Shown piece by piece: positions 1 to 64,000 of a stretch of DNA of 64,000 bases (its first letter is position 1; each line of letters opens with the position of its first letter). Where the stretch lies: NCBI RefSeq assembly GCF_030651625.1, contig NZ_JAUSCF010000017.1:62001-126000 (forward strand), in the 5' to 3' direction. A program made the position numbers and the translations under genes. Source of the DNA: Hydrogenophaga sp. (GTDB lineage Bacteria > Pseudomonadota > Gammaproteobacteria > Burkholderiales > Burkholderiaceae_C). A model generated the notes under the pieces. It was given only the letters and a program-made list of their open reading frames with translations. It searched no databases and was not told where the DNA came from.

Positions 1-1
1 C

Positions 2-808
2 CTGATTCTTCAGCGGCTCTCTCCACAAGGGCGACTCACGGCCTTCGACAAAGATCCACAGGCGGTTGCCGACGCGCACGAACTGGCAGTCAGCGATGGC
101 CGCTTTGTCATCCGGCACCAGGGCTTCTGTCATCTGGGCGAGCTCGGGCATGCCAGTGCGAACGGGGTGTTGCTGGACCTCGGTGTGAGCTCCCCTCAGA
201 TCGACGACCCCGAGAGGGGTTTTTCTTTTCGTCGCGATGGCCCGCTGGACATGCGCATGGACACCACGCGTGGCCAGAGTGTGGCGCAGTGGCTCGAAAC
301 GGCCGAAATTTCAACTCTGTCGGAGGTCATCCGTGAATATGGCGAAGAACGGTTTGCTCAACCGATTGCAAAGGCGATTGATCGTCGCCGACAGGAACGG
401 GGCCCTTTTCGAACCACCCTCGAGCTGGCCGAAGTCGTGGCTGGCGCGGTCAAAACCCGCGAGCCGGGCAAGGACCCTGCAACGCGCACATTTCAGGCTT
501 TTCGGATTTTCATCAACGCCGAGCTTGAAGAGTTGCAACAAGCGCTAGAGGCCAGTCTGCAGGTGCTTCGTCCGGGCGGACAACTGGTGGTGATCAGCTT
601 CCATTCCCTTGAAGACCGCATGGTCAAACAGTTCATGGCGCGCCACTCGCGTTCCGTGGTGGACCGCCGCGTTCCATTTGCAGAACCTGCTCCGATGGCG
701 CTGTGCCATGTCCGCCGCATCAAGCCCGGCGAGGCCGAAGTGCAAGGCAATGCGCGCTCCCGAAGCGCGGTCATGCGCGTGGCCGAGCGCACCGAGGTGT
801 CGGCATGA
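2..808 (+). CDS. rsmH: 16S rRNA (cytosine(1402)-N(4))-methyltransferase RsmH, 5' truncated by the window edge
   Basis: SAM-dependent enzyme that methylates N4 of C1402 in 16S rRNA; classically the first or second gene of the dcw cluster (also called mraW). The frame is open to the window edge, so the N-terminus with the first SAM-binding loop is missing. Visible family features are the [12 protein letters not shown] segment, the [19 protein letters not shown] block, the [15 protein letters not shown] helix and the [15 protein letters not shown] motif near the C-terminus. The stop overlaps the ftsL start as ATGA, suggesting translational coupling. Identity is secure; only the start is unknown. 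Confidence 0.97.
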
Positions 809-1113
809 TCAGGTTGAACCTTGTGCTGCTTGCGGCGGTGCTGATCAGTGCATTTTATCTGGTGCACACCCAGTACGAGTCTCGCCGTCTGTACACGGCG
901 CTGGACCGGGCGCAGGCGCAGTCCCGCCAGCTCAATGTCGAGTACGAGCAACTCGTCGTGCAGCGGCGCGCCCAGGCCACGCCGGCGCGGGTGCAACAAC
1001 TGGCTACCCGCCAGCTCCAGATGCGTCCAGTCACACCTGGCATCACCCAGTACGTCGTCGTGCCAGAGCCGCTGGTGGCGCCCATGCCGGAAGCGCGGGG
1101 AGGGCGGCCATGA
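805..1113 (+). CDS. ftsL: Cell division protein FtsL
   Basis: Small bitopic division protein of 102 residues that forms the FtsQ-FtsB-FtsL subcomplex and signals to FtsWI. The start is the ATG inside the ATGA overlap with rsmH. Residues 1-20 are a hydrophobic membrane segment ([20 protein letters not shown]), followed by a coiled-coil-like stretch of about 50 residues ([20 protein letters not shown]). Size, topology and position between rsmH and ftsI match FtsL. The sequence itself is poorly conserved in this family, so synteny is the main evidence. The stop overlaps ftsI by 4 bases. Confidence 0.92.
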
Positions 1114-2843
1114 GTCGCAGCATCAATTACGGTGCGAGTCCGTTGCTTGCCAGCAAGACGCCGGTATGGCGCAGCAAGTTCATCGTGGCGGGGCTGGCGG
1201 TTGCGTTCGCGGGATTGGGTGCGCGTGCCGCTTATGTGCAGGTTTTTGGAAACGATTTCTTTCAGCGCCAGGGCGAGGTGCGGTATGCACGCACGCTGGA
1301 ATTGCCCGCCAACCGGGGTCGGGTGCTGGACCGCAACGGCCTGATCCTGGCTTCCAGTGTGGTGGCGCAAAGCATCTGGGCCATTCCCGAGGACGTGGAC
1401 AAGGGTGACCCCAAGATCCGGGATCTCGCCAAGCTGCTCGGCATGCCTCTGGCTGAGGTGCGCAAGCGCCTGGCCAATGAAGACAAGACATTCGTGTGGA
1501 TCAAGCGCCAGGTGGACGATCCGATCGCCAAGGAGATCGCTGCGCTTGGCATCAAAGGCATCTACCAGCGACGCGAATACAAGCGGCAGTACCCGGAAGG
1601 CGAAGCGGCGGCGCATGTGGTGGGGTTCACCAATGTGGAAGATCGCGGGCAAGAGGGTGTGGAGCTGGCCTTCAACCAGCAGCTGTCCGGTCGGGCCGGA
1701 TCGCGCCGGGTCATCAAGGACCGCCTCGGTAGGGTGGTGGAAGATGTGCGCGATGTGGTGCCGCCGGTGGATGGCCCCGACCTGCAGCTCTCGATCGACA
1801 GCAAGATCCAGTTCTTCGCCTACCAGAAGCTGCGCGAAGCGGTGCAGACCCACAAGGCGCGGGCTGGCAGCGTGGTGGTGCTCGACACGCAGACGGGTGA
1901 AGTGCTGGCATTGGCCAACTACCCGAGTTTCAATCCCAATCGCCGGGTCAATCTCACGGGTGAACAGCTGCGCAACCGGGTACTGACCGACAGCTTCGAG
2001 CCTGGATCCACCATGAAGCCGTTCATTGCGGCGCTTGCAATGGAGAAGGGGCTGGTGAAGCCCTCCACGCCGATCCAAACGGCCCCTGGCCGCATGCAGA
2101 TTGGCGGTGCCACGATCCGGGACAGCAGGGACAACGGGGTGCTGACGGTCAGCGAAGTGATCCAGAAGTCCAGCAATGTGGGCACGGTCAAGATGGCGAT
2201 GCAGATGTCGCCGCGTGACATGTGGGAATCCTATGCTCAAGCCGGCTTTGGACAGAAACCACAACTGCCGTTCCCGGGTGCTGTCACTGGTCGCTTGCGC
2301 CCGTACAAGACATGGCGCCCGATTGAACAGGCCACCATGAGCTATGGGTATGGGGTATCGGCGTCTCTGTTTCAGCTGGCGCAGGCTTACACGATCTTTG
2401 CTCGCGATGGCGAACTCATTCCGGTCACCCTGGTCAAGACCGACGAACCCACTGCCGGCATCCGGGTGTTCAGTCAGAAGAGCGCGGGCGCGGTGCGTTC
2501 CATGTTGGCTCTGTCCACCCAGCCTGGAGGCACCTCCACGCGGGCGCAAACCATGGGTTACTCGGTCGGTGGCAAGACGGGCACCGCCCGAAAACAGGAA
2601 GGCAAGGGCTACGCCGACAAGAAATACCGCAGCTTCTTCGTGGGCCTGGCGCCGGTGGAGGCGCCGCGCATCGTGGTGGCGGTGATGATCGATGAGCCTC
2701 GCAATGGCCATTACTACGGTGGCGTGGTGGCAGCGCCCGTGTTCAGTGAAACCGTACAGCAGTCCCTGCGCATACTGGGCGTGCAGCCCGATATGGACGT
2801 CAAGCCACAGATCGTGGCTGAACTGGTGGAGGAGTCGTTCTGA
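1110..2843 (+). CDS. ftsI: Peptidoglycan D,D-transpeptidase FtsI (PBP3)
   Basis: Septal class B penicillin-binding protein of 577 residues that cross-links peptidoglycan at the division site with FtsW. It has an N-terminal cytoplasmic tail, one membrane anchor at about residues 25-45 (FIVAGLAVAFAGLGARAAYVQV), a dimerisation/pedestal domain and a transpeptidase domain. The catalytic motifs are STMK (S300, K303), SSN (S354-N356) and KTG (K489-G491). The ATG at 1110 lies in an ATGA overlap with ftsL; open frame continues upstream but overlaps rsmH and ftsL. Length is close to the E. coli protein. Confidence 0.97.
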   Translation: MSRSINYGASPLLASKTPVWRSKFIVAGLAVAFAGLGARAAYVQVFGNDFFQRQGEVRYARTLELPANRGRVLDRNGLILASSVVAQSIWAIPEDVDKGDPKIRDLAKLLGMPLAEVRKRLANEDKTFVWIKRQVDDPIAKEIAALGIKGIYQRREYKRQYPEGEAAAHVVGFTNVEDRGQEGVELAFNQQLSGRAGSRRVIKDRLGRVVEDVRDVVPPVDGPDLQLSIDSKIQFFAYQKLREAVQTHKARAGSVVVLDTQTGEVLALANYPSFNPNRRVNLTGEQLRNRVLTDSFEPGSTMKPFIAALAMEKGLVKPSTPIQTAPGRMQIGGATIRDSRDNGVLTVSEVIQKSSNVGTVKMAMQMSPRDMWESYAQAGFGQKPQLPFPGAVTGRLRPYKTWRPIEQATMSYGYGVSASLFQLAQAYTIFARDGELIPVTLVKTDEPTAGIRVFSQKSAGAVRSMLALSTQPGGTSTRAQTMGYSVGGKTGTARKQEGKGYADKKYRSFFVGLAPVEAPRIVVAVMIDEPRNGHYYGGVVAAPVFSETVQQSLRILGVQPDMDVKPQIVAELVEESF

Positions 2844-4411
2844 TGCAGACCTTCGACACTCCCCTGGCCGTGACGAAATGGTTGCACGATCGCGTGACGG
2901 GCGTGCTGAATTGCGACAGCCGTGAGATCCGGCCTGGCGATGGTTTTGTGGCCTGGCCGGGCGCTGCTCAGGATGGGCGGCGCTTTGTTCGTGCCGCGCT
3001 GGAGGCTGGTGCTGCGGCTGTTGTCGTGGAGCAAGAAGGTGCGGACACTTTCGCTTTCGACGGCCAGGCGCCCATCGCCGCGGTGAAGGGTCTGAAAGCG
3101 CAGGCTGGTCTTGTCGCGAGCGCGTTCTGCAAGACCCCCAGTGGGGAGCTGGACGTGATCGCCATCACGGGCACCAACGGCAAGACCTCCACCGCATGGT
3201 GGATGGCGCAACTGCTCAGCGCCTGCGCGCGCGATTGCGCGCTGGTCGGCACATTGGGCATGGGTCGCGTGCCGTCCGCTGCCGAAGAAGTCGCCGGAGC
3301 TTTTCTTGTGCCGACCGGATTGACCACACCCGATCCGATGCGCTTGCAGCAACAGCTGCGCGAGTTCGTCAACGACGGCGTGAAGGCATGCGCCATCGAG
3401 GCCTCCTCCATAGGCCTCGTAGAAGGTCGCCTCAACGGCACGCAGGTCAGAGTGGCGGTGTTCACGAATTTCACCCAGGATCACCTCGACTTTCATGGAG
3501 ACATGTCAAGCTACTGGGCGGCCAAGACGATGTTGTTTGACTGGCCTGGTCTGGCGGCAGCGGTGGTGAACCTGGACGATGTTCGCGGCAGGGAGCTGGC
3601 TGCGGTGCTGGCGGAGCGGGACCTCGATTTGTGGACGATCGCTCATGGGACTGGGCCTGTTGCGGAAACGGCCAGACTTGTTGGCAGGCATCTGGTGCAT
3701 ACCGTCCACGGCATGCAGTGGGAAGTGGTCGAGCGGGATGGCGCAGGCAGCGAGATTGCCGTGCATCTGCTGAGCTTGCCGGTGGTTGGTGAATACAACG
3801 TGTCCAACCTGCTGGGGGTGCTCGCTGGTGCCCGCGCGCTGGGTGTGCCTCTGGCCGATGCGGTGGCGGCTTGCGCGGTTCTCTCTCCGGTGCCTGGACG
3901 CATGCAGACCGTGGCGCCAGCGCAGGGTGATTCGTCACTGGTACCGTGGGTGCTGGTGGACTACGCACACACCCCCGACGCCCTGGAAAAAGCCTTGCAG
4001 GCGCTCCGGCCCGTGGCGAGGCAGCGTGATGGCGCGCTTTGGGTCGTGGTCGGCTGTGGAGGCGATCGTGACCGGAGCAAGCGTGCGTTGATGGCGGCGG
4101 TGGCTGAGCGCGAGGCGCAGCATGCGGTGCTGACCAGTGACAACCCCCGCACCGAAGATCCCGAACGCATTCTTCAGGACATGGTCGCAGGTCTCTCCTG
4201 TCCGGAGGCTGCCTCCGTGCTGGTCGATCGCGCAGAGGCCATTGAACATGCGGTCGGGCAGGCCCGCTCGCAAGACGTGGTGCTGGTGGCAGGCAAGGGG
4301 CATGAAGACTACCAGGACGTGCAAGGCACCAAGCGCCCGTTTTCCGATGTGAGTCACGCGCGGCTGGCGCTCACCAATCGACTGAGACAACTCGAAGGGA
4401 GCCAGGCGTGA
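2843..4411 (+). CDS. murE: UDP-N-acetylmuramoyl-L-alanyl-D-glutamate--2,6-diaminopimelate ligase MurE
   Basis: Cytoplasmic Mur ligase of 522 residues adding the third stem-peptide residue. ATP-binding P-loop GTNGKT is at residues 110-115. DNPR at 433-436 is the signature of enzymes specific for meso-diaminopimelate, so the peptidoglycan is predicted to be of the usual Gram-negative A1-gamma type. The start shares one base with the ftsI stop (TGATG), and the end overlaps murF by 4 bases. At 522 residues it is slightly longer than the roughly 495 residues usual in the family. Confidence 0.97.
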   Translation: MQTFDTPLAVTKWLHDRVTGVLNCDSREIRPGDGFVAWPGAAQDGRRFVRAALEAGAAAVVVEQEGADTFAFDGQAPIAAVKGLKAQAGLVASAFCKTPSGELDVIAITGTNGKTSTAWWMAQLLSACARDCALVGTLGMGRVPSAAEEVAGAFLVPTGLTTPDPMRLQQQLREFVNDGVKACAIEASSIGLVEGRLNGTQVRVAVFTNFTQDHLDFHGDMSSYWAAKTMLFDWPGLAAAVVNLDDVRGRELAAVLAERDLDLWTIAHGTGPVAETARLVGRHLVHTVHGMQWEVVERDGAGSEIAVHLLSLPVVGEYNVSNLLGVLAGARALGVPLADAVAACAVLSPVPGRMQTVAPAQGDSSLVPWVLVDYAHTPDALEKALQALRPVARQRDGALWVVVGCGGDRDRSKRALMAAVAEREAQHAVLTSDNPRTEDPERILQDMVAGLSCPEAASVLVDRAEAIEHAVGQARSQDVVLVAGKGHEDYQDVQGTKRPFSDVSHARLALTNRLRQLEGSQA

Positions 4412-5850
4412 GGACGGTGGGCCAGCTCCTTTTGCAGCTCTCCGGTGCGCATGCCATCGGCAACACCGACGTGCCCATTGCACGGGTGCATTCGGACACG
4501 CGCAGCCTGCGTGCTGGCGACCTTTTCGTGGCACTCAAGGGCGAGCGCTTTGATGCACACGACTTCCTGCCACAGGCCAAGGACGCAGGCGCGGTCGCAG
4601 CGCTGGCGCACCATGGGCTCGCCAGCGCAGGTTTGCCCGGTGTGGAAGTGCCCGACACGCGCAGCGCGCTGGGTGAACTCGCCCGTCTGTGGCGTGCGCA
4701 GTTCCCGCTGCCACTGATTGCCGTGACGGGCAGCAACGGCAAGACCACGGTCACGCAGATGATCGCGGCCATCCTGCGAGCAGCCGCTGGCGATGCGGCG
4801 CACGCCACGCAGGGCAACTTCAACAACGACATCGGGGTGCCGCTCACGCTGTTGCGCCTCAACGAGGCACATCGCTTGTCGGTCGTCGAGCTGGGCATGA
4901 ACCACCCCGGGGAAATCGCCGAGCTCGCCGCCATCGCACAACCGATGGTGGCTCTGGTGAACAACGCCCAACGCGAACACCTGGAATTCATGTCCAGCGT
5001 GGAAGCCGTGGCCCAGGAAAACGGAAGTGTGCTGTCTTCGCTGCCCGCCCATGGCGTGGGGGCTTTCCCTTCTGACGATGTTTTCACGCCCTTGTGGCGC
5101 GAACTGGCTGGCGGGCGGCGCACCCTCACGTTCAGCGATCACGACACGGCGGCCGATGTGCAAGTGCAGAGCGCCGTGTGGAAAGAGGGCGCCTGGCAGC
5201 TGTCGATCGTGATCGGTGGCAACCTGGTATCGTGCCGCTTGCACATTGCCGGAAGGCACAACGTTCGCAATGCCCTGGCCGCTGCGGCCTGCGCCTTTGC
5301 GGCAGGCGTCGATCTGCCCACCATTGCCCAAGGCTTGAGCGCCTTTGAGCCTGTGGGGGGTCGCTCGCGCGCGTTGTCCCTGCAGTTGCCCACCGGCGCA
5401 GTGACACTGATCGACGACACCTACAACGCCAACCCGGACTCCATGCGCGCGGCAGTGGATGTGCTGGCTGAGCTTCCAGCCCCGCGTTTGCTGGTGCTGG
5501 GGGACATGGGAGAGGTGGGCGATCAGGGTCTGGCCTTTCACACCGAGGTGCTGCGGTACGCCGCGTCGCGTGGCCTGGACAACGTGCATGTGGCGGGCAA
5601 CTGGATGGCGCAGGCTGTGGCTGCCATGAAGGCCGCTGGCGAGCCGGCTCCGGTGCACTGGGCTGACGTGCCTCATCTGGCAGTGCATGTGGCGGGGCTG
5701 ATGCACCCGGTTGCTGGCGCACCGCGCTTGCGCAGCGCACTGGTCAAGGGATCGAGATTCATGGGGATGGAGCGGGTGGTGCAAGCCTTGGCGGCTTTGG
5801 ACGAGGCGACCGGGCCCAATAACAACAAGGACAAACCCCATGCTGCTTAG
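4408..5850 (+). CDS. murF: UDP-N-acetylmuramoyl-tripeptide--D-alanyl-D-alanine ligase MurF
   Basis: Adds D-Ala-D-Ala to the UDP-MurNAc-tripeptide, the last cytoplasmic step of stem-peptide assembly. The protein is 480 residues with the Mur ligase layout: N-terminal substrate domain ([20 protein letters not shown]), central ATPase domain with GSNGKTT, and C-terminal domain with [15 protein letters not shown], which is typical of MurF. The start is GTG at 4408 in a GTGA overlap with murE. The 3' end overlaps the mraY start by 11 bases. Confidence 0.96.
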
Positions 5851-7018
5851 CCTGTCCACATGGCTCCAGACGCTCTCTCCGGAGTTCGGGTTCCTGCGCG
5901 TGTTCCAGTACCTGACGTTCCGTGCCGTGATGGCGGCCATGACGGCCTTGCTCGTGGGCCTGGTGGCGGGCCCGTTCGTGATTCGTCGCCTCGCAGCTTT
6001 GAAGATCGGTCAACCCATTCGCGAATACGCCATGCAGACCCACATCAGCAAAGGTGGCACGCCCACCATGGGTGGGGTCCTGATTCTTTTCTCCATCGCA
6101 TTGTCGACACTCCTATGGTTCGATCTGTCGAACCGTTTCGTCTGGATCGTGCTGGTGGTGACATTGGGTTTTGGCGCCATCGGCTGGGTGGACGACTGGC
6201 GCAAGGTGGTGCGCAAGGACCCGGAGGGCATGCGTTCTCGCGAAAAATACTTCTGGCAATCGGTGATCGGGCTGGTGGCGGCGTTCTATCTGGTGTTCAG
6301 CGTGTCTGAAACCAGCAACCTGCGCGTGCTGCAACTGGCCTACAACTGGGTGGCGTCGGGTTTCACGGTGGACCTGCCGCCCCAGGCCGGCCTGATGGTG
6401 CCCTTTTTCAAAGAAATCAGCTACCCGCTCGGCGTCTTCGGGTTTGTGGTCATGACCTATCTCGTGATCGTCGGTTCCAGCAACGCGGTCAACCTCACCG
6501 ATGGTCTGGACGGTCTGGCCATCATGCCGGTGGTCATGGTGGGCTCGGCGCTGGGCATCTTTGCCTATGTGACCGGCAACGCCGTGTTCTCCCGTTACCT
6601 GCTGGTGCCACACATTCCGGGTGCGGGCGAACTGCTGATCTTCTGTGCCGCCATGGCGGGCGCGGGCCTGGCGTTCCTCTGGTTCAACACGCATCCGGCA
6701 CAGGTGTTCATGGGAGACGTCGGTGCGCTGGCGCTCGGGGGCGCCTTGGGCACGATCGCGGTCATCGTGCGTCAGGAAATCGTGCTGGCCATCATGGGCG
6801 GCATCTTTGTGGTGGAGGCGCTCTCCGTCATGCTGCAGGTGACGTACTTCAAGTACACCAAACGCCGTTTTGGTCAGGGTCGCCGTTTGTTTCAGATGGC
6901 GCCGCTGCACCACCACTTCGAAAAAAAGGGCTGGAAAGAAACGCAGGTCGTGGTTCGTTTCTGGATCATCACCATGCTCCTGTGTCTGGTGGGGCTGTCG
7001 ACCCTGAAGCTGCGATGA
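5840..7018 (+). CDS. mraY: Phospho-N-acetylmuramoyl-pentapeptide-transferase MraY
   Basis: Polytopic inner-membrane enzyme of 392 residues that transfers phospho-MurNAc-pentapeptide to undecaprenyl phosphate, giving lipid I. About ten hydrophobic segments are visible. Family motifs present are the [12 protein letters not shown] loop, GWVDDWRKV (magnesium-binding aspartates), [13 protein letters not shown], and the C-terminal [11 protein letters not shown] histidine motif. The ATG at 5840 was chosen because the protein then begins with a membrane segment; it lies inside the murF 3' end. About 30 residues longer than E. coli MraY, owing to the long periplasmic segment after residue 150. Confidence 0.97.
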
Positions 7019-8856
7019 ACCACCTCAAAGACCAACACGTGCTCATACTCGGCCTGGGCCTCTCCGGCCTGGCGATGGCGCGCTGGTGTCTGCGCCAGGG
7101 TGCGCGCGTGACGGTGGCCGACACCCGTGAACAACCACCCCAGCGGGAAGCCCTGGCCAGCCAGTGCCCGCACGCCAGCTTCATTTCCGGCGCGTTTGAC
7201 GCAGACTTGCTGGCCCGATGCGAATGGACGCTGGTGGCGCGCAGCCCGGGCCTGGCGCCCAGTCAGTTGCAGGTGGTGCACGAATGGGCTGCTTCCCGAA
7301 GGGTGCCTGTCTTGGGCGAACTGGATCTGTTTGCCCAGGCGCTGCAAGACTTGTCACAGCGGGAGCGCCTGCCCTACCGCCCCAAGGTGCTGGCCATCAC
7401 AGGCACCAACGGCAAGACCACCGTGACGGCATTGACCAGCTTGCTGTTGCAGCGCGCGGGCGTGCAGGTGGCCACCGCCGGCAACATCGGCCCCAGCCTG
7501 CTGGATGTGCTGTCCGACGCCATCGACAAGGAAGCGGTGGCGCAGGCCGAGGAAGACGCCGCCGCTGCCGAATCGGCATCCACGGTTGACCAGCCAGATC
7601 ACGGCGCGCATCTGGATCACGCTTTGTCATCACGGACGCCCGATGCACCGGACGCAGATCGGCAGACGGACGAGTCGCCCGAGCAATCCGAGGATGAAAA
7701 CGCCGATGCGATTGAAGACGCGCCATCTGACATGCCTGCCGAACCCGACGTAGAAGGCGATGGCCCGGCCCTGCTGGAGCCGCCGCCGATCGAACCCGAG
7801 CAGCCCAGGCACCTGCCCGCCGTGTGGGTGCTTGAACTTTCCAGTTTTCAACTGGACGGCGTATCGGGCGGTGCCTGGGACAGCGTCCCCACCGCCAGTG
7901 CGGTGCTCAATCTGAGCGAAGACCATATCGACTGGCACGGCTCACAGGCTGCTTATGGGCAGGCCAAGGCCCATGTGTTCGGCACCCAGGCCCTCATGCT
8001 GCTCAACCGCAACGATGCACAGGTCATGGCCATGCAGCCCGCCCTCGTCACCGTCAAGGCGGGGGGGCGCAACCGCCTGCAGCCGGCGCGGCCGTATGCC
8101 ACTTTTGGAACCGACACGCCAACGCGTCCACAGGACTGGGGCATCGAAACAGTCAACGGCATGGAGTGGCTGGTCCGCGCGCTCGCCGTCGATGAAACGC
8201 GCAGACGCGGCCGTGCCGCGGAGGAAGCCGAAGAGATCTACTTCCAGCGACTGATGCCGGTGGAGGCGCTGCGCATCCGTGGCAGACACAACGCCGCCAA
8301 CGCCCTGGCTTCTCTGGCGCTCGCGACGTCTGCCGGTGCCGCACTGGGTCCCATGTTGCATGGGCTGCGTGAATACCGGGGCGAGCCTCACCGTGTGGAG
8401 CCGGTCGCGATCATCCAGGGTGTCGAATACTTCGACGACAGCAAAGGCACCAACGTGGGGGCCACCCTCGCTGCAGTCGAGGGGCTCGGCGCCGAGAGAA
8501 AGCTGGTGGTGATCCTGGGTGGTGATGGCAAGGGTCAGAACTTTGCGCCGCTGGCCCATGCCCTGGCCCGCCACACCCGCGCGGTGGTGCTGATTGGGCG
8601 CGATGCGCCGCTGATCCGTGAGCAAGTGGGCGATGCGATCGCGCAGGCCCAGCTGCCGCTGCAGGATGCATCCTCCCTGCCCGAGGCGGTTCGCCTGGCC
8701 ACGGCACACGCACATCCGGGAGATGCGGTGTTGATGTCGCCGGCCTGCGCCAGCCTGGACATGTTCGACAACTACATCCATCGGGCCCGGGTGTTCGTGG
8801 AAGCTGTGACCGACCTTGCCCACGAGCAAGGTGTGAGCCTGGAGGGCACTCACTGA
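7015..8856 (+). CDS. murD: UDP-N-acetylmuramoylalanine--D-glutamate ligase MurD with a large acidic insertion
   Basis: Adds D-glutamate to UDP-MurNAc-L-alanine. At 613 residues it is far longer than the usual 440-500. The N-terminal Rossmann domain ([15 protein letters not shown]), P-loop GTNGKT (residues 130-135), [12 protein letters not shown] (273-280), [18 protein letters not shown] and [11 protein letters not shown] are all intact, so the enzyme should be active. The extra length is mainly residues about 172-267, a low-complexity stretch rich in D, E, A and P lying between GNIG and LELSSFQL, where E. coli has only about 15 residues. A second short insertion ([16 protein letters not shown]) precedes GRHNAAN. 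The start is in an ATGA overlap with mraY. Confidence 0.95.
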
Positions 8857-10163
8857 TGGCCACCTCGCGCAAGCGTTCGCCCGTCAGCCCCACTGCCAAG
8901 CCCTCGTGGCTGGGCCGTTTGCTGGGTCGCGACCTGGCGGGCGCGTTGGCGACTGGTGGCGCGAGCGACGGCCTGCCGGTTCGCTTGTCCAACCGCACCT
9001 ACTCGGGCTCGCGCAATCTGGCGGTGCGCGAACTCGGTTTCGATCAGCCGCTGCTGTGGGTGGTGGTGGGTCTGCTGGCCTGGGGACTGGTCATGGTGTA
9101 TTCGGCTTCGATTGCGCTACCTGACAACCCCCGTTTCGCCAACTACACCCACACCCATTTCGTGGCTCGGCACGGTTTGTTCATGATGATCGGCGTTGTG
9201 GCCGCGATCATGGCATTCCAGTTCCCCATGAAGACATGGGAGCGTGCAGCACCGTGGCTTTTTGCGATCGCACTGGTGCTGCTGGTGCTGGTGCTGTTTC
9301 CTTTCATAGGGAAGGGCGTCAATGGTGCGCGTCGCTGGATTTCGCTGGGCATCATCAACTTTCAGCCATCCGAATTGGCCAAGCTGGCGGTGTTGCTTTA
9401 CGCGGCCGACTACATGGTGCGGCGCATGGAAGTCAAGGAACGGTTCTTCCGTGCCGTGGCTCCCATGGCCGTGGCGGTGGCGGTGGTGGGCATGCTGCTG
9501 CTGGCCGAACCCGACATGGGCGCCTTCATGGTCATCGTGGTCATCGCCATGGGCATCCTGTTCCTGGGTGGCGTGAACGCACGCATGTTCTTCCTCATTG
9601 CGCTGGTGGTGGTGGCGGCTTTCGCCCTCATGGTGATGATGAGTGACTGGCGGCGTGAGCGCATCTTTGCCTACCTGGACCCCTGGAGCGTCGAGCATGC
9701 GCTGGGCAAGGGCTACCAGCTTTCGCATTCCCTGATTGCATTCGGCCGCGGCGAGATCTTCGGTGTCGGGCTGGGTGGTAGCGTGGAGAAGCTGCACTGG
9801 CTGCCTGAGGCGCACACCGACTTTCTGCTGGCCGTGCTCGGTGAAGAATTTGGGCTGGTCGGCGTGCTCGTGGTGATCGGCCTGTTCATGTGGCTCACAC
9901 GCCGCATCATGCACATCGGCCGCCAGGCGATCGCACTGGACCAGGTGTTCGCCGGACTGGTCGCGCAAGGCGTGGGACTGTGGATCGGCTTTCAATCCTT
10001 CATCAACATCGGCGTGAACCTGGGCGCCTTGCCAACCAAGGGTCTGACCTTGCCGCTGATGAGCTACGGCGGATCGGCTGTGCTGATGAACCTGGTGGCT
10101 ATTGCGATAGTGCTTCGGGTGGACTACGAGAATCGCCAGATGATGCGAGGGGGTCGCGCATGA
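8856..10163 (+). CDS. ftsW: Septal peptidoglycan glycosyltransferase FtsW
   Basis: SEDS-family polymerase of 435 residues partnering FtsI at the septum. An N-terminal cytoplasmic extension of about 65 residues precedes roughly ten membrane helices. Conserved SEDS features include VYSAS in the first helix, [14 protein letters not shown] with [10 protein letters not shown], the LAEPDMG motif carrying the catalytic-region aspartate, [16 protein letters not shown] and the C-terminal [11 protein letters not shown]. The start shares one base with the murD stop, and the 3' end overlaps murG by 4 bases. It has a paralogue in this window, rodA at 25471. Confidence 0.96.
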
Positions 10164-11239
10164 GCGGCCAACGTTGCGCCCTCGTCATGGCCGGTGGCAC
10201 GGGCGGCCACATCTTTCCCGGTCTTGCGGTGGCCGAAGCCCTGCGCGAAAAGGGCTGGCGCGTGCATTGGCTCGGATCGCCCGGGAGCATGGAAAGCCGG
10301 CTCGTTCCTCCACGTGGTTTTCCGCTGGAGACCATCGACTTCGGCGGCGTGCGCGGCAAGGGCGCGCTCACGCTGGCGCTGTTGCCTTTGCGCCTCTTGC
10401 GCGCCTTCTGGCAAGCGCTGGGTGTCGTGAGAAGGGTCAAGCCCGACGTGGTGCTGGGTCTGGGCGGTTACATCAGCTTTCCCGGGGGCATGATGGCCGT
10501 GCTGGCGGGAAAGCCGCTGGTTCTGCACGAACAGAATTCCGTGGCTGGCATGGCCAACAAGGTGCTGGCTGGTATCGCTGATCGCGTGTTCACGGCATTT
10601 CCTGGCGTTTTCCCCAAAGGCCACTGGGTCGGCAACCCGCTGCGCGCCCCGTTTCTCCAGCAGCCATCGCCCTCTGAGCGTTTCGAGCAACGCAGCGGAC
10701 CCCTGCACCTGCTGGTTGTGGGCGGAAGCCTGGGTGCCAAAGCACTCAACGACACCGTGCCCAGGGCCCTGGCGCTCATCCCGGAAAGCGACCGGCCCAG
10801 TGTGGTTCATCAGAGTGGTGAAAAGCAGATCGAAGAATTGCGCGCCAACTACGCTGCCGTCGGGGTTCGGGCCGAACTCACACCTTTCATCGACGACACC
10901 GCACAAGCCTTTGCCAATGCCGATCTGGTGGTGTGCCGGGCTGGCGCCAGCACCGTGACGGAAATCGCTGCGGTCGGCGCTGCGGCCCTCTTTGTGCCCT
11001 TCCCTTCAGCGGTGGACGATCACCAGACCACCAACGCCCGCTTTCTGGTGGATGCGGGCGCCGCCTGGCTGGTGCCCCAGCCTCGGTTCACGCCCCAATC
11101 CCTGGCCCAGACCATCCAGACTGCGACCCGGGCGCAGCTGATGGAGATGGCGAACAAAGCGAAACAGATGGAAAAGACCGATGCCGTGGCGGCAGTTGTG
11201 GCCGCATGTGAATCGCTGGCGAAAGGTCAGAAGTCATGA
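10160..11239 (+). CDS. murG: UDP-N-acetylglucosamine--N-acetylmuramyl-(pentapeptide) pyrophosphoryl-undecaprenol GlcNAc transferase MurG
   Basis: Peripheral inner-membrane glycosyltransferase that converts lipid I to lipid II. The protein is 359 residues. The N-terminal glycine-rich loop [41 protein letters not shown], the second loop [13 protein letters not shown] and [15 protein letters not shown] with the downstream [13 protein letters not shown] form a complete MurG set of motifs. The ATG at 10160 overlaps the ftsW stop as ATGA; the open frame upstream is within ftsW and not used. The end overlaps murC by 4 bases. Confidence 0.97.
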
Positions 11240-12645
11240 AACATGCCATTCGCCACATCCACTTTGTAGGCATCGGAGGCGCCGGTATGAGCGGCATTGC
11301 CGAGGTGCTGCTGAACCTGGGCTATCGGATTTCCGGGAGCGATCTGGGCGAGAGCACGGTCACGCGCCGGCTGGTGGCACTGGGTGCCGAGGTGTTCATT
11401 GGTCACGACGCAGCGCACATCGAAGGCGCAGACGCCATCGTGATCTCCACGGCGGTCAAGGAAGACAACCCCGAGGTGGTGGCCGCGCATGCCAAGCTGG
11501 TGCCGGTGGTGCCGCGTGCCGTCATGCTGGCCGAACTCATGCGCATGAAAAAGGGTGTGGCCATTGCAGGCACGCACGGCAAGACCACCACCACCAGCCT
11601 GGTCGCCAGCGTGCTGGCTGCCGCCAACATGGACCCGACCTTCGTCATCGGTGGCCGCCTCAACAGCGCAGGCGCCAATGCCCAACTGGGTTCAGGCGAA
11701 TACATCGTGGTCGAGGCTGACGAGTCCGATGCCTCTTTCCTCAACCTGTTGCCCGTGATTTCGGTGGTCACCAACATCGACGCCGACCACATGGACACCT
11801 ATGGCCACGACTTCGGTCGCCTGAAGGCGGCGTTTGTGGAGTTCCTGCACCGCATGCCGTTTTATGGCGCGGCCGTGGTGTGCGTGGACGACCCCACCAT
11901 CCGGGAGTTGTTGCCCCAGATCGCGCGCCCCATCACCAGCTACGGATTTTCTGAAGACGCCCAGGTGAGAGCGATCAATGTGCGCGCGGTCGGCACCCAG
12001 ATGCATTTCACGGTCCAGCGCCGCAATGGTGTGGAGCTGCCCGACCTCGATGTGGTGCTCAACCTTCCGGGCGACCACAACGTGCTCAATGCGCTCGCGG
12101 CCATCGGCATTGCGGTGGAGCTTGGCGTGGAAGACGAAGCCATGTTGCAGGCATTGGCGGAATTCAAGGGCGTGGGTCGCCGTTTCCAGCGCCACGGCGA
12201 GGCGGCGTTGCCCTCTGGTGGCAGCTTCACCGTGGTTGATGACTACGGTCACCACCCGGTGGAAATGGCGGCCACGCTGGCAGCAGCGCGGGGTGCCTAT
12301 CCAGGCCGACGCCTGGTGCTCGCATTCCAGCCCCACCGCTACACGCGCACCCGAGACTGCTTTGAAGATTTCGTGAAGGTGATCAACCAGGCCGATGCGG
12401 TGCTGCTGGCCGAGGTGTACGCCGCCGGCGAAGCCCCTATTGTTGCGGCCGACGGCCGGTCGCTGGCGCGGGCCCTGCGTGTGGCCGGCAAGCTCGAACC
12501 GGTGTTTGTGGACGACATCGCCACCATGGCACAGGCCGTGCTCGACAATGCGCGCGATGGCGACGTGGTCTTGTGCATGGGCGCTGGCACGGTCGGCGCG
12601 GTGGCAGGGCGGGTGATCGAACTGGCCGGAGAGCAAAGCGCATGA
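11236..12645 (+). CDS. murC: UDP-N-acetylmuramate--L-alanine ligase MurC
   Basis: First Mur ligase, loading L-Ala on UDP-MurNAc. The 469-residue protein starts [19 protein letters not shown], the MurC/Mpl-type Rossmann loop, followed by the P-loop [57 protein letters not shown] and FQPHRYTRT. Coupled to murG (ATGA) and to ddlB (ATGA). The DDYGHHP motif and its position in the cluster distinguish it from the related recycling ligase Mpl at 32366. Confidence 0.97.
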
Positions 12646-13622
12646 GCACGAAGCAAAACAAGTCGATGGACCCTGAATCACTGGGCAAGGTGGCCGTGTT
12701 GATGGGAGGCCGTTCGGCCGAACGCGAGGTGTCGCTGATGTCGGGCACGGGCGTGCTGGCCGCGTTGCAGTCCAAAGGTGTTGATGCGCACGCCTTCGAT
12801 CCTGCAGAGCGGGCACTGGACGATCTGCGCCGCGAAGGCTTTGCACGCTGCTTCATCGCATTGCATGGTCGACTGGGTGAAGACGGTACGGTGCAAGGCG
12901 CGTTGGAGTTGCTGGGCATTCCCTACACCGGCCCGGGTGTGATGGCATCGGCTGTGGCCATGGACAAGCTCATGACCAAGCGCATCTGGCTGGCAGAAGG
13001 CCTGCCCACGCCGGCCTGGCGCCAGGTGCACAGCGCCTCAGAGACCGAGGCTGCGTTTGAGGCACTGGGTTCGCCCATGATCGTGAAACCGGTGCGCGAG
13101 GGTTCCACGCTGGGTTTGAGCAAGGTGACCCATGCGGATCAGTGTGCCGCCGCCTACGCACTCGCTGCCAGACAAGATCCGCATGTGATGTGCGAGCAGT
13201 TCGTTGCGGGAGACGAAGTCACTTGCCCGGTGCTGGGCACGGGTGCAGAGGCGAAGGCACTGCCTGTGATCCGTATCGTGGCGCCCGACGGCAATTACGA
13301 CTACCAGAACAAGTACTTCACCGACGACACCAAATACCTCGTGCCCAGCGGATTGCCCCTGGCCGAAGAAACCGCGATCCAGGCACTCGTGCTCAAAGCC
13401 TACCTCACCCTGGACTGCCGTGGCTGGGCGCGGGCTGACGTGATGATCGACGCGGCCACCCGCAAACCCTACCTGCTTGAAATCAATACTTCGCCGGGAA
13501 TGACAAGCCATTCCCTGGTGCCCATGTCGGCACGTGCCACAGGCATGTCATACGAAGATCTGTGTGTCTCGGTGCTGGCAGGTGCGACGCTTGACAATCC
13601 GGCCCCCACCCAGGAGACCTGA
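12642..13622 (+). CDS. ddlB: D-alanine--D-alanine ligase
   Basis: ATP-grasp ligase of 326 residues making D-Ala-D-Ala for MurF. Motifs: [17 protein letters not shown] at the N-terminus, [27 protein letters not shown] in the substrate region, [15 protein letters not shown] in the ATP-grasp domain and [16 protein letters not shown] at the C-terminus with the metal-binding residues. The start at 12642 is the ATGA overlap with murC and adds a short tail ([14 protein letters not shown]) before the domain; M10 at 12669 is an alternative. It ends directly before ftsQ with no gap. Confidence 0.96.
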
Positions 13623-14414
13623 GTGACAACCGACCTGCCACTCGACATCAGACTCATGCAGATGGCCACCCGCGCCATGGCAGTGGTTTTTGCTGTCTTG
13701 TGTCTGGTCATGGCAGGTAACTGGGCGGTTCGACATCCCGGATGGACGATCCAGGGAATCACGGTACATGGCGATGTGGTGCACCAGAACGCTGTGTCGC
13801 TGAAGGCGCAACTGACCAATGCACTGCGGTCGCGCGTGAACTCCAGTTTTCTCACGGTGGATCTGCAACAGGTGCGCCAGTTGTTTGAATCGGTACCCTG
13901 GGTGCGTAGCGCCATCGTGCAACGCGAATTTCCCAACCGGCTTCGCGTGACGCTGGAAGAACACAAGGCGGTGGCCTGGTGGGGCCAGACCGGCTCAGGT
14001 CAACTGGTCAATCTGCATGGCGAGGTGTTTGAAGCCAGCCCTGACGACAGTGACAACCTGCCCGAACTGGCCGGTCCTCTGCCGCAGTCGGCCCTGGTGT
14101 GGGCGCTTTACCAGAAGCTCAGCGATGAGCTCGCCCGCATGGAGCTGAGCCTGGAACGACTCGAACTCAACGAACGTGGCAACTGGAGCGCCCATCTCGA
14201 TAACGGCGCCCGCATGGAGTTGGGACGTGGCACGCCGGACAACCTGATCGAACGCACGCGCCGCTTCACCGGCACGCTCAATCAGCTGACCCAGCGATAT
14301 CCGGGTGAACTGCAAGCGGTCGACTTGCGCTACCCCAACGGATATGCCCTGAGGCTGCGAGGTGTCACCACCGTGGACGGTGCAGGCCCTGGCTCAACAC
14401 AAAACAGAAGGTAA
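13623..14414 (+). CDS. ftsQ: Cell division protein FtsQ
   Basis: Bitopic division protein of 263 residues. Residues about 17-37 form the membrane anchor (AMAVVFAVLCLVMAGNWAV), followed by a POTRA domain (IQGITVHGDVVHQN to LFESVPWVRSAIVQREFPNRLRVTLEEHKAVAWW) and the beta domain ending YPNGYALRL. The start is a GTG at 13623 immediately after the ddlB stop (TGAGTG); ATG codons at residues 12 and 14 are alternatives but would cut the cytoplasmic tail. Its place between ddlB and ftsA is the standard dcw order. Confidence 0.95.
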   Translation: MTTDLPLDIRLMQMATRAMAVVFAVLCLVMAGNWAVRHPGWTIQGITVHGDVVHQNAVSLKAQLTNALRSRVNSSFLTVDLQQVRQLFESVPWVRSAIVQREFPNRLRVTLEEHKAVAWWGQTGSGQLVNLHGEVFEASPDDSDNLPELAGPLPQSALVWALYQKLSDELARMELSLERLELNERGNWSAHLDNGARMELGRGTPDNLIERTRRFTGTLNQLTQRYPGELQAVDLRYPNGYALRLRGVTTVDGAGPGSTQNRR

Positions 14415-14426
14415 TCAGTAGCAATC

Positions 14427-15656
14427 ATGGCCAAGGAATACAAGGATCTCGTGGTCGGACTCGACATCGGCACCGCCAAAATCATGGTGGTGGTCGCCGA
14501 GGTTCAACCCAATGGCCAACTCAAGCTCGCCGGGCTCGGCGTGTCGACCAGCCACGGGCTCAAGCGCGGCGTGGTGGTGAACATCGACGCCACAGTGCAG
14601 AGCATTCAGGCCGCGCTGAAAGAGGCCGAGCTGATGGCCGACTGCCGCATTGCACGCGTCTACACCGGCATCACCGGCAGCCACATCCGGGGCATCAACA
14701 GCAGCGGCATGGTGGCGATCAAGGACCGGGAAGTCACCGCCGCCGACGTGGCGCGTGTGATCGAGACCGCCAAGGCCATCAACATCTCAACCGACCAGCG
14801 TTTGCTGCTGGTGGAGCCGCAGGAGTTCGTGATCGATGGCCAGGAGGTGAAGGAGCCGATCGGCATGAGTGGTATCCGACTCGAAGCCAAGGTGCACATC
14901 GTCACCGGAGCACAGAGTGCGGCCGAGAACATCATCAAGTGCGTTCGCCGCTGTGGCCTGGAAGTGGACCAGCTCATGCTGAACCCGCTGGCGTCCAGCC
15001 AGGCCATCCTCACCGAAGACGAAAAAGAACTCGGCGTGGCGCTGGTGGACATCGGCGCGGGCACCACCGACGTGGCCATCTTTGCTGGCGGTGCGATCCG
15101 CCACACAGCGGTGATCCCGATCGCGGGCGACCTGATCACCAGCGACATCGCCATGGCCCTTCGCACGCCCACCAAGGACGCAGAAGACATCAAGGTCGAG
15201 TCCGGCTGCGCCAAGCAGCTGCTGGCCGATCCCGACACACAGGTGGAGGTGCCCGGTCTGGGCGATCGCGGCCCGCGCATGCTCAGTCGGCAGGCATTGG
15301 CCGGGGTCATTGAACCGCGGGTGGAAGAGATTTTTTCGCTGGTTCAGCAGGTGGTGCGCGATTCCGGCCATGAAGAGGTCCTGTCCTCCGGCATCGTGCT
15401 GACCGGCGGTAGCGCCGTCATGCCGGGCATGGTGGAACTTGGTGAGGATATTTTTCTCAAGCCCGTGCGTCGTGGTGTGCCGAGCTACGCCAGCGCGCTG
15501 TCCGACATGGTGATGCAGACACGCGCCGCCACGGTCATGGGCCTGCTGGAAGAAGCCCGCCTGGCCCGCGTGCGAGGACACAAGGTGGCACAGAAAGCGG
15601 GTTCCGTGCAAGGCGCACTGGAACGGGTGAAAAACTGGTTTGTGGGGACGTTCTGA
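14427..15656 (+). CDS. ftsA: Cell division protein FtsA
   Basis: Actin-like ATPase of 409 residues that tethers FtsZ to the membrane. Phosphate-1 motif VGLDIGTAKIMV is at residues 10-21, phosphate-2 is LVDIGAGTTDVAIF, and the adenosine motif is VLTGGSAVMPGM. The C-terminus LERVKNWFVGTF is the amphipathic membrane-targeting helix. A 12-base gap separates it from ftsQ. The stop is followed within a few bases by a palindromic repeat, the first break in the tight packing of the cluster. Confidence 0.97.
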   Translation: MAKEYKDLVVGLDIGTAKIMVVVAEVQPNGQLKLAGLGVSTSHGLKRGVVVNIDATVQSIQAALKEAELMADCRIARVYTGITGSHIRGINSSGMVAIKDREVTAADVARVIETAKAINISTDQRLLLVEPQEFVIDGQEVKEPIGMSGIRLEAKVHIVTGAQSAAENIIKCVRRCGLEVDQLMLNPLASSQAILTEDEKELGVALVDIGAGTTDVAIFAGGAIRHTAVIPIAGDLITSDIAMALRTPTKDAEDIKVESGCAKQLLADPDTQVEVPGLGDRGPRMLSRQALAGVIEPRVEEIFSLVQQVVRDSGHEEVLSSGIVLTGGSAVMPGMVELGEDIFLKPVRRGVPSYASALSDMVMQTRAATVMGLLEEARLARVRGHKVAQKAGSVQGALERVKNWFVGTF

Positions 15657-15662
15657 TGAGAA

Positions 15663-15743
15663 CCCCCTGCCACGCTCCGCGCGACCCCCCGAGGGGGGCG
15701 GCACCAGAGACCCGGCAGAGCCGGTTCCTCGGTGCCACCTGGT
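15663..15743 (+). repeat. Dispersed GC-rich palindromic repeat, copy 1 (ftsA-ftsZ gap)
   Basis: Begins 6 bases after the ftsA stop. It contains a core CCCCCC-GA-GGGGGG-type palindrome at 15685-15698, then a hairpin bounded by GGCACC and GGTGCC with inner CCGG/CCGG arms. Related copies lie at 17114, 18463, 20919, 29109 and 38261. The remaining gap to ftsZ (15744-15893) has no gene; AGGAG 7 bases before the ftsZ ATG is its ribosome binding site. Confidence 0.75.
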
Positions 15744-15893
15744 GTGATCCGGGCACTCGACGACGGCGACGACAACGCTGCATCGAACACACGGGCCCCC
15801 CAGGATGAGACCAACCCCTTTCCTTTGTATTTCCAGATCCAGAAACAGCCGCACCCGCGGCAAACCCCACAGCAACTGCACCAGGAGCACACC

Positions 15894-17108
15894 ATGAGCA
15901 TCGAAATGATCGAAGTCGAAGAATTCAACCAGGGCACCCAGATCAAGGTGATCGGCGTCGGTGGCGGCGGCGGCAACGCGGTCGAACACATGATCTCGCG
16001 TACCGTGCAGGGCGTGGAGTTCATCTGCGCCAACACCGATGCGCAAGCCCTCACGCGCAGCGCGGCGCACAAGACCATCCAGCTGGGTACCAGCGGGCTG
16101 GGCGCCGGCAGCAAGCCTGAGAAAGGCCGTGACGCTGCAGAGCAGGCCGTGGACGACATCCGTTCCGCCATTGCTGGCGCGCACATGCTGTTCATCACCG
16201 CAGGCATGGGTGGCGGCACCGGCACCGGCGCCGCACCCGTGATCGCTCGCGTGGCAAAGGAAATGGGTATCCTGACCGTGGGGGTGGTCACCAAGCCGTT
16301 CGACTGGGAAGGCGGCCGCCGCATGACCAATGCCGACAACGGCCTGGCCGAGCTCGAAGCCAATGTGGACAGCCTGATTGTGGTGCTCAACGAAAAGCTG
16401 CAGGAAGTGCTTGGCGACGAAGTCACCCAGGACGAAGCCTTCGCGCACGCCAACGACGTGCTGAAGAACGCCGTGGGCGGCATTGCCGAGATCATCAACG
16501 AGTACGGCAACGTCAACGTCGACTTCGAAGACGTGCGCACCGTGATGGGCGAGCCAGGCAAAGCCATGATGGGCACGGCCACCGCCGCCGGCCCTGACCG
16601 GGCCCGCATTGCCGCCGAACAGGCCGTGGCCTGCCCACTGCTTGAAGGCATCGACCTTTCCGGCGCCAAGGGCGTGCTGGTGCTGGTCACCGCCGCCAAG
16701 GGTTCGCTCAAGCTGTCGGAATCCAAGCTGGCAATGAACACCATCCGTGCCTACGCTTCGCCCGAAGCGCACGTGATCTATGGCGCCGCCTACGATGACA
16801 GCCTGGGCGACGAAATGCGGGTGACGGTGGTCGCCACTGGCCTGTCGCGTCAGGGTGCCCGCCGCACCGCGCCTCCATTGCAGGTGCTGCGCACCGGCAC
16901 CGACAACGTGCCGTTCCACGTGCCCACAGTCAATGCCGCAGTGGACGGCCCTGGCGCCGCCCACAGCCAGCCCGACTACCACTCCATGGCGGTGCCCAGC
17001 GTGTGGCGCACCAACCGTACCCAGGCAGCGGCCAAAGTGGATGCGCTGGCCTCGGGTGGCATGGACGACTTCGAGATCCCAGCATTCCTGCGCAAACAAG
17101 CCGATTGA
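15894..17108 (+). CDS. ftsZ: Cell division protein FtsZ
   Basis: Tubulin-like GTPase of 404 residues that forms the Z ring. The N-terminal GTPase domain has KVIGVGGGGGNAVEHM and the tubulin signature GGGTGTGAAP; the T7 synergy loop NVDFEDVRTVM carries the catalytic aspartate. A linker of about 50 residues leads to the conserved C-terminal tail DDFEIPAFLRKQAD that binds FtsA. The ATG at 15894 has AGGAG 7 bases upstream; the upstream open frame runs through the repeat and is not coding. Standing 237 bases away from ftsA, it may have its own promoter, but I could not identify one with confidence. Confidence 0.98.
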   Translation: MSIEMIEVEEFNQGTQIKVIGVGGGGGNAVEHMISRTVQGVEFICANTDAQALTRSAAHKTIQLGTSGLGAGSKPEKGRDAAEQAVDDIRSAIAGAHMLFITAGMGGGTGTGAAPVIARVAKEMGILTVGVVTKPFDWEGGRRMTNADNGLAELEANVDSLIVVLNEKLQEVLGDEVTQDEAFAHANDVLKNAVGGIAEIINEYGNVNVDFEDVRTVMGEPGKAMMGTATAAGPDRARIAAEQAVACPLLEGIDLSGAKGVLVLVTAAKGSLKLSESKLAMNTIRAYASPEAHVIYGAAYDDSLGDEMRVTVVATGLSRQGARRTAPPLQVLRTGTDNVPFHVPTVNAAVDGPGAAHSQPDYHSMAVPSVWRTNRTQAAAKVDALASGGMDDFEIPAFLRKQAD

Positions 17109-17113
17109 TTGGC

Positions 17114-17194
17114 TCCCCCCGAAGCGCCAGCGGCGCCTCCCCCCAGGGGGCAACACCTGCGGCCCGGCAAAGCCGGTTCCGCGGTGTTCTGGCC
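17114..17194 (+). repeat. Dispersed GC-rich palindromic repeat, copy 2 (ftsZ-lpxC gap)
   Basis: Same architecture as copy 1: a C-run/G-run palindrome (CCCCCCAGGGGG at about 17138-17150), then a hairpin with AACACC and GGTGTT ends enclosing CCGGCAAAGCCGG. It starts 5 bases after the ftsZ stop. The rest of the 221-base gap before lpxC shows no gene and no clear promoter. Confidence 0.75.
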
Positions 17195-17329
17195 TTGAGG
17201 TCGCGCTCCGGGAGACCGGCCGCTCGTTACGCTTTCCATCCCATCAATCCGTGCGCCTTTTTGGCATTCATATCGCCGGGATAGGTTTCCCGGTGAGCAC
17301 GAAACCGCATTGAAAACTAAAATCGCCGG

Positions 17330-18253
17330 ATGATTTCGCAACGCACCCTCAAATCACTTACCAAGGCGGTGGGTGTCGGCCTGCACAGCGGCCAGCGGGT
17401 GGAACTCACCTTGCGACCCGCTGCGCCCGACACGGGTATCGTTTTTCGCCGAATCGACCTGCCGGATCCGGTTGAAATCCCGGTCAATGCCGAATCCGTG
17501 ACAGACACGCGCATGGCGTCGACCATCTCCAAGGGGGGCGCCAAGGTCCATACGGTGGAGCACCTCATGAGTGCCTGCGCCGGTCTTGGCCTCGACAATC
17601 TCTATGTCGACATCACGGCCGAAGAAGTGCCCATACTGGATGGATCTTCCGCATCGTTCGTGTACCTGTTGCAGAGTGCCGGTATCGTGATGCAAAACGC
17701 ACCGAAGCGGTTCATCCGCCTGATCAAACCTGTCGAAGTGCGCGAGGGAGAAGGCCGCACGGGCAAGTGGGCCCGGCTCGAACCTTTTCATGGTTACAAG
17801 CTGCGGTTCGAGATCGAGTTCGATCACCCGGCGGTGACGTCCACGGGACAGAGCTTCGAATTCGACTTCAGCAGTGGCCGGTACACAAGAGAAATTGCGC
17901 GTGCCCGCACGTTCGGTTTTACGCGTGACGTGGAAATGATGCGCTCACACGGTCTGGCGCTGGGCGGGGGTCTCGACAACGCCATCGTGATGGACGACGT
18001 GAAGGTGCTCAACGCCGATGGCCTGCGCTACCAGGATGAGTTTGTGAAGCACAAGATCCTGGACGCGATCGGTGACCTTTACATCATTGGCAAGCCCCTG
18101 CTCGCCGCCTACAGCGCCTTCCGAAGCGGCCATGCGATGAACAATCTGCTGCTGCGCGAATTGCTGCGACAACCCGACGCCTACGAGGTGGTGAGCTTCG
18201 AGCGAGAGCGCGAAGCCCCGTCCGGCTTCGCCCAGCTCGCACCCGCATGGTGA
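17330..18253 (+). CDS. lpxC: UDP-3-O-acyl-N-acetylglucosamine deacetylase LpxC
   Basis: Zinc deacetylase of 307 residues catalysing the committed step of lipid A synthesis. Zinc ligands are H79 (in [18 protein letters not shown]), H241 and D245 ([10 protein letters not shown]); H268 in FRSGHAMNN matches the general acid/base. E78 in TVEHL is the catalytic base. Length matches the E. coli enzyme (305). Position after ftsZ at the end of the dcw cluster is conserved in proteobacteria. No strong ribosome binding site is visible before the ATG. Confidence 0.98.
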
Positions 18254-18281
18254 CCATGGTCCCAGGCCCGGGAATCCGTTG

Positions 18282-18458
18282 ATGCTGCTTTTCCGCGCCA
18301 CCGTCTTCCTTCTGCTGATCGCCGCCGGCGTGTGCTTCGCGTTCTACATGGGAACCGGCCAGGCCAAATACCGGGAGTGGGGTTTGGTGATCCTCAAATG
18401 GACCATCATCGCCGCGCTCGGCTTTTTCGGTGTTCTGATCCTGGAACGGCTGGTCTAG
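18282..18458 (+). CDS. Small two-helix membrane protein of unknown function (58 aa)
   Basis: A short frame 28 bases after lpxC, starting ATG at 18282 and ending TAG at 18456-18458. It encodes two clear hydrophobic helices, LFRATVFLLLIAAGVCFAFY near the N-terminus and GLVILKWTIIAALGFFGVLI near the C-terminus, joined by a short polar loop (MGTGQAKYREW). Charge and hydropathy look like a genuine small inner-membrane protein, and it lies in the same direction as lpxC. I do not recognise a family. It could instead be a chance frame, but the two well-formed helices argue against this. Confidence 0.65.
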   Translation: MLLFRATVFLLLIAAGVCFAFYMGTGQAKYREWGLVILKWTIIAALGFFGVLILERLV

Positions 18459-18462
18459 GAAT

Positions 18463-18695
18463 CCCCCGCGCCGCTTCGCGTCACCCCCCAGGGGGCACAC
18501 CTTCGGACCGGCAATCCCGGATCCTGGGTGTTGCTGGAAATGGGCACTTCACTCCGGAGGAAGTTTGGCCCACCCACTGAAGTCAGCAGCTTCTCCGGAG
18601 TGAAATGCCCCATCCAGAGATACCGAGGAACCGGCTTCGCCGGGCCTCTGGTATCGCCCCCTTCAGGGGGGTGACGGCGAAGGCGGCGCGGGGGG
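18463..18695. repeat. Dispersed palindromic repeat, two copies in head-to-head inverted arrangement (copy 3)
   Basis: The gap between the 58-residue gene and ruvC is filled by one forward copy (about 18463-18565) and one reversed copy (about 18580-18695). Facing inner ends share the ACTTCACTCCGGAGG / CTCCGGAGTGAAAT motif, and the outer ends share C-run/G-run palindromes, so the whole 233 bp can fold as one long imperfect hairpin. It lies between convergent genes and ends 2 bases from the ruvC stop; it could act as a bidirectional transcript end. Confidence 0.75.
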
Positions 18696-18697
18696 CG

Positions 18698-19246
18698 TCA
18701 ATAGCTCCTGCCGTCCCGGTAAGAGCCATGCGTCCGTGCCTGCAGCGGCGAGACCTTGTTGATCGCGAGCATGGTGCGGCTGACCTGAGCGTGTGTGATG
18801 GCCAGGCCCAGGGCGTCGGCGGCGTCCTTGCCGGGGAGACCGGGCAATTTCAGCAGCCTTTTCACCATCTCTTGCACCTGCGGCTTGGCGGCTTTGCCGT
18901 AGCCGACCACTGCCTTTTTGAGTTGCAGCGCGGTGTACTCGGCCACCGGCAGGTTGTTGGCCACCAGTGCGGTCAGGCAGGCGCCGCGCGCCTGCCCCAG
19001 CAAGAGCGTGGCCTGGGGGTTGACGTTCACGAACACGATCTCACAGGCCGAGACTTCTGGCTGGTAACGCGCCACCACCTCGGAGATGCCATCGAAAAGC
19101 ACCTTGAGTCGGGCTGGCAACAGCGCACCATCTTTCGGGCTGGTCTGTATGGTGCCGCTGGCCACGTAGTGCAGGTTGGCGCCATCGGTGTCGATCACGC
19201 CGAATCCGGTGCATTGCAGGCCAGGATCGATGCCGAGGATGCGCAT
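18698..19246 (-). CDS. ruvC: Crossover junction endodeoxyribonuclease RuvC
   Basis: Holliday-junction resolvase of 182 residues. It starts [19 protein letters not shown]; the four acidic metal ligands align as D7, E69, D141 and D144. The [13 protein letters not shown] segment of the DNA-binding region is also present. ruvA and ruvB are not in the window. The CdsA-like gene upstream ends 12 bases before the ruvC start, so the two may be cotranscribed, but no functional link is evident. Confidence 0.97.
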
Positions 19247-19258
19247 GGTGTCAGCCTC

Positions 19259-20248
19259 TTAGAGGTCGAAGGTCCAGCGCACCGAATGGAAGAACACCGG
19301 TGCTGCAAAACAAAGAGCGTCCACGCGGTCCAGCAGACCGCTGGCGCCCGTGACGGAGCGCCCGGCAGCGCCCCAATGGGTCACGCCGCGGTCGCGTTTG
19401 ATGGCTTTCATGACGAGGTGACCCAGCGATCCGGCCACGCAAGCCACCAGGGCCATGCCCATGGCGGCCAGTGGCGTGAATGGTGTAAAACCGGCCAACG
19501 CCGCGCCCAGCAAGCCACCCGCGAGCAGGCCGATGCCCCAGGTGCTCCAGCGAAAGGTCTTGCTGATGGCGGGTGCCACAGGGGTGCCTTCGCGCCGTGC
19601 CGCCACATGCTGGACCAACATGCAGGTCTGCACCACGAGCACCAGAAACAGCACCAGGAAAGCGTTCTTCCCTTTGAAGAGTGGGAAGTCCAGCAGCATC
19701 AGCGCTGGCACGTGGCTCATGCCATAGACGCACACCATGATGCCCCACTGCAACTTGGCGTTGCGCTCCAGGAATCGTTCGGGGTCGTTGCCCAGCGCGC
19801 TCACCACCGCAATCGCAAGAAACACATAGACCGGAACGAACACGGTGAACAGATTGAAATGCTGTGTCCAGACCAGACCGTACTGCATCGGCAGCACCAG
19901 AAAAAAAGCCATCACCAGACTGCGGTGGTCGCCGCGCCGGGTGGGTGACAGGCTGATGAACTCGCGCAGGATCAGGAACGACACCAGTCCGAAAAGCACA
20001 ATGGCCACGCCATCGCCCGCCGCCCATGCGACCCAGAAAACCACCATCATCCACCAGGTGCTGCGCAACAAGGCCTGGTTGTCGCGCTTCTGGTAGAGGC
20101 GGTCTTCACTGATGGGTGAAGCGGCGCGGCGCTCGCGCAGTGAAAGCAGCACGCTCGCGGCGCTGGCCAGCATCAGCAGACCGAACAACACGACGAACAG
20201 CAGGCTTACCTGCTGTTCCGACGTCAAACCACGCAGAAAGCTGCCCAT
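19259..20248 (-). CDS. CdsA-family phosphatidate cytidylyltransferase
   Basis: Polytopic membrane protein of 329 residues with about eight hydrophobic helices. The C-terminal part KAIKRDRGVTHWGAAGRSVTGASGLLDRVDALCFAAPVFF matches the CdsA signature (K-R-D near a glycine-histidine segment, then GxLDRVD), the CDP-alcohol-forming catalytic site. It is therefore predicted to make CDP-diacylglycerol from phosphatidate and CTP. The neighbouring PlsC-like acyltransferase overlaps it by one base and would supply phosphatidate, which resembles the ynbA-ynbB type arrangement. It may be a second CdsA paralogue rather than the essential one. Confidence 0.85.
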   Translation of the reverse strand: MGSFLRGLTSEQQVSLLFVVLFGLLMLASAASVLLSLRERRAASPISEDRLYQKRDNQALLRSTWWMMVVFWVAWAAGDGVAIVLFGLVSFLILREFISLSPTRRGDHRSLVMAFFLVLPMQYGLVWTQHFNLFTVFVPVYVFLAIAVVSALGNDPERFLERNAKLQWGIMVCVYGMSHVPALMLLDFPLFKGKNAFLVLFLVLVVQTCMLVQHVAARREGTPVAPAISKTFRWSTWGIGLLAGGLLGAALAGFTPFTPLAAMGMALVACVAGSLGHLVMKAIKRDRGVTHWGAAGRSVTGASGLLDRVDALCFAAPVFFHSVRWTFDL

Positions 20249-20865
20249 CAGACCTCCCGCAGTGCCATGACCGATTCCCGGGCTCGCACCAGAAAGGCCG
20301 ATCGATCTTCATCCGGTTCCAGCTTGATCGGCTCGCCGAAAGTCACCGAACACAGCACCGGCACCGGCACCACTTCGCCTTTGGGCATCACACGCTGCAC
20401 ATTGTGGATCCAGGCGGGCACCAGCACCACATCGGGAAAGCGTTTGGCGAGGTTGTAAATGCCTGATTTGAACGGTTGGGGATCTTCGGCAAAGCCCCGT
20501 GTGCCTTCGGGAAACAGAATCAGCGAGTCACCGCTTTCCAGTGCATTGATGAGCGGCTGCAAGGGATCTTCATCGCCCTTGCGTTCGCGCTCCACATACA
20601 CCGCATTGAACACCTCGGTCGTGATCCAGCGCTTGAAGCGCGAGCCCGTCCAGTAGTCCTTGGCAGCAATGGGCCGGGTGATGCTGCGCAACTCCAGCGG
20701 CAATGCCGCCCAGATCAGTACCAGATCGGCATGGCTCTGGTGGTTCGCGAAATAGATGCGCTGTTCCGCCTTGGGTGGACAGCCATGCCACCGCGCCTGA
20801 GCACCGGTGAGCAGACGCACGAGGCCCAAGAGGAACACACTCATGACGCCAGCCCCGAACTTCAT
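20248..20865 (-). CDS. PlsC-like 1-acyl-sn-glycerol-3-phosphate acyltransferase
   Basis: Membrane-associated acyltransferase of 205 residues. Motif I is NHQSHAD (NHx4D, catalytic His/Asp), motif III is LFPEGTRG, and PAWIHNV follows as a motif IV-like segment. An N-terminal hydrophobic segment (GVMSVFLLGLVRLL) anchors it. It is coupled to the CdsA-family gene by a one-base overlap. Substrate is inferred from the family; other acyl acceptors are possible. The 5' side abuts a palindromic repeat. Confidence 0.85.
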   Translation of the reverse strand: MKFGAGVMSVFLLGLVRLLTGAQARWHGCPPKAEQRIYFANHQSHADLVLIWAALPLELRSITRPIAAKDYWTGSRFKRWITTEVFNAVYVERERKGDEDPLQPLINALESGDSLILFPEGTRGFAEDPQPFKSGIYNLAKRFPDVVLVPAWIHNVQRVMPKGEVVPVPVLCSVTFGEPIKLEPDEDRSAFLVRARESVMALREV

Positions 20866-20918
20866 AGGGGATTCCCGGTAAGGAGCGCATCGACGTAGAG
20901 AAAATCCAGCGAGTGCAG

Positions 20919-21013
20919 GGGCGCCAAATCCAGAGACACCGAGGAACGGGCTTCGCCCGGCCTCAGGTGTCGTCCCCCCTTCAGGGGGGAAGGCGCGAAG
21001 CGACGCAGGGGGG
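20919..21013 (-). repeat. Dispersed palindromic repeat, copy 4 (mtgA 3' side)
   Basis: Reverse-oriented copy. Read on the minus strand it begins directly after the mtgA stop and carries the C-run/G-run palindrome (at 20973-20989 on the plus strand, CCCCCCTTCAGGGGGG) and the hairpin with GACACC and GGTGTC ends around GGGCTTCGCCC. It fills the gap between mtgA and the plsC-like gene. The remaining 53 bases hold nothing recognisable. Confidence 0.75.
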
Positions 21014-21751
21014 TCATGGCGCCCTTACCGCACCCATCCGCGCCACGATCGTCGACGTGCGGCCAGCAAGGTAAGCCGAACCTTGCCGGGTTTCAAAGAA
21101 CTTGGGCGACGGGAGCATGACCGCCAGCCGCGCGGCCTCGCGCGCGCTGAGTTTGCTTGCCGGCTTCTTGAAGTAGTGTTGAGCGGCTGCCTCGGCACCA
21201 AACACCCCTTCGCCCCACTCCACACTGTTGAGGTAGATCTCCAGGATCCGTTCCTTGCTCAGAAAGGTCTCCAGCATCAGTGCCAACACCAGCTCCTGGC
21301 CTTTGCGCAGCATCTGGCGCTCGCCAGAAAGCAGCAGGTTTTTTGCGAGCTGCTGGGTGATGGTCGATCCGCCGATGATCCGGGGCGCCCGGGGTGACGG
21401 TGTCTTGCGCTGGGCGGCCTGTTGCTGGCGGCGAGCATTTTTCTGCCAGGCAGACTCGATGGCGGACCAGTCGACACCGCCATGGTCCAGGAAGCCTGCG
21501 TCCTCAGACGCGATCACCGCGCGCTTCAAGTTGGGGCTGATCTGGTCCGCGTCGACCCAGCGTTGTGACCATCGCCAGTTTTTCTTTTCGTCGCGCACGC
21601 TGGTCGTGCCGATGCGCCAGGCTTCCGACCGCATGAAGGCCGTGCTCTGCGGATCGATCACGACCATGAGCGCGATACGCAAGGCGAAAAACAGCTGCAA
21701 CGCCACGCCCGCGAGCAACACCCACATCAACCAGCGTAGAACCGACTTCAC
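21014..21751 (-). CDS. mtgA: Monofunctional biosynthetic peptidoglycan transglycosylase MtgA
   Basis: Family GT51 glycosyltransferase of 245 residues polymerising lipid II without a transpeptidase domain. An N-terminal membrane anchor (LRWLMWVLLAGVALQLFFAL) is followed by the catalytic motif IASEDAGFLDHGGVDW (Glu at about residue 83), GGSTITQQLAKNLLLS, RKGQELVLALMLE, SKERILEIYLNSVEWGEG and the terminal EAARLAVMLPSP. I chose GTG at 21751; a TTG at 21757 would add two residues. It lies 10 bases downstream of the TonB-like gene and is probably cotranscribed with it. Confidence 0.95.
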   Translation of the reverse strand: MKSVLRWLMWVLLAGVALQLFFALRIALMVVIDPQSTAFMRSEAWRIGTTSVRDEKKNWRWSQRWVDADQISPNLKRAVIASEDAGFLDHGGVDWSAIESAWQKNARRQQQAAQRKTPSPRAPRIIGGSTITQQLAKNLLLSGERQMLRKGQELVLALMLETFLSKERILEIYLNSVEWGEGVFGAEAAAQHYFKKPASKLSAREAARLAVMLPSPKFFETRQGSAYLAGRTSTIVARMGAVRAP

Positions 21752-21761
21752 GGGCAAGCGC

Positions 21762-22628
21762 TCACTGGCTGGTCATCTGGGTTCTCAGCGTCTCGTCGCG
21801 GGTGAAACGAAAACGGGAGACCACGACGATCTGATCGGCCTGCCGGCGCATGGCGTCGCTGAAGCGGCCAAACGCCAGGCTTCGCACGATGGCTTCGGCC
21901 CGGCGGTCCAGCGTGCTGTTGCCCGAGCCCTGCACCACCTCGGTACCCAGAACATCGCCGGTGTGGTTGACTGTGATGACCATGGTCAGCTCGCCGTAGA
22001 GCTTGCGGCCGGCGGCCACGGGGAAGTTGGTGGTGCCACGGTCCTCGATCTTGCGACGCAGGTCGTCGTAGTAAATCGCGTAAACCTCTTCGCGCGTGGC
22101 AGGGCTGATGTAGCGCTTCTTGGGTCGCGCATTTTCTTCGCTGATGCGCTTTTCGATCTCAGCCAGAATTTTGATCAGGGCGCGGCGTTTTTGCTCTCGC
22201 TCGATCGATTCCTGGCTCGTGTTGACGGCTTGCAGATCGGGCGCCGGCATGCTGGCGAGCTGCTTGCGGACCTGGGCCAGGATCTGGTTCTGTTGCTGTT
22301 TCAGCGCTTCGATGCGCCGCTCGTCTTCATCCGGGTTGTCTCCCAGGCGGGCCACAGCCGACGGCGGCAGCGGTGATGTGGCTCGGCCACGCTCTGCATC
22401 ACCGCCACCCGCCAGCGAGGCCTGGGCAATGGCGGTGGCTTTTTCAGGGCGCTCATCGCTGCGCGCATTGACCAGAATCACTTCCAGTGGTGTGTCCTGG
22501 AACACCCGGTTGAAGCCTTCCGGATTTACAAAGCGAACGGTCAGCAACCCGGCATGCACCGCGATTGACACCGCCAGTGCCAGTTGCAGCGTGCTGAGTT
22601 GCTTCAGAAACGTCAACGCGGTTTTCAC
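21762..22628 (-). CDS. TonB-like energy transducer family protein
   Basis: Envelope protein of 288 residues. An uncleaved N-terminal membrane segment (LALAVSIAVHAGLLTVRFV) with the small-residue/His pattern typical of TonB/TolA anchors is followed by a variable periplasmic region, a charged helix (ALKQQQNQILAQVRKQLA to RRALIKILAEIEKRISEENARPKKRY), and a C-terminal TonB domain (YGELTMVITVNHTGDVLGTEVVQGSGNSTLDRRAEAIVRSLAFGRF). No proline-rich spanning region and no exbBD nearby, so it may serve a cell-wall or TolA-like role rather than TonB proper. Its partner mtgA suggests an envelope function, which is inference. Confidence 0.8.
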   Translation of the reverse strand: MKTALTFLKQLSTLQLALAVSIAVHAGLLTVRFVNPEGFNRVFQDTPLEVILVNARSDERPEKATAIAQASLAGGGDAERGRATSPLPPSAVARLGDNPDEDERRIEALKQQQNQILAQVRKQLASMPAPDLQAVNTSQESIEREQKRRALIKILAEIEKRISEENARPKKRYISPATREEVYAIYYDDLRRKIEDRGTTNFPVAAGRKLYGELTMVITVNHTGDVLGTEVVQGSGNSTLDRRAEAIVRSLAFGRFSDAMRRQADQIVVVSRFRFTRDETLRTQMTSQ

Positions 22629-22661
22629 AAGGGCATTATCCGCAAGCTGAGGGGTCTTCGC

Positions 22662-24737
22662 TCAATGTCCGTCGCCGACAGGCGGTGTTGCAGATGCTCC
22701 TTCTTCCGAATCTGTTTCATCCACGCTGATCGCCAGTGCCAGGGGGGCAGCCAGCCCTTCGTCGTCGCCGTCAGACTCGTCACTGGCGGCGTCATCCAGT
22801 GCGTCCACCGGCAGATCCAGGCGTTCGATCACGGTGCCGGCCACTTCCAGGGAAATTTCATCGATCGCTCCCAGGCGAACGCGCACATGAGCGCCTCTCG
22901 GCAGGTTTTCGGTGCCCATCGCCGGGAACACCAGCGGCAGGGTGTCTGCTCGAACCAGGTTGTCGCGAAACAGGGTGGCCGTGAGTTCGTTCTGGTGGTT
23001 TTGCTGCAGGTACTTGAGCGTCCAGTAGCGTTCCATGCCGTTCTGGAAGGCGTTGTAAGCCGCATAAGCCGCATCAAAGCCACTGATGATGGAAAACAGA
23101 TTGGCGTCCTTGGGCTTGAAGGGCGCTGCCAGCGCAGCGGTGCGGCCGTGACGGGCGCAGGCAATGATCTGCCACTGGTTGACGAGGTCGACATACCGCC
23201 GAAGTGGCGAGGTGCTCCAGGCATAACTTTTCACGCCAATGCCGGCATGAGGCTGCGCCTTGGTGCCCATGCGCACCTTGACGCCGGGCATCAGGCTGGC
23301 CTGGCTTCGGTAAATGCCCGGCACACCGCATTCGGCCAGCCAGTTGCCCCAGGTGCTGTTGGCCAGGATCATGGCTTCGGCCACCATCAGGTCCAACGGC
23401 GCACCGCGCTTGCGTGTGCCGATCTGCACGCGCTCATCGCCTTTGGGTTCCTCGCCGGTCACGTTTTCAAGGCGGAAGGTGTAGTCGGGCCGGTTGAAGT
23501 TCTCGGGTTTGCCACGCACCACTTCGCGCTGCGCCTTGAGGTGGCGGGCCAGACGGAACAGGAATTCCAGGGTGGGTTGCAGTACCGCGATCTCGGCCGG
23601 CGGCGCGTTTGTTGATGCTTCGCCCGCCAACCAGGCCTCGGTGATCACATCGTCGAGCTGGTCGTGACGCAGATTCAACGCAATCGGCACCCGTTCCAGC
23701 GCGGTGCGGCTCTCCCGAACCTCCAGCGTAGATTCGTCCAGCGTCACGTACAGGGACACCGCCGGGCAATCCCGCCCGGCCATCAGCGTGTACGCCTGAA
23801 CCACGTCGTCGGGCAGCATGGTGATCTTGTGCCCTGGCATGTACACGGTTGAAAGGCGCGAGCGAGCGACCTGGTCGATGACGCTCTCGGGCAGCACGGC
23901 CAGCCCCGGCGCGGCAATGTGTATGCCCAGCGTCACTGAACCGCTGCCCAGACCCTGCAGCGACAGGGCGTCGTCAATCTCGGTGGTGTGCGAGTCGTCG
24001 ATGGAAAACGCCTGCACGCTGGCCAGCGGCAGCTCGTCGGCGATGACCGGTGCCTGCAGGCTCGGGAAACCGGTGCCTTTGGGAAACTGGTCGAACAGGA
24101 AACGCTGCCAGTGAAACTGGTAGGCGCTTTCGATAGCGCCCGCGTTGTGCAAAAGGGCCAATGGCGCGGTGTGCGTGCTGCGTGCCGCATCGACGACCGC
24201 CTTGTACTCTGGTGCGTTCTTGTCGGGCTTGAAAAGGATCTTGTAGAGCTGCTGGCGAACCGGCTCGGGGCAGGTGCCTGCTGCGAGCTCGCCGGCCCAG
24301 GCTTCGACCTGCGCCTGCATCTGTTGCTTTTTCTCGATGGCAGCGAGGGCCTGGGCAACGATTTCGGGCGCTGCCTTTTTGTAGCGCCCTTTGCCGGCTC
24401 GACGGAAATAGTGAGGCGCACCTTGCAGGCAGAGCAGGGCGGCGACCTGCTCGGACGTGCCCGCGCTGGCACTGAAGTACTCACGCGCCAGATCGGCGAA
24501 GCCAAATTCTTCTTCCGGTGCGAACTCGTAGGCCAGCTCCAGTTCCATGCTCTCAGCCAGGGTGCCGGCTGCGGTCATCAACTGGGAAGGCGCAGGCTTC
24601 TCAAAGCGGAGCAGTGCGTTGGCGGTCTTGACCTTGACCCGCTTGCCTGAATCCAGCTCTACCTGCAGGGAACTCTCTGCTTCAGAGAGCAGGCGACCGG
24701 TCAGAAGTTTGCCGGCCTCGTCGAACAAAATATGCAT
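22662..24737 (-). CDS. RNase II/RNB-domain exoribonuclease
   Basis: Predicted 3'-to-5' exoribonuclease of 691 residues. The RNB catalytic core begins FSIDDSHTTEIDDALSL, with the magnesium-binding aspartates at about D247, D248, D255 and D256, followed by LGIHIAAPG, YMPGHKITMLP and the YAWSTSPLRRYVDLVNQ block with its catalytic arginines. The C-terminal 90 residues look like a degenerate S1/OB domain. The N-terminal part lacks an obvious cold-shock domain pair, so it is closer to the VacB/RNase II-like group than to RNase R. The ATG at 24737 (MHILFDEAG) was chosen; the frame extends 17 codons upstream with no support. Confidence 0.88.
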   Translation of the reverse strand: MHILFDEAGKLLTGRLLSEAESSLQVELDSGKRVKVKTANALLRFEKPAPSQLMTAAGTLAESMELELAYEFAPEEEFGFADLAREYFSASAGTSEQVAALLCLQGAPHYFRRAGKGRYKKAAPEIVAQALAAIEKKQQMQAQVEAWAGELAAGTCPEPVRQQLYKILFKPDKNAPEYKAVVDAARSTHTAPLALLHNAGAIESAYQFHWQRFLFDQFPKGTGFPSLQAPVIADELPLASVQAFSIDDSHTTEIDDALSLQGLGSGSVTLGIHIAAPGLAVLPESVIDQVARSRLSTVYMPGHKITMLPDDVVQAYTLMAGRDCPAVSLYVTLDESTLEVRESRTALERVPIALNLRHDQLDDVITEAWLAGEASTNAPPAEIAVLQPTLEFLFRLARHLKAQREVVRGKPENFNRPDYTFRLENVTGEEPKGDERVQIGTRKRGAPLDLMVAEAMILANSTWGNWLAECGVPGIYRSQASLMPGVKVRMGTKAQPHAGIGVKSYAWSTSPLRRYVDLVNQWQIIACARHGRTAALAAPFKPKDANLFSIISGFDAAYAAYNAFQNGMERYWTLKYLQQNHQNELTATLFRDNLVRADTLPLVFPAMGTENLPRGAHVRVRLGAIDEISLEVAGTVIERLDLPVDALDDAASDESDGDDEGLAAPLALAISVDETDSEEGASATPPVGDGH

Positions 24738-24784
24738 CGGGAGATTGTCCCACGTGGGAATGAAGAGCCGCGGCGCGGCGGGAT

Positions 24785-25447
24785 TCAAACTGAATGTGCA
24801 GACACCTCAGGCCGGGTTTGCCCAGGGCGCACCAGGTTCAGGAAATCGAACAGGGCGTCGATGTGTTCGTCGAAATCGCTGATGGCATGATCGCTGCCTT
24901 CGATCAGGCGGATCGCGCTGCCTGCGCAGAAGGCGTGCATCTCCCGCCAGTTCAGCACTTCGTCTCCCGTGGCAATGACAGCAAACTGCCGTCCCTGTCG
25001 GGTGGCTGGCGCCGCGGCGAGGTGGTGGATGTCGGCTTCAAGACGCTGCAACTCGTCGATGTAGCCGGGTTGAAAGAAAAACCGCTCTTCGGGGTTCTGC
25101 CAAGTCGCATGTTCACCGATGTGCCGGGCCAGGTCGCGCGCGGGAAACACGGCCGGGTTGAGCAAAGCGGCCCAACATCCGGTTTGCAAGGCAAACCATC
25201 GCGCGTAAAAACCACCCAGAGAAGAACCCACCACCGCCATGCTTTGCCGCGGCCACAGGGCGGTTCCCTGCATGACCAGCGCCATGGCTTCCCGCGGCGA
25301 GGGGGGTAGCTGTGGACACCACCAGACCACGTCCGGGTGTTCGGCGCTCACCCGGTTGGCCACCTTGGTTGCCTTCATGGACAGGGGTGATGACCGAAAA
25401 CCGTGAAGATAGAGCAAGTGCGTGGTGCCGGAGGTGTGGGGACTCAT
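24785..25447 (-). CDS. YqiA/YcfP-family alpha/beta-hydrolase (predicted esterase)
   Basis: Small alpha/beta-hydrolase of 220 residues. LLYLHGFRSSP supplies the oxyanion-hole HGF segment, GSSLGGFYA the nucleophile elbow (S76), IATGDEVLNW the acidic residue and EGSDHAISDF the catalytic histidine, as in E. coli YqiA. Substrate unknown. It lies 47 bases upstream of the RNB nuclease in the same direction and only 23 bp from the divergent rodA start. Confidence 0.85.
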   Translation of the reverse strand: MSPHTSGTTHLLYLHGFRSSPLSMKATKVANRVSAEHPDVVWWCPQLPPSPREAMALVMQGTALWPRQSMAVVGSSLGGFYARWFALQTGCWAALLNPAVFPARDLARHIGEHATWQNPEERFFFQPGYIDELQRLEADIHHLAAAPATRQGRQFAVIATGDEVLNWREMHAFCAGSAIRLIEGSDHAISDFDEHIDALFDFLNLVRPGQTRPEVSAHSV

Positions 25448-25470
25448 CGAGCGAAGGATAATCGCTCACC

Positions 25471-26625
25471 ATGGCCGCCGTATTCGACAAACCTTCCCTG
25501 CTGCAGCGCATTGCGCCCATTTTCCAGGGCTTTGACGTGCCCCTTGTGCTGGGCGTGCTGATCATGTCCGGGGTCGGGTTGGTCACGATGTATTCGGTCG
25601 GTTTCGACCACGGCGAACGCTTTGCCGCGCACGGGCGCAACATGTTGATTGCGCTCGGCGTGCTGTTCCTGGTGGCCCAGGTGCCGCCTCAGCGCCTGAT
25701 GTCGCTGGCGATACCGCTGTACCTGGTCGGACTGGCGCTGCTGGTGGGTGTCGAGCTGTTTGGCCTGGAGCGCAAGGGCGCGCAGCGCTGGTTGAATGTG
25801 GGTGTGGTGATCCAGCCCAGCGAGCTTTTGAAGATCGCCATGCCGCTGATGCTGGCCTGGTGGTTTCAGCGCCGGGAAGGACAGCTCAAACCCATTGATT
25901 TCCTGGTGGCGTTTGTCCTGCTCGGTGTGCCCACGGCATTGATTCTGAAGCAGCCCGATCTCGGCACGGCGCTGCTGGTGGTGGCCTCTGGCATCTTCGT
26001 GATCTTCTTTGCAGGCTTGAGCTGGAAGCTGATCCTGCCACCGGTCTTGCTGGGGGTCGTGGGTGTGGTGACGCTGATCCTGATGGAAGAACAGTGGTGT
26101 GCGCCGGGCGTGGACTGGAAGGTGCTCAGGGAATACCAGCGCATCCGGGTCTGCACGCTGCTGGATCCTTTCCAGGACCCACTGGGCAAAGGCTTTCACA
26201 TCATCCAGGGCATGATCGCCATCGGTTCTGGTGGTATCTGGGGCAAGGGTTTCATGCAGGGTACGCAGACCCATCTGGAGTTCATTCCCGAGCGCACCAC
26301 CGATTTCATCTATGCCGCTTTCTCTGAAGAGTTCGGACTGCTCGGCACGTTGGGTCTCATGACCGGGTTCATTTTCCTGGTCGTGCGTGGTCTGATGATT
26401 GCGCTGGACGCGCCCACGCTATTTACCCGTTTGCTGGCGGGGGCACTGACCCTCAACATCTTCGTCTATGCCTTTGTCAACATGGGCATGGTCAGCGGCA
26501 TCCTGCCGGTGGTGGGTGTGCCGCTGCCGTTCGTCAGCTATGGCGGTACCGCCATGGTCACTCTGGGTGTAGGCCTGGGCATGCTGATGTCGATCGCCCG
26601 CTCCAAGCGGCTGATGCAATCGTGA
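25471..26625 (+). CDS. rodA: Rod-shape-determining protein RodA, SEDS peptidoglycan polymerase
   Basis: SEDS glycosyltransferase of 384 residues for lateral wall growth. About ten membrane helices; motifs MYSVGFDHGERF, KGAQRWLNVGVVIQPSELLKIAMP, LKQPDLGTALLV, LDPFQDPLGKGFHIIQGMIAIGSGGIWGKG, PERTTDFIYAAFSEEFG and LPFVSYGGTAMV. WxxxG...IQPSE and the IIQGMIAIGSGG segment place it with RodA rather than FtsW. mreBCD and mrdA (PBP2), its usual neighbours, are not in the window. No separate promoter is visible in the 23-bp gap to the divergent gene, so one must lie inside that gene. Confidence 0.96.
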   Translation: MAAVFDKPSLLQRIAPIFQGFDVPLVLGVLIMSGVGLVTMYSVGFDHGERFAAHGRNMLIALGVLFLVAQVPPQRLMSLAIPLYLVGLALLVGVELFGLERKGAQRWLNVGVVIQPSELLKIAMPLMLAWWFQRREGQLKPIDFLVAFVLLGVPTALILKQPDLGTALLVVASGIFVIFFAGLSWKLILPPVLLGVVGVVTLILMEEQWCAPGVDWKVLREYQRIRVCTLLDPFQDPLGKGFHIIQGMIAIGSGGIWGKGFMQGTQTHLEFIPERTTDFIYAAFSEEFGLLGTLGLMTGFIFLVVRGLMIALDAPTLFTRLLAGALTLNIFVYAFVNMGMVSGILPVVGVPLPFVSYGGTAMVTLGVGLGMLMSIARSKRLMQS

Positions 26626-26647
26626 CCATCGCCCGGCCTTGCGCGCA

Positions 26648-27562
26648 ATGAACCCGAACCTCGACAAGTTCCGCGTGGCGGTGATCGGCGCGGGCAACAT
26701 GGGCGGCGGCATGGTTGGCCGCCTTCGTGATCAGGCCTGGCCCGTGGTGGTGAGCGACATCGATCCGGTGCGGCGGCAGCAGGCCGAGCAGGCAGGGGCA
26801 CAGGTGGTCGACAGCCCGTTTGCTGCAGCGACCCTGCTGTGTGACGGGGGTGTGCTGATCGTCTGCGTCGTCGATGCGGTGCAGGCGAATTCGGTGCTTT
26901 TCGGCTCGGATGGGGCTGCGAGCGCCATGCGACCAGGTCAGATGGTGTTGATGTGCCCGACCCTTGCACCCGAAGATGTGGAAGCCATGGCCAGCCAGCT
27001 GGAGGTGCAAGGCATTGCCTGTATCGACGCTCCCATGTCAGGCGGCCCTGCCCGCGCCCGCGACGGCAGCATGAGCCTCATGGTTGCTGGCAATAACGCC
27101 TTGTTGGGACAGCACCAGCCACTGCTGGACGCTTTGTCTTCACGGGTGTTTTGCATCAGTGAACGGGTGGGCGACGCGGCGCGCACCAAGCTGGTCAACA
27201 ACCTGTTGGCGGGCATCAACCTGGTGGGTGCAGCCGAAGCGCTGGCGCTGGCCGAGTGCATGGGGCTGGATGCCTCGCTGACACTGGATGTGATCGAACA
27301 ATCCAGCGGACAGAGCTGGATCGGCTCCGACCGCATGCGCCGGGCCATCGCCGGTGATCTGGCGCCCAGGGCGCATGTGACTCTGCTGGAAAAAGACACC
27401 CGCCTGGCGGTGCAGGCTGCTCGGCAAGTCGGCTTTCACGGGCCGCTGGGGGAAAAGGCCGCGTCCGTGTTTGCGCGGGCCCGTGCCGACGGTCTTGGCG
27501 GCTTGGACGACGCTGCCCTGCTGCAGTGGCTGCGCCTGACGAAGTTGGGCTCGGACAGCTGA
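26648..27562 (+). CDS. Beta-hydroxyacid dehydrogenase family NAD(P)-dependent oxidoreductase
   Basis: Protein of 304 residues of the 3-hydroxyisobutyrate / 6-phosphogluconate dehydrogenase-like family. N-terminal Rossmann motif VIGAGNMGGGMVGRL, substrate motif IDAPMSGGPARARDGSMSLMV, and the catalytic-lysine helix GDAARTKLVNNLLAGINLVGAAEALALAE. The family acts on 3-hydroxyisobutyrate, tartronate semialdehyde, L-threonate and similar acids; nothing here decides between them. The ATG at 26648 was preferred to a TTG three codons upstream. It follows rodA by 22 bases and is likely cotranscribed. Confidence 0.85.
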   Translation: MNPNLDKFRVAVIGAGNMGGGMVGRLRDQAWPVVVSDIDPVRRQQAEQAGAQVVDSPFAAATLLCDGGVLIVCVVDAVQANSVLFGSDGAASAMRPGQMVLMCPTLAPEDVEAMASQLEVQGIACIDAPMSGGPARARDGSMSLMVAGNNALLGQHQPLLDALSSRVFCISERVGDAARTKLVNNLLAGINLVGAAEALALAECMGLDASLTLDVIEQSSGQSWIGSDRMRRAIAGDLAPRAHVTLLEKDTRLAVQAARQVGFHGPLGEKAASVFARARADGLGGLDDAALLQWLRLTKLGSDS

Positions 27563-27639
27563 CTCTGCCACCCAGGTGAGTCGTGATCGACAAAACCATG
27601 CTCGCATTGAGTGCCGCCACTCCTTCATACAATGAGGGC

Positions 27640-29100
27640 ATGATTGCACGTGAACCCACCCTTGCCCGCCTCGCCACCGCCCAGAGCGTCTTGCTCGACC
27701 CGTTTGGCCTGACACCTTCTCACCTGCAGCGGGCGCTGGGGGAGATCATGTCCCACGGCGTGGACGATGCTGATCTCTATTTCCAGACCACGCGCAGCGA
27801 AGGCTGGAGCCTGGAAGAGGGCATCGTCAAGACCGGCAGTTTCAGCATTGACCAGGGCGTGGGCGTGCGAGCGGTCAGCGGCGAAAAAACCGCGTTTGCC
27901 TATTCCGACGATTTGTCCTGGGATTCACTGATCGACGCTGCGCACACCGTGCGCACCATTTCCGCACAAGGCCAGGGCCGCAAGGTGCGCGTGCCGGCTG
28001 TCAAGGTTTCGAAGTCGCGCTCCCTCTACCCCGGTCTGGACCCGATCGGCACCATGGACAGCATCGCCAAGGTGGCGCTGCTGGAAAAGGTCGAGCGCCT
28101 GGCCAAGGCAAAAGATCCCCGTGTGGTGCAAGTCATGGCCGGTCTGGCTGCGGAGCACGACGTGGTGCTGGTGGCTCGGGCCGATGGCACCATGGCGGCC
28201 GATGTGCGCCCACTCATCCGCTTGTCGGTCACCGTGATCGCCGAACAGAAGGGTCGCCGTGAAGTCGGCTCGTCGGGTGGAGGGGGCCGTTTCGGCTTGG
28301 CCTATTTCGACGATGCCATGGTGCAGTCTTATGTGGATGAGGCGGTGGCCAACGCTCTCACCAACCTCGATGCACGCCCTGCGCCAGCCGGTGAAATGGT
28401 GGTGGTGCTAGGGTCCGGCTGGCCAGGTATTTTGTTGCACGAGGCCGTGGGGCATGGGCTGGAAGGCGATTTCAACCGCAAGGGCTCCAGTGCCTTTGCT
28501 GGCCGCATCGGCCAGCGCGTGGCTGCCAAGGGCGTGACCGTGCTTGATGACGGCACCATCGCCGACCGGCGCGGGTCGCTCAACGTGGATGACGAAGGGC
28601 ACACCTCGCAGAAGAATGTACTTATCGAGGACGGCATTCTGCGTGGCTACATTCAGGACGCGATGAACGCCCGCCTGATGGGCGTCAAGCCCACTGGCAA
28701 TGGCCGTCGTGAGAGCTATGCCCACGTACCCATGCCGCGCATGACCAACACCTACATGCTGGGTGGCGACAAGGCGCCCGAGGAAATCGTGGCCAGCATC
28801 AAGAAAGGCCTGTATGCCACCAATTTCGGTGGTGGGCAGGTCGACATCACGTCGGGCAAATTCGTGTTTTCTGCCAGCCAGGCCTACTGGGTGGAAAACG
28901 GCAAGATCCAGTATCCGGTAAAAGGCGCCACGCTGGTCGGCAACGGCCCCGATTCGCTCACCCGCGTGAGCATGATCGGCAACGACATGCGCCTGGACAG
29001 TGGCGTGGGCACTTGCGGGAAAGAAGGTCAGAGCGTGCCAGTGGGCGTGGGTCAGCCCACTTTGCGCATCGACGGGCTCACCGTGGGCGGCACCGCGTGA
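27640..29100 (+). CDS. tldD: Metalloprotease TldD
   Basis: Zinc metalloprotease subunit of the TldD/TldE pair. The metal-binding HEAVGH is at H267-H272 in LLHEAVGHGLEGDFNRKGSSAF. Other family segments are DADLYFQTTRSEGWSLEEGIVKTGSFSIDQGVGVRAVSGEKTAFAYSD-like N-terminus, RMTNTYMLGGDKAPEEI and the C-terminal GVGTCGKEGQSVPVGVGQPTLRI. I chose ATG 27640 (486 aa) because its distance to DADLYFQ matches E. coli TldD and GAGGG precedes it; a GTG at 27583 and ATG at 27598 would lengthen it. tldE (pmbA) is not in the window. Confidence 0.94.
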   Translation: MIAREPTLARLATAQSVLLDPFGLTPSHLQRALGEIMSHGVDDADLYFQTTRSEGWSLEEGIVKTGSFSIDQGVGVRAVSGEKTAFAYSDDLSWDSLIDAAHTVRTISAQGQGRKVRVPAVKVSKSRSLYPGLDPIGTMDSIAKVALLEKVERLAKAKDPRVVQVMAGLAAEHDVVLVARADGTMAADVRPLIRLSVTVIAEQKGRREVGSSGGGGRFGLAYFDDAMVQSYVDEAVANALTNLDARPAPAGEMVVVLGSGWPGILLHEAVGHGLEGDFNRKGSSAFAGRIGQRVAAKGVTVLDDGTIADRRGSLNVDDEGHTSQKNVLIEDGILRGYIQDAMNARLMGVKPTGNGRRESYAHVPMPRMTNTYMLGGDKAPEEIVASIKKGLYATNFGGGQVDITSGKFVFSASQAYWVENGKIQYPVKGATLVGNGPDSLTRVSMIGNDMRLDSGVGTCGKEGQSVPVGVGQPTLRIDGLTVGGTA

Positions 29101-29108
29101 GACGGAAC

Positions 29109-29285
29109 ACCCCCCTGCGCCGCTGACGCGGCTTCCCCCCCTCGCTGGCGCGCAGGATGGGTGGTCCACCCCCGCGCCGCGCTTCGCGCGTCACCCCCTC
29201 AAGGGGGCGATACCAGTGGCCCGGCAAAGCCGGTTCCACGGTATCTCTGGAAAGAGGCACCTCGCGCCGGAGGGGGTGCCCAACC
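29109..29285 (+). repeat. Dispersed palindromic repeat, copy 5 (tldD-aroG gap), one partial plus one full unit
   Basis: A short partial unit (29109-29140) is followed by a full unit from about 29168, with CCCCCTCAAGGGGG palindrome at 29194-29207, a hairpin with GATACC and GGTATC ends around CCGGCAAAGCCGG, and a third element GAGGCACCTCGCGCCGGAGG that matches the ACTTCACTCCGGAGG element of copy 3. It occupies the first half of the 421-base gap; the second half is the aroG leader. Confidence 0.75.
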
Positions 29286-29345
29286 TTTCAGCCATGCAAG
29301 CCGGTTCTGCGGAGGTTGCGCTAGGCTGTGCTACATTTCGACCCC

Positions 29346-29420
29346 ATGACTTCGCGTTTCGCCTTTTTTGCCTTTTACTTTTGGTTCTCAGTCCCCGGCG
29401 GACGAGAGGCGAGGCTGTAA
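29346..29420 (+). CDS. Aromatic-rich leader peptide of aroG (24 aa)
   Basis: ATG at 29346, TAA at 29418-29420. Residues 5-14 read FAFFAFYFWF: six Phe, one Tyr and one Trp codon among ten. This is the pattern of attenuator leader peptides (compare pheL and trpL of enterobacteria), here sensing all three aromatic amino acids. It is followed by a perfect terminator at 29442-29476 and then aroG. No Shine-Dalgarno lies just before the ATG; a GTG at 29328 in frame, 12 bases after GGAGG, is an alternative start. An extended -10-like TGCTACATT at 29329-29337 would even give a nearly leaderless transcript, which is speculative. Confidence 0.85.
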   Translation: MTSRFAFFAFYFWFSVPGGREARL

Positions 29421-29451
29421 GCGCATCACCGAATCTCGATCAAACCGCCGG
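29395..29451 (+). promoter_or_regulatory. Predicted antiterminator of the aroG attenuator
   Basis: CCGGCGG at 29395-29401, inside codons 17-19 of the leader peptide, is identical to the 3' arm of the terminator (29462-29468) and complementary to its 5' arm CCGCCGG (29445-29451). A ribosome stalled at the Phe/Tyr/Trp codons leaves this segment free to pair with 29445-29451 and block the terminator; a ribosome reaching the stop codon at 29418 covers it and the terminator forms. Pairing is seen in the sequence; the mechanism is inferred from known attenuators. Confidence 0.75.
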
Positions 29452-29476
29452 AGCCCCAAGCCCGGCGGTTTTTTTT
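29442..29476 (+). terminator. Rho-independent terminator (attenuator) upstream of aroG
   Basis: Perfect 10-bp stem AAACCGCCGG / CCGGCGGTTT (29442-29451 with 29462-29471), ten-base loop, and eight consecutive T (29469-29476). It lies 21 bases after the leader peptide stop and 45 bases before aroG, so it must be read through for aroG expression. Confidence 0.9.
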
Positions 29477-29521
29477 CGTCCCTTGTCTTTTTTCAGCCAA
29501 CCCGACTCCAGGAGCCTATTG

Positions 29522-30655
29522 ATGACCTCGAAAAATGCCCCAGCCAGCAGCGACGCCTGGCATGCACGTCCTGTCGACAAAACCAGCGAGACCGACGACG
29601 CACGCATCAAGGACATCACCGTGTTGCCACCTCCCGAACATCTGATCCGTTTCTTTCCCATTGGCGGCACCCCCGTGGAGGCACTGATCAGCCGCACTCG
29701 GCGCCGTATTCACGACATTCTTCATGGCAAGGACGACCGCCTGCTGGTGGTGATCGGACCTTGCTCCATCCACGATCCTGCTGCCGCACTTGATTACGCG
29801 CGTCGCCTGAAACCGCTGCGCGACAAGTACGCGGACACGCTCGAAATCGTGATGCGGGTGTACTTCGAGAAGCCCCGAACCACGGTGGGATGGAAGGGTC
29901 TGATCAACGACCCTTACCTTGACGAGAGCTACCGCATCGACGAGGGGCTGCGCATTGCGCGCCAGCTGCTGATCGATATCAATCGCCAGGGACTGCCCGC
30001 CGGCAGCGAGTTCCTGGACGTGATTTCACCTCAGTACATCGGCGATCTGATTTCCTGGGGGGCCATTGGCGCCCGCACCACCGAAAGCCAGGTGCATCGG
30101 GAACTGGCATCGGGCCTGTCGGCACCGATCGGCTTCAAGAACGGCACCGACGGGAACATCAAAATCGCCACCGACGCGATTCAGGCTGCGGCGCGTGGGC
30201 ACCATTTCCTGTCGGTGCACAAGAACGGGCAGGTGGCGATTGTGCAGACCAATGGCAACAAGGACTGCCACGTGATTCTGCGCGGAGGAAAGACGCCCAA
30301 CTACGATGCGGCCAGCGTGGCCGCATCGGTCAAGGAGCTGGAAGCGGCCAAGTTGCCGAACCGGTTGATGGTGGATTGCAGCCACGCCAACAGCAGCAAG
30401 CAGCACGAAAAGCAGCTGGAGGTGGCGAGGGACATTGCGGGGCAGATCGCGGCAGGATCTCGCAGCGTCTTCGGCGTCATGATAGAAAGCCACATTGAAG
30501 CAGGGGCACAGAAGTTCACGCCCGGCAAAGACGACATTGGCAAACTGAACTATGGCCAGAGCATTACCGACGCCTGCCTGGGCTGGGACGACTCTTTGCA
30601 AGCGCTGGATGCGCTCTCAAATTCAGTGCAGACAGCGAGGCGGAACAAAGGCTGA
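29522..30655 (+). CDS. aroG: 3-deoxy-7-phosphoheptulonate (DAHP) synthase, class I
   Basis: First enzyme of the shikimate pathway, condensing phosphoenolpyruvate and erythrose-4-phosphate; 377 residues. Class I (AroFGH-type) motifs are LLVVIGPCSIHDPAAALDYA, VMRVYFEKPRTTVGWKGLINDP, GARTTESQVHRELASGLSAPIGFKNGTDG, RGGKTPNYD and MVDCSHANSSK. The ATG at 29522 has AGGAG 7 bases upstream; frame upstream of it runs through the leader and repeat. Which aromatic amino acid feeds back on the enzyme cannot be told here. Expression is predicted to be controlled by attenuation through the leader at 29346. Confidence 0.97.
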   Translation: MTSKNAPASSDAWHARPVDKTSETDDARIKDITVLPPPEHLIRFFPIGGTPVEALISRTRRRIHDILHGKDDRLLVVIGPCSIHDPAAALDYARRLKPLRDKYADTLEIVMRVYFEKPRTTVGWKGLINDPYLDESYRIDEGLRIARQLLIDINRQGLPAGSEFLDVISPQYIGDLISWGAIGARTTESQVHRELASGLSAPIGFKNGTDGNIKIATDAIQAAARGHHFLSVHKNGQVAIVQTNGNKDCHVILRGGKTPNYDAASVAASVKELEAAKLPNRLMVDCSHANSSKQHEKQLEVARDIAGQIAAGSRSVFGVMIESHIEAGAQKFTPGKDDIGKLNYGQSITDACLGWDDSLQALDALSNSVQTARRNKG

Positions 30656-30832
30656 GCAGGTGTTTGGCATCCGCTGCGGTTGATCGTGAGGAATGTCACG
30701 TTCAATTGCGTGAATATGGCCGGCTGGGTGTCTCGCGCGGCTCTGTGTCGTTATCCTGAGAAATGATCACCGTCTTTTCGGGGTGCTTTGCGTGCTTCGT
30801 GCGCCAATTGGCGATCGTTTATTGGAGTGGAT

Positions 30833-31897
30833 GTGGAACAGCCGGTACTTCGGCTCGGATTGCTTGGCTTCTCCCGGGCTGACATGGAGCGCATGAAGCG
30901 CTGGATCGCGCAGCATCAGCCAGGCTGGCCGCTTTGGTCCGTTTGCGATCCGCATGGCGCCGACGCGTGGATGATCTGTGGCCAGTCGGTGGACGTCCTG
31001 GGCCGCGATGCGCTGGTGATCGATCACCCACTCGAATCAGGACAGCAGCTCACCTTGAATCGGGCAGAAGTGGATCGGCCCCTCGCCTTTTCCACCCCGC
31101 TGCCCGAAGGTTTTGCTTCCGCCGAGTTTTTTGATGCCGTGGACGAAGCCAGCGTGAGGCAGCGCCTGCAGCGATTCGAGGCCTGGCTGCGCCCGCTGCG
31201 CACCCAGTTCGCGCTGGGGGCGCAACTTGTCGAGCGGATGCGTGATTTCCCCAAAGGTGTCGTGCACCTGTTGCAGGAAGAAAAACTGATTGCCGTGATC
31301 GATATGGATCGCGGGCAGGTGGGGCTGCACACGCCTGCAAGGCCGATCGATCTGGACATGGTGCGGTGGGTGCCGGCTGCGGTCCCTTCGCATGACATTC
31401 CTCCGTCATTCATGAGGCTGTCGCTGCACCGTGTCTTGTGGACGTTCGCCGTGCGCACGGTGCGCGACGTATTGCCGGAACGCTATCGCGAGCGCACGAT
31501 TTACCTGCGCCGGGTGCCACGTGTGCCTGCCCGCTGGTTTGAAGAGTCGCACCTGCGCTTCATGCGCGAGTTGATGGTGAGGCCCGGCACCCTGGATGAG
31601 ATGCGCGTCCGCATGGAGGTGACGGATGTGGACATCGAGCAGTGTGTCACCGCACTCTACTATGGCGGAGGTTTGACGACCGACCCTGAAAGTGCACGCC
31701 GTGCCGAGCATTCTGCCCGTCGGGCCTTGGTGGCGTTGCATTTTGACAAGAGCTCTCCCGAAACCGTGACCCATTCGCGTTCAGGGACTTCCGAGCTCGC
31801 TGCTTTATCCAGCATCCTGCAGGACACCCGGCATTCCCCCTTGCGAGCAGTGCCCCCCGACGCGAGCGACCAGCGCTCCATGCAGATGCCGTATTAA
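30833..31897 (+). CDS. Protein of unknown function (354 aa)
   Basis: I do not recognise this protein. GTG at 30833 is preferred because GGAG lies 5 bases upstream; TTG 30788 and GTG 30827 are alternatives. It is soluble: no signal peptide or membrane segment. The N-terminus LRLGLLGFSRADMERMKRWI is followed by a mixed alpha/beta region; the last third contains an arginine-rich part (RERTIYLRRVPRVPARWFEESHLRFMRELM) and a segment TLDEMRVRMEVTDVDIEQCVTALYYGGGLTTDP that resembles a C-terminal winged-helix unit found in some regulatory proteins. The tail of about 60 residues is low complexity. It follows aroG by 177 bases with no visible terminator. Confidence 0.75.
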   Translation: MEQPVLRLGLLGFSRADMERMKRWIAQHQPGWPLWSVCDPHGADAWMICGQSVDVLGRDALVIDHPLESGQQLTLNRAEVDRPLAFSTPLPEGFASAEFFDAVDEASVRQRLQRFEAWLRPLRTQFALGAQLVERMRDFPKGVVHLLQEEKLIAVIDMDRGQVGLHTPARPIDLDMVRWVPAAVPSHDIPPSFMRLSLHRVLWTFAVRTVRDVLPERYRERTIYLRRVPRVPARWFEESHLRFMRELMVRPGTLDEMRVRMEVTDVDIEQCVTALYYGGGLTTDPESARRAEHSARRALVALHFDKSSPETVTHSRSGTSELAALSSILQDTRHSPLRAVPPDASDQRSMQMPY

Positions 31898-32040
31898 GTC
31901 GGAGTGCAAGCGCGACTTTTCGCGGCGCAAGCAATCCGGTCCCGCAGTTGGCCGGTGTCTGGTTGGCATCCAGCCGCTTCGGCGTCACAATCCATGACCC
32001 ATCTGTCGAGTGACAGGCCGCCATTCCGAGGAGCATCTGC

Positions 32041-32361
32041 ATGCGTAGTCAATTCACCGTGACCTGGGGCGAGCCCGCCACGTACCGTTTCGATCTGGAT
32101 GAAGTGCAGCCGATGCCACATGAACTGGCTCGAACCTGGCTCGACGACCAGTTCCATTTTTTCGGCTGCGACCCCATTCGACCGACTGGCAAGGTGTTGA
32201 CAGCAGACAAGATCCTTTGCGTGGCCGAGGCCGCAGGCGAAGAACGCTTCCGCGACAGGAATCACCGTGCGTGGGCCATGGCGTTTGCCCGCGCGGCAAG
32301 CGCTGCGCTGGGCAAACCCGCCGTGACGGTGGACGTGAAGGCTCAGGCGCTGGCTTACTGA
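32041..32361 (+). CDS. Protein of unknown function (106 aa)
   Basis: Small soluble protein with a strong ribosome binding site (AGGAG at 32029-32033, 7 bases before ATG). No known domain recognised. It has an acidic N-terminal half (YRFDLDEVQPMPHELARTWLDDQFHFFG) and an alanine-rich C-terminal helix (HRAWAMAFARAASAALG). Its stop lies 4 bases from the convergent mpl stop at 32366, with no terminator between them. Confidence 0.75.
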   Translation: MRSQFTVTWGEPATYRFDLDEVQPMPHELARTWLDDQFHFFGCDPIRPTGKVLTADKILCVAEAAGEERFRDRNHRAWAMAFARAASAALGKPAVTVDVKAQALAY

Positions 32362-32365
32362 GCCC

Positions 32366-33832
32366 TCAAATCGATCGTCCCTTGGCATCCAGCGCGTTCA
32401 GCAGCAACTGGTGCACGCCACCGAACCCACCATTGCTCATGCAAACGATGTGATCGCCGGGCTGGGCCGCGCTGACCACCTGCCTCACCAGATCGTCAAG
32501 AGTGGTCGCCACTTGTGCCCGACGCCCCAGCGGGCGCAGCGTCTCCGCGGCATCCCATTCAAGCCCACCTGCATGACAGAAGGCGAGATCGGCCTGCTCC
32601 AGACTCCAGGGCAACTGAGACTTGATGGTGCCCAGCTTCATGGTGTTGCTGCGGGGCTCGAACACGGCGAGGATGCGGTTGGCACCGCCGCTGCCGGGAG
32701 CACCCAGGCGACGGCGCAGGCCGTCAAGCGTCGTTCGTATGGCGGTGGGGTGGTGGGCGAAATCGTCGTACACCGTGACGGCACCGCCGGGGTAGGGCAC
32801 CGAGCCTCGCACTTCCATGCGTCGGCGCACGTTTTCGAATGTTTGCAGGGCAATGGCTGCAGCGGCCGGCGCCACGCCCACATGGCTGGCCGCTGCAACG
32901 GCCGCCAGCGCGTTGAGCTGGTTGTGCACACCTGTGAGGCCCCACTCAACCCGAGCGATCCGTTTGCCGTGGAGCAGCACGTCAAAAGCATGCGGTTCAC
33001 CCTGGGCAGTGAAGTCGCTGACGGTTGAACCGAAAGTGTGCACCTGACACCAGTGACCCATGTGCAGCACACGGTCCAGGCTTTCTTCCAGCCCGTTCAC
33101 CACCAGCATGCCGGAACCAGGCACAGTGCGAACCAGGTGGTGGAATTGCCGCTCGATCGCGGTCAGGTCGTCAAAGACGTCCGCATGATCGAATTCGAGG
33201 TTGTTCAATATGGCTGTCCGGGGCCGGTAGTGAACAAATTTGCTGCGCTTGTCGAAGAAAGCCGTGTCGTACTCGTCGGCTTCGATCACAAACAGGGGGC
33301 GCTGCGGGGGGGGAGTGAGGCGCTGTGTGCCTGTATGGGTTTGCCCGCCTGGCGAGCCGCCGAGCCTGGCCGACACGCCAAAATTCAGAGGGACACCGCC
33401 AACGAGAAAACCTGGCTCAAGGCCTGCACAGTCCAGTATCCAGGTCAACATCGCCGTGGTGGTGGTTTTGCCGTGTGTGCCGGCCACCGCCAGAACGTGT
33501 CTGCCTTGCAGCACGTGCTCGGCCAGCCATTGCGGCCCACTGGTGTAGGCCGCCCCGCATTCCAGAATGGCTTCCATCAGGGGGTATTTGGGCGTGCCGT
33601 TCGGTAAATGGGCCCTGCTGACCACGTTGCCCACGACATACATATCCGGACTCAGGCTCAGCTGATCGGCGCCGAAGCCTTCAATCAGATCGATGCCAAG
33701 GGCCTTCAACTGGTCGCTCATGGGCGGGTATACCGCGCTGTCGCACCCGGTGACGCGATGTCCGGCCTCACGCGCAAGGGCGGCCAGACCGCCCATGAAA
33801 GTGCCGCAGATGCCCAGGATGTGTATATGCAT
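32366..33832 (-). CDS. mpl: UDP-N-acetylmuramate:L-alanyl-gamma-D-glutamyl-meso-diaminopimelate ligase Mpl
   Basis: Murein-recycling ligase of 488 residues that reattaches the recovered tripeptide to UDP-MurNAc. Motifs: HIHILGICGTFMGGLAALAREAGH (Mpl differs from MurC here), P-loop [65 protein letters not shown] and EPRSNTMKLG. EADEYDTAFFDKRSKF is diagnostic. A loop of about 18 residues (SPGGQTHTGTQRLTPPPQ) sits just before EADEYD and is unusually polar. The ATG at 33832 begins the conserved domain. It works with ampD (45954) in recycling. Confidence 0.95.
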   Translation of the reverse strand: MHIHILGICGTFMGGLAALAREAGHRVTGCDSAVYPPMSDQLKALGIDLIEGFGADQLSLSPDMYVVGNVVSRAHLPNGTPKYPLMEAILECGAAYTSGPQWLAEHVLQGRHVLAVAGTHGKTTTTAMLTWILDCAGLEPGFLVGGVPLNFGVSARLGGSPGGQTHTGTQRLTPPPQRPLFVIEADEYDTAFFDKRSKFVHYRPRTAILNNLEFDHADVFDDLTAIERQFHHLVRTVPGSGMLVVNGLEESLDRVLHMGHWCQVHTFGSTVSDFTAQGEPHAFDVLLHGKRIARVEWGLTGVHNQLNALAAVAAASHVGVAPAAAAIALQTFENVRRRMEVRGSVPYPGGAVTVYDDFAHHPTAIRTTLDGLRRRLGAPGSGGANRILAVFEPRSNTMKLGTIKSQLPWSLEQADLAFCHAGGLEWDAAETLRPLGRRAQVATTLDDLVRQVVSAAQPGDHIVCMSNGGFGGVHQLLLNALDAKGRSI

Positions 33833-33944
33833 GGGCGAGATTCTAGGGTGGCGCCGACCAGGGGCATTTTGAGCAAGGGGGTCCACAAGAGCGGCCGTGA
33901 CCGCATCGGCACACTGTTTATCGATCAACGGGCACAATCAGACT

Positions 33945-34562
33945 ATGAACGTTCATCGAGCAGACCCCGTCGAAGAAATCGCGGCAGTGGCGGCGCGCAT
34001 GGTGGTGGAAGAAGGTTTGGACTTTGCGGCGGCCAAGCGCCGCGCGATCAAGCAAATGGGCCTGGGCGTGCGCACGGCCATGCCCGACAACACGGCCATG
34101 GAAGCGGCGGTCCGAGAATACATCGGTGTGTTTTGCTCCGAAACGCAGCCTCAAGAGCTGCTCGCATTGCGTCAAACGGCCTTGCTGTGGATGGAGCGGA
34201 TGTCCCGTTTCCGACCGCATCTTTCCGGGGCTGTCTGGCATGGGTGGGCAACCAGACACTGCGACATTCATTTGCACCTTTACTGTGACGATCCCAAGGA
34301 GGCGGAATGGGCACTGCTCGATCATCGGGTCGACTACCACCCTGGGCTATCGACCGGCCGCGATCGCGAGCCGGTGCAAGCACTCACGTTGCGCACCCGG
34401 TGCGATGCGCTGGCGCAGTGGGTGCTTGTGCATCTGATGGTGCATGACCTGGATGATCTGCGCGGCGCGCTTCGCCCGGATGCGGAAGGCCGCAAGCCAC
34501 GTGGCGATGCCGTGGCCGTGCGCAGCCTGCTGAGTGCGCCGTCTGGGGAGGTGGCGTCATGA
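33945..34562 (+). CDS. Unknown protein with a nucleotidyltransferase-like segment (205 aa)
   Basis: Not recognised with confidence. ATG at 33945 gives 205 residues. The N-terminal 40 residues are helical (AAKRRAIKQMGLGVRTAMPDN). The middle AVWHGWATRHCDIHLHLYCDDPKEAEWALLDHRVDYHP has the spacing of a nucleotidyltransferase core (small loop, D-I-H-L-H-L, then a helix), but the usual paired acidic residues are partly replaced by histidine, so it may be catalytically altered or only similar in fold. It is divergent from mpl (112 bp between starts) and coupled to the TlpA-like gene downstream. Confidence 0.75.
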   Translation: MNVHRADPVEEIAAVAARMVVEEGLDFAAAKRRAIKQMGLGVRTAMPDNTAMEAAVREYIGVFCSETQPQELLALRQTALLWMERMSRFRPHLSGAVWHGWATRHCDIHLHLYCDDPKEAEWALLDHRVDYHPGLSTGRDREPVQALTLRTRCDALAQWVLVHLMVHDLDDLRGALRPDAEGRKPRGDAVAVRSLLSAPSGEVAS

Positions 34563-34654
34563 ACGCAGGGCCGCGCCATTCCCAGGCTGACGCGCACCAC
34601 CACAGCCCGGGAGAAGGTGCTCCAGAAAGCGCAGAGTCGGGAGAGGAGGCTTCC

Positions 34655-35182
34655 ATGGATCGCCGGCGCAGGCAGTTGCTGATGTCTCTCGTCGCGCTTG
34701 GTGCGTTGGGCGCGGGGGCAGGCATGGCTTGGTGGCGGTTCCGTCCTGCAACGGTGGTTTCGGGCGCCGAAGCGGCGTTCTGGGCGTCCGAGTTCGATGG
34801 ACCGCATGGCGAGACCGTTCGCTTGGCGGATTGGCGTGGTCAACCGCTGCTGGTGAATTTCTGGGCCACGTGGTGTCCCCCGTGTGTGGAGGAGTTGCCG
34901 CTCCTGAATGCGTTCCACAACAGCCAGGCAGAAAAGGGTTGGCAGGTGCTTGGCCTGGCTGTGGATCAACCCAGTGCGGTACGCGGCTTCCTCCAAAAGC
35001 TGCCGTTGAGTTTTCCTGTCGGCATGGCCGGATTCGCTGGCACGGAGCTCAGCCGGTCATTGGGCAATCTCACCGGCGCCCTGCCTTTCACGGTGGTATT
35101 TGATGAGGCGGGAAAGGTCGCTCATCGAAAGATCGGCCAGGTGTCGGAGGACGATTTGAAGCAGTGGGCACAGCTCGCGTAG
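34655..35182 (+). CDS. TlpA-family membrane-anchored thiol:disulfide reductase
   Basis: Thioredoxin-like protein of 175 residues. A basic N-terminus (DRRRRQLLMSLVALGALGAG) forms a signal anchor with a double arginine, then a periplasmic thioredoxin fold: LLVNFWATWCPPCVEELPLLN with active-site C74 and C77, the cis-Pro segment ALPFTVVFD and GQVSEDDL. Start choice: ATG 34655 has GGAGG exactly 5 bases upstream; an ATG at 34559 in an ATGA overlap with the preceding gene would add a polar 32-residue leader. Probable role is reduction of periplasmic disulfides, for example in cytochrome c maturation; the partner is unknown. Confidence 0.88.
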   Translation: MDRRRRQLLMSLVALGALGAGAGMAWWRFRPATVVSGAEAAFWASEFDGPHGETVRLADWRGQPLLVNFWATWCPPCVEELPLLNAFHNSQAEKGWQVLGLAVDQPSAVRGFLQKLPLSFPVGMAGFAGTELSRSLGNLTGALPFTVVFDEAGKVAHRKIGQVSEDDLKQWAQLA

Positions 35183-35455
35183 GCGACACATTTCTGTGTG
35201 AACGCCCGCGCAGCAATCTAACTGCCTTCGTCCCCTGATATGCGACATCTCGCGGCATATTTTCCCGAAATGGATTGAAAAGCTTCGATTTTCGACCAGT
35301 TGTGCCGCTTGGTCTGCGTCCGACACCCGGTCAAATCAGATGGCACCTTTCATTGTGTCATCGTGTACACTGCGACACCTTTTCGGGTTGGCAGGTTTTT
35401 CCGCTGGTAAATAGGAGAACTTAAGTCGACTTGAGCGATTTTCGTTGGAGATACC

Positions 35456-35911
35456 ATGGATTTAAGAAAACTCAAGACCCTGATCGATCTGGTTTCAGAG
35501 TCGAATGTGTCCGAGCTGGAAATTACCGAAGCCGAAGGCAAGGTTCGCATTGTCAAGAGCGCGCCTGCCACCATGGCTGCCCCAGTCACCTACACCATGG
35601 CTCCCACCCCTGCGCCGCCCGCCCCTGCCGCGGCTGTGGCGGCCGTGGAAGCGGCCGCACCACCTGCCGCTCCCGAAGGGCACACGGTCAAGTCGCCCAT
35701 GGTAGGCACCTTCTACCGGGCTTCCAGCCCCGGAGCCAAGCCTTTCGTCGAGATCGGCGATTCGATCAAGGAAGGCGAGACCATCTGCATTGTTGAGGCG
35801 ATGAAGATCCTCAATGAAATCGAAGCCGACAAGTCAGGCACCGTGACCCAGATCCTGGTGGAAAACGGACAAGCGGTCGAATACGGTCAGCCCCTCTATG
35901 TGATCGAATAA
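35456..35911 (+). CDS. accB: Biotin carboxyl carrier protein of acetyl-CoA carboxylase
   Basis: BCCP of 151 residues, carrier of the carboxylated biotin in fatty acid synthesis. N-terminal helix [23 protein letters not shown] is diagnostic; a Pro/Ala-rich linker (about 40-75) leads to the biotinyl domain with K117 in [20 protein letters not shown] at 35445 precedes the ATG. The 273-base gap upstream (35183-35455) contains no gene and only a weak promoter-like element (TACACT at 35366). In many betaproteobacteria aroQ stands in this gap; it is absent here. Confidence 0.96.
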
Positions 35912-35925
35912 CCGGCTGGGAGCCC

Positions 35926-37275
35926 ATGTTCAAGAAAATCCTGATCGCCAACCGTGGCGAAATCGCCTTGAGGGTGCAGCGCGCCTGCCGGGAAATGGGC
36001 ATCAAGGCGGTGATGGTGTATTCCGAAGCCGACCGCGACGCCAAGTATGTGCGCCTGGCCGACGAAGCCGTCTGCATCGGTCCGGCATCCAGCACACACA
36101 GCTACCTCAACATGCCCGCCATCATCTCGGCGGCGGAAGTGACCGATGCCGAAGCGATCCACCCGGGTTATGGCTTTCTGTCGGAGAACGCCGACTTTGC
36201 CGAGCGGGTGGAGCGCAGCGGGTTCACTTTCATCGGCCCCAGCCCCGAGTCCATCCGCTTGATGGGTGACAAGGTATCTGCCAAGCAGGCGATGATTCGC
36301 GCGGGCGTGCCCTGTGTGCCGGGCTCCGAAGGTGCCTTGCCAGACGATCCCGTGGTGATCAAGCGCACCGCCAAAGCGGTGGGCTATCCCGTGATCATCA
36401 AGGCAGCAGGCGGTGGCGGCGGGCGCGGCATGCGGGTAGTGCACACGGAAGCCGCGCTGCTGCACGCAGTGCAGACCACCAAGGCCGAGGCCGGTGCCGC
36501 ATTCGGCAACCCTGAGGTATACATGGAGAAGTTTCTCCAGAACCCTCGCCATATCGAAATTCAGATTCTCGCCGACACGCACCGCAACGCGGTGTACCTG
36601 GGCGAGCGCGACTGCTCCATGCAGCGGCGCCACCAGAAAGTGATCGAAGAAGCGCCAGCGCCTGGCATTCCCCGCCGCCTGATCGAGAAAATTGGTGACC
36701 GTTGTGCCACCGCTTGCAAGAAGATCGGCTACCGCGGCGCAGGGACCTTTGAGTTTCTCTTCGAGAACGGCGAGTTTTATTTCATTGAAATGAACACCCG
36801 GGTGCAGGTTGAACACCCGGTCACCGAATGGATCTCCGGTGTCGACATCGTTCGCACCCAGATCGCCGTGGCGGCGGGCGAGAAATTGCCGTTTACCCAG
36901 CGGCAGATCCAGTTGCGCGGGCATGCCATCGAGTGCCGGATCAACGCCGAGGACGCGTACAAATTCACGCCTTCACCTGGTCGTATCACCACCTGGCATG
37001 CACCGGGCGGTCCAGGTGTGCGTGTGGACTCGCATGCCTACACCAACTACTTCGTGCCGCCGAATTACGACTCCATGATCGGCAAGATCATCGTGCACGG
37101 CGACACGCGGGAGCAGGCGCTGGCCCGCATGCGCACCGCACTGGCTGAAACCGTGATCGAAGGCATCAAGACCAATATTCCTCTGCACAGGGAGCTGATG
37201 GTGGACGCCAATTTCGTGACCGGCGGCACCAACATCCACTACCTGGAAGAATGGTTGTCGCAGCGCGACCGTTGA
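35926..37275 (+). CDS. accC: Biotin carboxylase subunit of acetyl-CoA carboxylase
   Basis: ATP-grasp carboxylase of 449 residues charging biotin on AccB. Motifs: [14 protein letters not shown] at the N-terminus, [29 protein letters not shown] (glycine-rich ATP loop), [39 protein letters not shown] with the catalytic residues and the C-terminal AMRIN-like [12 protein letters not shown]. It follows accB by 14 bases, forming the standard accBC operon that probably continues into prmA. Confidence 0.98.
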
Positions 37276-37352
37276 GCTGCCAGACGACGTGCCCGTAGCG
37301 ACTTGCCTGCTGGCATGGCGCCTGATTTGACACCCTTGCTCGATCTTGATTC

Positions 37353-38249
37353 ATGGCGTCTCTGTTTGAACTGGTGTTGATGGTGCCGGAGCCGGCTGTC
37401 GAGGCCGTGAGTGAAGCGCTGGACGCTCTCGAGGCCCTCAGTGTGTCGGTCGAGGACGCAGATGCCTTGACGCCCGCCGAGTCGGCCTTGTTCGGGGAGC
37501 CGGGCATGCCGCCTCCGAAAGAGGGTTGGCAACGTTCCAGGGTGGTGGCCTTGTTCTCCGAGGAGGCATCGGCCCGCGAAGCGGCCCGTCTGCTGGAGCC
37601 GCAGGCGTTTTTTGCCGGCTGCAAGATTCTTGGCATCCAGACCGTTGCCGAGCAGGACTGGGTGCGCCTGACGCAATCACAGTTTGAACCGGTTGAAATC
37701 ACACCCAGCTTCTGGATCGTGCCGACCTGGCACGAGCCGCCCGCCGCTGCACTGCAGGTGATCCGTTTGGACCCAGGGCTGGCATTCGGTACCGGCACAC
37801 ACCCCACGACACGCATGTGCCTTCGCTGGACCGCTCAACGCGATCAGACCGGGCGACGGGTGCTGGACTACGGTTGTGGCTCCGGCATCCTTGCGATCGG
37901 TGCAGCCAAGTTTGGTGCGCGCGACATCGTGGCGGTCGACATCGACACTGCCGCGGTGGAGGCCACTCGGCTCAACGCAGCCGCCAACCACGTGGCCCTC
38001 CAGGCTGGCCTGCCCGACCTGGCGAGCGGCGTGTTTGACCTGGTGCTGGCCAACATCCTAGCTACCCCGCTCAAGGTGCTGGCCCCCTTGCTCTGTGCCC
38101 ATGTTGCAGAGAGTGGCGGTCAACTCGTGCTGGCCGGCATCCTTGCGCGTCAGGCCGATGAATTGCGCGACGCGTACGCGCCTTGGGTGACACTGGCGGT
38201 CAGTGATGAGTCTGAAGGCTGGATCCTCATGACCGCGGTCAAGTCCTGA
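37353..38249 (+). CDS. prmA: Ribosomal protein L11 methyltransferase
   Basis: SAM-dependent enzyme of 298 residues that trimethylates L11. The N-terminal substrate domain (SLFELVLMVPEPAVEAVSEALDALEALSVSVEDAD) is followed by the class I methyltransferase core with LDPGLAFGTGTHPTTRMCL, VLDYGCGSGILAIGAAKFGA (SAM motif I), VDIDTAAVEATRLNA and DLVLANILATPLKVLAP (motif with the NxL). Its location after accBC is a conserved betaproteobacterial arrangement. A tandem palindromic repeat follows directly. Confidence 0.96.
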   Translation: MASLFELVLMVPEPAVEAVSEALDALEALSVSVEDADALTPAESALFGEPGMPPPKEGWQRSRVVALFSEEASAREAARLLEPQAFFAGCKILGIQTVAEQDWVRLTQSQFEPVEITPSFWIVPTWHEPPAAALQVIRLDPGLAFGTGTHPTTRMCLRWTAQRDQTGRRVLDYGCGSGILAIGAAKFGARDIVAVDIDTAAVEATRLNAAANHVALQAGLPDLASGVFDLVLANILATPLKVLAPLLCAHVAESGGQLVLAGILARQADELRDAYAPWVTLAVSDESEGWILMTAVKS

Positions 38250-38260
38250 AAGTGGCGTTG

Positions 38261-38413
38261 ACCCCCACGCTCCGCCGCTGCGCGGGTCGCTGCCCCCGAG
38301 GGGGCGGCCTTGCTTGGGGCGGCCCTGCGCTGCAGTCTTTGTACCCCCACGCTCCGCCGCTGCGCGGGTCGCTGCCCTCGAGGGGGCGGCCTTGCTTGGG
38401 GCGGTCCTGCGCT
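38261..38413 (+). repeat. Tandem copy of the dispersed palindromic repeat (copy 6), period 82 bp
   Basis: Two nearly identical 71-bp units at 38261-38331 and 38343-38413, differing at about two bases and separated by 11 bp. Each unit holds CCCCCACGCTCCGCCGCTGCGCGGG, a C-run/G-run core (CCCCCGAGGGGG) and GGCCTTGCTTGGGGCGG. It resembles copies 1-5 in the core but lacks their second hairpin, so it may be a subfamily. It lies between prmA and the DUF3426 gene. Confidence 0.75.
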
Positions 38414-38477
38414 TCGGCCCCGATGCGCCTTGTGCTTCTGACCTGGCCAGGCCCATGCCGGCTGCAATAATCGGAGC

Positions 38478-39911
38478 ATGAGTTACACCACTCGCTGTCC
38501 AGCTTGCGGAACGATGTTCCGGGTCGTTCCTGACCAGCTCAAGATTTCCGACGGCTGGGTGCGTTGTGGGCACTGTGCCGATGTCTTTGACGCCACTTTG
38601 CATCTGGAAACCTGGGTGCCATCTGCAGCGGTTACGGGCGCTGCACGACCTCCACAATCCGAGTCACCCTCTGTGCAGTCCATGGCACCCGCAGCACCCA
38701 CTGCGTCAGCAGCTCCGGGGGTGGATCTGGACTTGTCGGACAAGATCCCGATACCCAGGCAGGATCGCTTCATCCGGCGAGAGCAGCGAACCCAGATAGG
38801 CTTCACTCCGGGTAGTTCAGATGGCGCCGCGCCCTCCAGAGGCGGCGTGGTCGCCCGTCGTTCGCTGTCGGCACCTCCTGCAGCCAGACCGCCAGAACAC
38901 AGTCAGCGTGCAGAAGTCCCGATCACACCGTCTGCGAGTGAAGTGGATTTTGATGTCACGATTCCGGCGGCACTGGAGGGTGATCGCTTCACAGCCCATG
39001 AGCGGGTGCTTCCATCTCCTGCAGTGAAGCCGCCGCGAACGTCGGATGTCGCATCGCTCGGCAGCCGATCCGCACCAACGATGGTCGGGCAAAATGAGTC
39101 CCCCCTTTCAACGCGTGCCTTGTTGGGCGACGCGGTCCCAGGGGACGCCGATTTCTTGACAGAGCTCCAGCGCTTTGCTGCCAAGACGAGCGGAGATGAA
39201 CCGAAGGCTGACAGCGAACAACCTGAGTTTAGGCTAAAACGCTCGATGGTGAAGGCAAAGGGGCAAGAGGCACCTTCTGCTCCACCGCCTTCGCCCTCAC
39301 TGTCGGCCACGACCGAGACCGGAGAAGAGGTCGTTCGGCCAACGCCGGTGGCAGACAAGGACGCCGAAGAAGTGGAGGCGCAGCCTCCAGCAGAGCCTGA
39401 ATTCATTCAGCAGGCTCGACGTCGCGCCTACTGGCAAACGCCGGGCATGCGTGCCCTGTTCGTTGGCACGGTGCTGGTGCTCTCCGTTTTGCTGACGGCA
39501 CAATGGGCCTTGTTTGAGCGCAACCGCCTGGTCGCATGGAAGCCAGAGCTGCAACCCACGTTCCAGGCCCTGTGTGGTGCGCTGGGGTGTACTCTGGCAC
39601 CCATTCAGCGCATCGATGCGATCGTGATCGACAGCACGGCACTCGTGCGCCGGCTTGGCAACTTCTATTCCTTTGATCTGGTGCTCAAGAACACCGCGTC
39701 CATCAGTGTGGCTTTGCCCGCGCTGGAGTTGAGCCTGACCGATGCTGCCGACAACGTCATTTCGCGTCGAGTTTTTCTGCCGCAAGATTTACCGGAAGCG
39801 CCAGATTTGCTTCCGGCGGGTGGCTCGTTGTCCGTCAGCTTGCGCCTGTCCATCGCCGTAGGCGATTCGTTGCCAATGGCGGGCTACCGCGCACTGGTTT
39901 TTTATCCTTGA
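38478..39911 (+). CDS. Zinc-ribbon / DUF3426 family membrane protein
   Basis: Protein of 477 residues. The N-terminal MJ0042-type zinc ribbon has C7, C10, C30 and C33 (RCPACGTMFRVVPDQLKISDGWVRCGHC). A long low-complexity region rich in S, P, A and E follows (about 45-315), then one membrane helix near residue 325 (MRALFVGTVLVLSVLLTAQWALF) and a C-terminal DUF3426 domain (LQPTFQALCGALGCTLAPIQRIDAIVIDSTALVRR) ending ALVFYP. The family is common near prmA in betaproteobacteria; function unknown. The middle region's length is probably variable between strains. Confidence 0.9.
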   Translation: MSYTTRCPACGTMFRVVPDQLKISDGWVRCGHCADVFDATLHLETWVPSAAVTGAARPPQSESPSVQSMAPAAPTASAAPGVDLDLSDKIPIPRQDRFIRREQRTQIGFTPGSSDGAAPSRGGVVARRSLSAPPAARPPEHSQRAEVPITPSASEVDFDVTIPAALEGDRFTAHERVLPSPAVKPPRTSDVASLGSRSAPTMVGQNESPLSTRALLGDAVPGDADFLTELQRFAAKTSGDEPKADSEQPEFRLKRSMVKAKGQEAPSAPPPSPSLSATTETGEEVVRPTPVADKDAEEVEAQPPAEPEFIQQARRRAYWQTPGMRALFVGTVLVLSVLLTAQWALFERNRLVAWKPELQPTFQALCGALGCTLAPIQRIDAIVIDSTALVRRLGNFYSFDLVLKNTASISVALPALELSLTDAADNVISRRVFLPQDLPEAPDLLPAGGSLSVSLRLSIAVGDSLPMAGYRALVFYP

Positions 39912-39925
39912 TCCTGGAATCCCTC

Positions 39926-40807
39926 ATGGCCATTCTTGTTTGCGGCTCTCTTGCGTTCGACACCATCATGAACTTTGAAGGTCGCTTTGCAGAACAGATC
40001 TTGCCAAGCCAGCTACACATCCTCAACGTGTCCTTCCTGGTACCCGGCTTGCGTCGCGAATTCGGTGGTTGCGCCGGCAACATCGCCTATGGTTTGCGTC
40101 AGCTCGGCGCCCAAGCGGTTCCGCTGGCTGCCATGGGCACCGACGGACAAGACTATCTGGAGCGACTGCAAAAACTGGGCGTTGACACCGCCCATGTGCA
40201 GCGTGTCGAAGGCAGCTACACGGCACAGGCCATGATCATGACCGATCTCGACAACAACCAGATCACCGCTTTTCACCCTGGGGCGATGTCCAGTGCGCAC
40301 CACAACCCGGTGCCGTCACGCGCCGATATTTCCGTGGCCATTGTTGCACCCGATGGCCGCGAAGCGATGCTGGTTCATGCCAGGCAACTGCATGATGCGG
40401 GCATTCCATTCGTGTTTGATCCAGGCCAGGGCCTGCCCATGTTCAATGGCGAAGAGCTGCGGCATTTCATCGAACTGGCAAGCTGGGTCACCGTGAACGA
40501 CTACGAAGCCAAGATGCTGACCGATCGCACAGGGCTCAGCCTGGAAAGCATTGCCGAGAAAGTTCGAAGCCTGGTGGTGACATTGGGCGAACAGGGCTGC
40601 GAAGTGTGGGCAGAGGGTCAGAAAACTTTGGTGCCTGGTGTGAAGGCCACCGAGGTGCTGGATCCCACGGGTTGTGGCGACGCCTTCCGGGCAGCGCTGC
40701 TGCATGGCATTGAACAGGGATGGCCGATGCAGCGATGTGTCGAAATGGGCAATCGCATGGGGGCACTGAAGATCGCCAGCCGGGGTGGCCAGAACTACAG
40801 CCTGTGA
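39926..40807 (+). CDS. PfkB-family carbohydrate/nucleoside kinase
   Basis: Ribokinase-fold kinase of 293 residues. N-terminal VCGSLAFDTIMNF, PfkB signature 1 region GGCAGNIAYGLRQLGAQAVPLAAMGTDGQDY, and signature 2 DPTGCGDAFRAALLHGIEQGW with the GCGD anion hole and catalytic aspartate. Sequence style is close to adenosine kinase-like proteins, so adenosine or another nucleoside is a reasonable substrate guess, but ribose or fructose cannot be excluded. The ATG at 39926 was chosen over a TTG at 39908. It follows the DUF3426 gene by 14 bases. Confidence 0.88.
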   Translation: MAILVCGSLAFDTIMNFEGRFAEQILPSQLHILNVSFLVPGLRREFGGCAGNIAYGLRQLGAQAVPLAAMGTDGQDYLERLQKLGVDTAHVQRVEGSYTAQAMIMTDLDNNQITAFHPGAMSSAHHNPVPSRADISVAIVAPDGREAMLVHARQLHDAGIPFVFDPGQGLPMFNGEELRHFIELASWVTVNDYEAKMLTDRTGLSLESIAEKVRSLVVTLGEQGCEVWAEGQKTLVPGVKATEVLDPTGCGDAFRAALLHGIEQGWPMQRCVEMGNRMGALKIASRGGQNYSL

Positions 40808-40836
40808 AAAAAAAGCCCGACGCTTGCGCGCCGGGC
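40807..40836 (-). terminator. Rho-independent terminator of the H1-like gene
   Basis: Read on the minus strand: GCCCG / CGGGC stem (40832-40836 with 40815-40819) closing an inner GC-rich loop, followed by eight T (complement of A 40807-40814). It begins 24 bases after the H1-like stop codon. Its T-run sits on the last bases of the convergent kinase gene. Confidence 0.8.
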
Positions 40837-40859
40837 CATTGCACTTCAGATGAAGATCT

Positions 40860-41099
40860 TCAGGGCTTGCTGGACGTAGGAAACGGCCAGGCAGCCTGAG
40901 GATTCAGCTTCGTTTGTGCTGGAGGGGCCGCAGGGGCTGCCGGCTTCTTGGCCGGCTCAGCTTTTTTTGCTGGGGCTGCCTTCTTCACGGGTGCGGCCTT
41001 CTTCGCTGGAGCAGCTTTCTTGGCCGGTGCGGCCTTCTTCGCTGGTGCAGCTTTCTTCGCTACGGCCTTTTTGGCCGGGGCTTTTTTCGCAGTTGCCAT
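40860..41099 (-). CDS. Histone H1-like basic DNA-binding protein
   Basis: Protein of 79 residues made largely of Lys-Ala-Ala-Pro-Ala repeats (AKKAAPAKKAAPA units, about six), resembling the C-terminal tail of eukaryotic H1 and bacterial histone H1-like proteins such as Hc1/BphI/AlgP types. Predicted to bind DNA non-specifically and influence chromosome packing. A non-repetitive tail (TKLNPQAAWPFPTSSKP) ends the protein. The ATG at 41099 has AAGGAG 7 bases upstream; two upstream codons in frame are not used. Repeat number is likely to vary among strains. Confidence 0.88.
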   Translation of the reverse strand: MATAKKAPAKKAVAKKAAPAKKAAPAKKAAPAKKAAPVKKAAPAKKAEPAKKPAAPAAPPAQTKLNPQAAWPFPTSSKP

Positions 41100-41222
41100 T
41101 ATTTTCTCCTTGATCAAGTTGCAAAGAGCACTTCATGAGCACGTTCGCCCACAAAATGATTCAAGGCCCTGGGGTCCAGTGGATGCATCCACGAACGACG
41201 CCAAGGCGCTGAATTCAGTGAC

Positions 41223-41264
41223 AAAACCCTGCCTCGGACGCCAGTGCGCCGAGTGCAGGGTTTT
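41223..41264 (-). terminator. Strong hairpin terminator downstream of nrdB
   Basis: Long stem AAAACCCTGC / GCAGGGTTTT (41223-41232 with 41255-41264) continued inward by CTCGG / CCGAG with one unpaired base, loop 11 bases. The A/T ends give a T-run in either direction, so it could work bidirectionally. It lies 58 bases after the nrdB stop and separates nrdAB from the H1-like gene. The rest of the 223-base gap holds no gene. Confidence 0.75.
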
Positions 41265-41322
41265 GAATGTTGAAGACACATGTGATGGTGAGTGACTGCG
41301 GTAAGCCCCGGTGGAAGGGGAT

Positions 41323-42489
41323 TCAGTCCCAGGACAGGGCGCCGCCCGTCTGGTACTCGATGACACGGGTTTCGAAAAAATTGCGTTCCTTCTTGAGGTC
41401 GATCATCTCGCTCATCCAGGGGAACGGATTTTCCTCGTTGGGGAACATGGGTTCCAGACCGATCTGCGTGGCCCGCCGGTTGGCGATGTAGCGCAGGTAG
41501 CCCTTGAACATGGACGCGTTCATGCCCAGCACACCGCGCGGCATGGTGTCTTCGGCATAGCGGTATTCCAGCTCCACGGCCTTGAGGAACAGCTTTTTGA
41601 TCTCGGCCTTGAACTCGGTCGTCCACAACATCGGGTTCTCCATCTTGATCGCGTTGATCAGGTCGATGCCGAAGTTGCAGTGCATGGATTCATCGCGCAG
41701 GATGTACTGGTATTGCTCGGCCGCACCGGTCATCTTGTTCTGGCGACCCAGCGCCAGGATCTGCGTGAAGCCCACGTAGAAGAACAGTCCTTCCATCAGG
41801 CAGGCGAAGACGATCAGGCTCTTGAGCAGGCGCTGGTCGGTTTCGGGTGTGCCGGTGTGGAAGTTCGGGTCCATGATCGCTTCGATGAAGGGGATCAGGA
41901 ACTCGTCCTTGTCGCGGATCGACTGGACCTCGTTGTAGGCGTTGAAGATCTCGGACTCGTCCAGACCAAGTGACTCGACGATGTACTGGTAGGCGTGAGT
42001 GTGAATGGCTTCTTCAAACGCCTGGCGCAGCAGGAACTGCCGGCATTCGGGCGCCGTGATGTGGCGGTAGGTGCCCAGCACGATGTTGTTGGCTGCCAGC
42101 GAATCGGCGGTGACGAAGAAGCCGAGGTTGCGCTTGACAATGCGGCGCTCGTCTTCTGTCAGCCCGTTGGGATCTTTCCAGAGCGCGATGTCGCGGCTCA
42201 TGTTCACTTCCTGCGGCATCCAGTGATTGGCACAGGTGGCGAGGTATTTTTCCCAGGCCCACTTGTACTTGAACGGCACCAACTGGTTGACGTCGGTCTG
42301 GCCGTTGATGATGCGTTTGTCGGCCGCGTTGACACGGCGCGTGCCGACGGCTTGAGTGGCTTTGACTTCGGAAGGGAAAGGGGTGGGGTCCGCACCTGAC
42401 AGTGGCGCTTGCATACCTGGCACAGCAGAGGCAAGGGGAAGTGCGGCGGGCTTCGAAGAGGGAATGACTTGTTCGTCCCAGGTCAGCAT
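41323..42489 (-). CDS. nrdB: Ribonucleoside-diphosphate reductase, class Ia beta subunit
   Basis: Radical-generating subunit of 388 residues. Iron ligand segments are visible: the aspartate region [11 protein letters not shown], ExxH in [12 protein letters not shown] (about E160, H163), glutamate in [11 protein letters not shown] and ExxH in [11 protein letters not shown]. The radical-site residue aligns as a tyrosine (Y167 in THAYQY), not the phenylalanine of the chlamydial manganese/iron enzymes, so a tyrosyl-radical enzyme is expected. The start at 42489 (MLTWDEQ) is chosen over a TTG four codons upstream. It lies 142 bases downstream of nrdA with a hairpin between. Confidence 0.96.
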
Positions 42490-42566
42490 AGGTGTGTCCA
42501 ATTCATCGGATTATCGAAGTGTCGGCATGAAAAGCAAAGGACTCATGCACTCGTTGATGGTTTTGT

Positions 42567-42608
42567 GTTGCGGTGTCGCATCGAATGCTCGATGTTCGAC
42601 ACCGCAAC
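42567..42608. other. Long intercistronic hairpin between nrdA and nrdB
   Basis: Perfect 12-bp arms GTTGCGGTGTCG (42567-42578) and CGACACCGCAAC (42597-42608) enclose a second 6-bp stem CATCGA / TCGATG with loop ATGC; only two bases (42595-42596) are unpaired. There is no T-run on the minus strand, so it does not look like a terminator. It could protect the upstream mRNA from 3' decay or set the nrdA:nrdB ratio. Confidence 0.8.
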
Positions 42609-42631
42609 GCGGCTTGCAATGCGCAGCGTGA

Positions 42632-45520
42632 TCACTGGCAGGCTTCACATCCGGGGTCGTCGATCGCACAGAACTTCACATCGGTAGCGGGTTCGGCAGA
42701 AGCTTGAATCACCTCAGGTGCACGCATCGATGCATCGCTTCCACCGACCGCAACTGCGTTGAGTTGACCTGTGCGTCCGGTGGATTTTTCTGCCTGTGTG
42801 GCCGACGTGGTGCGCAGGTAGTAGGTGGTCTTGAGGCCGCGCAACCAGGCGAGCTTGTAGGTGTCGTCGAGCTTCTTGCCTGAGGCACCGGCCATGTAGA
42901 TGTTCAGGCTCTGGGCCTGGTCGATCCACTTCTGGCGACGCGCTGCAGCTTCCACCAGCCACAGCGGCTCCACCTCGAACGCGGTGGCATACAGCGCCTT
43001 CACTTCCTGCGGCACGCGATCGATGGGACGCAGCGAACCGTCGAAATGCTTGAGGTCCATGACCATCACGTCGTCCCACAGGTTCAGACGCTTCAAGTCC
43101 TTCACCAGGTAGCTGTTGATGACAGTGAACTCGCCGGAGAGGTTGGACTTGACCGAGAGGTTGCCGAAGCAGGGTTCGATGGATGCGTCCACGCCGATGA
43201 TGTTGGAGATGGTGGCGGTGGGTGCAATGGCCACGCAGTTGGAGTTGCGCATGCCGTCGGCCATGATCTTGTCGCGCAGCGCATTCCAGTCCATGGTGCT
43301 GGAGCGGTCCACGTCGACATAACCACCTCGCTCGGTACTGAGCATCTGCAGGGTGTCGAGTGGCAGGATGCCCTGGTCCCACAAGGAACCCTTGAAGCTG
43401 GCGTACTTGCCGCGCTCACGCGCCAGTTCCGTGGATGCCCAGTACGCGTAGTAGCAGACGGCTTCCATGGAACGGTCGGCAAAGGCCACGGCTTCGCTCG
43501 ACGCGTAGGGAATGCGCAGTTCGTAGAGGGCGTCCTGGAAGCCCATCACCCCCAGGCCCACCGGGCGGTGGCGCATGTTGGAGTCGCGTGCCTTTTTCAC
43601 TGCGTAGTAGTTGATGTCGATCACGTTGTCGAGCATGCGCATCGCGGTGGTGATGGTCTTCTGCAGCTTGACGCGGTCGATGTCGCCGTCCTTGACGTGC
43701 TGCAGCAGGTTGATCGAACCCAGGTTGCAGACGGCGGTTTCGGTGTCGCTGGTGTTGAGCGTGATCTCGGTGCAGAGGTTGGAGCTGTGCACCACGCCGG
43801 CGTGTTGCTGCGGCGAGCGCACGTTGCAAGCGTCCTTGAAGGTGATCCACGGATGGCCGGTCTCGAACAGCATGGAGAGCATCTTGCGCCACATGTCTGT
43901 GGCCGGCACCTTGCGGTAGGGCTTGATCTCGCCGCGCGCAGCCTTCTCTTCGTAGGCCACGTAGGCGCGTTCGAAGTCGGCGCCAAAGCGATCGTGCAGG
44001 TCGGGCACGTCGTTCGGCGAGAACAGGCTCCATTCGCCTTTTTCCATCACCCGCTTCATGAACAGGTCGGGGATCCAGTTGGCCGTGTTCATGTCGTGCG
44101 TGCGGCGGCGGTCGTCGCCGGTGTTCTTGCGCAGCTCCAGGAACTCTTCGATGTCGAGGTGCCAGGTTTCCAGGTAGGTGCAGACCGCGCCCTTGCGCTT
44201 GCCACCCTGGTTCACCGCCACGGCGGTGTCGTTGACCACCTTGAGGAACGGCACCACGCCTTGGGATTCGCCATTGGTGCCCTTGATATGGGCGCCGAGT
44301 GCGCGCACGCGGGTCCAGTCGTTGCCCAGGCCACCAGCGAACTTGGAGAGCAGCGCATTTTCCTTGATGGACTCGTAGATGCCGTCGAGGTCGTCGGGCA
44401 CGGTGGTGAGGTAGCAGCTGGAGAGCTGCGAGCGCAGTGTGCCGCTGTTGAACAGCGTGGGGGTGGAGGACATGAAGTCAAACGAAGACAGCACCTCGTA
44501 GAACTCGATGGCGCGCGCTTCGCGGTCGATCTCGTTGAGCGAGAGTCCCATGGCCACGCGCATGAAGAACGACTGGGGCAATTCGATGCGGGACTTGCGC
44601 ACGTGCAGGAAGTAACGGTCGTACAGCGTCTGCAGGCCCAGGTAGTCGAATTGCAGATCGCGCTCGGGCTTGAGCGCGGCACCCAGGCGGGCCAGGTCGA
44701 ACTGCAGCAGGCGCTCGTCGAGCAGGTCGTTCTGCACGCCCTTCTTGATGAACTGGGGGAAGTGGTCGGCGTAGCGCGCGCCCATTTCGGTGGCGGGCAC
44801 TTCTTCGCCCATCACTTCCTTGACGATGGTGTGCAGCAGCAGGCGCGCGGTGGCGTAGGTGTAGTCCGGATCTTTCTCGATCAGCGTGCGAGCGGCCAGG
44901 ATGGACGCCTTGTAGACCTCTTCGATCGGCACGCCGTCGTACAGGTTGCGTTTGGTCTCGGCCACGATCGGGTCCGCCTTGATATCCTTGCCCAGCCCGG
45001 TGCAGGCCGATTCAATCAGACCCTGCAGGCGCTGCAGATCGAGAGGGACCCGCTGGCCGCCGTCGATGACGTGCAGTTCCACCTCTGCGGCGGCGGGCTT
45101 CGCCTGGTGGGCACGCTCCTGAGCGCGGCGCTCGCGGTAGAGCACGTAGGCGCGCGCCACTTCATGGTGGCCGCTGCGCATCAGTCCAAGTTCCACATGG
45201 TCCTGCACATCTTCAATGTGGAAGGTGCCACCGCCAGGACGCGAACGCACAAGCGCTTTCACGACGGTCTGGGTGAGCGCATCCACCGTCTCGCGCACGC
45301 TGGCAGACGCCGCGCCCTGGGTACCGTGCACGGCCAGGAAGGCTTTCATCAGCGCCACGGCGATCTTGCTGGGCTCGAACGACACCACGGCGCCGTTGCG
45401 GCGAATGATCTGGTAGTGGCTGAAGGCGGCACTGGCAGACCCCGATGAGGGTTTGAGCGAAACGGGGGCCGCCAAACTGGCAGCAGCAGGCTGTGCGGCG
45501 GAAGATGATGTGGTCTGCAT
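42632..45520 (-). CDS. nrdA: Ribonucleoside-diphosphate reductase, class Ia alpha subunit, with two ATP-cones
   Basis: Catalytic subunit of 962 residues, about 200 longer than E. coli NrdA (761). The extra N-terminus holds a first ATP-cone (YQIIRRNGAVVSFEPSKIAVALMKAF to HEVARAYVLYRERR, about 36-130), followed by a second (VIDGGQRVPLDLQRLQGLIESACTGLG to YTYATARLLL, about 150-230). The catalytic barrel has STPTLFNSGT, SSCYLTTVPDDLDGI, the radical-site NLCTEITLNT (Cys-Glu pair), AVCNLGSINL and PTATISNIIGVDASIEP. C-terminal redox cysteines are in GCEACQ. Two cones are also known in Pseudomonas. GAGG precedes the ATG. Confidence 0.97.
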   Translation of the reverse strand: MQTTSSSAAQPAAASLAAPVSLKPSSGSASAAFSHYQIIRRNGAVVSFEPSKIAVALMKAFLAVHGTQGAASASVRETVDALTQTVVKALVRSRPGGGTFHIEDVQDHVELGLMRSGHHEVARAYVLYRERRAQERAHQAKPAAAEVELHVIDGGQRVPLDLQRLQGLIESACTGLGKDIKADPIVAETKRNLYDGVPIEEVYKASILAARTLIEKDPDYTYATARLLLHTIVKEVMGEEVPATEMGARYADHFPQFIKKGVQNDLLDERLLQFDLARLGAALKPERDLQFDYLGLQTLYDRYFLHVRKSRIELPQSFFMRVAMGLSLNEIDREARAIEFYEVLSSFDFMSSTPTLFNSGTLRSQLSSCYLTTVPDDLDGIYESIKENALLSKFAGGLGNDWTRVRALGAHIKGTNGESQGVVPFLKVVNDTAVAVNQGGKRKGAVCTYLETWHLDIEEFLELRKNTGDDRRRTHDMNTANWIPDLFMKRVMEKGEWSLFSPNDVPDLHDRFGADFERAYVAYEEKAARGEIKPYRKVPATDMWRKMLSMLFETGHPWITFKDACNVRSPQQHAGVVHSSNLCTEITLNTSDTETAVCNLGSINLLQHVKDGDIDRVKLQKTITTAMRMLDNVIDINYYAVKKARDSNMRHRPVGLGVMGFQDALYELRIPYASSEAVAFADRSMEAVCYYAYWASTELARERGKYASFKGSLWDQGILPLDTLQMLSTERGGYVDVDRSSTMDWNALRDKIMADGMRNSNCVAIAPTATISNIIGVDASIEPCFGNLSVKSNLSGEFTVINSYLVKDLKRLNLWDDVMVMDLKHFDGSLRPIDRVPQEVKALYATAFEVEPLWLVEAAARRQKWIDQAQSLNIYMAGASGKKLDDTYKLAWLRGLKTTYYLRTTSATQAEKSTGRTGQLNAVAVGGSDASMRAPEVIQASAEPATDVKFCAIDDPGCEACQ

Positions 45521-45689
45521 GGTTCCTCTTTCGTTTGTTTTGTGTGTTCAGGCGCGGAAGGCGCCAGATCTTGCGCTGGGGCGTAGGCGGCGTGCCGGGG
45601 TTTTGAACAGGTTCGATGCGCTGCACATCTGCGAATGGGGCGGCGGGAGCGAAATGGTGTGAAACGGATCGGCTGGCGTGACGCAGCGC

Positions 45690-45705
45690 ACACTATATCT
45701 GGTGT
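45690..45705. promoter_or_regulatory. NrdR box 1 of the nrdAB promoter
   Basis: ACACTATATCTGGTGT on the plus strand matches the NrdR box consensus (ACACTATATATAGTGT-type) with three mismatches. It covers the -10 element of the nrdA promoter, as expected for repression by the ATP/dATP-sensing NrdR. Confidence 0.85.
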
Positions 45706-45720
45706 GCGGGCATGGTTCAA
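45692..45720 (-). promoter_or_regulatory. Sigma-70 promoter of nrdAB
   Basis: On the minus strand: -35 TTGAAC (45720-45715), 17-bp spacer, -10 TATAGT (45697-45692). The predicted start is near 45685, giving a 5' leader of about 165 bases. The leader (45521-45689) contains no gene; GAGG 5 bases before the ATG is the ribosome site. Confidence 0.8.
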
Positions 45721-45721
45721 G

Positions 45722-45737
45722 CCACTACCGGTAGTGT
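45722..45737. promoter_or_regulatory. NrdR box 2 of the nrdAB promoter
   Basis: CCACTACCGGTAGTGT, a near-perfect palindrome whose centre is 32 bp (three helical turns) from the centre of box 1, the standard spacing for cooperative NrdR binding. It abuts the -35 element. The central CCGG departs from the usual AT-rich core. Confidence 0.75.
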
Positions 45738-45777
45738 TTTGGATTTTTTTCCTGATTGCGCTGCCAAGCCGTTTTTT

Positions 45778-45794
45778 CCGCTGTGACACAGCGG
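45778..45794. other. 17-bp palindrome upstream of the nrdA promoter
   Basis: CCGCTGTG-A-CACAGCGG, perfect 8-bp arms around one base, about 58 bp upstream of the -35 element. It lacks the T-run for a minus-strand terminator. It may be an operator for a second regulator or only a hairpin. The remaining parts of the 433-base ampD-nrdA gap (45738-45777 and 45795-45953) show only a small hairpin directly after the ampD stop (45937-45954). Confidence 0.55.
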
Positions 45795-45953
45795 GTTTCG
45801 ATGGCCGGTGCGTCAATTTTCTTGTGCCGCCGCCAGCGCGCGACAGGCTTGAATGGTGTCGCTGAAGCCCTTGCGGCATGCGGTCTTCGAAGCGAAAGAC
45901 CTTTGCAGGCCGCGACGTCCCTGGCTTGCTGCGCGTGCTGAGAAAAATCTCAG

Positions 45954-46574
45954 CTAACCCGATCGGCTGGGTGAGACATCTCCGGCGTGTGTGACCTCAG
46001 GGAAACACCTGATGGGCCAGCTCAGCCCTTGCTGGAGGCCTGTCCAGTCGAAACCCGGTCCCGGGTCGAACTTGCGGCCGGGGGCAATGTGTTCATGCCC
46101 GGCGATATGAGCAATGGGGTAACGCGCGGCCAGAGCATGGCACAGACGGATCAGGACGCTGTACTGTGCGGTTTCGAAGGGATCGCCTTCAAGCCCTTCG
46201 ATTTCGACGCCAATGGAATCGTCGTTGCGGTTGTCGCGGCCGCACCAGTGGGAGACGCCGGCGTGCCAGGCCCGCTGGTCAACTTCGACGAACTGCACCA
46301 GTTCGCCATCGCGCCGAATGAAGAAATGCGCCGACACTTCCGCGCCGCGGATCTGTTCGAAATAGGGGTGGGCCTGCCAGTCCAGCTGGTTGGTGAACAG
46401 TTGTTCCACTTCGGGACCGCCGTACTGGCCGGGCGGCAGGCTGATCGAATGCACCACGATCAGGTCGACCAGCGCACCAGCGGGTCGGGGGCCGAAGTTG
46501 GGCGAGGGACAACGACGGGCGCCGTCCAGCCAGCCGGCCTGCCACCTGCCGGCGAGCAGCGGTTCAGCCACCAT
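45954..46574 (-). CDS. ampD: 1,6-anhydro-N-acetylmuramyl-L-alanine amidase AmpD
   Basis: Cytoplasmic zinc amidase of 206 residues in murein recycling; loss derepresses AmpC beta-lactamase where ampR is present. Amidase_2 fold with zinc ligands H42 (IVVHSIS), H160 (AGHEHIAPGRK) and D170 (FDPGPGFDW), plus FFIRRDGELVQFV, RAWHAG and NDDSIGVEIEG. The start overlaps the pilR stop by 11 bases, so it is probably cotranscribed with pilSR, an arrangement familiar in betaproteobacteria. It works upstream of Mpl (32366). Confidence 0.95.
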   Translation of the reverse strand: MVAEPLLAGRWQAGWLDGARRCPSPNFGPRPAGALVDLIVVHSISLPPGQYGGPEVEQLFTNQLDWQAHPYFEQIRGAEVSAHFFIRRDGELVQFVEVDQRAWHAGVSHWCGRDNRNDDSIGVEIEGLEGDPFETAQYSVLIRLCHALAARYPIAHIAGHEHIAPGRKFDPGPGFDWTGLQQGLSWPIRCFPEVTHAGDVSPSRSG

Positions 46575-48078
46575 CGCTGTCGTCGGTGGGCATGCTCAGG
46601 CCCAGCCGCTGGATGCGGTAGCGCATCTGCCGCAGGTTGAGTCCCAGGCGCGCTGCGGCGGCGGTGCGGTTGTAGTCACACTCCCTCAACGCCTTGAGCA
46701 GCACGAGACGCTCCTGCTCATCCAGGTAGGTCTGCAGATCGTTTGGAATGTCGATCGCGGCAGGGGCGTTGTCCGGCGACGTGGGCGATGGCCCTGAAGC
46801 GAGGGGTGACTCGCTGTCGGTCGATCCATCTGGCTGGACCGCCTCGAGATCACCGAAATCACTGGGTTCGATGGCGTCGCCGCTGCTGAGCGCCAGGGCA
46901 CGTTGCAGCAGATTCTCCAGTTCACGGACATTGCCTGGCAGTGCCCGCGTCTGCAGCCACGCCAGGGCCCGGTCTGACAGCGCGGGCGCTGGTTGGCCGC
47001 TTTCCTTGCAGATGCGCTTCATGAGCGCGCGCGCCAGTTCGGGCAGGTCCTCGCGTCGCTCGCGAAGGGCAGGGGTGCGCAGTTCGATGACGTTCAGCCG
47101 GTAAAAAAGATCCTGCCGGAACTGACTGCTCTGGACCAACGCCGACAGGTCGCGGTGGGTGGCGCTGACCAGACGCACATCCACGGCGTTTTCCTGCACG
47201 CCGCCGAGCGGGCGCACGCGGCGCTCCTGGATGACGCGCAACAGTTTGGCCTGCATGGCGATGGGCAGATCGCCAATTTCATCGAGAAACAGCGTGCCGC
47301 CCTTGGCCGCCTGGAAGTAGCCCTCTCGGTCCTGGGTGGCTCCGGTGTACGCACCCTTGCGAGCGCCAAAAAACTCGGCTTCGATGAGATTTTCAGGAAT
47401 GGCGCCGCAATTCACCGCCACGAACGGACCGCTGGCGCGGTGGCTGCATTCGTGCACCGCACGCGCCACCAGTTCCTTGCCGGTGCCGGATTCGCCCAGG
47501 ATGAGCACCGGCGCCATGCTCGTTGCCACCTTTTCGATGCGCGACTTGATCTGCACGATGCTGGGTGCGCTGCCAACAATGCGTTGCAGGGAGCGCACGC
47601 CCGCAGGCGGCAATGGTGCGCGGGAGAGTTGCAGCGCGGTCAGTGTGTCGCCTGCATGCTCGGCGTCGGTGGTGCGATCGAGCAGAGCGGCAGGTGGATG
47701 CCTTTGGCTCTGCAATGCTGAGGATACCGCTGCGCGCAGTTGTTTGAGATCGACCGGTTTGGTCAGGTAGTCGAATGCACCGAGTTTCAGTGCCTCCACG
47801 GCGTTTTCAGCCGATCCGTGGGCAGTGATGACAATGCTTTTTTCGGTGCGCTGAGTGTCTGTCAGCTGGCGAAGCAACTCCAGCCCCAACCCGTCAGGCA
47901 GGCGCATGTCGGTGATCAGCACGTCGAAGCGCTTCTGCGCCAGCCACTCGCGGGCCTGCTCCAGATCGGGCGCCGAGGTCACTTCGTGACCCTCTCGCAG
48001 CAGCGTCAGCTCGTAGAGTGTGCGAAGGTCGGGCTCATCGTCTACAACGAGGATCGAGGCAATGGGTTGCGCAGTCAT
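46564..48078 (-). CDS. pilR: Type IV pilus response regulator PilR (NtrC family)
   Basis: Sigma-54 activator of 504 residues. Receiver domain with phosphoacceptor D57 (DVLITDMRLPDG) and lysine in LTKPVDLKQL; AAA+ domain with Walker A GESGTGKE, GAYTGA (a functional variant of GAFTGA), GGTLFLDEIGD, and the R-finger region RQDLFYRLN; C-terminal Fis-type helix-turn-helix NRTAAAARLGLNLRQMRYRIQRLGL typical of PilR. Partner of PilS upstream; expected to activate pilA, which is not in the window. A low-complexity linker precedes the DNA-binding domain. Confidence 0.93.
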   Translation of the reverse strand: MTAQPIASILVVDDEPDLRTLYELTLLREGHEVTSAPDLEQAREWLAQKRFDVLITDMRLPDGLGLELLRQLTDTQRTEKSIVITAHGSAENAVEALKLGAFDYLTKPVDLKQLRAAVSSALQSQRHPPAALLDRTTDAEHAGDTLTALQLSRAPLPPAGVRSLQRIVGSAPSIVQIKSRIEKVATSMAPVLILGESGTGKELVARAVHECSHRASGPFVAVNCGAIPENLIEAEFFGARKGAYTGATQDREGYFQAAKGGTLFLDEIGDLPIAMQAKLLRVIQERRVRPLGGVQENAVDVRLVSATHRDLSALVQSSQFRQDLFYRLNVIELRTPALRERREDLPELARALMKRICKESGQPAPALSDRALAWLQTRALPGNVRELENLLQRALALSSGDAIEPSDFGDLEAVQPDGSTDSESPLASGPSPTSPDNAPAAIDIPNDLQTYLDEQERLVLLKALRECDYNRTAAAARLGLNLRQMRYRIQRLGLSMPTDDSDGG

Positions 48079-48110
48079 TGTGGGCGGCGGGATGGGCAGT
48101 CTGTTCGTAC

Positions 48111-49889
48111 TCAGGTGGCGCCGCGAAGCGACCCGGGCCGCGTCATGGAGGGGATGGAGTCACCTGGTGTGTAGGACAGGTTTTGCTGCACGGGTTGTCG
48201 GCTGTGTCCGTCCGATGCCGCCATGATCACATAGAACTCATTGCCGTCGCGCTGGTCCAGCCGGGTGCGCTGGTAGGCAATGTTGGCGCCGTATCGCTCG
48301 CACAGTTCGCGGCAGATGTAGAGCCCCAGTCCACTGGACCGGCTCTCGGAAGAAAAGAAGGGTTCGAACAGGTGCTTGAGGACGCCGGCCTCCAGGGGAG
48401 CGCCGTCGCTCCACACCGACATGCGCACCCGGTCGTTGCCACTGGGTTGGGAGATGACACGGATCGAAGAAGGCTGGCCGGTGGCGTGCCGCATGGCGTT
48501 GTCGAGCAGGTTGACCAGCAGTCGGCGCAGGTGCTCGGGGTCGAAGCCCACGTGTGCGGCGGGAGCGTGGGTGTGCACGCCCAGGATACCGCGCGACTGG
48601 TTCTGGCGCGACCATTCCTGCGTGATGTAGCGGATGGAAGCGTCCAGCGGGAGCGACGGGATCAGTCCTTCAATCTGGCTTGGCTGGGCTCGCGCGACGT
48701 TGAGAATGTCGTCGACGATGCGCGAGAGACGCTGGGCGTTGTGCTCGATCATCTGCGTGAGTTTCTTCTGTGCCGGCGCTTGCACTTCTTCGTCGAGCAG
48801 GGCGTTCGCTTGTGTGATGGCTGAAAGCGGGTTGCGGATCTCGTGGGCCACGGCTGCCGACATCCGCCCCATGGACGCCAGCTTCTCGGTGCGCACGCGC
48901 GCTTCCACTTCGCGCAGGTCTTCCAGAAACACCACGCACAGACCACGGCCCCGGCCACCCTGCACCGTCAGCCGGGTGCGGGCGTACAGGCGGTGGGTGG
49001 TGAGTTCGTCGATGTCAAGAGAGATTTCCGATTGCAGTGGCTGACCGAGAACGAAGGTCTCGTTCACCAGGTGAGACAGACCGGCCCAGCTCTCTTTCAC
49101 GGAAAGCAGGAGCCGCGTGGCGCTGGAGTGTCCTTCGCCCAGCAGCATGGCCAGCGCAGCGGGATTGGCACTGCGCACCACGCCGTGCGGGTCCGCCACC
49201 AGCACCCCTTCGGTCAGACTTTCGATGATCAGTTCGTTGACTTCGGCCTGGTTGCGCGCGGCCACCTGGCTGCTCTGGGCCAACGCCTCTTCTTTGGCCA
49301 GCCGGATGGCGAGCTGGTTGGCCAGTACGGCGACCAGGAAAAAGCCTGTGCCCGTCAGACCCGCCTGGAGAAAGCGCGCGGTCGACACGTCACTGAGCAA
49401 GGGCGCGCTGAGCCAGGCCTCTCCCAGCAGGTAGAAGGCCACGCTGGCGGCCGTGGCCAGTCCCAGCATCAGGGGCCCGAGGATGGAAGCCAGCAGCACC
49501 GGCAGGGCAAACAGCGGGGTGTAGTTGAGGCTGGCTTGCTGGAAATACTGGAGCACCGCAAACACCACCATGTCCACGCCGATGGTCATCACCCATTGAA
49601 GGCGGAACACCTGGCCGTGGTCGATCGGGCGGGACCAAAAAAGCACCGCCAGGGTTGCGCAAAGGTGCCCCGCGCACAGGGCCACCAGCCAGTCCGGCCC
49701 CCCCGCGTTGGTGAGCAGCACGAATGTCTGCAGCGCCAGCAACACCGCAGCGATGAATACGCGGGCGCGCATGAAGGCGCTCCACAGCCGCACAAACGCC
49801 CTCAGTCGCTGTTCTCGCCCATGCGAGCTGCCGGTTTCGAACACCGAAAACCAGGAGGGAGCGAATTGTGAATGGGTGTTCCGAGCCAT
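48111..49889 (-). CDS. pilS: Type IV pilus sensor histidine kinase PilS
   Basis: Membrane histidine kinase of 592 residues. Five to six N-terminal membrane helices (about 40-190), a PAS domain (LIIESLTEGVLVADPHGVVRSANPAALAMLLGEG), then HisKA with H-box AAVAHEIRNPLSAI and HATPase with NLLDNAMRHA and SSGLGLYICREL. The helices and PAS match the PilS layout that senses pilin in the membrane. It precedes pilR by 32 bases. About 60 residues longer than Pseudomonas PilS, mostly at the N-terminus and tail. Confidence 0.92.
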   Translation of the reverse strand: MARNTHSQFAPSWFSVFETGSSHGREQRLRAFVRLWSAFMRARVFIAAVLLALQTFVLLTNAGGPDWLVALCAGHLCATLAVLFWSRPIDHGQVFRLQWVMTIGVDMVVFAVLQYFQQASLNYTPLFALPVLLASILGPLMLGLATAASVAFYLLGEAWLSAPLLSDVSTARFLQAGLTGTGFFLVAVLANQLAIRLAKEEALAQSSQVAARNQAEVNELIIESLTEGVLVADPHGVVRSANPAALAMLLGEGHSSATRLLLSVKESWAGLSHLVNETFVLGQPLQSEISLDIDELTTHRLYARTRLTVQGGRGRGLCVVFLEDLREVEARVRTEKLASMGRMSAAVAHEIRNPLSAITQANALLDEEVQAPAQKKLTQMIEHNAQRLSRIVDDILNVARAQPSQIEGLIPSLPLDASIRYITQEWSRQNQSRGILGVHTHAPAAHVGFDPEHLRRLLVNLLDNAMRHATGQPSSIRVISQPSGNDRVRMSVWSDGAPLEAGVLKHLFEPFFSSESRSSGLGLYICRELCERYGANIAYQRTRLDQRDGNEFYVIMAASDGHSRQPVQQNLSYTPGDSIPSMTRPGSLRGAT

Positions 49890-49992
49890 GTCACTGGAGG
49901 CCAGTCGCCCGAAAGCGCTGACAAACCCCTATGGGGGACATCGAACGAAGTGAGCGTGGTGGCTGTTTCATCCTAGGGCCGGCCGAGGCTTT

Positions 49993-50241
49993 TCATTCCG
50001 GGCCTCGCTCGCCCAGTCGCAGGTGTTCGTCACTGCAGTAGGTGCCCTGTCTGCCTTTGACGGCCTCCGCCTCGGGCAGGTGGGTGCCGCAGTGCCTGCA
50101 GGCGACCATCACAGTAGGGGGAGCCAGCTTGTTCGACCGGGGCGCTTTGCGCGCTGGTTTGTCATCGTCGCTTCTGAGGCGGTTGTTTCGCCAGATGTAG
50201 ATGGCCACCAGGATCACAGCAAGAACGAGCAGGTATTTCAT
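49993..50241 (-). CDS. PP0621-like small zinc-ribbon membrane protein
   Basis: Protein of 82 residues: an N-terminal membrane helix (MKYLLVLAVILVAIYIWRNN), a basic linker (RKAPRSNKLAPP), and a C-terminal cysteine motif MVACRHCGTHLPEAEAV with a further Cys in TYCSDEH. This is the layout of the PP0621 family, function unknown. The ATG at 50241 is chosen because it starts the membrane helix; the open frame upstream lies inside the next gene. It is 11 bases downstream of the CcsA/YpjD-like gene and precedes pilS, as is common in this group. Confidence 0.85.
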   Translation of the reverse strand: MKYLLVLAVILVAIYIWRNNRLRSDDDKPARKAPRSNKLAPPTVMVACRHCGTHLPEAEAVKGRQGTYCSDEHLRLGERGPE

Positions 50242-50252
50242 GTGGGTAGCGT

Positions 50253-51053
50253 TCAGCTGCGATTCAAAACCACTTCGAGTACAAAGCGGGATCCGGCATA
50301 GCCGAGCAGCAAGAAGCCCGCGCCCAGATACAGGGTCCGAACGGCGGTCCGCCCGCGCCAGCCCAGGCGCCAGCGTCCCAGCAGCAGGACGCCCATCGTC
50401 AGCCATGCCAGTACGGAAAACACCGTCTTGTGTTCCCACACCCATTGGTGATGCAGTGTGGCGGCGAACCACCCGCCCGCAAGAAGGGTGGCGCTCAGCA
50501 AGGCGAAACCCGCAGCCACGAACCGGAAAGTCAGTCGCTCCAGCATCAGCAGCGGCATGGTGGCTTCGGTGGATGTGCCTTGGCGCATGGCTTTCTCAGC
50601 CCGCTGCATCATCCAGGCGTGGAAGACGGCGGCTGCGATGAGCCCATAGGATGCGATGCCCAGTGCCCAATGAAGCGGCAGCCAGGATGATTGAAGTGCA
50701 GGGTAGGTGGATCCTGGAAAAACCAATGCCACCAGCACCGCAACAGAGCCGAGTGCAGCAAGCGTCCATCGTGCTCGCAACTGTGGATACAAGCGGCTTT
50801 CCACCAGGTAGACGGTCAATACCAGCCATGCGGTGATGGAGAGTGCCGGGGCGAAACCGAAACGAACCGGTTGAATGAACAAACCCTGCAACAGCACCAC
50901 CAGGTGAAGAAGCCAGGCGATGGCCAGCAGGCCGCGCACCTGCGGGGGTGTCATTCTCGGGTGGGCCCAGGCCAGCACGGCGTACGACAAAGCCGCCACT
51001 GACGAGAGCAGGGCGGCGGACGGATTCGACATGAGGGTGGGCAGCAGGTTCAT
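50253..51053 (-). CDS. CcsA/YpjD-like inner-membrane protein
   Basis: Polytopic protein of 266 residues with about eight membrane helices, belonging to the cytochrome c assembly (CcsA/CcmC/HemX) family. A WWD-like segment is seen as HHQWVWEHKTVFSVLAW, and histidines in LPLHWALGI and AWAHPRM are at heme-ligand positions. E. coli ypjD also lies divergently next to ffh, supporting assignment to that subgroup, where the function is membrane-related rather than proven heme export. The ATG at 51053 starts the first helix; codons upstream in frame are not supported. Confidence 0.85.
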   Translation of the reverse strand: MNLLPTLMSNPSAALLSSVAALSYAVLAWAHPRMTPPQVRGLLAIAWLLHLVVLLQGLFIQPVRFGFAPALSITAWLVLTVYLVESRLYPQLRARWTLAALGSVAVLVALVFPGSTYPALQSSWLPLHWALGIASYGLIAAAVFHAWMMQRAEKAMRQGTSTEATMPLLMLERLTFRFVAAGFALLSATLLAGGWFAATLHHQWVWEHKTVFSVLAWLTMGVLLLGRWRLGWRGRTAVRTLYLGAGFLLLGYAGSRFVLEVVLNRS

Positions 51054-51114
51054 GGACCGGGCACCACCACCCGCGCGCGTGCGGGTTGCGCAGCTAAAAT
51101 CATTTGCACAGTTT

Positions 51115-51138
51115 AACGGCCTTGTTACGAAGGCCGTT
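51115..51138. other. Perfect hairpin in the ccsA-like/ffh divergent region
   Basis: AACGGCCTT (51115-51123) pairs perfectly with AAGGCCGTT (51130-51138) around the loop GTTACG. No T-run follows in either direction, so it is not a typical terminator. It lies 62 bases upstream of the minus-strand gene start and about 97 upstream of ffh, where both promoters should lie, so an operator is possible. Confidence 0.6.
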
Positions 51139-51234
51139 GTGGGCCGGCACACCTGTTTGTGAGAAATACTGGCCACTCTGACCCATTTTTCCGCCACCCA
51201 AGCGGTGGCGTCTGCCCCTCACCCCGAGCGCACC

Positions 51235-52605
51235 ATGGCAACAGCCCTCTCCGAACGTCTCTCACGCATCGTCAAGGAAATGCGCGGCCAGGCCCGCATC
51301 ACCGAGAGCAATGTCACCGACATGATGCGCGAGGTGCGCATGGCCTTGCTGGAGGCCGATGTCGCGCTGCCGGTGGTGCGCGACTTCATCGCCAAGGTGA
51401 AGGAAAAGGCGCTGGGGCAGGAGGTGGTGGGTTCGCTCACGCCGGGACAGGCCATGGTCGGTATCGTCAACCGCGAGCTGGCAGCGATCATGGGTAGCGG
51501 CGTGTCCGACATCAATCTGGCCGCCCAGCCGCCGGCGGTGATTTTGATGGCGGGCCTGCAGGGCGCGGGCAAGACCACCACCACCGCCAAGCTGGCCAAA
51601 CACCTGATCGAGAAGCGCAAGAAGAAGGTGCTCACCGTTTCGGGTGACGTCTACCGCCCTGCGGCCATCGAACAGCTCAAGATGGTGACCGCGCAGGCGG
51701 GTGCGGAGTGGTTTCCCAGCACGGCGAACCAGAAGCCAGTGGACATTGCCCGCGCCGCGATCGACTACGCCCGCAAGCACTATTTCGATGTGCTGCTGGT
51801 CGATACGGCCGGTCGCCTGGCGATCGATGAGGCGCTGATGCGCGAGATCAAGGAACTGCATGCGGTGCTGGACCCGGTGGAGACACTGTTTGTGGTCGAC
51901 GCGATGCAGGGTCAGGATGCGATCAACACCGCGAAGGCGTTCAAGGAAGCCCTGCCTCTCACCGGCATCATCCTGACCAAGACCGACGGTGACTCGCGAG
52001 GTGGTGCTGCACTTTCGGTCAGGGCCATCACGGGTGCACCGATCAAGTTTGCCGGAGTCTCGGAAAAAATCGATGGCCTGGAGGTGTTCGATGCCGACCG
52101 GCATGCAGGGCGCATTCTGGGCATGGGCGACATCGTGGCCCTGGTCGAGCAGGTCACAGCAAGCGTGGACATGGCCGCCGCGCAGAAGCTGGCCGCCAAG
52201 GTCAAAAGCGGTGAGGGCTTCGACCTGAACGACTTCCTCGACCAGATTCGCCAGATGAAGCAGATGGGCGGACTCTCCAGCCTGATGGACAAGCTGCCGG
52301 GTGCCATGGCGGCCAAGGCCAGCGAGGTCGACATGAACCGCGCCGAAAAAGACATCAAGCGCAAGGAAGGCATCATCTGCAGCATGACGCTCAAGGAGCG
52401 CACCCGCCCGGACATCATCAAGGCCACACGCAAGCGCCGCATTGCCGCCGGCGCCGGCGTGCACGTTCAGGAAGTCAACCGCCTGCTCAAGGAGTTCGAG
52501 CAGATGCAGGGCATGATGAAGAAGATGAAGGGCGGCGGCATGATGAAGATGATCAAGCGCATGGGGGGCATGAAAGGCATGCCCAAGTTTCCCGGCATGG
52601 GTTGA
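51235..52605 (+). CDS. ffh: Signal recognition particle GTPase Ffh
   Basis: SRP protein of 456 residues. N domain; G domain with P-loop GLQGAGKTTTTAKLA (G1), DVYRPAAIEQL, DTAGRL (G3), TKTDGD (G4) and GVSEKIDGLEVF (G5); C-terminal M domain rich in methionine that binds 4.5S RNA and signal peptides (MQGMMKKMKGGGMMKMIKRMGGMKGM). The ATG at 51235 starts the N domain; a GTG 10 codons upstream is not supported. The 4.5S RNA gene itself is not in the window. Confidence 0.97.
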   Translation: MATALSERLSRIVKEMRGQARITESNVTDMMREVRMALLEADVALPVVRDFIAKVKEKALGQEVVGSLTPGQAMVGIVNRELAAIMGSGVSDINLAAQPPAVILMAGLQGAGKTTTTAKLAKHLIEKRKKKVLTVSGDVYRPAAIEQLKMVTAQAGAEWFPSTANQKPVDIARAAIDYARKHYFDVLLVDTAGRLAIDEALMREIKELHAVLDPVETLFVVDAMQGQDAINTAKAFKEALPLTGIILTKTDGDSRGGAALSVRAITGAPIKFAGVSEKIDGLEVFDADRHAGRILGMGDIVALVEQVTASVDMAAAQKLAAKVKSGEGFDLNDFLDQIRQMKQMGGLSSLMDKLPGAMAAKASEVDMNRAEKDIKRKEGIICSMTLKERTRPDIIKATRKRRIAAGAGVHVQEVNRLLKEFEQMQGMMKKMKGGGMMKMIKRMGGMKGMPKFPGMG

Positions 52606-52651
52606 TCTTTCGCAGGCAGGGGCTTCAGGTGGTGGTGAAAATGGCCCTGTC

Positions 52652-53278
52652 ATGTTGATCTTCATAGAAATCGCCGTGGCGGTGCTGTGCATGGCCGCCG
52701 CGCTGGCTTTGCGACCTTGGCGCATGTTGCGGGGCCCTTTGCTCACGCCCGCATTGGCAGCGGTGGTGCTGTTGCCCTTCCTGTGGCTGCTGCCTCAGGT
52801 CATGCCCAAGGGCTTGCCGATCCAGTTCTCTGGCGCCTGTCTGCTGTTGTTGGCGCTGGGCTGGCCCTTGGCGGTGCCCGTCTTGGGGGTGGTGGCTCTG
52901 ATCGTGTGGGGGCTTGGGCCTCTGGATGCCGACACCGTCCTGTCGCAATGGGTGTGGGTGGGGCTGGCGCCCGCCACACTGGCTTTGGGTGTGGGTGCCT
53001 TGATGCGGCGCTGGGTGCCATCGAACCTGTTTGTCTACACCCTGGGTCGCGGTTTTCTGGCCACCGCACTGGTGGTGTTCCTGGTCGGCGTGGTGTATGA
53101 GGTGACCCATCATCGGGTGGATGGCGTCGCGCTTGAGCAGGCCTTGGTGGCCCGCTGGCTGATGGCCTGGGGCGACGCTTTTCTCACCGGGATGTTCGCT
53201 GCCATTGGCGTGGCGTTTGCACCGCAATACCTGGCCACTTGGTCGGACGACCGTTACCTGAAGCCACCTGCAACCTGA
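52652..53278 (+). CDS. CbiM-like / energy-coupling factor permease-like membrane protein
   Basis: Integral membrane protein of 208 residues with six to seven hydrophobic helices. The C-terminal WLMAWGDAFLTGMFAAIGVAFAPQYLATWSDDRYL resembles a group of small proteobacterial proteins related to the CbiM/ECF transport permeases; I do not see the canonical N-terminal MHI metal site of CbiM, so transport function is uncertain. It follows ffh by 46 bases and converges on opgH. Confidence 0.65.
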   Translation: MLIFIEIAVAVLCMAAALALRPWRMLRGPLLTPALAAVVLLPFLWLLPQVMPKGLPIQFSGACLLLLALGWPLAVPVLGVVALIVWGLGPLDADTVLSQWVWVGLAPATLALGVGALMRRWVPSNLFVYTLGRGFLATALVVFLVGVVYEVTHHRVDGVALEQALVARWLMAWGDAFLTGMFAAIGVAFAPQYLATWSDDRYLKPPAT

Positions 53279-53325
53279 GCGGGGCGTGCCTCATACTCAG
53301 ATCGCAGGAATCCTCCAGCCAGGAA

Positions 53326-55401
53326 TCAGATGGCCTGGGGCAGGGCCAACCGGGCGGCATGGCGCCATGCGCGGCGCAGTACAGCGGGTGACCAGGACTC
53401 TTCCGGGATCAGTAGCAGCCCTTGCGCCCGCATCCGCTCACCGAACGTCACGTGGCTGGTCATCACCGTGATCGGCACCGCCAGCAACAGCGGCAGGGCG
53501 ATCGGCACCAGCCAGAGCAGGGCGTAGACATTCAGCAGGGCGACGCCCAAACCCAGGAGACAGATGATCATCGTCATTGGCGCCAGGCGAATGGCCGCGG
53601 TTTTCCAGGAAATGCCTGAGGCTTCGCGGGGTGGCGACTTCCAGTCGAGCTTGAGTCCGGTGATGGCTGCGAGCACGAACAGCGAGTGCGCGAGCATGCG
53701 CACGGGCGCTTGCAGCAGTGCGAGCACGGTTTCCATGGCAGCGCTCCCCAACAGTGCACCCGTTCCGCCAAACGCCTTCTGACCGCCTTTGAGAAAAACC
53801 GCGAGCAGGCCCAGCACGCGGGGCATGAACAGCATGCACAGCGTCCAGACCCAGAGGGTACGGATCTCTGCAGGAAGGGCGCTCCAATGGGGCACAACGC
53901 TGGTGTTGCTCACCCAGAGCGCCGTGCCGAAGGTCATGAAGGCCAGCCAGATCGGCGCCGACAGGTAGGACATCCCACCGATGACGAACATGGCACGGTG
54001 CACCCGGTGGATGCCGGGTTCTGCCATCAGACGCGAATTCTGCAGGTTGCCCTGGCACCAGCGCCGGTCGCGCTGGAGCTCGCTGAGCAGGTCCGGTGGC
54101 TGCTGCTCGTAGCTGCCAGTGAGGTCTGAGACCAGCCACACGTGGTAGCCGGCACGGCGCATCAAGGCAGCCTCGACGAAATCGTGCGACATGATGCCGC
54201 CCGACATGCCGCCTGTGCCCTTGATGGGGGCGAGTGCGCAGTGCTTCATGAACGGCTCTACCCGGATGATGGCGTTGTGTCCCCAGTAGTGCGATTCACC
54301 CAGTTGCCAGAACTGCATGCCCAGCGTGAACAGTCGACCGGTGACGCGGGAGGCGAACTGTTGTGCCCGGGCGTGCAGGGTGGCGTGGCCAATGGCCTGG
54401 GTGGCGGTCTGCACGATGCCAGCCCTCGGATTGGCCTCCATCAGTTTGACCATGGACACCAGACAGCTGCCGCTCATGACGCTGTCCGCGTCGAGCACCA
54501 CCATGTAGCGGTAGTCCTTGCCCCAGCGGCGGCAGAAGTCGGCCACGTTGCCTGCCTTGCGGTGCGTGCGGCGGGTGCGCAGGCGGTAGTAGACCTCGAT
54601 GGGGGGTAGATCGGTTTGTGCTGCGAGATCGCCGCGCAGGCGTTCCCAGGCGGCGCGCTCGGCGGCAGCGATGGCGGGGTCGTAGCTGTCCGACAGCACG
54701 AACACGTCGAACTGTCTGTTGTGACCGGTGGCGGCCAGTGATTCGCATGTCGCGCGCAAGCCGGCGAACACGGTGGCCACATCCTCGTTGCAGATGGGCA
54801 TGATGATCGCCGTGCGTGCATCGGGGTTCATGGCGTGGTCGCGCACCGAAGCGGCTGTGAGCGTGTGCGCGTCGCCGCGCAGTGTGACCCAGAAACCCAT
54901 GACGGCGGTGACGAATCCGGTGACAACCCAGGCAGACAGCACCATGAAGAGTGCCAGTTGGCCATACTGAAGCCATGCGTTGTCATGTGCCGGCTGGGCT
55001 TGCCCGAACAGGACAGTGGCAAAGGCTGTGGTCAGTAGCGTGAGCAGCGCGAACACGGCACGGCGACGGTTGGCCGCTCGCTCCCATGCTTCGGGTGCGA
55101 CGGCTTGCGCCTGTGTTCCTGCGGATGCGTAGGGCGGGAGCATCCGGCTGGCCGTGCTGAGTATCGATGTGCCCACGCTGTTCCAGAAGCCACGCCATGG
55201 GCGAGGCACCATCGATCCGCGATTCAAGGGCGGCGCAGTGAACGCATTGGGATGACGCTCCTCGCGCAGCAGACTGCGCGCCGGGAGGCTGGAGAGCTGT
55301 TCGGAGTTCACGGGCGTACCTTCGCTCTCCGCACTGTGGTGCGAGCTTGCTGGAGAGTGGCCCGGCGTGGCGCTCATTCGGGTAGCAGCAGATGTGTCCA
55401 T
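53326..55401 (-). CDS. opgH: Glucans biosynthesis glucosyltransferase OpgH (MdoH)
   Basis: Inner-membrane glycosyltransferase family 2 enzyme of 691 residues making the backbone of osmoregulated periplasmic glucans from UDP-glucose. Membrane helices flank a cytoplasmic GT domain with RTAIIMPICNEDVATVFAGL, VVLDADSVMSG (DxD), GGMSGGIMSHDFVEAALMRRAG and QRDRRWCQGNLQN. Further helices follow to the end. The ATG at 55401 overlaps opgG by 28 bases; an alternative ATG at 55377 forms an ATGA overlap with the opgG stop. Coupled with opgG in one operon, as in E. coli. Confidence 0.95.
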   Translation of the reverse strand: MDTSAATRMSATPGHSPASSHHSAESEGTPVNSEQLSSLPARSLLREERHPNAFTAPPLNRGSMVPRPWRGFWNSVGTSILSTASRMLPPYASAGTQAQAVAPEAWERAANRRRAVFALLTLLTTAFATVLFGQAQPAHDNAWLQYGQLALFMVLSAWVVTGFVTAVMGFWVTLRGDAHTLTAASVRDHAMNPDARTAIIMPICNEDVATVFAGLRATCESLAATGHNRQFDVFVLSDSYDPAIAAAERAAWERLRGDLAAQTDLPPIEVYYRLRTRRTHRKAGNVADFCRRWGKDYRYMVVLDADSVMSGSCLVSMVKLMEANPRAGIVQTATQAIGHATLHARAQQFASRVTGRLFTLGMQFWQLGESHYWGHNAIIRVEPFMKHCALAPIKGTGGMSGGIMSHDFVEAALMRRAGYHVWLVSDLTGSYEQQPPDLLSELQRDRRWCQGNLQNSRLMAEPGIHRVHRAMFVIGGMSYLSAPIWLAFMTFGTALWVSNTSVVPHWSALPAEIRTLWVWTLCMLFMPRVLGLLAVFLKGGQKAFGGTGALLGSAAMETVLALLQAPVRMLAHSLFVLAAITGLKLDWKSPPREASGISWKTAAIRLAPMTMIICLLGLGVALLNVYALLWLVPIALPLLLAVPITVMTSHVTFGERMRAQGLLLIPEESWSPAVLRRAWRHAARLALPQAI

Positions 55402-56945
55402 GTTTCGCTCACTGTGTCGTTCTTGTGTTGGAGAAAGGCGCGCAGTTCGACCGGCTTTGCAGGGTCGACGCGTTGCACGCGCAAGGTCACGCGCCAAGAG
55501 CGCGTGGCGTGGTTGGGGTAGGCCAAGGTTTCAATGAGTCGACCGTTGGCATCGGCGGTGACCACGGCGCTGACCTTTGCGTCGCTGGGCAAGGCGTCGA
55601 GAGCCGGGCCGGCAAAGTCGATCACATACTGTGGCTGGACTTTTTGTTCTGCGGGTGAGAGCTGGGTGTAGCCGTAGCCGCGACGGGTCTGGGTGACCCA
55701 GGCGCTGGGGGGACGCTGCTGGGCATCGCCTTGCCAGGCGAGTTCATAGCTGAGTTCCAGCGGCTGGCCCACTGCAGGCAGCTTGTCTGGAACCCAGTAC
55801 GCCACGATGTTGTCGTGTGTTTCGTCGGGTGTGGGCAGTTGCACCAGCTCCACCCGGCCAGCACCCCATCGGCCCAGCGGCTTGATCCATGCGCTGGGCC
55901 GGCGCTCGTAGTGCGCTTCCACGTCTTCATAGCTGGCAAAGCTGCGGTCGCGCTGCATGAGGCCGAAGCCGCGTGGATCGGTCATTGCGAATGAACTCAC
56001 CACCGGCGATTCTGGGCGCTGCAGCGGGCGCCACAGCCATTCGCCCTGGCCGGTCGCCATCATCAGGCCATCGGAGTCGTGCACTTCGGGACGGAAATCG
56101 CCGGCCATGGGCTGGTTTTCACCCGAGAGAAACATGCTGGTCAGCGGCGCGATGCCCAGCGTGTTGACCGGGCTCGCGCCCTTGCGCAGGAACACCCGTG
56201 CGTCCACCGTGGTGGTGGTCTGCTGCCCCGGGCGCACCACGAAGCGGTAGGCGCCAGTGGTGCGCGGCGACTCCAGCAGGGCCAGCACGGTGACTTCGGT
56301 GGCGTCCTTGGCTGGGCGCTGGATCCAGAATTCGGTGAAACGCGGGAATTCTTCGCCTTTGCCACCCACGGTATCAATGGCCAGGCCGCGCGCCGACAGG
56401 CCGTACTGCTGACTCGCGCCGAGCGCACGGAAGTAGCTCGCGCCCTGAAAGACGATCAGCTCGTCCTTGTAGGCGGTGTTGTTGAGCGGGTAGTGCAGCC
56501 GAAAACCGGCGTGACCCAGGTCACCCCAGGGCTTCGGATTGAAGGTGTTGCGACCGTAGTCGAAATCGTCCCGGCTGTAGGGCAAGTGGCGCACCGTGCC
56601 ATTGGGCGTGATCTCGTGGATGCGGACCGGTTCGGTCTGGTACAGGCCGAGATGGAAGAACTGGGCTTCAAAAGGCAGCCTTTCAGCGCGCCAGACCGAA
56701 CGGTCGGTCTTGAAGCGGATGTCGCGCAGTTGGTCGTAGGTGATGTCCGCCAGTGCGGGGGGAAGCTTGTCGCTGTTTGCGCGGTAAGGCTCGTTGGCGC
56801 GGGTTTGGGCCAGTTGCGTGAGTGCGTCCAGATCGAATCGCTGTGCGTGTGCCGACGCCCCGGCCAGCGTGGCCGCCAGCCCGCCCAGCAGCACCCAACC
56901 GCGCCAGCGTGCAGGTGGAGAAAACGGGGGAAAAGGAGTTGCCAT
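55374..56945 (-). CDS. opgG: Glucans biosynthesis protein OpgG (MdoG)
   Basis: Periplasmic protein of 523 residues required for periplasmic glucan synthesis. A signal peptide (ARWRGWVLLGGLAATLAGASAHA, cleavage near residue 34) is followed by the MdoG fold: FDLDALTQLAQTRANEPY, LADITYDQLRDIRF, HYPLNNTAYKDELIVFQGASYFRALG, YGLSARGLAIDT, PEVHDSDGL and DPRGFGLMQRDRSFASYEDVEAHYERRPS. The gene starts only one or two bases after the predicted start point of a sigma-54 promoter (56956-56973). First gene of opgGH. Confidence 0.96.
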   Translation of the reverse strand: MATPFPPFSPPARWRGWVLLGGLAATLAGASAHAQRFDLDALTQLAQTRANEPYRANSDKLPPALADITYDQLRDIRFKTDRSVWRAERLPFEAQFFHLGLYQTEPVRIHEITPNGTVRHLPYSRDDFDYGRNTFNPKPWGDLGHAGFRLHYPLNNTAYKDELIVFQGASYFRALGASQQYGLSARGLAIDTVGGKGEEFPRFTEFWIQRPAKDATEVTVLALLESPRTTGAYRFVVRPGQQTTTTVDARVFLRKGASPVNTLGIAPLTSMFLSGENQPMAGDFRPEVHDSDGLMMATGQGEWLWRPLQRPESPVVSSFAMTDPRGFGLMQRDRSFASYEDVEAHYERRPSAWIKPLGRWGAGRVELVQLPTPDETHDNIVAYWVPDKLPAVGQPLELSYELAWQGDAQQRPPSAWVTQTRRGYGYTQLSPAEQKVQPQYVIDFAGPALDALPSDAKVSAVVTADANGRLIETLAYPNHATRSWRVTLRVQRVDPAKPVELRAFLQHKNDTVSETWTHLLLPE

Positions 56946-56955
56946 GCCCTGTATA

Positions 56956-56973
56956 GGGCAAACCCCGTGCCAA
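56956..56973 (-). promoter_or_regulatory. Predicted sigma-54 promoter of opgGH
   Basis: On the minus strand: TTGGCACG-GGGT-TTGCC. GG at 56971-56970 and GC at 56959-56958 are separated by 10 bases, the exact -24/-12 spacing, and all conserved bases of TGGCACG-N4-TTGC are present. The expected start is near 56946, directly before the opgG ATG. Confidence 0.8.
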
Positions 56974-56991
56974 CCGATAAAAATGCTTTGA

Positions 56992-57004
56992 AATCAAAGG
57001 CTTT
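56992..57004 (+). promoter_or_regulatory. IHF-like site 1, between sigma-54 promoter and GlrR sites
   Basis: AATCAAAGGCTTT matches WATCAANNNNTTR at all but the last position. It lies within a repeat (AAATGCTTTGAAATCAAAGG and following bases, from 56981) that recurs at 57106-57129. DNA bending here would bring the upstream GlrR sites to the promoter. Confidence 0.5.
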
Positions 57005-57067
57005 CAGAGGACTTGCGCGGGTTTTCCCGTACCAAGGATCACTGACGGTGTTCCAGAGCCCTGTTTT

Positions 57068-57085
57068 TGTCGTCAGACAGCGACA
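57068..57085. promoter_or_regulatory. Predicted GlrR binding site 1 (proximal)
   Basis: TGTC-N10-GACA, perfect match to the motif described for GlrR upstream of enterobacterial glmY. Centre about 130 bp upstream of the predicted opgG start, a normal enhancer distance. The motif also contains a nested TGTC-GTCA-GACA. Confidence 0.75.
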
Positions 57086-57117
57086 GCTTGTGGGAGTCTG
57101 AGAAGAAATGCTTTTAA

Positions 57118-57130
57118 AAACAAAGGCTTG
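57118..57130 (+). promoter_or_regulatory. IHF-like site 2
   Basis: AAACAAAGGCTTG, one mismatch from WATCAANNNNTTR. It is part of the second copy of the repeat seen at 56981-57003, lying between the two GlrR sites. Confidence 0.4.
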
Positions 57131-57134
57131 ATGC

Positions 57135-57152
57135 TGTCACTCATCAGCGACA
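57135..57152. promoter_or_regulatory. Predicted GlrR binding site 2 (distal)
   Basis: TGTC-N10-GACA within a larger perfect palindrome (GATGCTGTC / GACAGCATC, 57130-57157). Centre 67 bp from site 1 and about 197 bp upstream of the predicted opgG start. It overlaps the last codons and stop of glrR. Confidence 0.75.
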
Positions 57153-58570
57153 GCATCGTCGGAAGTGCCCGCAACCCCGCCCATGCTGTCGCTCTTGAAC
57201 AGGCCTGGCGTGAGTTCGTGCTTTTGCAGCAATCGGTAGAACTCGGTGCGGTTGCGCTGCGCCAGGCGAGCCGCGTCCGCCACGTTGCCGTCGGTCATCT
57301 TGAGCAGGCCGACCAGGTAGTCGCGCTCGAAACGCTGGCGGGCGTCTGTGAAGCTGAGCACCTCGGTGGAAGGGGTGCGCAGCGCGCGCTGCACCAGCGC
57401 CAGCGACACCAGGGGGGTGGTGGTGAGCGCACATGCCTGCTCGACCACGTTGTAGAGCTGGCGCACGTTGCCCGGCCAGGACGCCATCGTCAGCGCCTTC
57501 AGCGCCTCTGGTGCAAAGCCGGAGCTGCGCTTGCCGTACTTCCTGGCCAGCTTGGCCAGGAAGTGGTTGGCCAGCAGGGCAATGTCTTCTCGGCGCTCGG
57601 CCAGGGTGGGCAGAGTGAGCGTGACCACGTTGAGTCGGTAGTACAGGTCTTCGCGGAACAGACCTTCCGCCATGGCTTCTTCGAGGTTTCGGTGGGTCGC
57701 CGAAATGATGCGCACGTCCACCGGAATGGACTGGCTGGAGCCAAGCGGACGAATAGCACGTTCCTGCAGCACGCGCAGCAGCTTCACCTGAAGCGCGGGC
57801 GGCATGTCACCGATTTCGTCCAGCAGCAAGGTGCCGCCGTCGGCGGTCTGGAACAGGCCTTTGTGATTGGCCACGGCATCGGTGAAGGCGCCCTTGACGT
57901 GACCGAACAGTTCAGACTCCAGCAGGGCTTCCGGGATCGCGCCGCAGTTCACCGCAATGAAAGGCTTCTTGGAACGAGGGCTGGCGCGGTGGATGGCGCT
58001 GGCCAGCATTTCCTTGCCGGTGCCACTGTCGCCTCGCAGCAGCACGCTGGCGTCCGATTGTGCAATCATGCGGGCCTCGGCCAGCAGGTCGGCCATGCGG
58101 TTGGAGCGGCTGATCACGTCGGCTCGCCATTCTTCATCGGCTTGCGAACTCGGGCTTGCGGGCGCCCCCATGGCCAGGGCCTGTGCGATCTTCTCCAGCA
58201 GTTCCTTGGCTTCGTAGGGTTTGGTGAGGTAGGTGAACACCCCCCGTGCGGTGGCTTCCACGGCGTCGGGGATGGTGCCGTGGGCGGTGAGCAGAATGAC
58301 CGGCAAAGAGGGGTGGCGGGAGCGTATTTCGTCGAACAGCGCGAGCCCGTCCTTGCCTGGCAGGCGCACATCGGAGAGCACCAGTTGGGGCCGCTCGATG
58401 TCGAGCTGGCTCAATGCCGACTCGGCCGATCCCACCGATGTGACCTGGTAGCCTGCCGCCCCCAGACGCATGGCCAGCAGGCGCAGCATGTCTGCGTCGT
58501 CGTCCACCACCAGGATGCGTGCGCGTGGCTTGCCAGGCGGCGTTGGGTGAGGCGCATAGGTGGCACTCAT
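57137..58570 (-). CDS. glrR: NtrC-family response regulator GlrR (QseF) with GAFTDA motif
   Basis: Response regulator of 477 residues. Receiver: acidic pocket D23-D25, phosphoacceptor D67 (LVLSDVRLPG), K117. AAA+ domain: Walker A GDSGTGKE (180-187), GGTLLLDEIGDMPP, SATHRNLEEAM and FREDLYYRLN. The sigma-54 contact loop reads GAFTDA at 227-232 instead of GAFTGA (codon GAT at 57880-57878). The C-terminal HTH DGNVADAARLAQRNRTEFYRLLQKHEL is nearly the same as E. coli GlrR, so a similar DNA target is expected. Last gene of the glrK-lipoprotein-glrR operon; start overlaps the previous stop (ATGA). Confidence 0.93.
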   Translation of the reverse strand: MSATYAPHPTPPGKPRARILVVDDDADMLRLLAMRLGAAGYQVTSVGSAESALSQLDIERPQLVLSDVRLPGKDGLALFDEIRSRHPSLPVILLTAHGTIPDAVEATARGVFTYLTKPYEAKELLEKIAQALAMGAPASPSSQADEEWRADVISRSNRMADLLAEARMIAQSDASVLLRGDSGTGKEMLASAIHRASPRSKKPFIAVNCGAIPEALLESELFGHVKGAFTDAVANHKGLFQTADGGTLLLDEIGDMPPALQVKLLRVLQERAIRPLGSSQSIPVDVRIISATHRNLEEAMAEGLFREDLYYRLNVVTLTLPTLAERREDIALLANHFLAKLARKYGKRSSGFAPEALKALTMASWPGNVRQLYNVVEQACALTTTPLVSLALVQRALRTPSTEVLSFTDARQRFERDYLVGLLKMTDGNVADAARLAQRNRTEFYRLLQKHELTPGLFKSDSMGGVAGTSDDAVADE

Positions 58571-59274
58571 GGGGGAGAGGGGCGGCTGCCGTTGCTGCCC
58601 GGCGCTGGTGGACGGGGTAGGAGACTGCGTTCGATCGCGCGCATGGCTTCAAGCCGCTCATTGAGTTGTTCGATGCGACGTGCGCTGTCGCGCAATTGCT
58701 GGGCCTGCCTGTCCACGGTGTCTTCCAGGCGGCGCTGGTTCATCAGTTTGGCAGCCAGCAGTCGGGCCAGCGGCTTGAGCGCGGCACTTTCTGGTGCCGT
58801 GTGGTTGATCACCCTCTGCAGCAGGCCCAGCGCCCGAGCCGTATCTGGCGGCTGGTTGGTGTACGACAACGCAAGCGCCAGCTGCATCTGCCGCACCGGA
58901 TTGTTGCCCGGGTCGCCCATGGTCGCGATGTGGCTCAACAGTTCGGCCGGAGGGAAGCTGCGCAAGCGCTCCGCGTGTTCCATCAGGGACACCAGATCAC
59001 CCAGCGCGAACAGCTGGGTCCCGGTGATGGCCGGCGTCGGAACGGGTGCGGGTTCTGCGGACGTCAGGTTGGCGACAGGAGAAATTTCGGGTTCGGTGGG
59101 CAGGGGCGCCAGTGCGGGGACGGCCGCAGGTGCCGCTGGTGATGACGGTGCTGAACCTGTTGCACTCGGGCTGGCACAGGCCACCAGTCCCACGCCCACC
59201 GCCAAGGTCATCAGCAGTGCGGCATGTCGCATCGAGCGCGCGGCGGCCGGGACCAGATGGAGTTCATTGAACAT
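58567..59274 (-). CDS. QseG/YfhG-like outer-membrane lipoprotein
   Basis: Lipoprotein of 235 residues. Signal peptide with lipobox LVAC, lipidated C33 (LAVGVGLVACASPS). A Pro/Ala-rich stretch (about 35-85) is followed by a helical domain (LGDLVSLMEHAERLRSFPPAELLSHIATMG to LALALSYTNQPPDTARALGLLQRVI) and a C-terminal coiled coil (DTVDRQAQQLRDSARRIEQLNERLEAM). In E. coli the gene between glrK and glrR is qseG (yfhG); position and type match, sequence similarity is only suggested. The ATG at 59274 overlaps glrK by 11 bases. M15 would be an alternative start. Confidence 0.82.
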   Translation of the reverse strand: MFNELHLVPAAARSMRHAALLMTLAVGVGLVACASPSATGSAPSSPAAPAAVPALAPLPTEPEISPVANLTSAEPAPVPTPAITGTQLFALGDLVSLMEHAERLRSFPPAELLSHIATMGDPGNNPVRQMQLALALSYTNQPPDTARALGLLQRVINHTAPESAALKPLARLLAAKLMNQRRLEDTVDRQAQQLRDSARRIEQLNERLEAMRAIERSLLPRPPAPGSNGSRPSPP

Positions 59275-60682
59275 GGGGCAATTCGATACGGAAATGGGCG
59301 CTGGTGCTGTCCGGTAGCAGGAAGACCCGGCCACCATGGGCCACAATGTACTCGTGCACGATGGACAGACCGATGCCCGTGCCTTTGACTGCATTGTCGG
59401 GCTGATGTTCGCCGCGGAAAAAGGGTTCAAAAATGCGGTCCCGATCGCCCTTTGCAACGCCTGGTCCCTGATCCACGATGTCGATGCAGGCCGAACCGGG
59501 CTGATCCGAGAGCGAGAGGCGTATATGGCCGCCGTGAGGTGAATGCCGGATCGCATTGGACAGCAGATTGCCCACCGCCGAGGCCATTTTTTCCCTGTCC
59601 ACCTGGAGCACCAGAGAAGGCCCTTCAATGCGCACGGTCAAGGCATGGGATTGCCAGTGCAGCCGCTGAACATCGACCTGCTCTTCAAGCAATTCGCGCA
59701 TGTCGGTTCGTTCGCGACGCAATTGCCGGGCTTCGAAAGCGGCCGCGTTGAAACGCAGCAGGGCCTCTATCTGCCCCTGCAGCATCTGGGTGTTGTGCTG
59801 CAGGATGTTCACAACCTCGGCCTGGTTGGGGTTGAGCGGCCCCGCCACGCCATCGCCCAGCACCGCCACACCTTCGTGCAGTGAAGCCAGCGGCGTCTTG
59901 AGTTCGTGCGAGATGTGACGCAGAAAGCGCGCCTTGTCGGCGTCGAGTTCGGTCAGACGCAGGCGCAGCCATTCCAGTTGCTGGCTCACGCGTCGAACGT
60001 CCGACGGACCCGCGATGTCAATGGGCACGTCCAGTCTGTTCTCCCCCAGACCCTGGATGGCCTTTTCCAGCCGTTTGAAGGGGCGCGCCAGCCAGATGCC
60101 GAATCCCAGTGCCATCACCACCGCCACCCCGATGGAGCCCAGGACCTGCTGCGTGAGCTGTTGCCGGCTGGTGGCGAACTGGGCCTGCAAAGCGTCGTTG
60201 CGGTTGCCGATGATGTTTTGCACAGTTTGCGCAATGGCTCCGCTGTGCACGTCGAGATCACGAAACGCCAATGTCACGTCACGTTCGCGGTCCAGGGCCG
60301 TCTCGGGGGTGCCATCGAGCAGGGCGGCGATGCCGTCCAGCTGATTGCGCCATGCGGTGGCCTGATCGGGGGGCAGCTCATTGCTCTCCAGCCGGGCGAG
60401 GATTTCAGTGGCATTGGCCGCGGTTTCCTCAAATCTGAGCCTCAACTGGTTGTCGCGCAGCACCAGCGACTGGCGTGCGGCGCGCTCCATGGTCAGACTG
60501 CGTTCGCTCAGCGATTGCGCGGCGGTGGTCAGGGCAATGGCTTGCACGGCGCTCTCACGGCTCTGGGCCATGAGGGTGTCCAGTGTGAACAACGCGCGCA
60601 ACGCGGCGGCACCCAGCAGCGCGCCAATGAGCACGAACGCGACCAGCAGCAGCTGGGGAAAGGAGAAGCGCAGGGCTCTCAC
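59264..60682 (-). CDS. glrK: Sensor histidine kinase GlrK (QseE)
   Basis: Membrane kinase of 472 residues: helix at about 8-32, periplasmic helical sensor domain (about 35-175), second helix (183-200, SIGVAVVMALGFGIWLARP), HAMP, HisKA with H259 (FLRHISHELKTPLASLHEG), and HATPase with NLLSNAIRHSP, DQGPGVAKGDRDRIFEPFFRG and GTGIGLSIVHEYI. Layout and HATPase resemble E. coli GlrK. It is 12 bases downstream of miaB and probably transcribed with it. Confidence 0.92.
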   Translation of the reverse strand: MRALRFSFPQLLLVAFVLIGALLGAAALRALFTLDTLMAQSRESAVQAIALTTAAQSLSERSLTMERAARQSLVLRDNQLRLRFEETAANATEILARLESNELPPDQATAWRNQLDGIAALLDGTPETALDRERDVTLAFRDLDVHSGAIAQTVQNIIGNRNDALQAQFATSRQQLTQQVLGSIGVAVVMALGFGIWLARPFKRLEKAIQGLGENRLDVPIDIAGPSDVRRVSQQLEWLRLRLTELDADKARFLRHISHELKTPLASLHEGVAVLGDGVAGPLNPNQAEVVNILQHNTQMLQGQIEALLRFNAAAFEARQLRRERTDMRELLEEQVDVQRLHWQSHALTVRIEGPSLVLQVDREKMASAVGNLLSNAIRHSPHGGHIRLSLSDQPGSACIDIVDQGPGVAKGDRDRIFEPFFRGEHQPDNAVKGTGIGLSIVHEYIVAHGGRVFLLPDSTSAHFRIELPHVQ

Positions 60683-60694
60683 GAAAGCGGAAGG

Positions 60695-62062
60695 TCAGTG
60701 GACCTCGCGCACCTTCACCTCACCGCGCAGTGAATGCGGGCGGGCTTCGGTGATCAGCACATCGATAAGTTGCCCCACCAGGCGCGACGCATTCGGTCCC
60801 CCGTCGAAATTGACGATGCGGTTGCACTCGGTGCGGCCCATGAGTTCGACAGCGCCGTCCTTGCCCGCACGGCGCGACGGCCCTTCCACCAGGATGCGCT
60901 GCACCGTGCCTTCGCGGCTGGCGCTGATGCGCTTCACGTTCTCTTCGATGGTGGCCTGCAGGTGCTGCAGGCGCTTGAGCTTGACCGCGTGCGGCGTGTC
61001 GTCAGGCAGGTTGGCCGCTGGCGTGCCGGGGCGCGGGCTGAAGATGAAGCTGAAGCTGGCGTCAAAGCCCACGTCGGTGATGAGCTTCATCATCTTGTCG
61101 AAGTCTTCGTCGGTCTCACCGGGGAAACCCACGATGAAGTCGCTGCTCATGGACAGGTTGGGGCGTATGGCACGCAGCTTGCGCACCGTGCTCTTGAATT
61201 CCATGGCGGTGTAGCCGCGCTTCATGGCCATGAGAATGCGGTCGCTGCCGTGCTGCACCGGGAGATGAAGGTGGTTCACCAGCTTCGGAATCCTGGCGTA
61301 GGCCTCGATCAGGCGGGGTGTGAACTCGTTGGGATGACTGGTGGTGTAGCGGATGCGCTCGATGCCCGGGATTTCGGCCACGTACTCCAGCAGCAATGCA
61401 AAGTCGGCGATTTCACCGTCACCATTGCTGGTTAGGCCCATGGGGCCGCGGTAGGCATTGACGTTCTGACCCAGCAGGTTCACTTCCTTCACACCCTGGT
61501 CGGCAAGGCCGGCGATTTCCACCAGCACGTCGTCGAACGGTCGGCTCACTTCTTCGCCACGCGTGTAGGGCACGACGCAGTAACTGCAGTACTTGGAACA
61601 TCCTTCCATGATGGAGACGAAAGCCGAGGCGCCGTCCACCTTGGCGGGTGGCAGGTGGTCGAATTTTTCGATCTCGGGGAAGCTGATGTCCACCTGCGGC
61701 AATGCAAGGCGCGCGCGCTGGTTGAGCATCTCGGGCAGGCGGTGCAGCGTCTGCGGGCCGAACACCACGTCCACATACGGCGCGCGCCTGATGATCTCGG
61801 CACCTTCCTGGCTGGCCACGCAGCCCCCCACGCCGATGAGCACGCCCTTTTCCTTGAGGTGCTTGATGCGGCCCAGATCAGAAAACACCTTTTCCTGTGC
61901 CTTCTCTCGTACCGAGCAGGTATTGAACAGGATCAGGTCGGCTTCCTCCACGTCCTGCGTGGGCTCGTAGCCCTGGGCGGCGCCCAGCACGTCGGCCATC
62001 TTGTCCGAGTCGTACTCGTTCATCTGGCAGCCAAAGGTTTTGATAAAGACTTTTTTGCTCAT
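60695..62062 (-). CDS. miaB: tRNA-2-methylthio-N6-dimethylallyladenosine synthase MiaB
   Basis: Radical SAM methylthiotransferase of 455 residues modifying A37 of tRNAs. The N-terminal UPF0004 cluster cysteines are C12, C49 and C81; the radical SAM cluster is C155, C159, C162 ([10 protein letters not shown]). TRAM domain at the C-terminus. Motifs [14 protein letters not shown] and [15 protein letters not shown] are typical. The ATG at 62062 begins [13 protein letters not shown]; a longer frame of 27 codons upstream has no family similarity. Confidence 0.97.
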
Positions 62063-62193
62063 GGGGAGGCTCCGCAGATCGCGTCTGTGGCGAGGCCCGA
62101 CGGGATCGTAAGTTTCAACAGGCCAGTTCGGTCGGAACGACACAGAGCCCTGACGGCGTTCCAGCCACAGGACAAGGCGCCGATGGGGCGTTT

Positions 62194-62625
62194 TCAGTTG
62201 GCCCGGGTGGGCGCGTCCGGGTTGGCAGGGGTCTCGGACGAAAAGCGGAAATTGCGCTCGGTGGCAGCACCCGCGCGCTTTTCTGCGGCTTCTGCTGGGT
62301 TGAGCACCCAGACGTCGTGCACCAGGCCGAGGCTGTCGCGCACGTAGTTGACCAACACCTCCTGGCCGACCAGCGTGCCAGAAAGGATGATCGTGTTGTT
62401 CTGGCCGCGGATGCGCGAACCGGGGGAGAGGCGCGCCGGTTCACCGTTGAGCTTGATTTCTGGTGGCTGCACCACCACCATCTTGGCGCGCAATGCGCTG
62501 TCTGGGAAGTTGCGGACTGGTTGGGTTTGTGCACCGCTCCACGGTGCGGCGCTCAGTGCCAGCGCGGCGGCCAGCATGCGCGCGAGGGATGAGGGGGTCG
62601 AAAGAGCAGCGAGGCAGCGGTTCAT
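62194..62625 (-). CDS. Secreted protein of unknown function (143 aa)
   Basis: Not recognised. An N-terminal signal peptide ([17 protein letters not shown], cleavage near residue 33) is followed by a compact beta-rich region ([60 protein letters not shown]) and a charged tail. Likely periplasmic. It lies 131 bases upstream of miaB in the same direction; its function is not suggested by its neighbours. Confidence 0.75.
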
Positions 62626-62783
62626 GGTGTGTGTCCAGAGGCTGTGGAGAAGGCGGAGCGCCGGCAGAAGTCAGGCGAGGATTGTCGCACGGGGGCTCGC
62701 CAGCCGGTGGGCGTTTGCGCAGAATGCACCACCACCCGTGGTCCTCGTACCAATACGCTTTCACCCAAAAAAGAAGGAACAGC

Positions 62784-63377
62784 ATGGCCCGCTTGCCGCC
62801 CCTGCCACCCGAGACCACACCCGAACTCAAACCGCATTTTGACTTCTTCCTGGGTACCCTGGGCTTCACGCCCAACAGCGTGCTCACCATGCAGAGGAAG
62901 CCGAAGCTGGCCCAGGCACTCGCAGTCATGAACGCCGCGGTCATGGACCCTGAGGGCGAGGTCGATCTGGGGTTTCGTCGACTCATCGGCCATGTGGTCA
63001 GCAAGGTCGCGGGATGTCTGTATTGCCAGGCTCACACCTTGTTGGGAGCGAAGAACTTCGGGGTATCAGAGGCCAAGCTGGCCGATGTCTGGCGCTTTGC
63101 CGACAGCCCCTGCTACACCGAGGCCGAGCGGCTGGCGATGAACTTCGCTCTGGCGGCTGCCTCGCAGCCCAATGCCGTGACCGACGAGCAGTTCAACGAA
63201 TTGCGCGGGCACTGGAGCGATGGCGCCATCGTGGAAATTCTGGGGGTGGTGGCGATGTTCGCCTTTCTCAACCGCTGGAACGACACCATGGCCACGCCAC
63301 TGGAGGCGGTGCCCGAAGCGGTGGCGACGCAGGCTCTGGGTGCCCAAGGCTGGCGTCCGGGAAAACACGCGGGTTGA
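62784..63377 (+). CDS. AhpD/carboxymuconolactone decarboxylase-like protein
   Basis: Protein of 197 residues of the AhpD-like fold. The active-site region reads SKVAGCLYCQAHTLLGAK with C78, C81 and H84, as in peroxidase-related AhpD-like proteins. A conserved second half (YTEAERLAMNFALAAASQPNAVTDEQFNELRGHWSDGAIVEILGVVAMFAFLNRWNDTM) includes the NRWND motif. Probable alkylhydroperoxidase or related thiol chemistry; substrate unknown. ATG at 62784 with AAGGAA 6 bases upstream; the frame upstream is not used. Confidence 0.85.
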   Translation: MARLPPLPPETTPELKPHFDFFLGTLGFTPNSVLTMQRKPKLAQALAVMNAAVMDPEGEVDLGFRRLIGHVVSKVAGCLYCQAHTLLGAKNFGVSEAKLADVWRFADSPCYTEAERLAMNFALAAASQPNAVTDEQFNELRGHWSDGAIVEILGVVAMFAFLNRWNDTMATPLEAVPEAVATQALGAQGWRPGKHAG

Positions 63378-63387
63378 TGCGACCCGC

Positions 63388-64000
63388 TCAGGACCTGCCG
63401 GGCGGCTTGTGCATCAGCGCCACATTGGGGCCGGGAATCTCGCATGTCCATCCGTGGCGTCTCGCCAGCCAATGCAAGGTGGCCTCGCGGTAGAACACCA
63501 CGTGGGTCGGGTCGCGGCGGTAGTGCCAGCCGGCAAACCTGGCATCGTCGGTCTGGAAATTGGTCATCAGCGCCAGCCAGCCACCCGGTGCCAGCAGTGT
63601 GTCAAAGCGGCGAAATTCATTGGCGGGTTGGTGGAAGTGCTCGATCACCTCGGTACAAGTGACAAAGTCGTAGGTGCAGGTCAACACCGAACGGCCCGGA
63701 TGAAAAAAGGGGTCGTAGAGCGCTACCTCATGGCCGCTTTCGCGCAGCAGGGCCGCCAGTGCCGGTGCTGGCCCACAGCCATAGTCCAGGCCCCGGCTGG
63801 AAGGGGGCAGTCGCTGCAGCAAAGGATCGCTCAGCTTGCTAAGAAACTGGCGGTAGTGCGCATCGTCTTCCGCGTTCTGGTGCAGCCGGTATTCGGCCAG
63901 TTCGGTGTCCGGCCCGGGGCGCTGTTCGGGATGGAGAAACGTGGCCAGGCAGTCGAGGCAGCGCAGGTAGGTGCGATCTCCCACTGTCTGAAACGCCTGG
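63388..64000 (-). CDS. Class I SAM-dependent methyltransferase, 5' truncated by the window edge
   Basis: Minus-strand gene open to the window edge, so the N-terminus is missing; a GTG at 63984 is present but the frame continues upstream (QAFQT before VGDRTYLRC). CLDC near the start suggests a second half of a zinc-binding CxxC pair. SAM motif I is GLDYGCGPAPALAALLRESGHEV, followed by FVTCTEVIEHFHQP and LAPGGWLALMTN. Substrate unknown. It converges on the AhpD-like gene with a 10-base gap and no terminator. Confidence 0.85.
   Translation of the reverse strand, partial: QAFQTVGDRTYLRCLDCLATFLHPEQRPGPDTELAEYRLHQNAEDDAHYRQFLSKLSDPLLQRLPPSSRGLDYGCGPAPALAALLRESGHEVALYDPFFHPGRSVLTCTYDFVTCTEVIEHFHQPANEFRRFDTLLAPGGWLALMTNFQTDDARFAGWHYRRDPTHVVFYREATLHWLARRHGWTCEIPGPNVALMHKPPGRS

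Follow-up and report, generated by a model that had tools for sequence, protein, structure and literature searches.

A predicted GlrR-activated sigma54 promoter at the opgG start codon in Hydrogenophaga and related bacteria

In Enterobacterales, the glmY promoter exhibits UAS of consensus TGTN12ACA and depends on sigma54 and GlrR/QseF with the assistance of IHF (PMC6075780, in part). Which genes would the GlrK/GlrR (QseE/QseF) system serve in a genome with no recognizable GlmY? The question is raised by the 64,000-nt stretch of DNA analysed here (the window), from a Hydrogenophaga-like genome of 4.27 Mb. The GlmY RNA family (RF00128) has no match in this genome, the E. coli positive control being detected, and a glmY-like small RNA in the gap behind glrR was rejected, since the window has no Rfam match either. 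On its minus strand, the window exhibits the genes glrK, a qseG-like ORF, glrR, opgG and opgH in this order:

59264..60682, minus strand: glrK (qseE), sensor histidine kinase; ORF with HAMP, HisKA and HATPase_c, synteny retained in relatives
58567..59628, minus strand: qseG-like lipoprotein ORF between glrK and glrR; assigned by position, lipobox-like LVAC seen by eye
57137..58570, minus strand: glrR (qseF), sigma54-dependent response regulator; NCBIfam PRK15115 best, Response_reg and Sigma54_activat
55374..56945, minus strand: opgG (mdoG), ATG at 56945; Pfam MdoG, 648 bits
53326..55377, minus strand: opgH (mdoH); NCBIfam MdoH, 1148.6 bits, above cut-off

The putative GlrR scores 615.2 bits against PRK15115, which is below the curated cut-off (763) and still the best of 111 matching families. 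Pfam identifies its Response_reg and Sigma54_activat domains and no HTH. The HTH region aligns with that of the Pantoea GlrR (our reference here, in place of E. coli), the stretch RNRTEFY of the C-terminal helix being identical. The window GlrR is up to 89% identical to the GlrR of named Hydrogenophaga species. The linkage glrK-qseG-glrR is present, with qseG recognized by its position; the qseG-like ORF exhibits no match in Pfam or NCBIfam, and its real start probably lies well inside the ORF. The adjacent MdoG and MdoH proteins identify an opgGH operon. The opgH ATG at 55377, chosen by eye, would overlap the opgG stop codon as ATGA; the longest ORF reaches 55497. The genome also possesses rpoN.

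A preliminary description of this DNA had reported a -24/-12 element (56956-56973), two perfect TGTC-N10-GACA motifs and two IHF-like sites between the end of glrR and opgG. All of these were identified again. The coordinates given for the sigma54 element were correct within two bases, and both motifs lie exactly where they had been described:

57152-57135, minus strand: candidate GlrR box 1, TGTCGCTGATGAGTGACA, perfect TGTC-N10-GACA, overlapping the glrR stop codon (57139-57137)
57130-57118, minus strand: IHF-like site 1, CAAGCCTTTGTTT, between the boxes; one mismatch, called by eye, position conserved in relatives
57085-57068, minus strand: candidate GlrR box 2, TGTCGCTGTCTGACGACA, perfect TGTC-N10-GACA
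57004-56992, minus strand: IHF-like site 2, AAAGCCTTTGATT, 32 nt before the -24 TGG; one mismatch, called by eye, position conserved
56972-56958, minus strand: sigma54 -24/-12 element, TGGCACGGGGTTTGC, perfect TGGCAC-N5-TTGC (0 mismatches), conserved in relatives
56944..56947 (about 56946), minus strand: predicted transcription start, taken as the 12th nt past the -12 C on the model of the Pantoea GlmY 5' end

Both IHF-like sites were called against the IHF consensus YAANNNNTTGATW. The two boxes are spaced 67 bp. The segment thus exhibits the features of a glmY-type promoter: at least two TGTN12ACA UAS, a -24/-12 element and, by sequence, a predicted IHF site between the UAS and -24 (one mismatch, conserved position). 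The likeness to glmY, which the preliminary description had also put forward, extends to the geometry of an actual glmY promoter, that of Pantoea (locus L230), where GlmY lies upstream of glrK. There, the boxes TGTCGCCGATTGGTGACA and TGTTGGTATCTGGCGACA are 63 bp apart and accompanied by a third box, and TGGCATGAACCTTGC (-24) is located 102 bp beyond the box. An exact IHF match is found 32 nt before the TGG, the same offset as in the Betaproteobacteria relatives.

Single motifs are weak evidence. The window contains three TGTC-N10-GACA boxes against 1.15 expected, a number reached in 10 of 100 shuffles, and the genome contains 64 against 46 for the reversed pattern; boxes alone were therefore rejected as evidence, being too frequent. 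A second exact TGGCAC-N5-TTGC is observed at 61168-61182 on the plus strand, inside miaB, on the opposite strand and with no boxes nearby. This site is probably a chance occurrence. The joint pattern is far above chance. We scanned 200 whole genomes from the family for a strict pattern (a box, 82-112 nt, then a sigma54 site). It occurs once in the window's genome and in 24 of the 200, never more than once per genome, and none of the 200 contains the reversed pattern. Twenty-one of the 24 matches lie upstream of opgG or opgH. The match in G156 precedes a BON gene behind glrR, and those in G199 and G011 (L115, L120) adjoin neither opg nor a BON gene behind glrR.

The preliminary description had proposed to align the glrR-opgG gap across relatives, and this alignment exhibits the expected contrast: promoter, boxes and IHF sites are retained while the spacers drift. 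Among 37 segments that share one geometry, left after 42 from the family and named sets combined were thinned at 90% identity, the sigma54 element has a mean pairwise identity of 0.92, the two boxes reach 0.81 and 0.76 and the promoter-proximal IHF site 0.76, against only 0.40-0.51 in the spacers. The second IHF consensus, immediately behind box 1, is likewise conserved, and the box spacing is 67 bp at most loci. For counting, the family set (handles beginning with G) and the named set (L153-L232), which share species, were kept apart. GlrR (E-value ≤1e-120) is found in 54 of the 200 family genomes and opgH (E-value ≤1e-60) in 63, with both in 46. G158, with a distant opgH copy on another contig and a GlrR 61% identical, was left out, leaving 45 genomes whose GlrR is close. 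In 44 of them, opgG or opgH is preceded by a sigma54-like site (two mismatches or fewer) and at least one box, and 39 have two boxes; the test for box plus sigma54 site is also passed by 16 of 1284 control windows. G066 (L063) exhibits a sigma54-like site without a recognizable box, and five other genomes have one box only. It should also be noted that G065 (L259), a small genome in an assembly 92% complete, has kept glrR, both boxes, a -24/-12-like site and an ATG of the leaderless type, with no match to opgH or opgG at the thresholds used; this is possibly a decaying system.

We consider it highly probable that the segment serves opgGH as promoter and enhancer, depends on sigma54 and on activation by phosphorylated GlrR, and gives a leaderless opgG mRNA. 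This reading is based on sequence, conservation, geometry, co-occurrence with GlrR and co-migration with opgGH. From these we infer the following course of events. GlrR dimers would bind the two palindromic boxes and IHF would bend the promoter DNA, so that a GlrR hexamer could remodel E-sigma54 at the -24/-12 element. Transcription would begin at the opgG AUG or within about 2 nt of it, producing a leaderless opgG mRNA, and the translation of opgH would be coupled to that of opgG through the ATGA overlap. Together with the lipoprotein QseG, GlrK would monitor the state of the envelope and thereby set the synthesis of osmoregulated periplasmic glucans.

The prediction of a leaderless mRNA comes from the spacing behind -12. 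The 5' end of the Pantoea GlmY, taken at the Rfam boundary, falls 12 bases past the C of -12. In the window the corresponding base is 56946, and the opgG ATG begins at 56945. An ATG 11-14 nt past the -12 C, from which a leaderless mRNA is predicted, is observed in 33 of the 45 family genomes, where it opens opgG (17), opgH with no opgG between (10) or a short ORF before opgH (6). It is absent from the other 12, so the leaderless form is not universal. Among the named loci, 61 of 80 have opg, and 58 of these pass the promoter-plus-box filter (L207, L209 and L212 fail it). The ATG is at 11-14 nt in 53 of the 58 and at exactly 12 in 44; the five without it are from Saezia, Rhizobacter, Methylibium and two Rubrivivax. 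Where the same promoter type precedes BON or EF-hand genes, by contrast, the leader is usually about 40-90 nt long and in several cases contains a GGAG-like site.

In loci from Variovorax, Xenophilus and Pseudacidovorax, a frame of 66-70 aa starts with this ATG and ends just before opgH. Over both sets we identified 22 such ORFs (L038-L040, L159, L161-L166, L168-L171, L173-L176, L187, L188, L198, L199), which share the motifs FALRPQRDGLRQKQ and FKRxPAIGDTP. The median pN/pS of 15 ORFs of 67 aa, likewise drawn from both sets, is 0.54 in frame against 1.21 and 1.33 off-frame. The one member scanned has no Pfam match. All 21 tested genomes with opgH but no opgG behind glrR exhibit OpgG homologues (39-47% identity) elsewhere in the genome.

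The promoter could be as described and its mRNA still not be leaderless, if translation started at a later codon or if the ATG were kept as a signal for initial transcription. We regard this as unlikely, though it is the most serious of the alternatives. It would account for the 12 genomes without an ATG at this position and draws on the later in-frame starts present in 10 of the 17 opgG cases, such as the GTG at codon 18 of the window opgG. The other seven of the 17, however, have no alternative start within the next 24 codons, and by eye the sequence from this ATG resembles a signal peptide. The coding constraint on the frame that the ATG opens in the Variovorax group also argues against it.

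Somewhat less likely again is that opgGH is expressed mostly by read-through from glrK-qseG-glrR, or from an unseen sigma70 promoter, with a minor part for the sigma54 promoter. The two genes glrR and opgG are on the same strand with a gap of 191 nt, and no terminator-like site was found in 56880-57220, as read-through would have it; but a simple consensus scan of the same interval identified no sigma70-type site either, and the promoter is retained where opgGH has parted from glrR. In G119, about 50 kb separate opgGH from glrR, and the promoter is found beside opgGH. Insertions of about 0.3-1.5 kb have come between glrR and the promoter in G022, G126, G150 and G089, where the promoter remains with opgG/opgH. 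Because it stays with opgGH at such loci, we assign the promoter to opgGH. That the motifs belong instead to glrR, through autoregulation or an overlap with its coding end, with opgG a bystander, is barely credible: box 1 does overlap the glrR stop codon, but the same inserts and the 50-kb split leave the motifs with opgG/H, and autoregulation is disfavoured because they travel in this way.

An enhancer-binding protein other than GlrR might drive a genuine sigma54 promoter of opgGH, and the genome offers seven further NtrC-type activator matches, 38-53% identical across the greater part of the protein or across its AAA domain. We hold this to be very improbable. In genomes without a close GlrR we found 17 opgH loci, two of them cut by contig ends, and the boxes are in place at none of the 15 informative ones. 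Seven of these exhibit a sigma54-like site without the box. The co-occurrence gives a Fisher p of 3e-13, uncorrected, which overstates independence since relatives share ancestry. The same box is present at the Pantoea glmY. A search with a looser box in 399 genomes of the order also points to GlrR. It matched 28 genomes, against one for the reversed control; four of the 28 rows are family members already found, and 12 of the 24 new loci lie directly behind a GlrR of 60-75% identity and carry the box. By output, these 12 divide into opgG (2), opgH (2), BON (5, L243 by eye) and short or unassigned ORFs (3; L239, L240, L247). The other 12 exhibit no GlrR of at least 60% identity within their 3-kb loci; among them, L244 (BON) and L251 (two boxes) show no GlrR in view of the locus. 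Loci with no such GlrR beside them in 3 kb (L115, L120, L233, L235, L236, L246, L250, L252-L256) were treated as chance or other systems; in L120, L236 and L256 an activator other than GlrR is present (42-51% identity). Taken together, the observation made in the preliminary description is confirmed and its interpretation, in which GlrR regulates opgGH, is supported, the regulation itself being predicted from sequence.

Other genes are found behind the same promoter type. GlrR-type sigma54 promoters are observed before small secreted BON/EF-hand genes at L069, L070, L234, L241-L245, L224-L226, L229, L232 and L078. PF04972 was identified in the BON genes behind glrR at all five loci scanned, L069, L234, L241, L242 and L245; the BON gene of L244 follows the same promoter type at a locus showing no GlrR. 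Genes with EF-hand, or EF-hand and BON, are present at five Hydrogenophilales/Thiobacillus-like loci (one of five scanned) and at L078 (scanned). At the Rhodocyclales-type loci L217-L220 (two Thauera, one Methyloversatilis and one Rhodocyclaceae MAG), a bactofilin (PF04519; one of four similar proteins scanned) is divergent from glrK and has a two-box promoter. At L239 and L240, which come from two genomes belonging to another family, GlrR-type promoters precede similar ORFs of 52 aa. At L074, boxes and a sigma54 site lie from about 170 nt past the glrR stop; a terminator-like inverted repeat with a T run comes no more than about 80 nt later, ahead of a helicase-like gene, and a sigma54-driven small RNA is possible there.

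In a quick tree of GlrR with one support measure (112 proteins thinned to 67 rows, those below 300 aa and near-copies within a label being left out), 40 of the 67 rows, those of the opg-associated GlrRs, fall into one group (SH-aLRT 96; 99 for its Comamonadaceae part). The bactofilin-associated rows group together (SH-aLRT 97), and the BON rows fall outside the opg group without resolution. The tree, which cannot separate gain from loss, is consistent with opg having been captured once as output and opgG having later been lost from the site. L075 and L076 exhibit GlrR-like regulators of 57-59% identity, that of L075 being a second copy in its genome. Each is followed by paired variant boxes, TGTCGG...CCGACA, with no sigma54 element in the usual place.

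We lean, with some reserve, towards a general picture in which GlrK-QseG-GlrR acts as a cassette that senses the envelope and whose output can be exchanged. A single promoter design (paired boxes, IHF near -32 from the TGG, sigma54) would have been joined to a small RNA in enterics, to BON, EF-hand or bactofilin genes in other Betaproteobacteria, and to opgG/opgH in the Comamonadaceae/Sphaerotilaceae group. In this last group the promoter would mostly be fused to the start codon, so that leaderless mRNAs arise from an enhancer-dependent promoter; where opgG is not beside opgH, the AUG would usually be kept, opening the 66-70 aa protein in the Variovorax group. The different targets suggest one shared role, the homeostasis of envelope and periplasm. 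An envelope-stress switch that serves a small RNA in gut bacteria appears to serve osmoprotective periplasmic sugars in soil and water bacteria.

The qseEGF genes have been reported in Betaproteobacteria (PMC12691602, in part). Among the matches listed in the open-access literature, no link of GlrR/QseF with opg was found, nor does one appear in the available parts of PMC12691602, PMC12316311, PMC6075780, PMC8895600, PMC3162934, PMC3616915, PMC4603805 and PMC7563307. The opgGH (mdoGH) genes of Enterobacterales are the same pair, for which those matches likewise exhibit no tie to GlrR; for opgC of Dickeya, the regulation named in the title of PMC4726272 concerns RcsCDB and EnvZ/OmpR, not GlrR. 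Osmoregulated periplasmic glucans are a predicted output of GlrK/GlrR outside Enterobacterales. This output fits the argument, made in a part of PMC3162934, that sigma54 broadly controls the bacterial exterior.

Compared with the enterobacterial glmY promoter (PMC6075780, in part), the opgGH promoter is alike in its UAS, IHF site, -24/-12 element and close linkage to glrK-qseG-glrR. In contrast, its predicted output is a protein operon for periplasmic glucans rather than a small RNA, it lies downstream of glrR instead of upstream of glrK, it has two boxes where glmY has three, and, unlike glmY, it has a start codon at the predicted transcription start. The rpoE P2 promoter of E. coli, activated by QseF, has the GlrR-type UAS and sigma54 in common with it and serves a different gene (PMC6075780, in part). 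We predict a new output and a new architecture for a known system, and name a new conserved small ORF in Variovorax. Leaderless mRNAs are known in Betaproteobacteria, from Burkholderia cenocepacia and C. metallidurans (PMC4603805, PMC7563307, both in part), with 5' ends at the AUG or a few nt from it, where the opgG 5' end is predicted to lie too. Those of B. cenocepacia are tied to a TA-rich promoter motif (PMC4603805, in part), whereas the leaderless start of opgG would stem from a sigma54 promoter; if the predicted start site is true, this is a conserved enhancer-dependent promoter yielding leaderless mRNAs.
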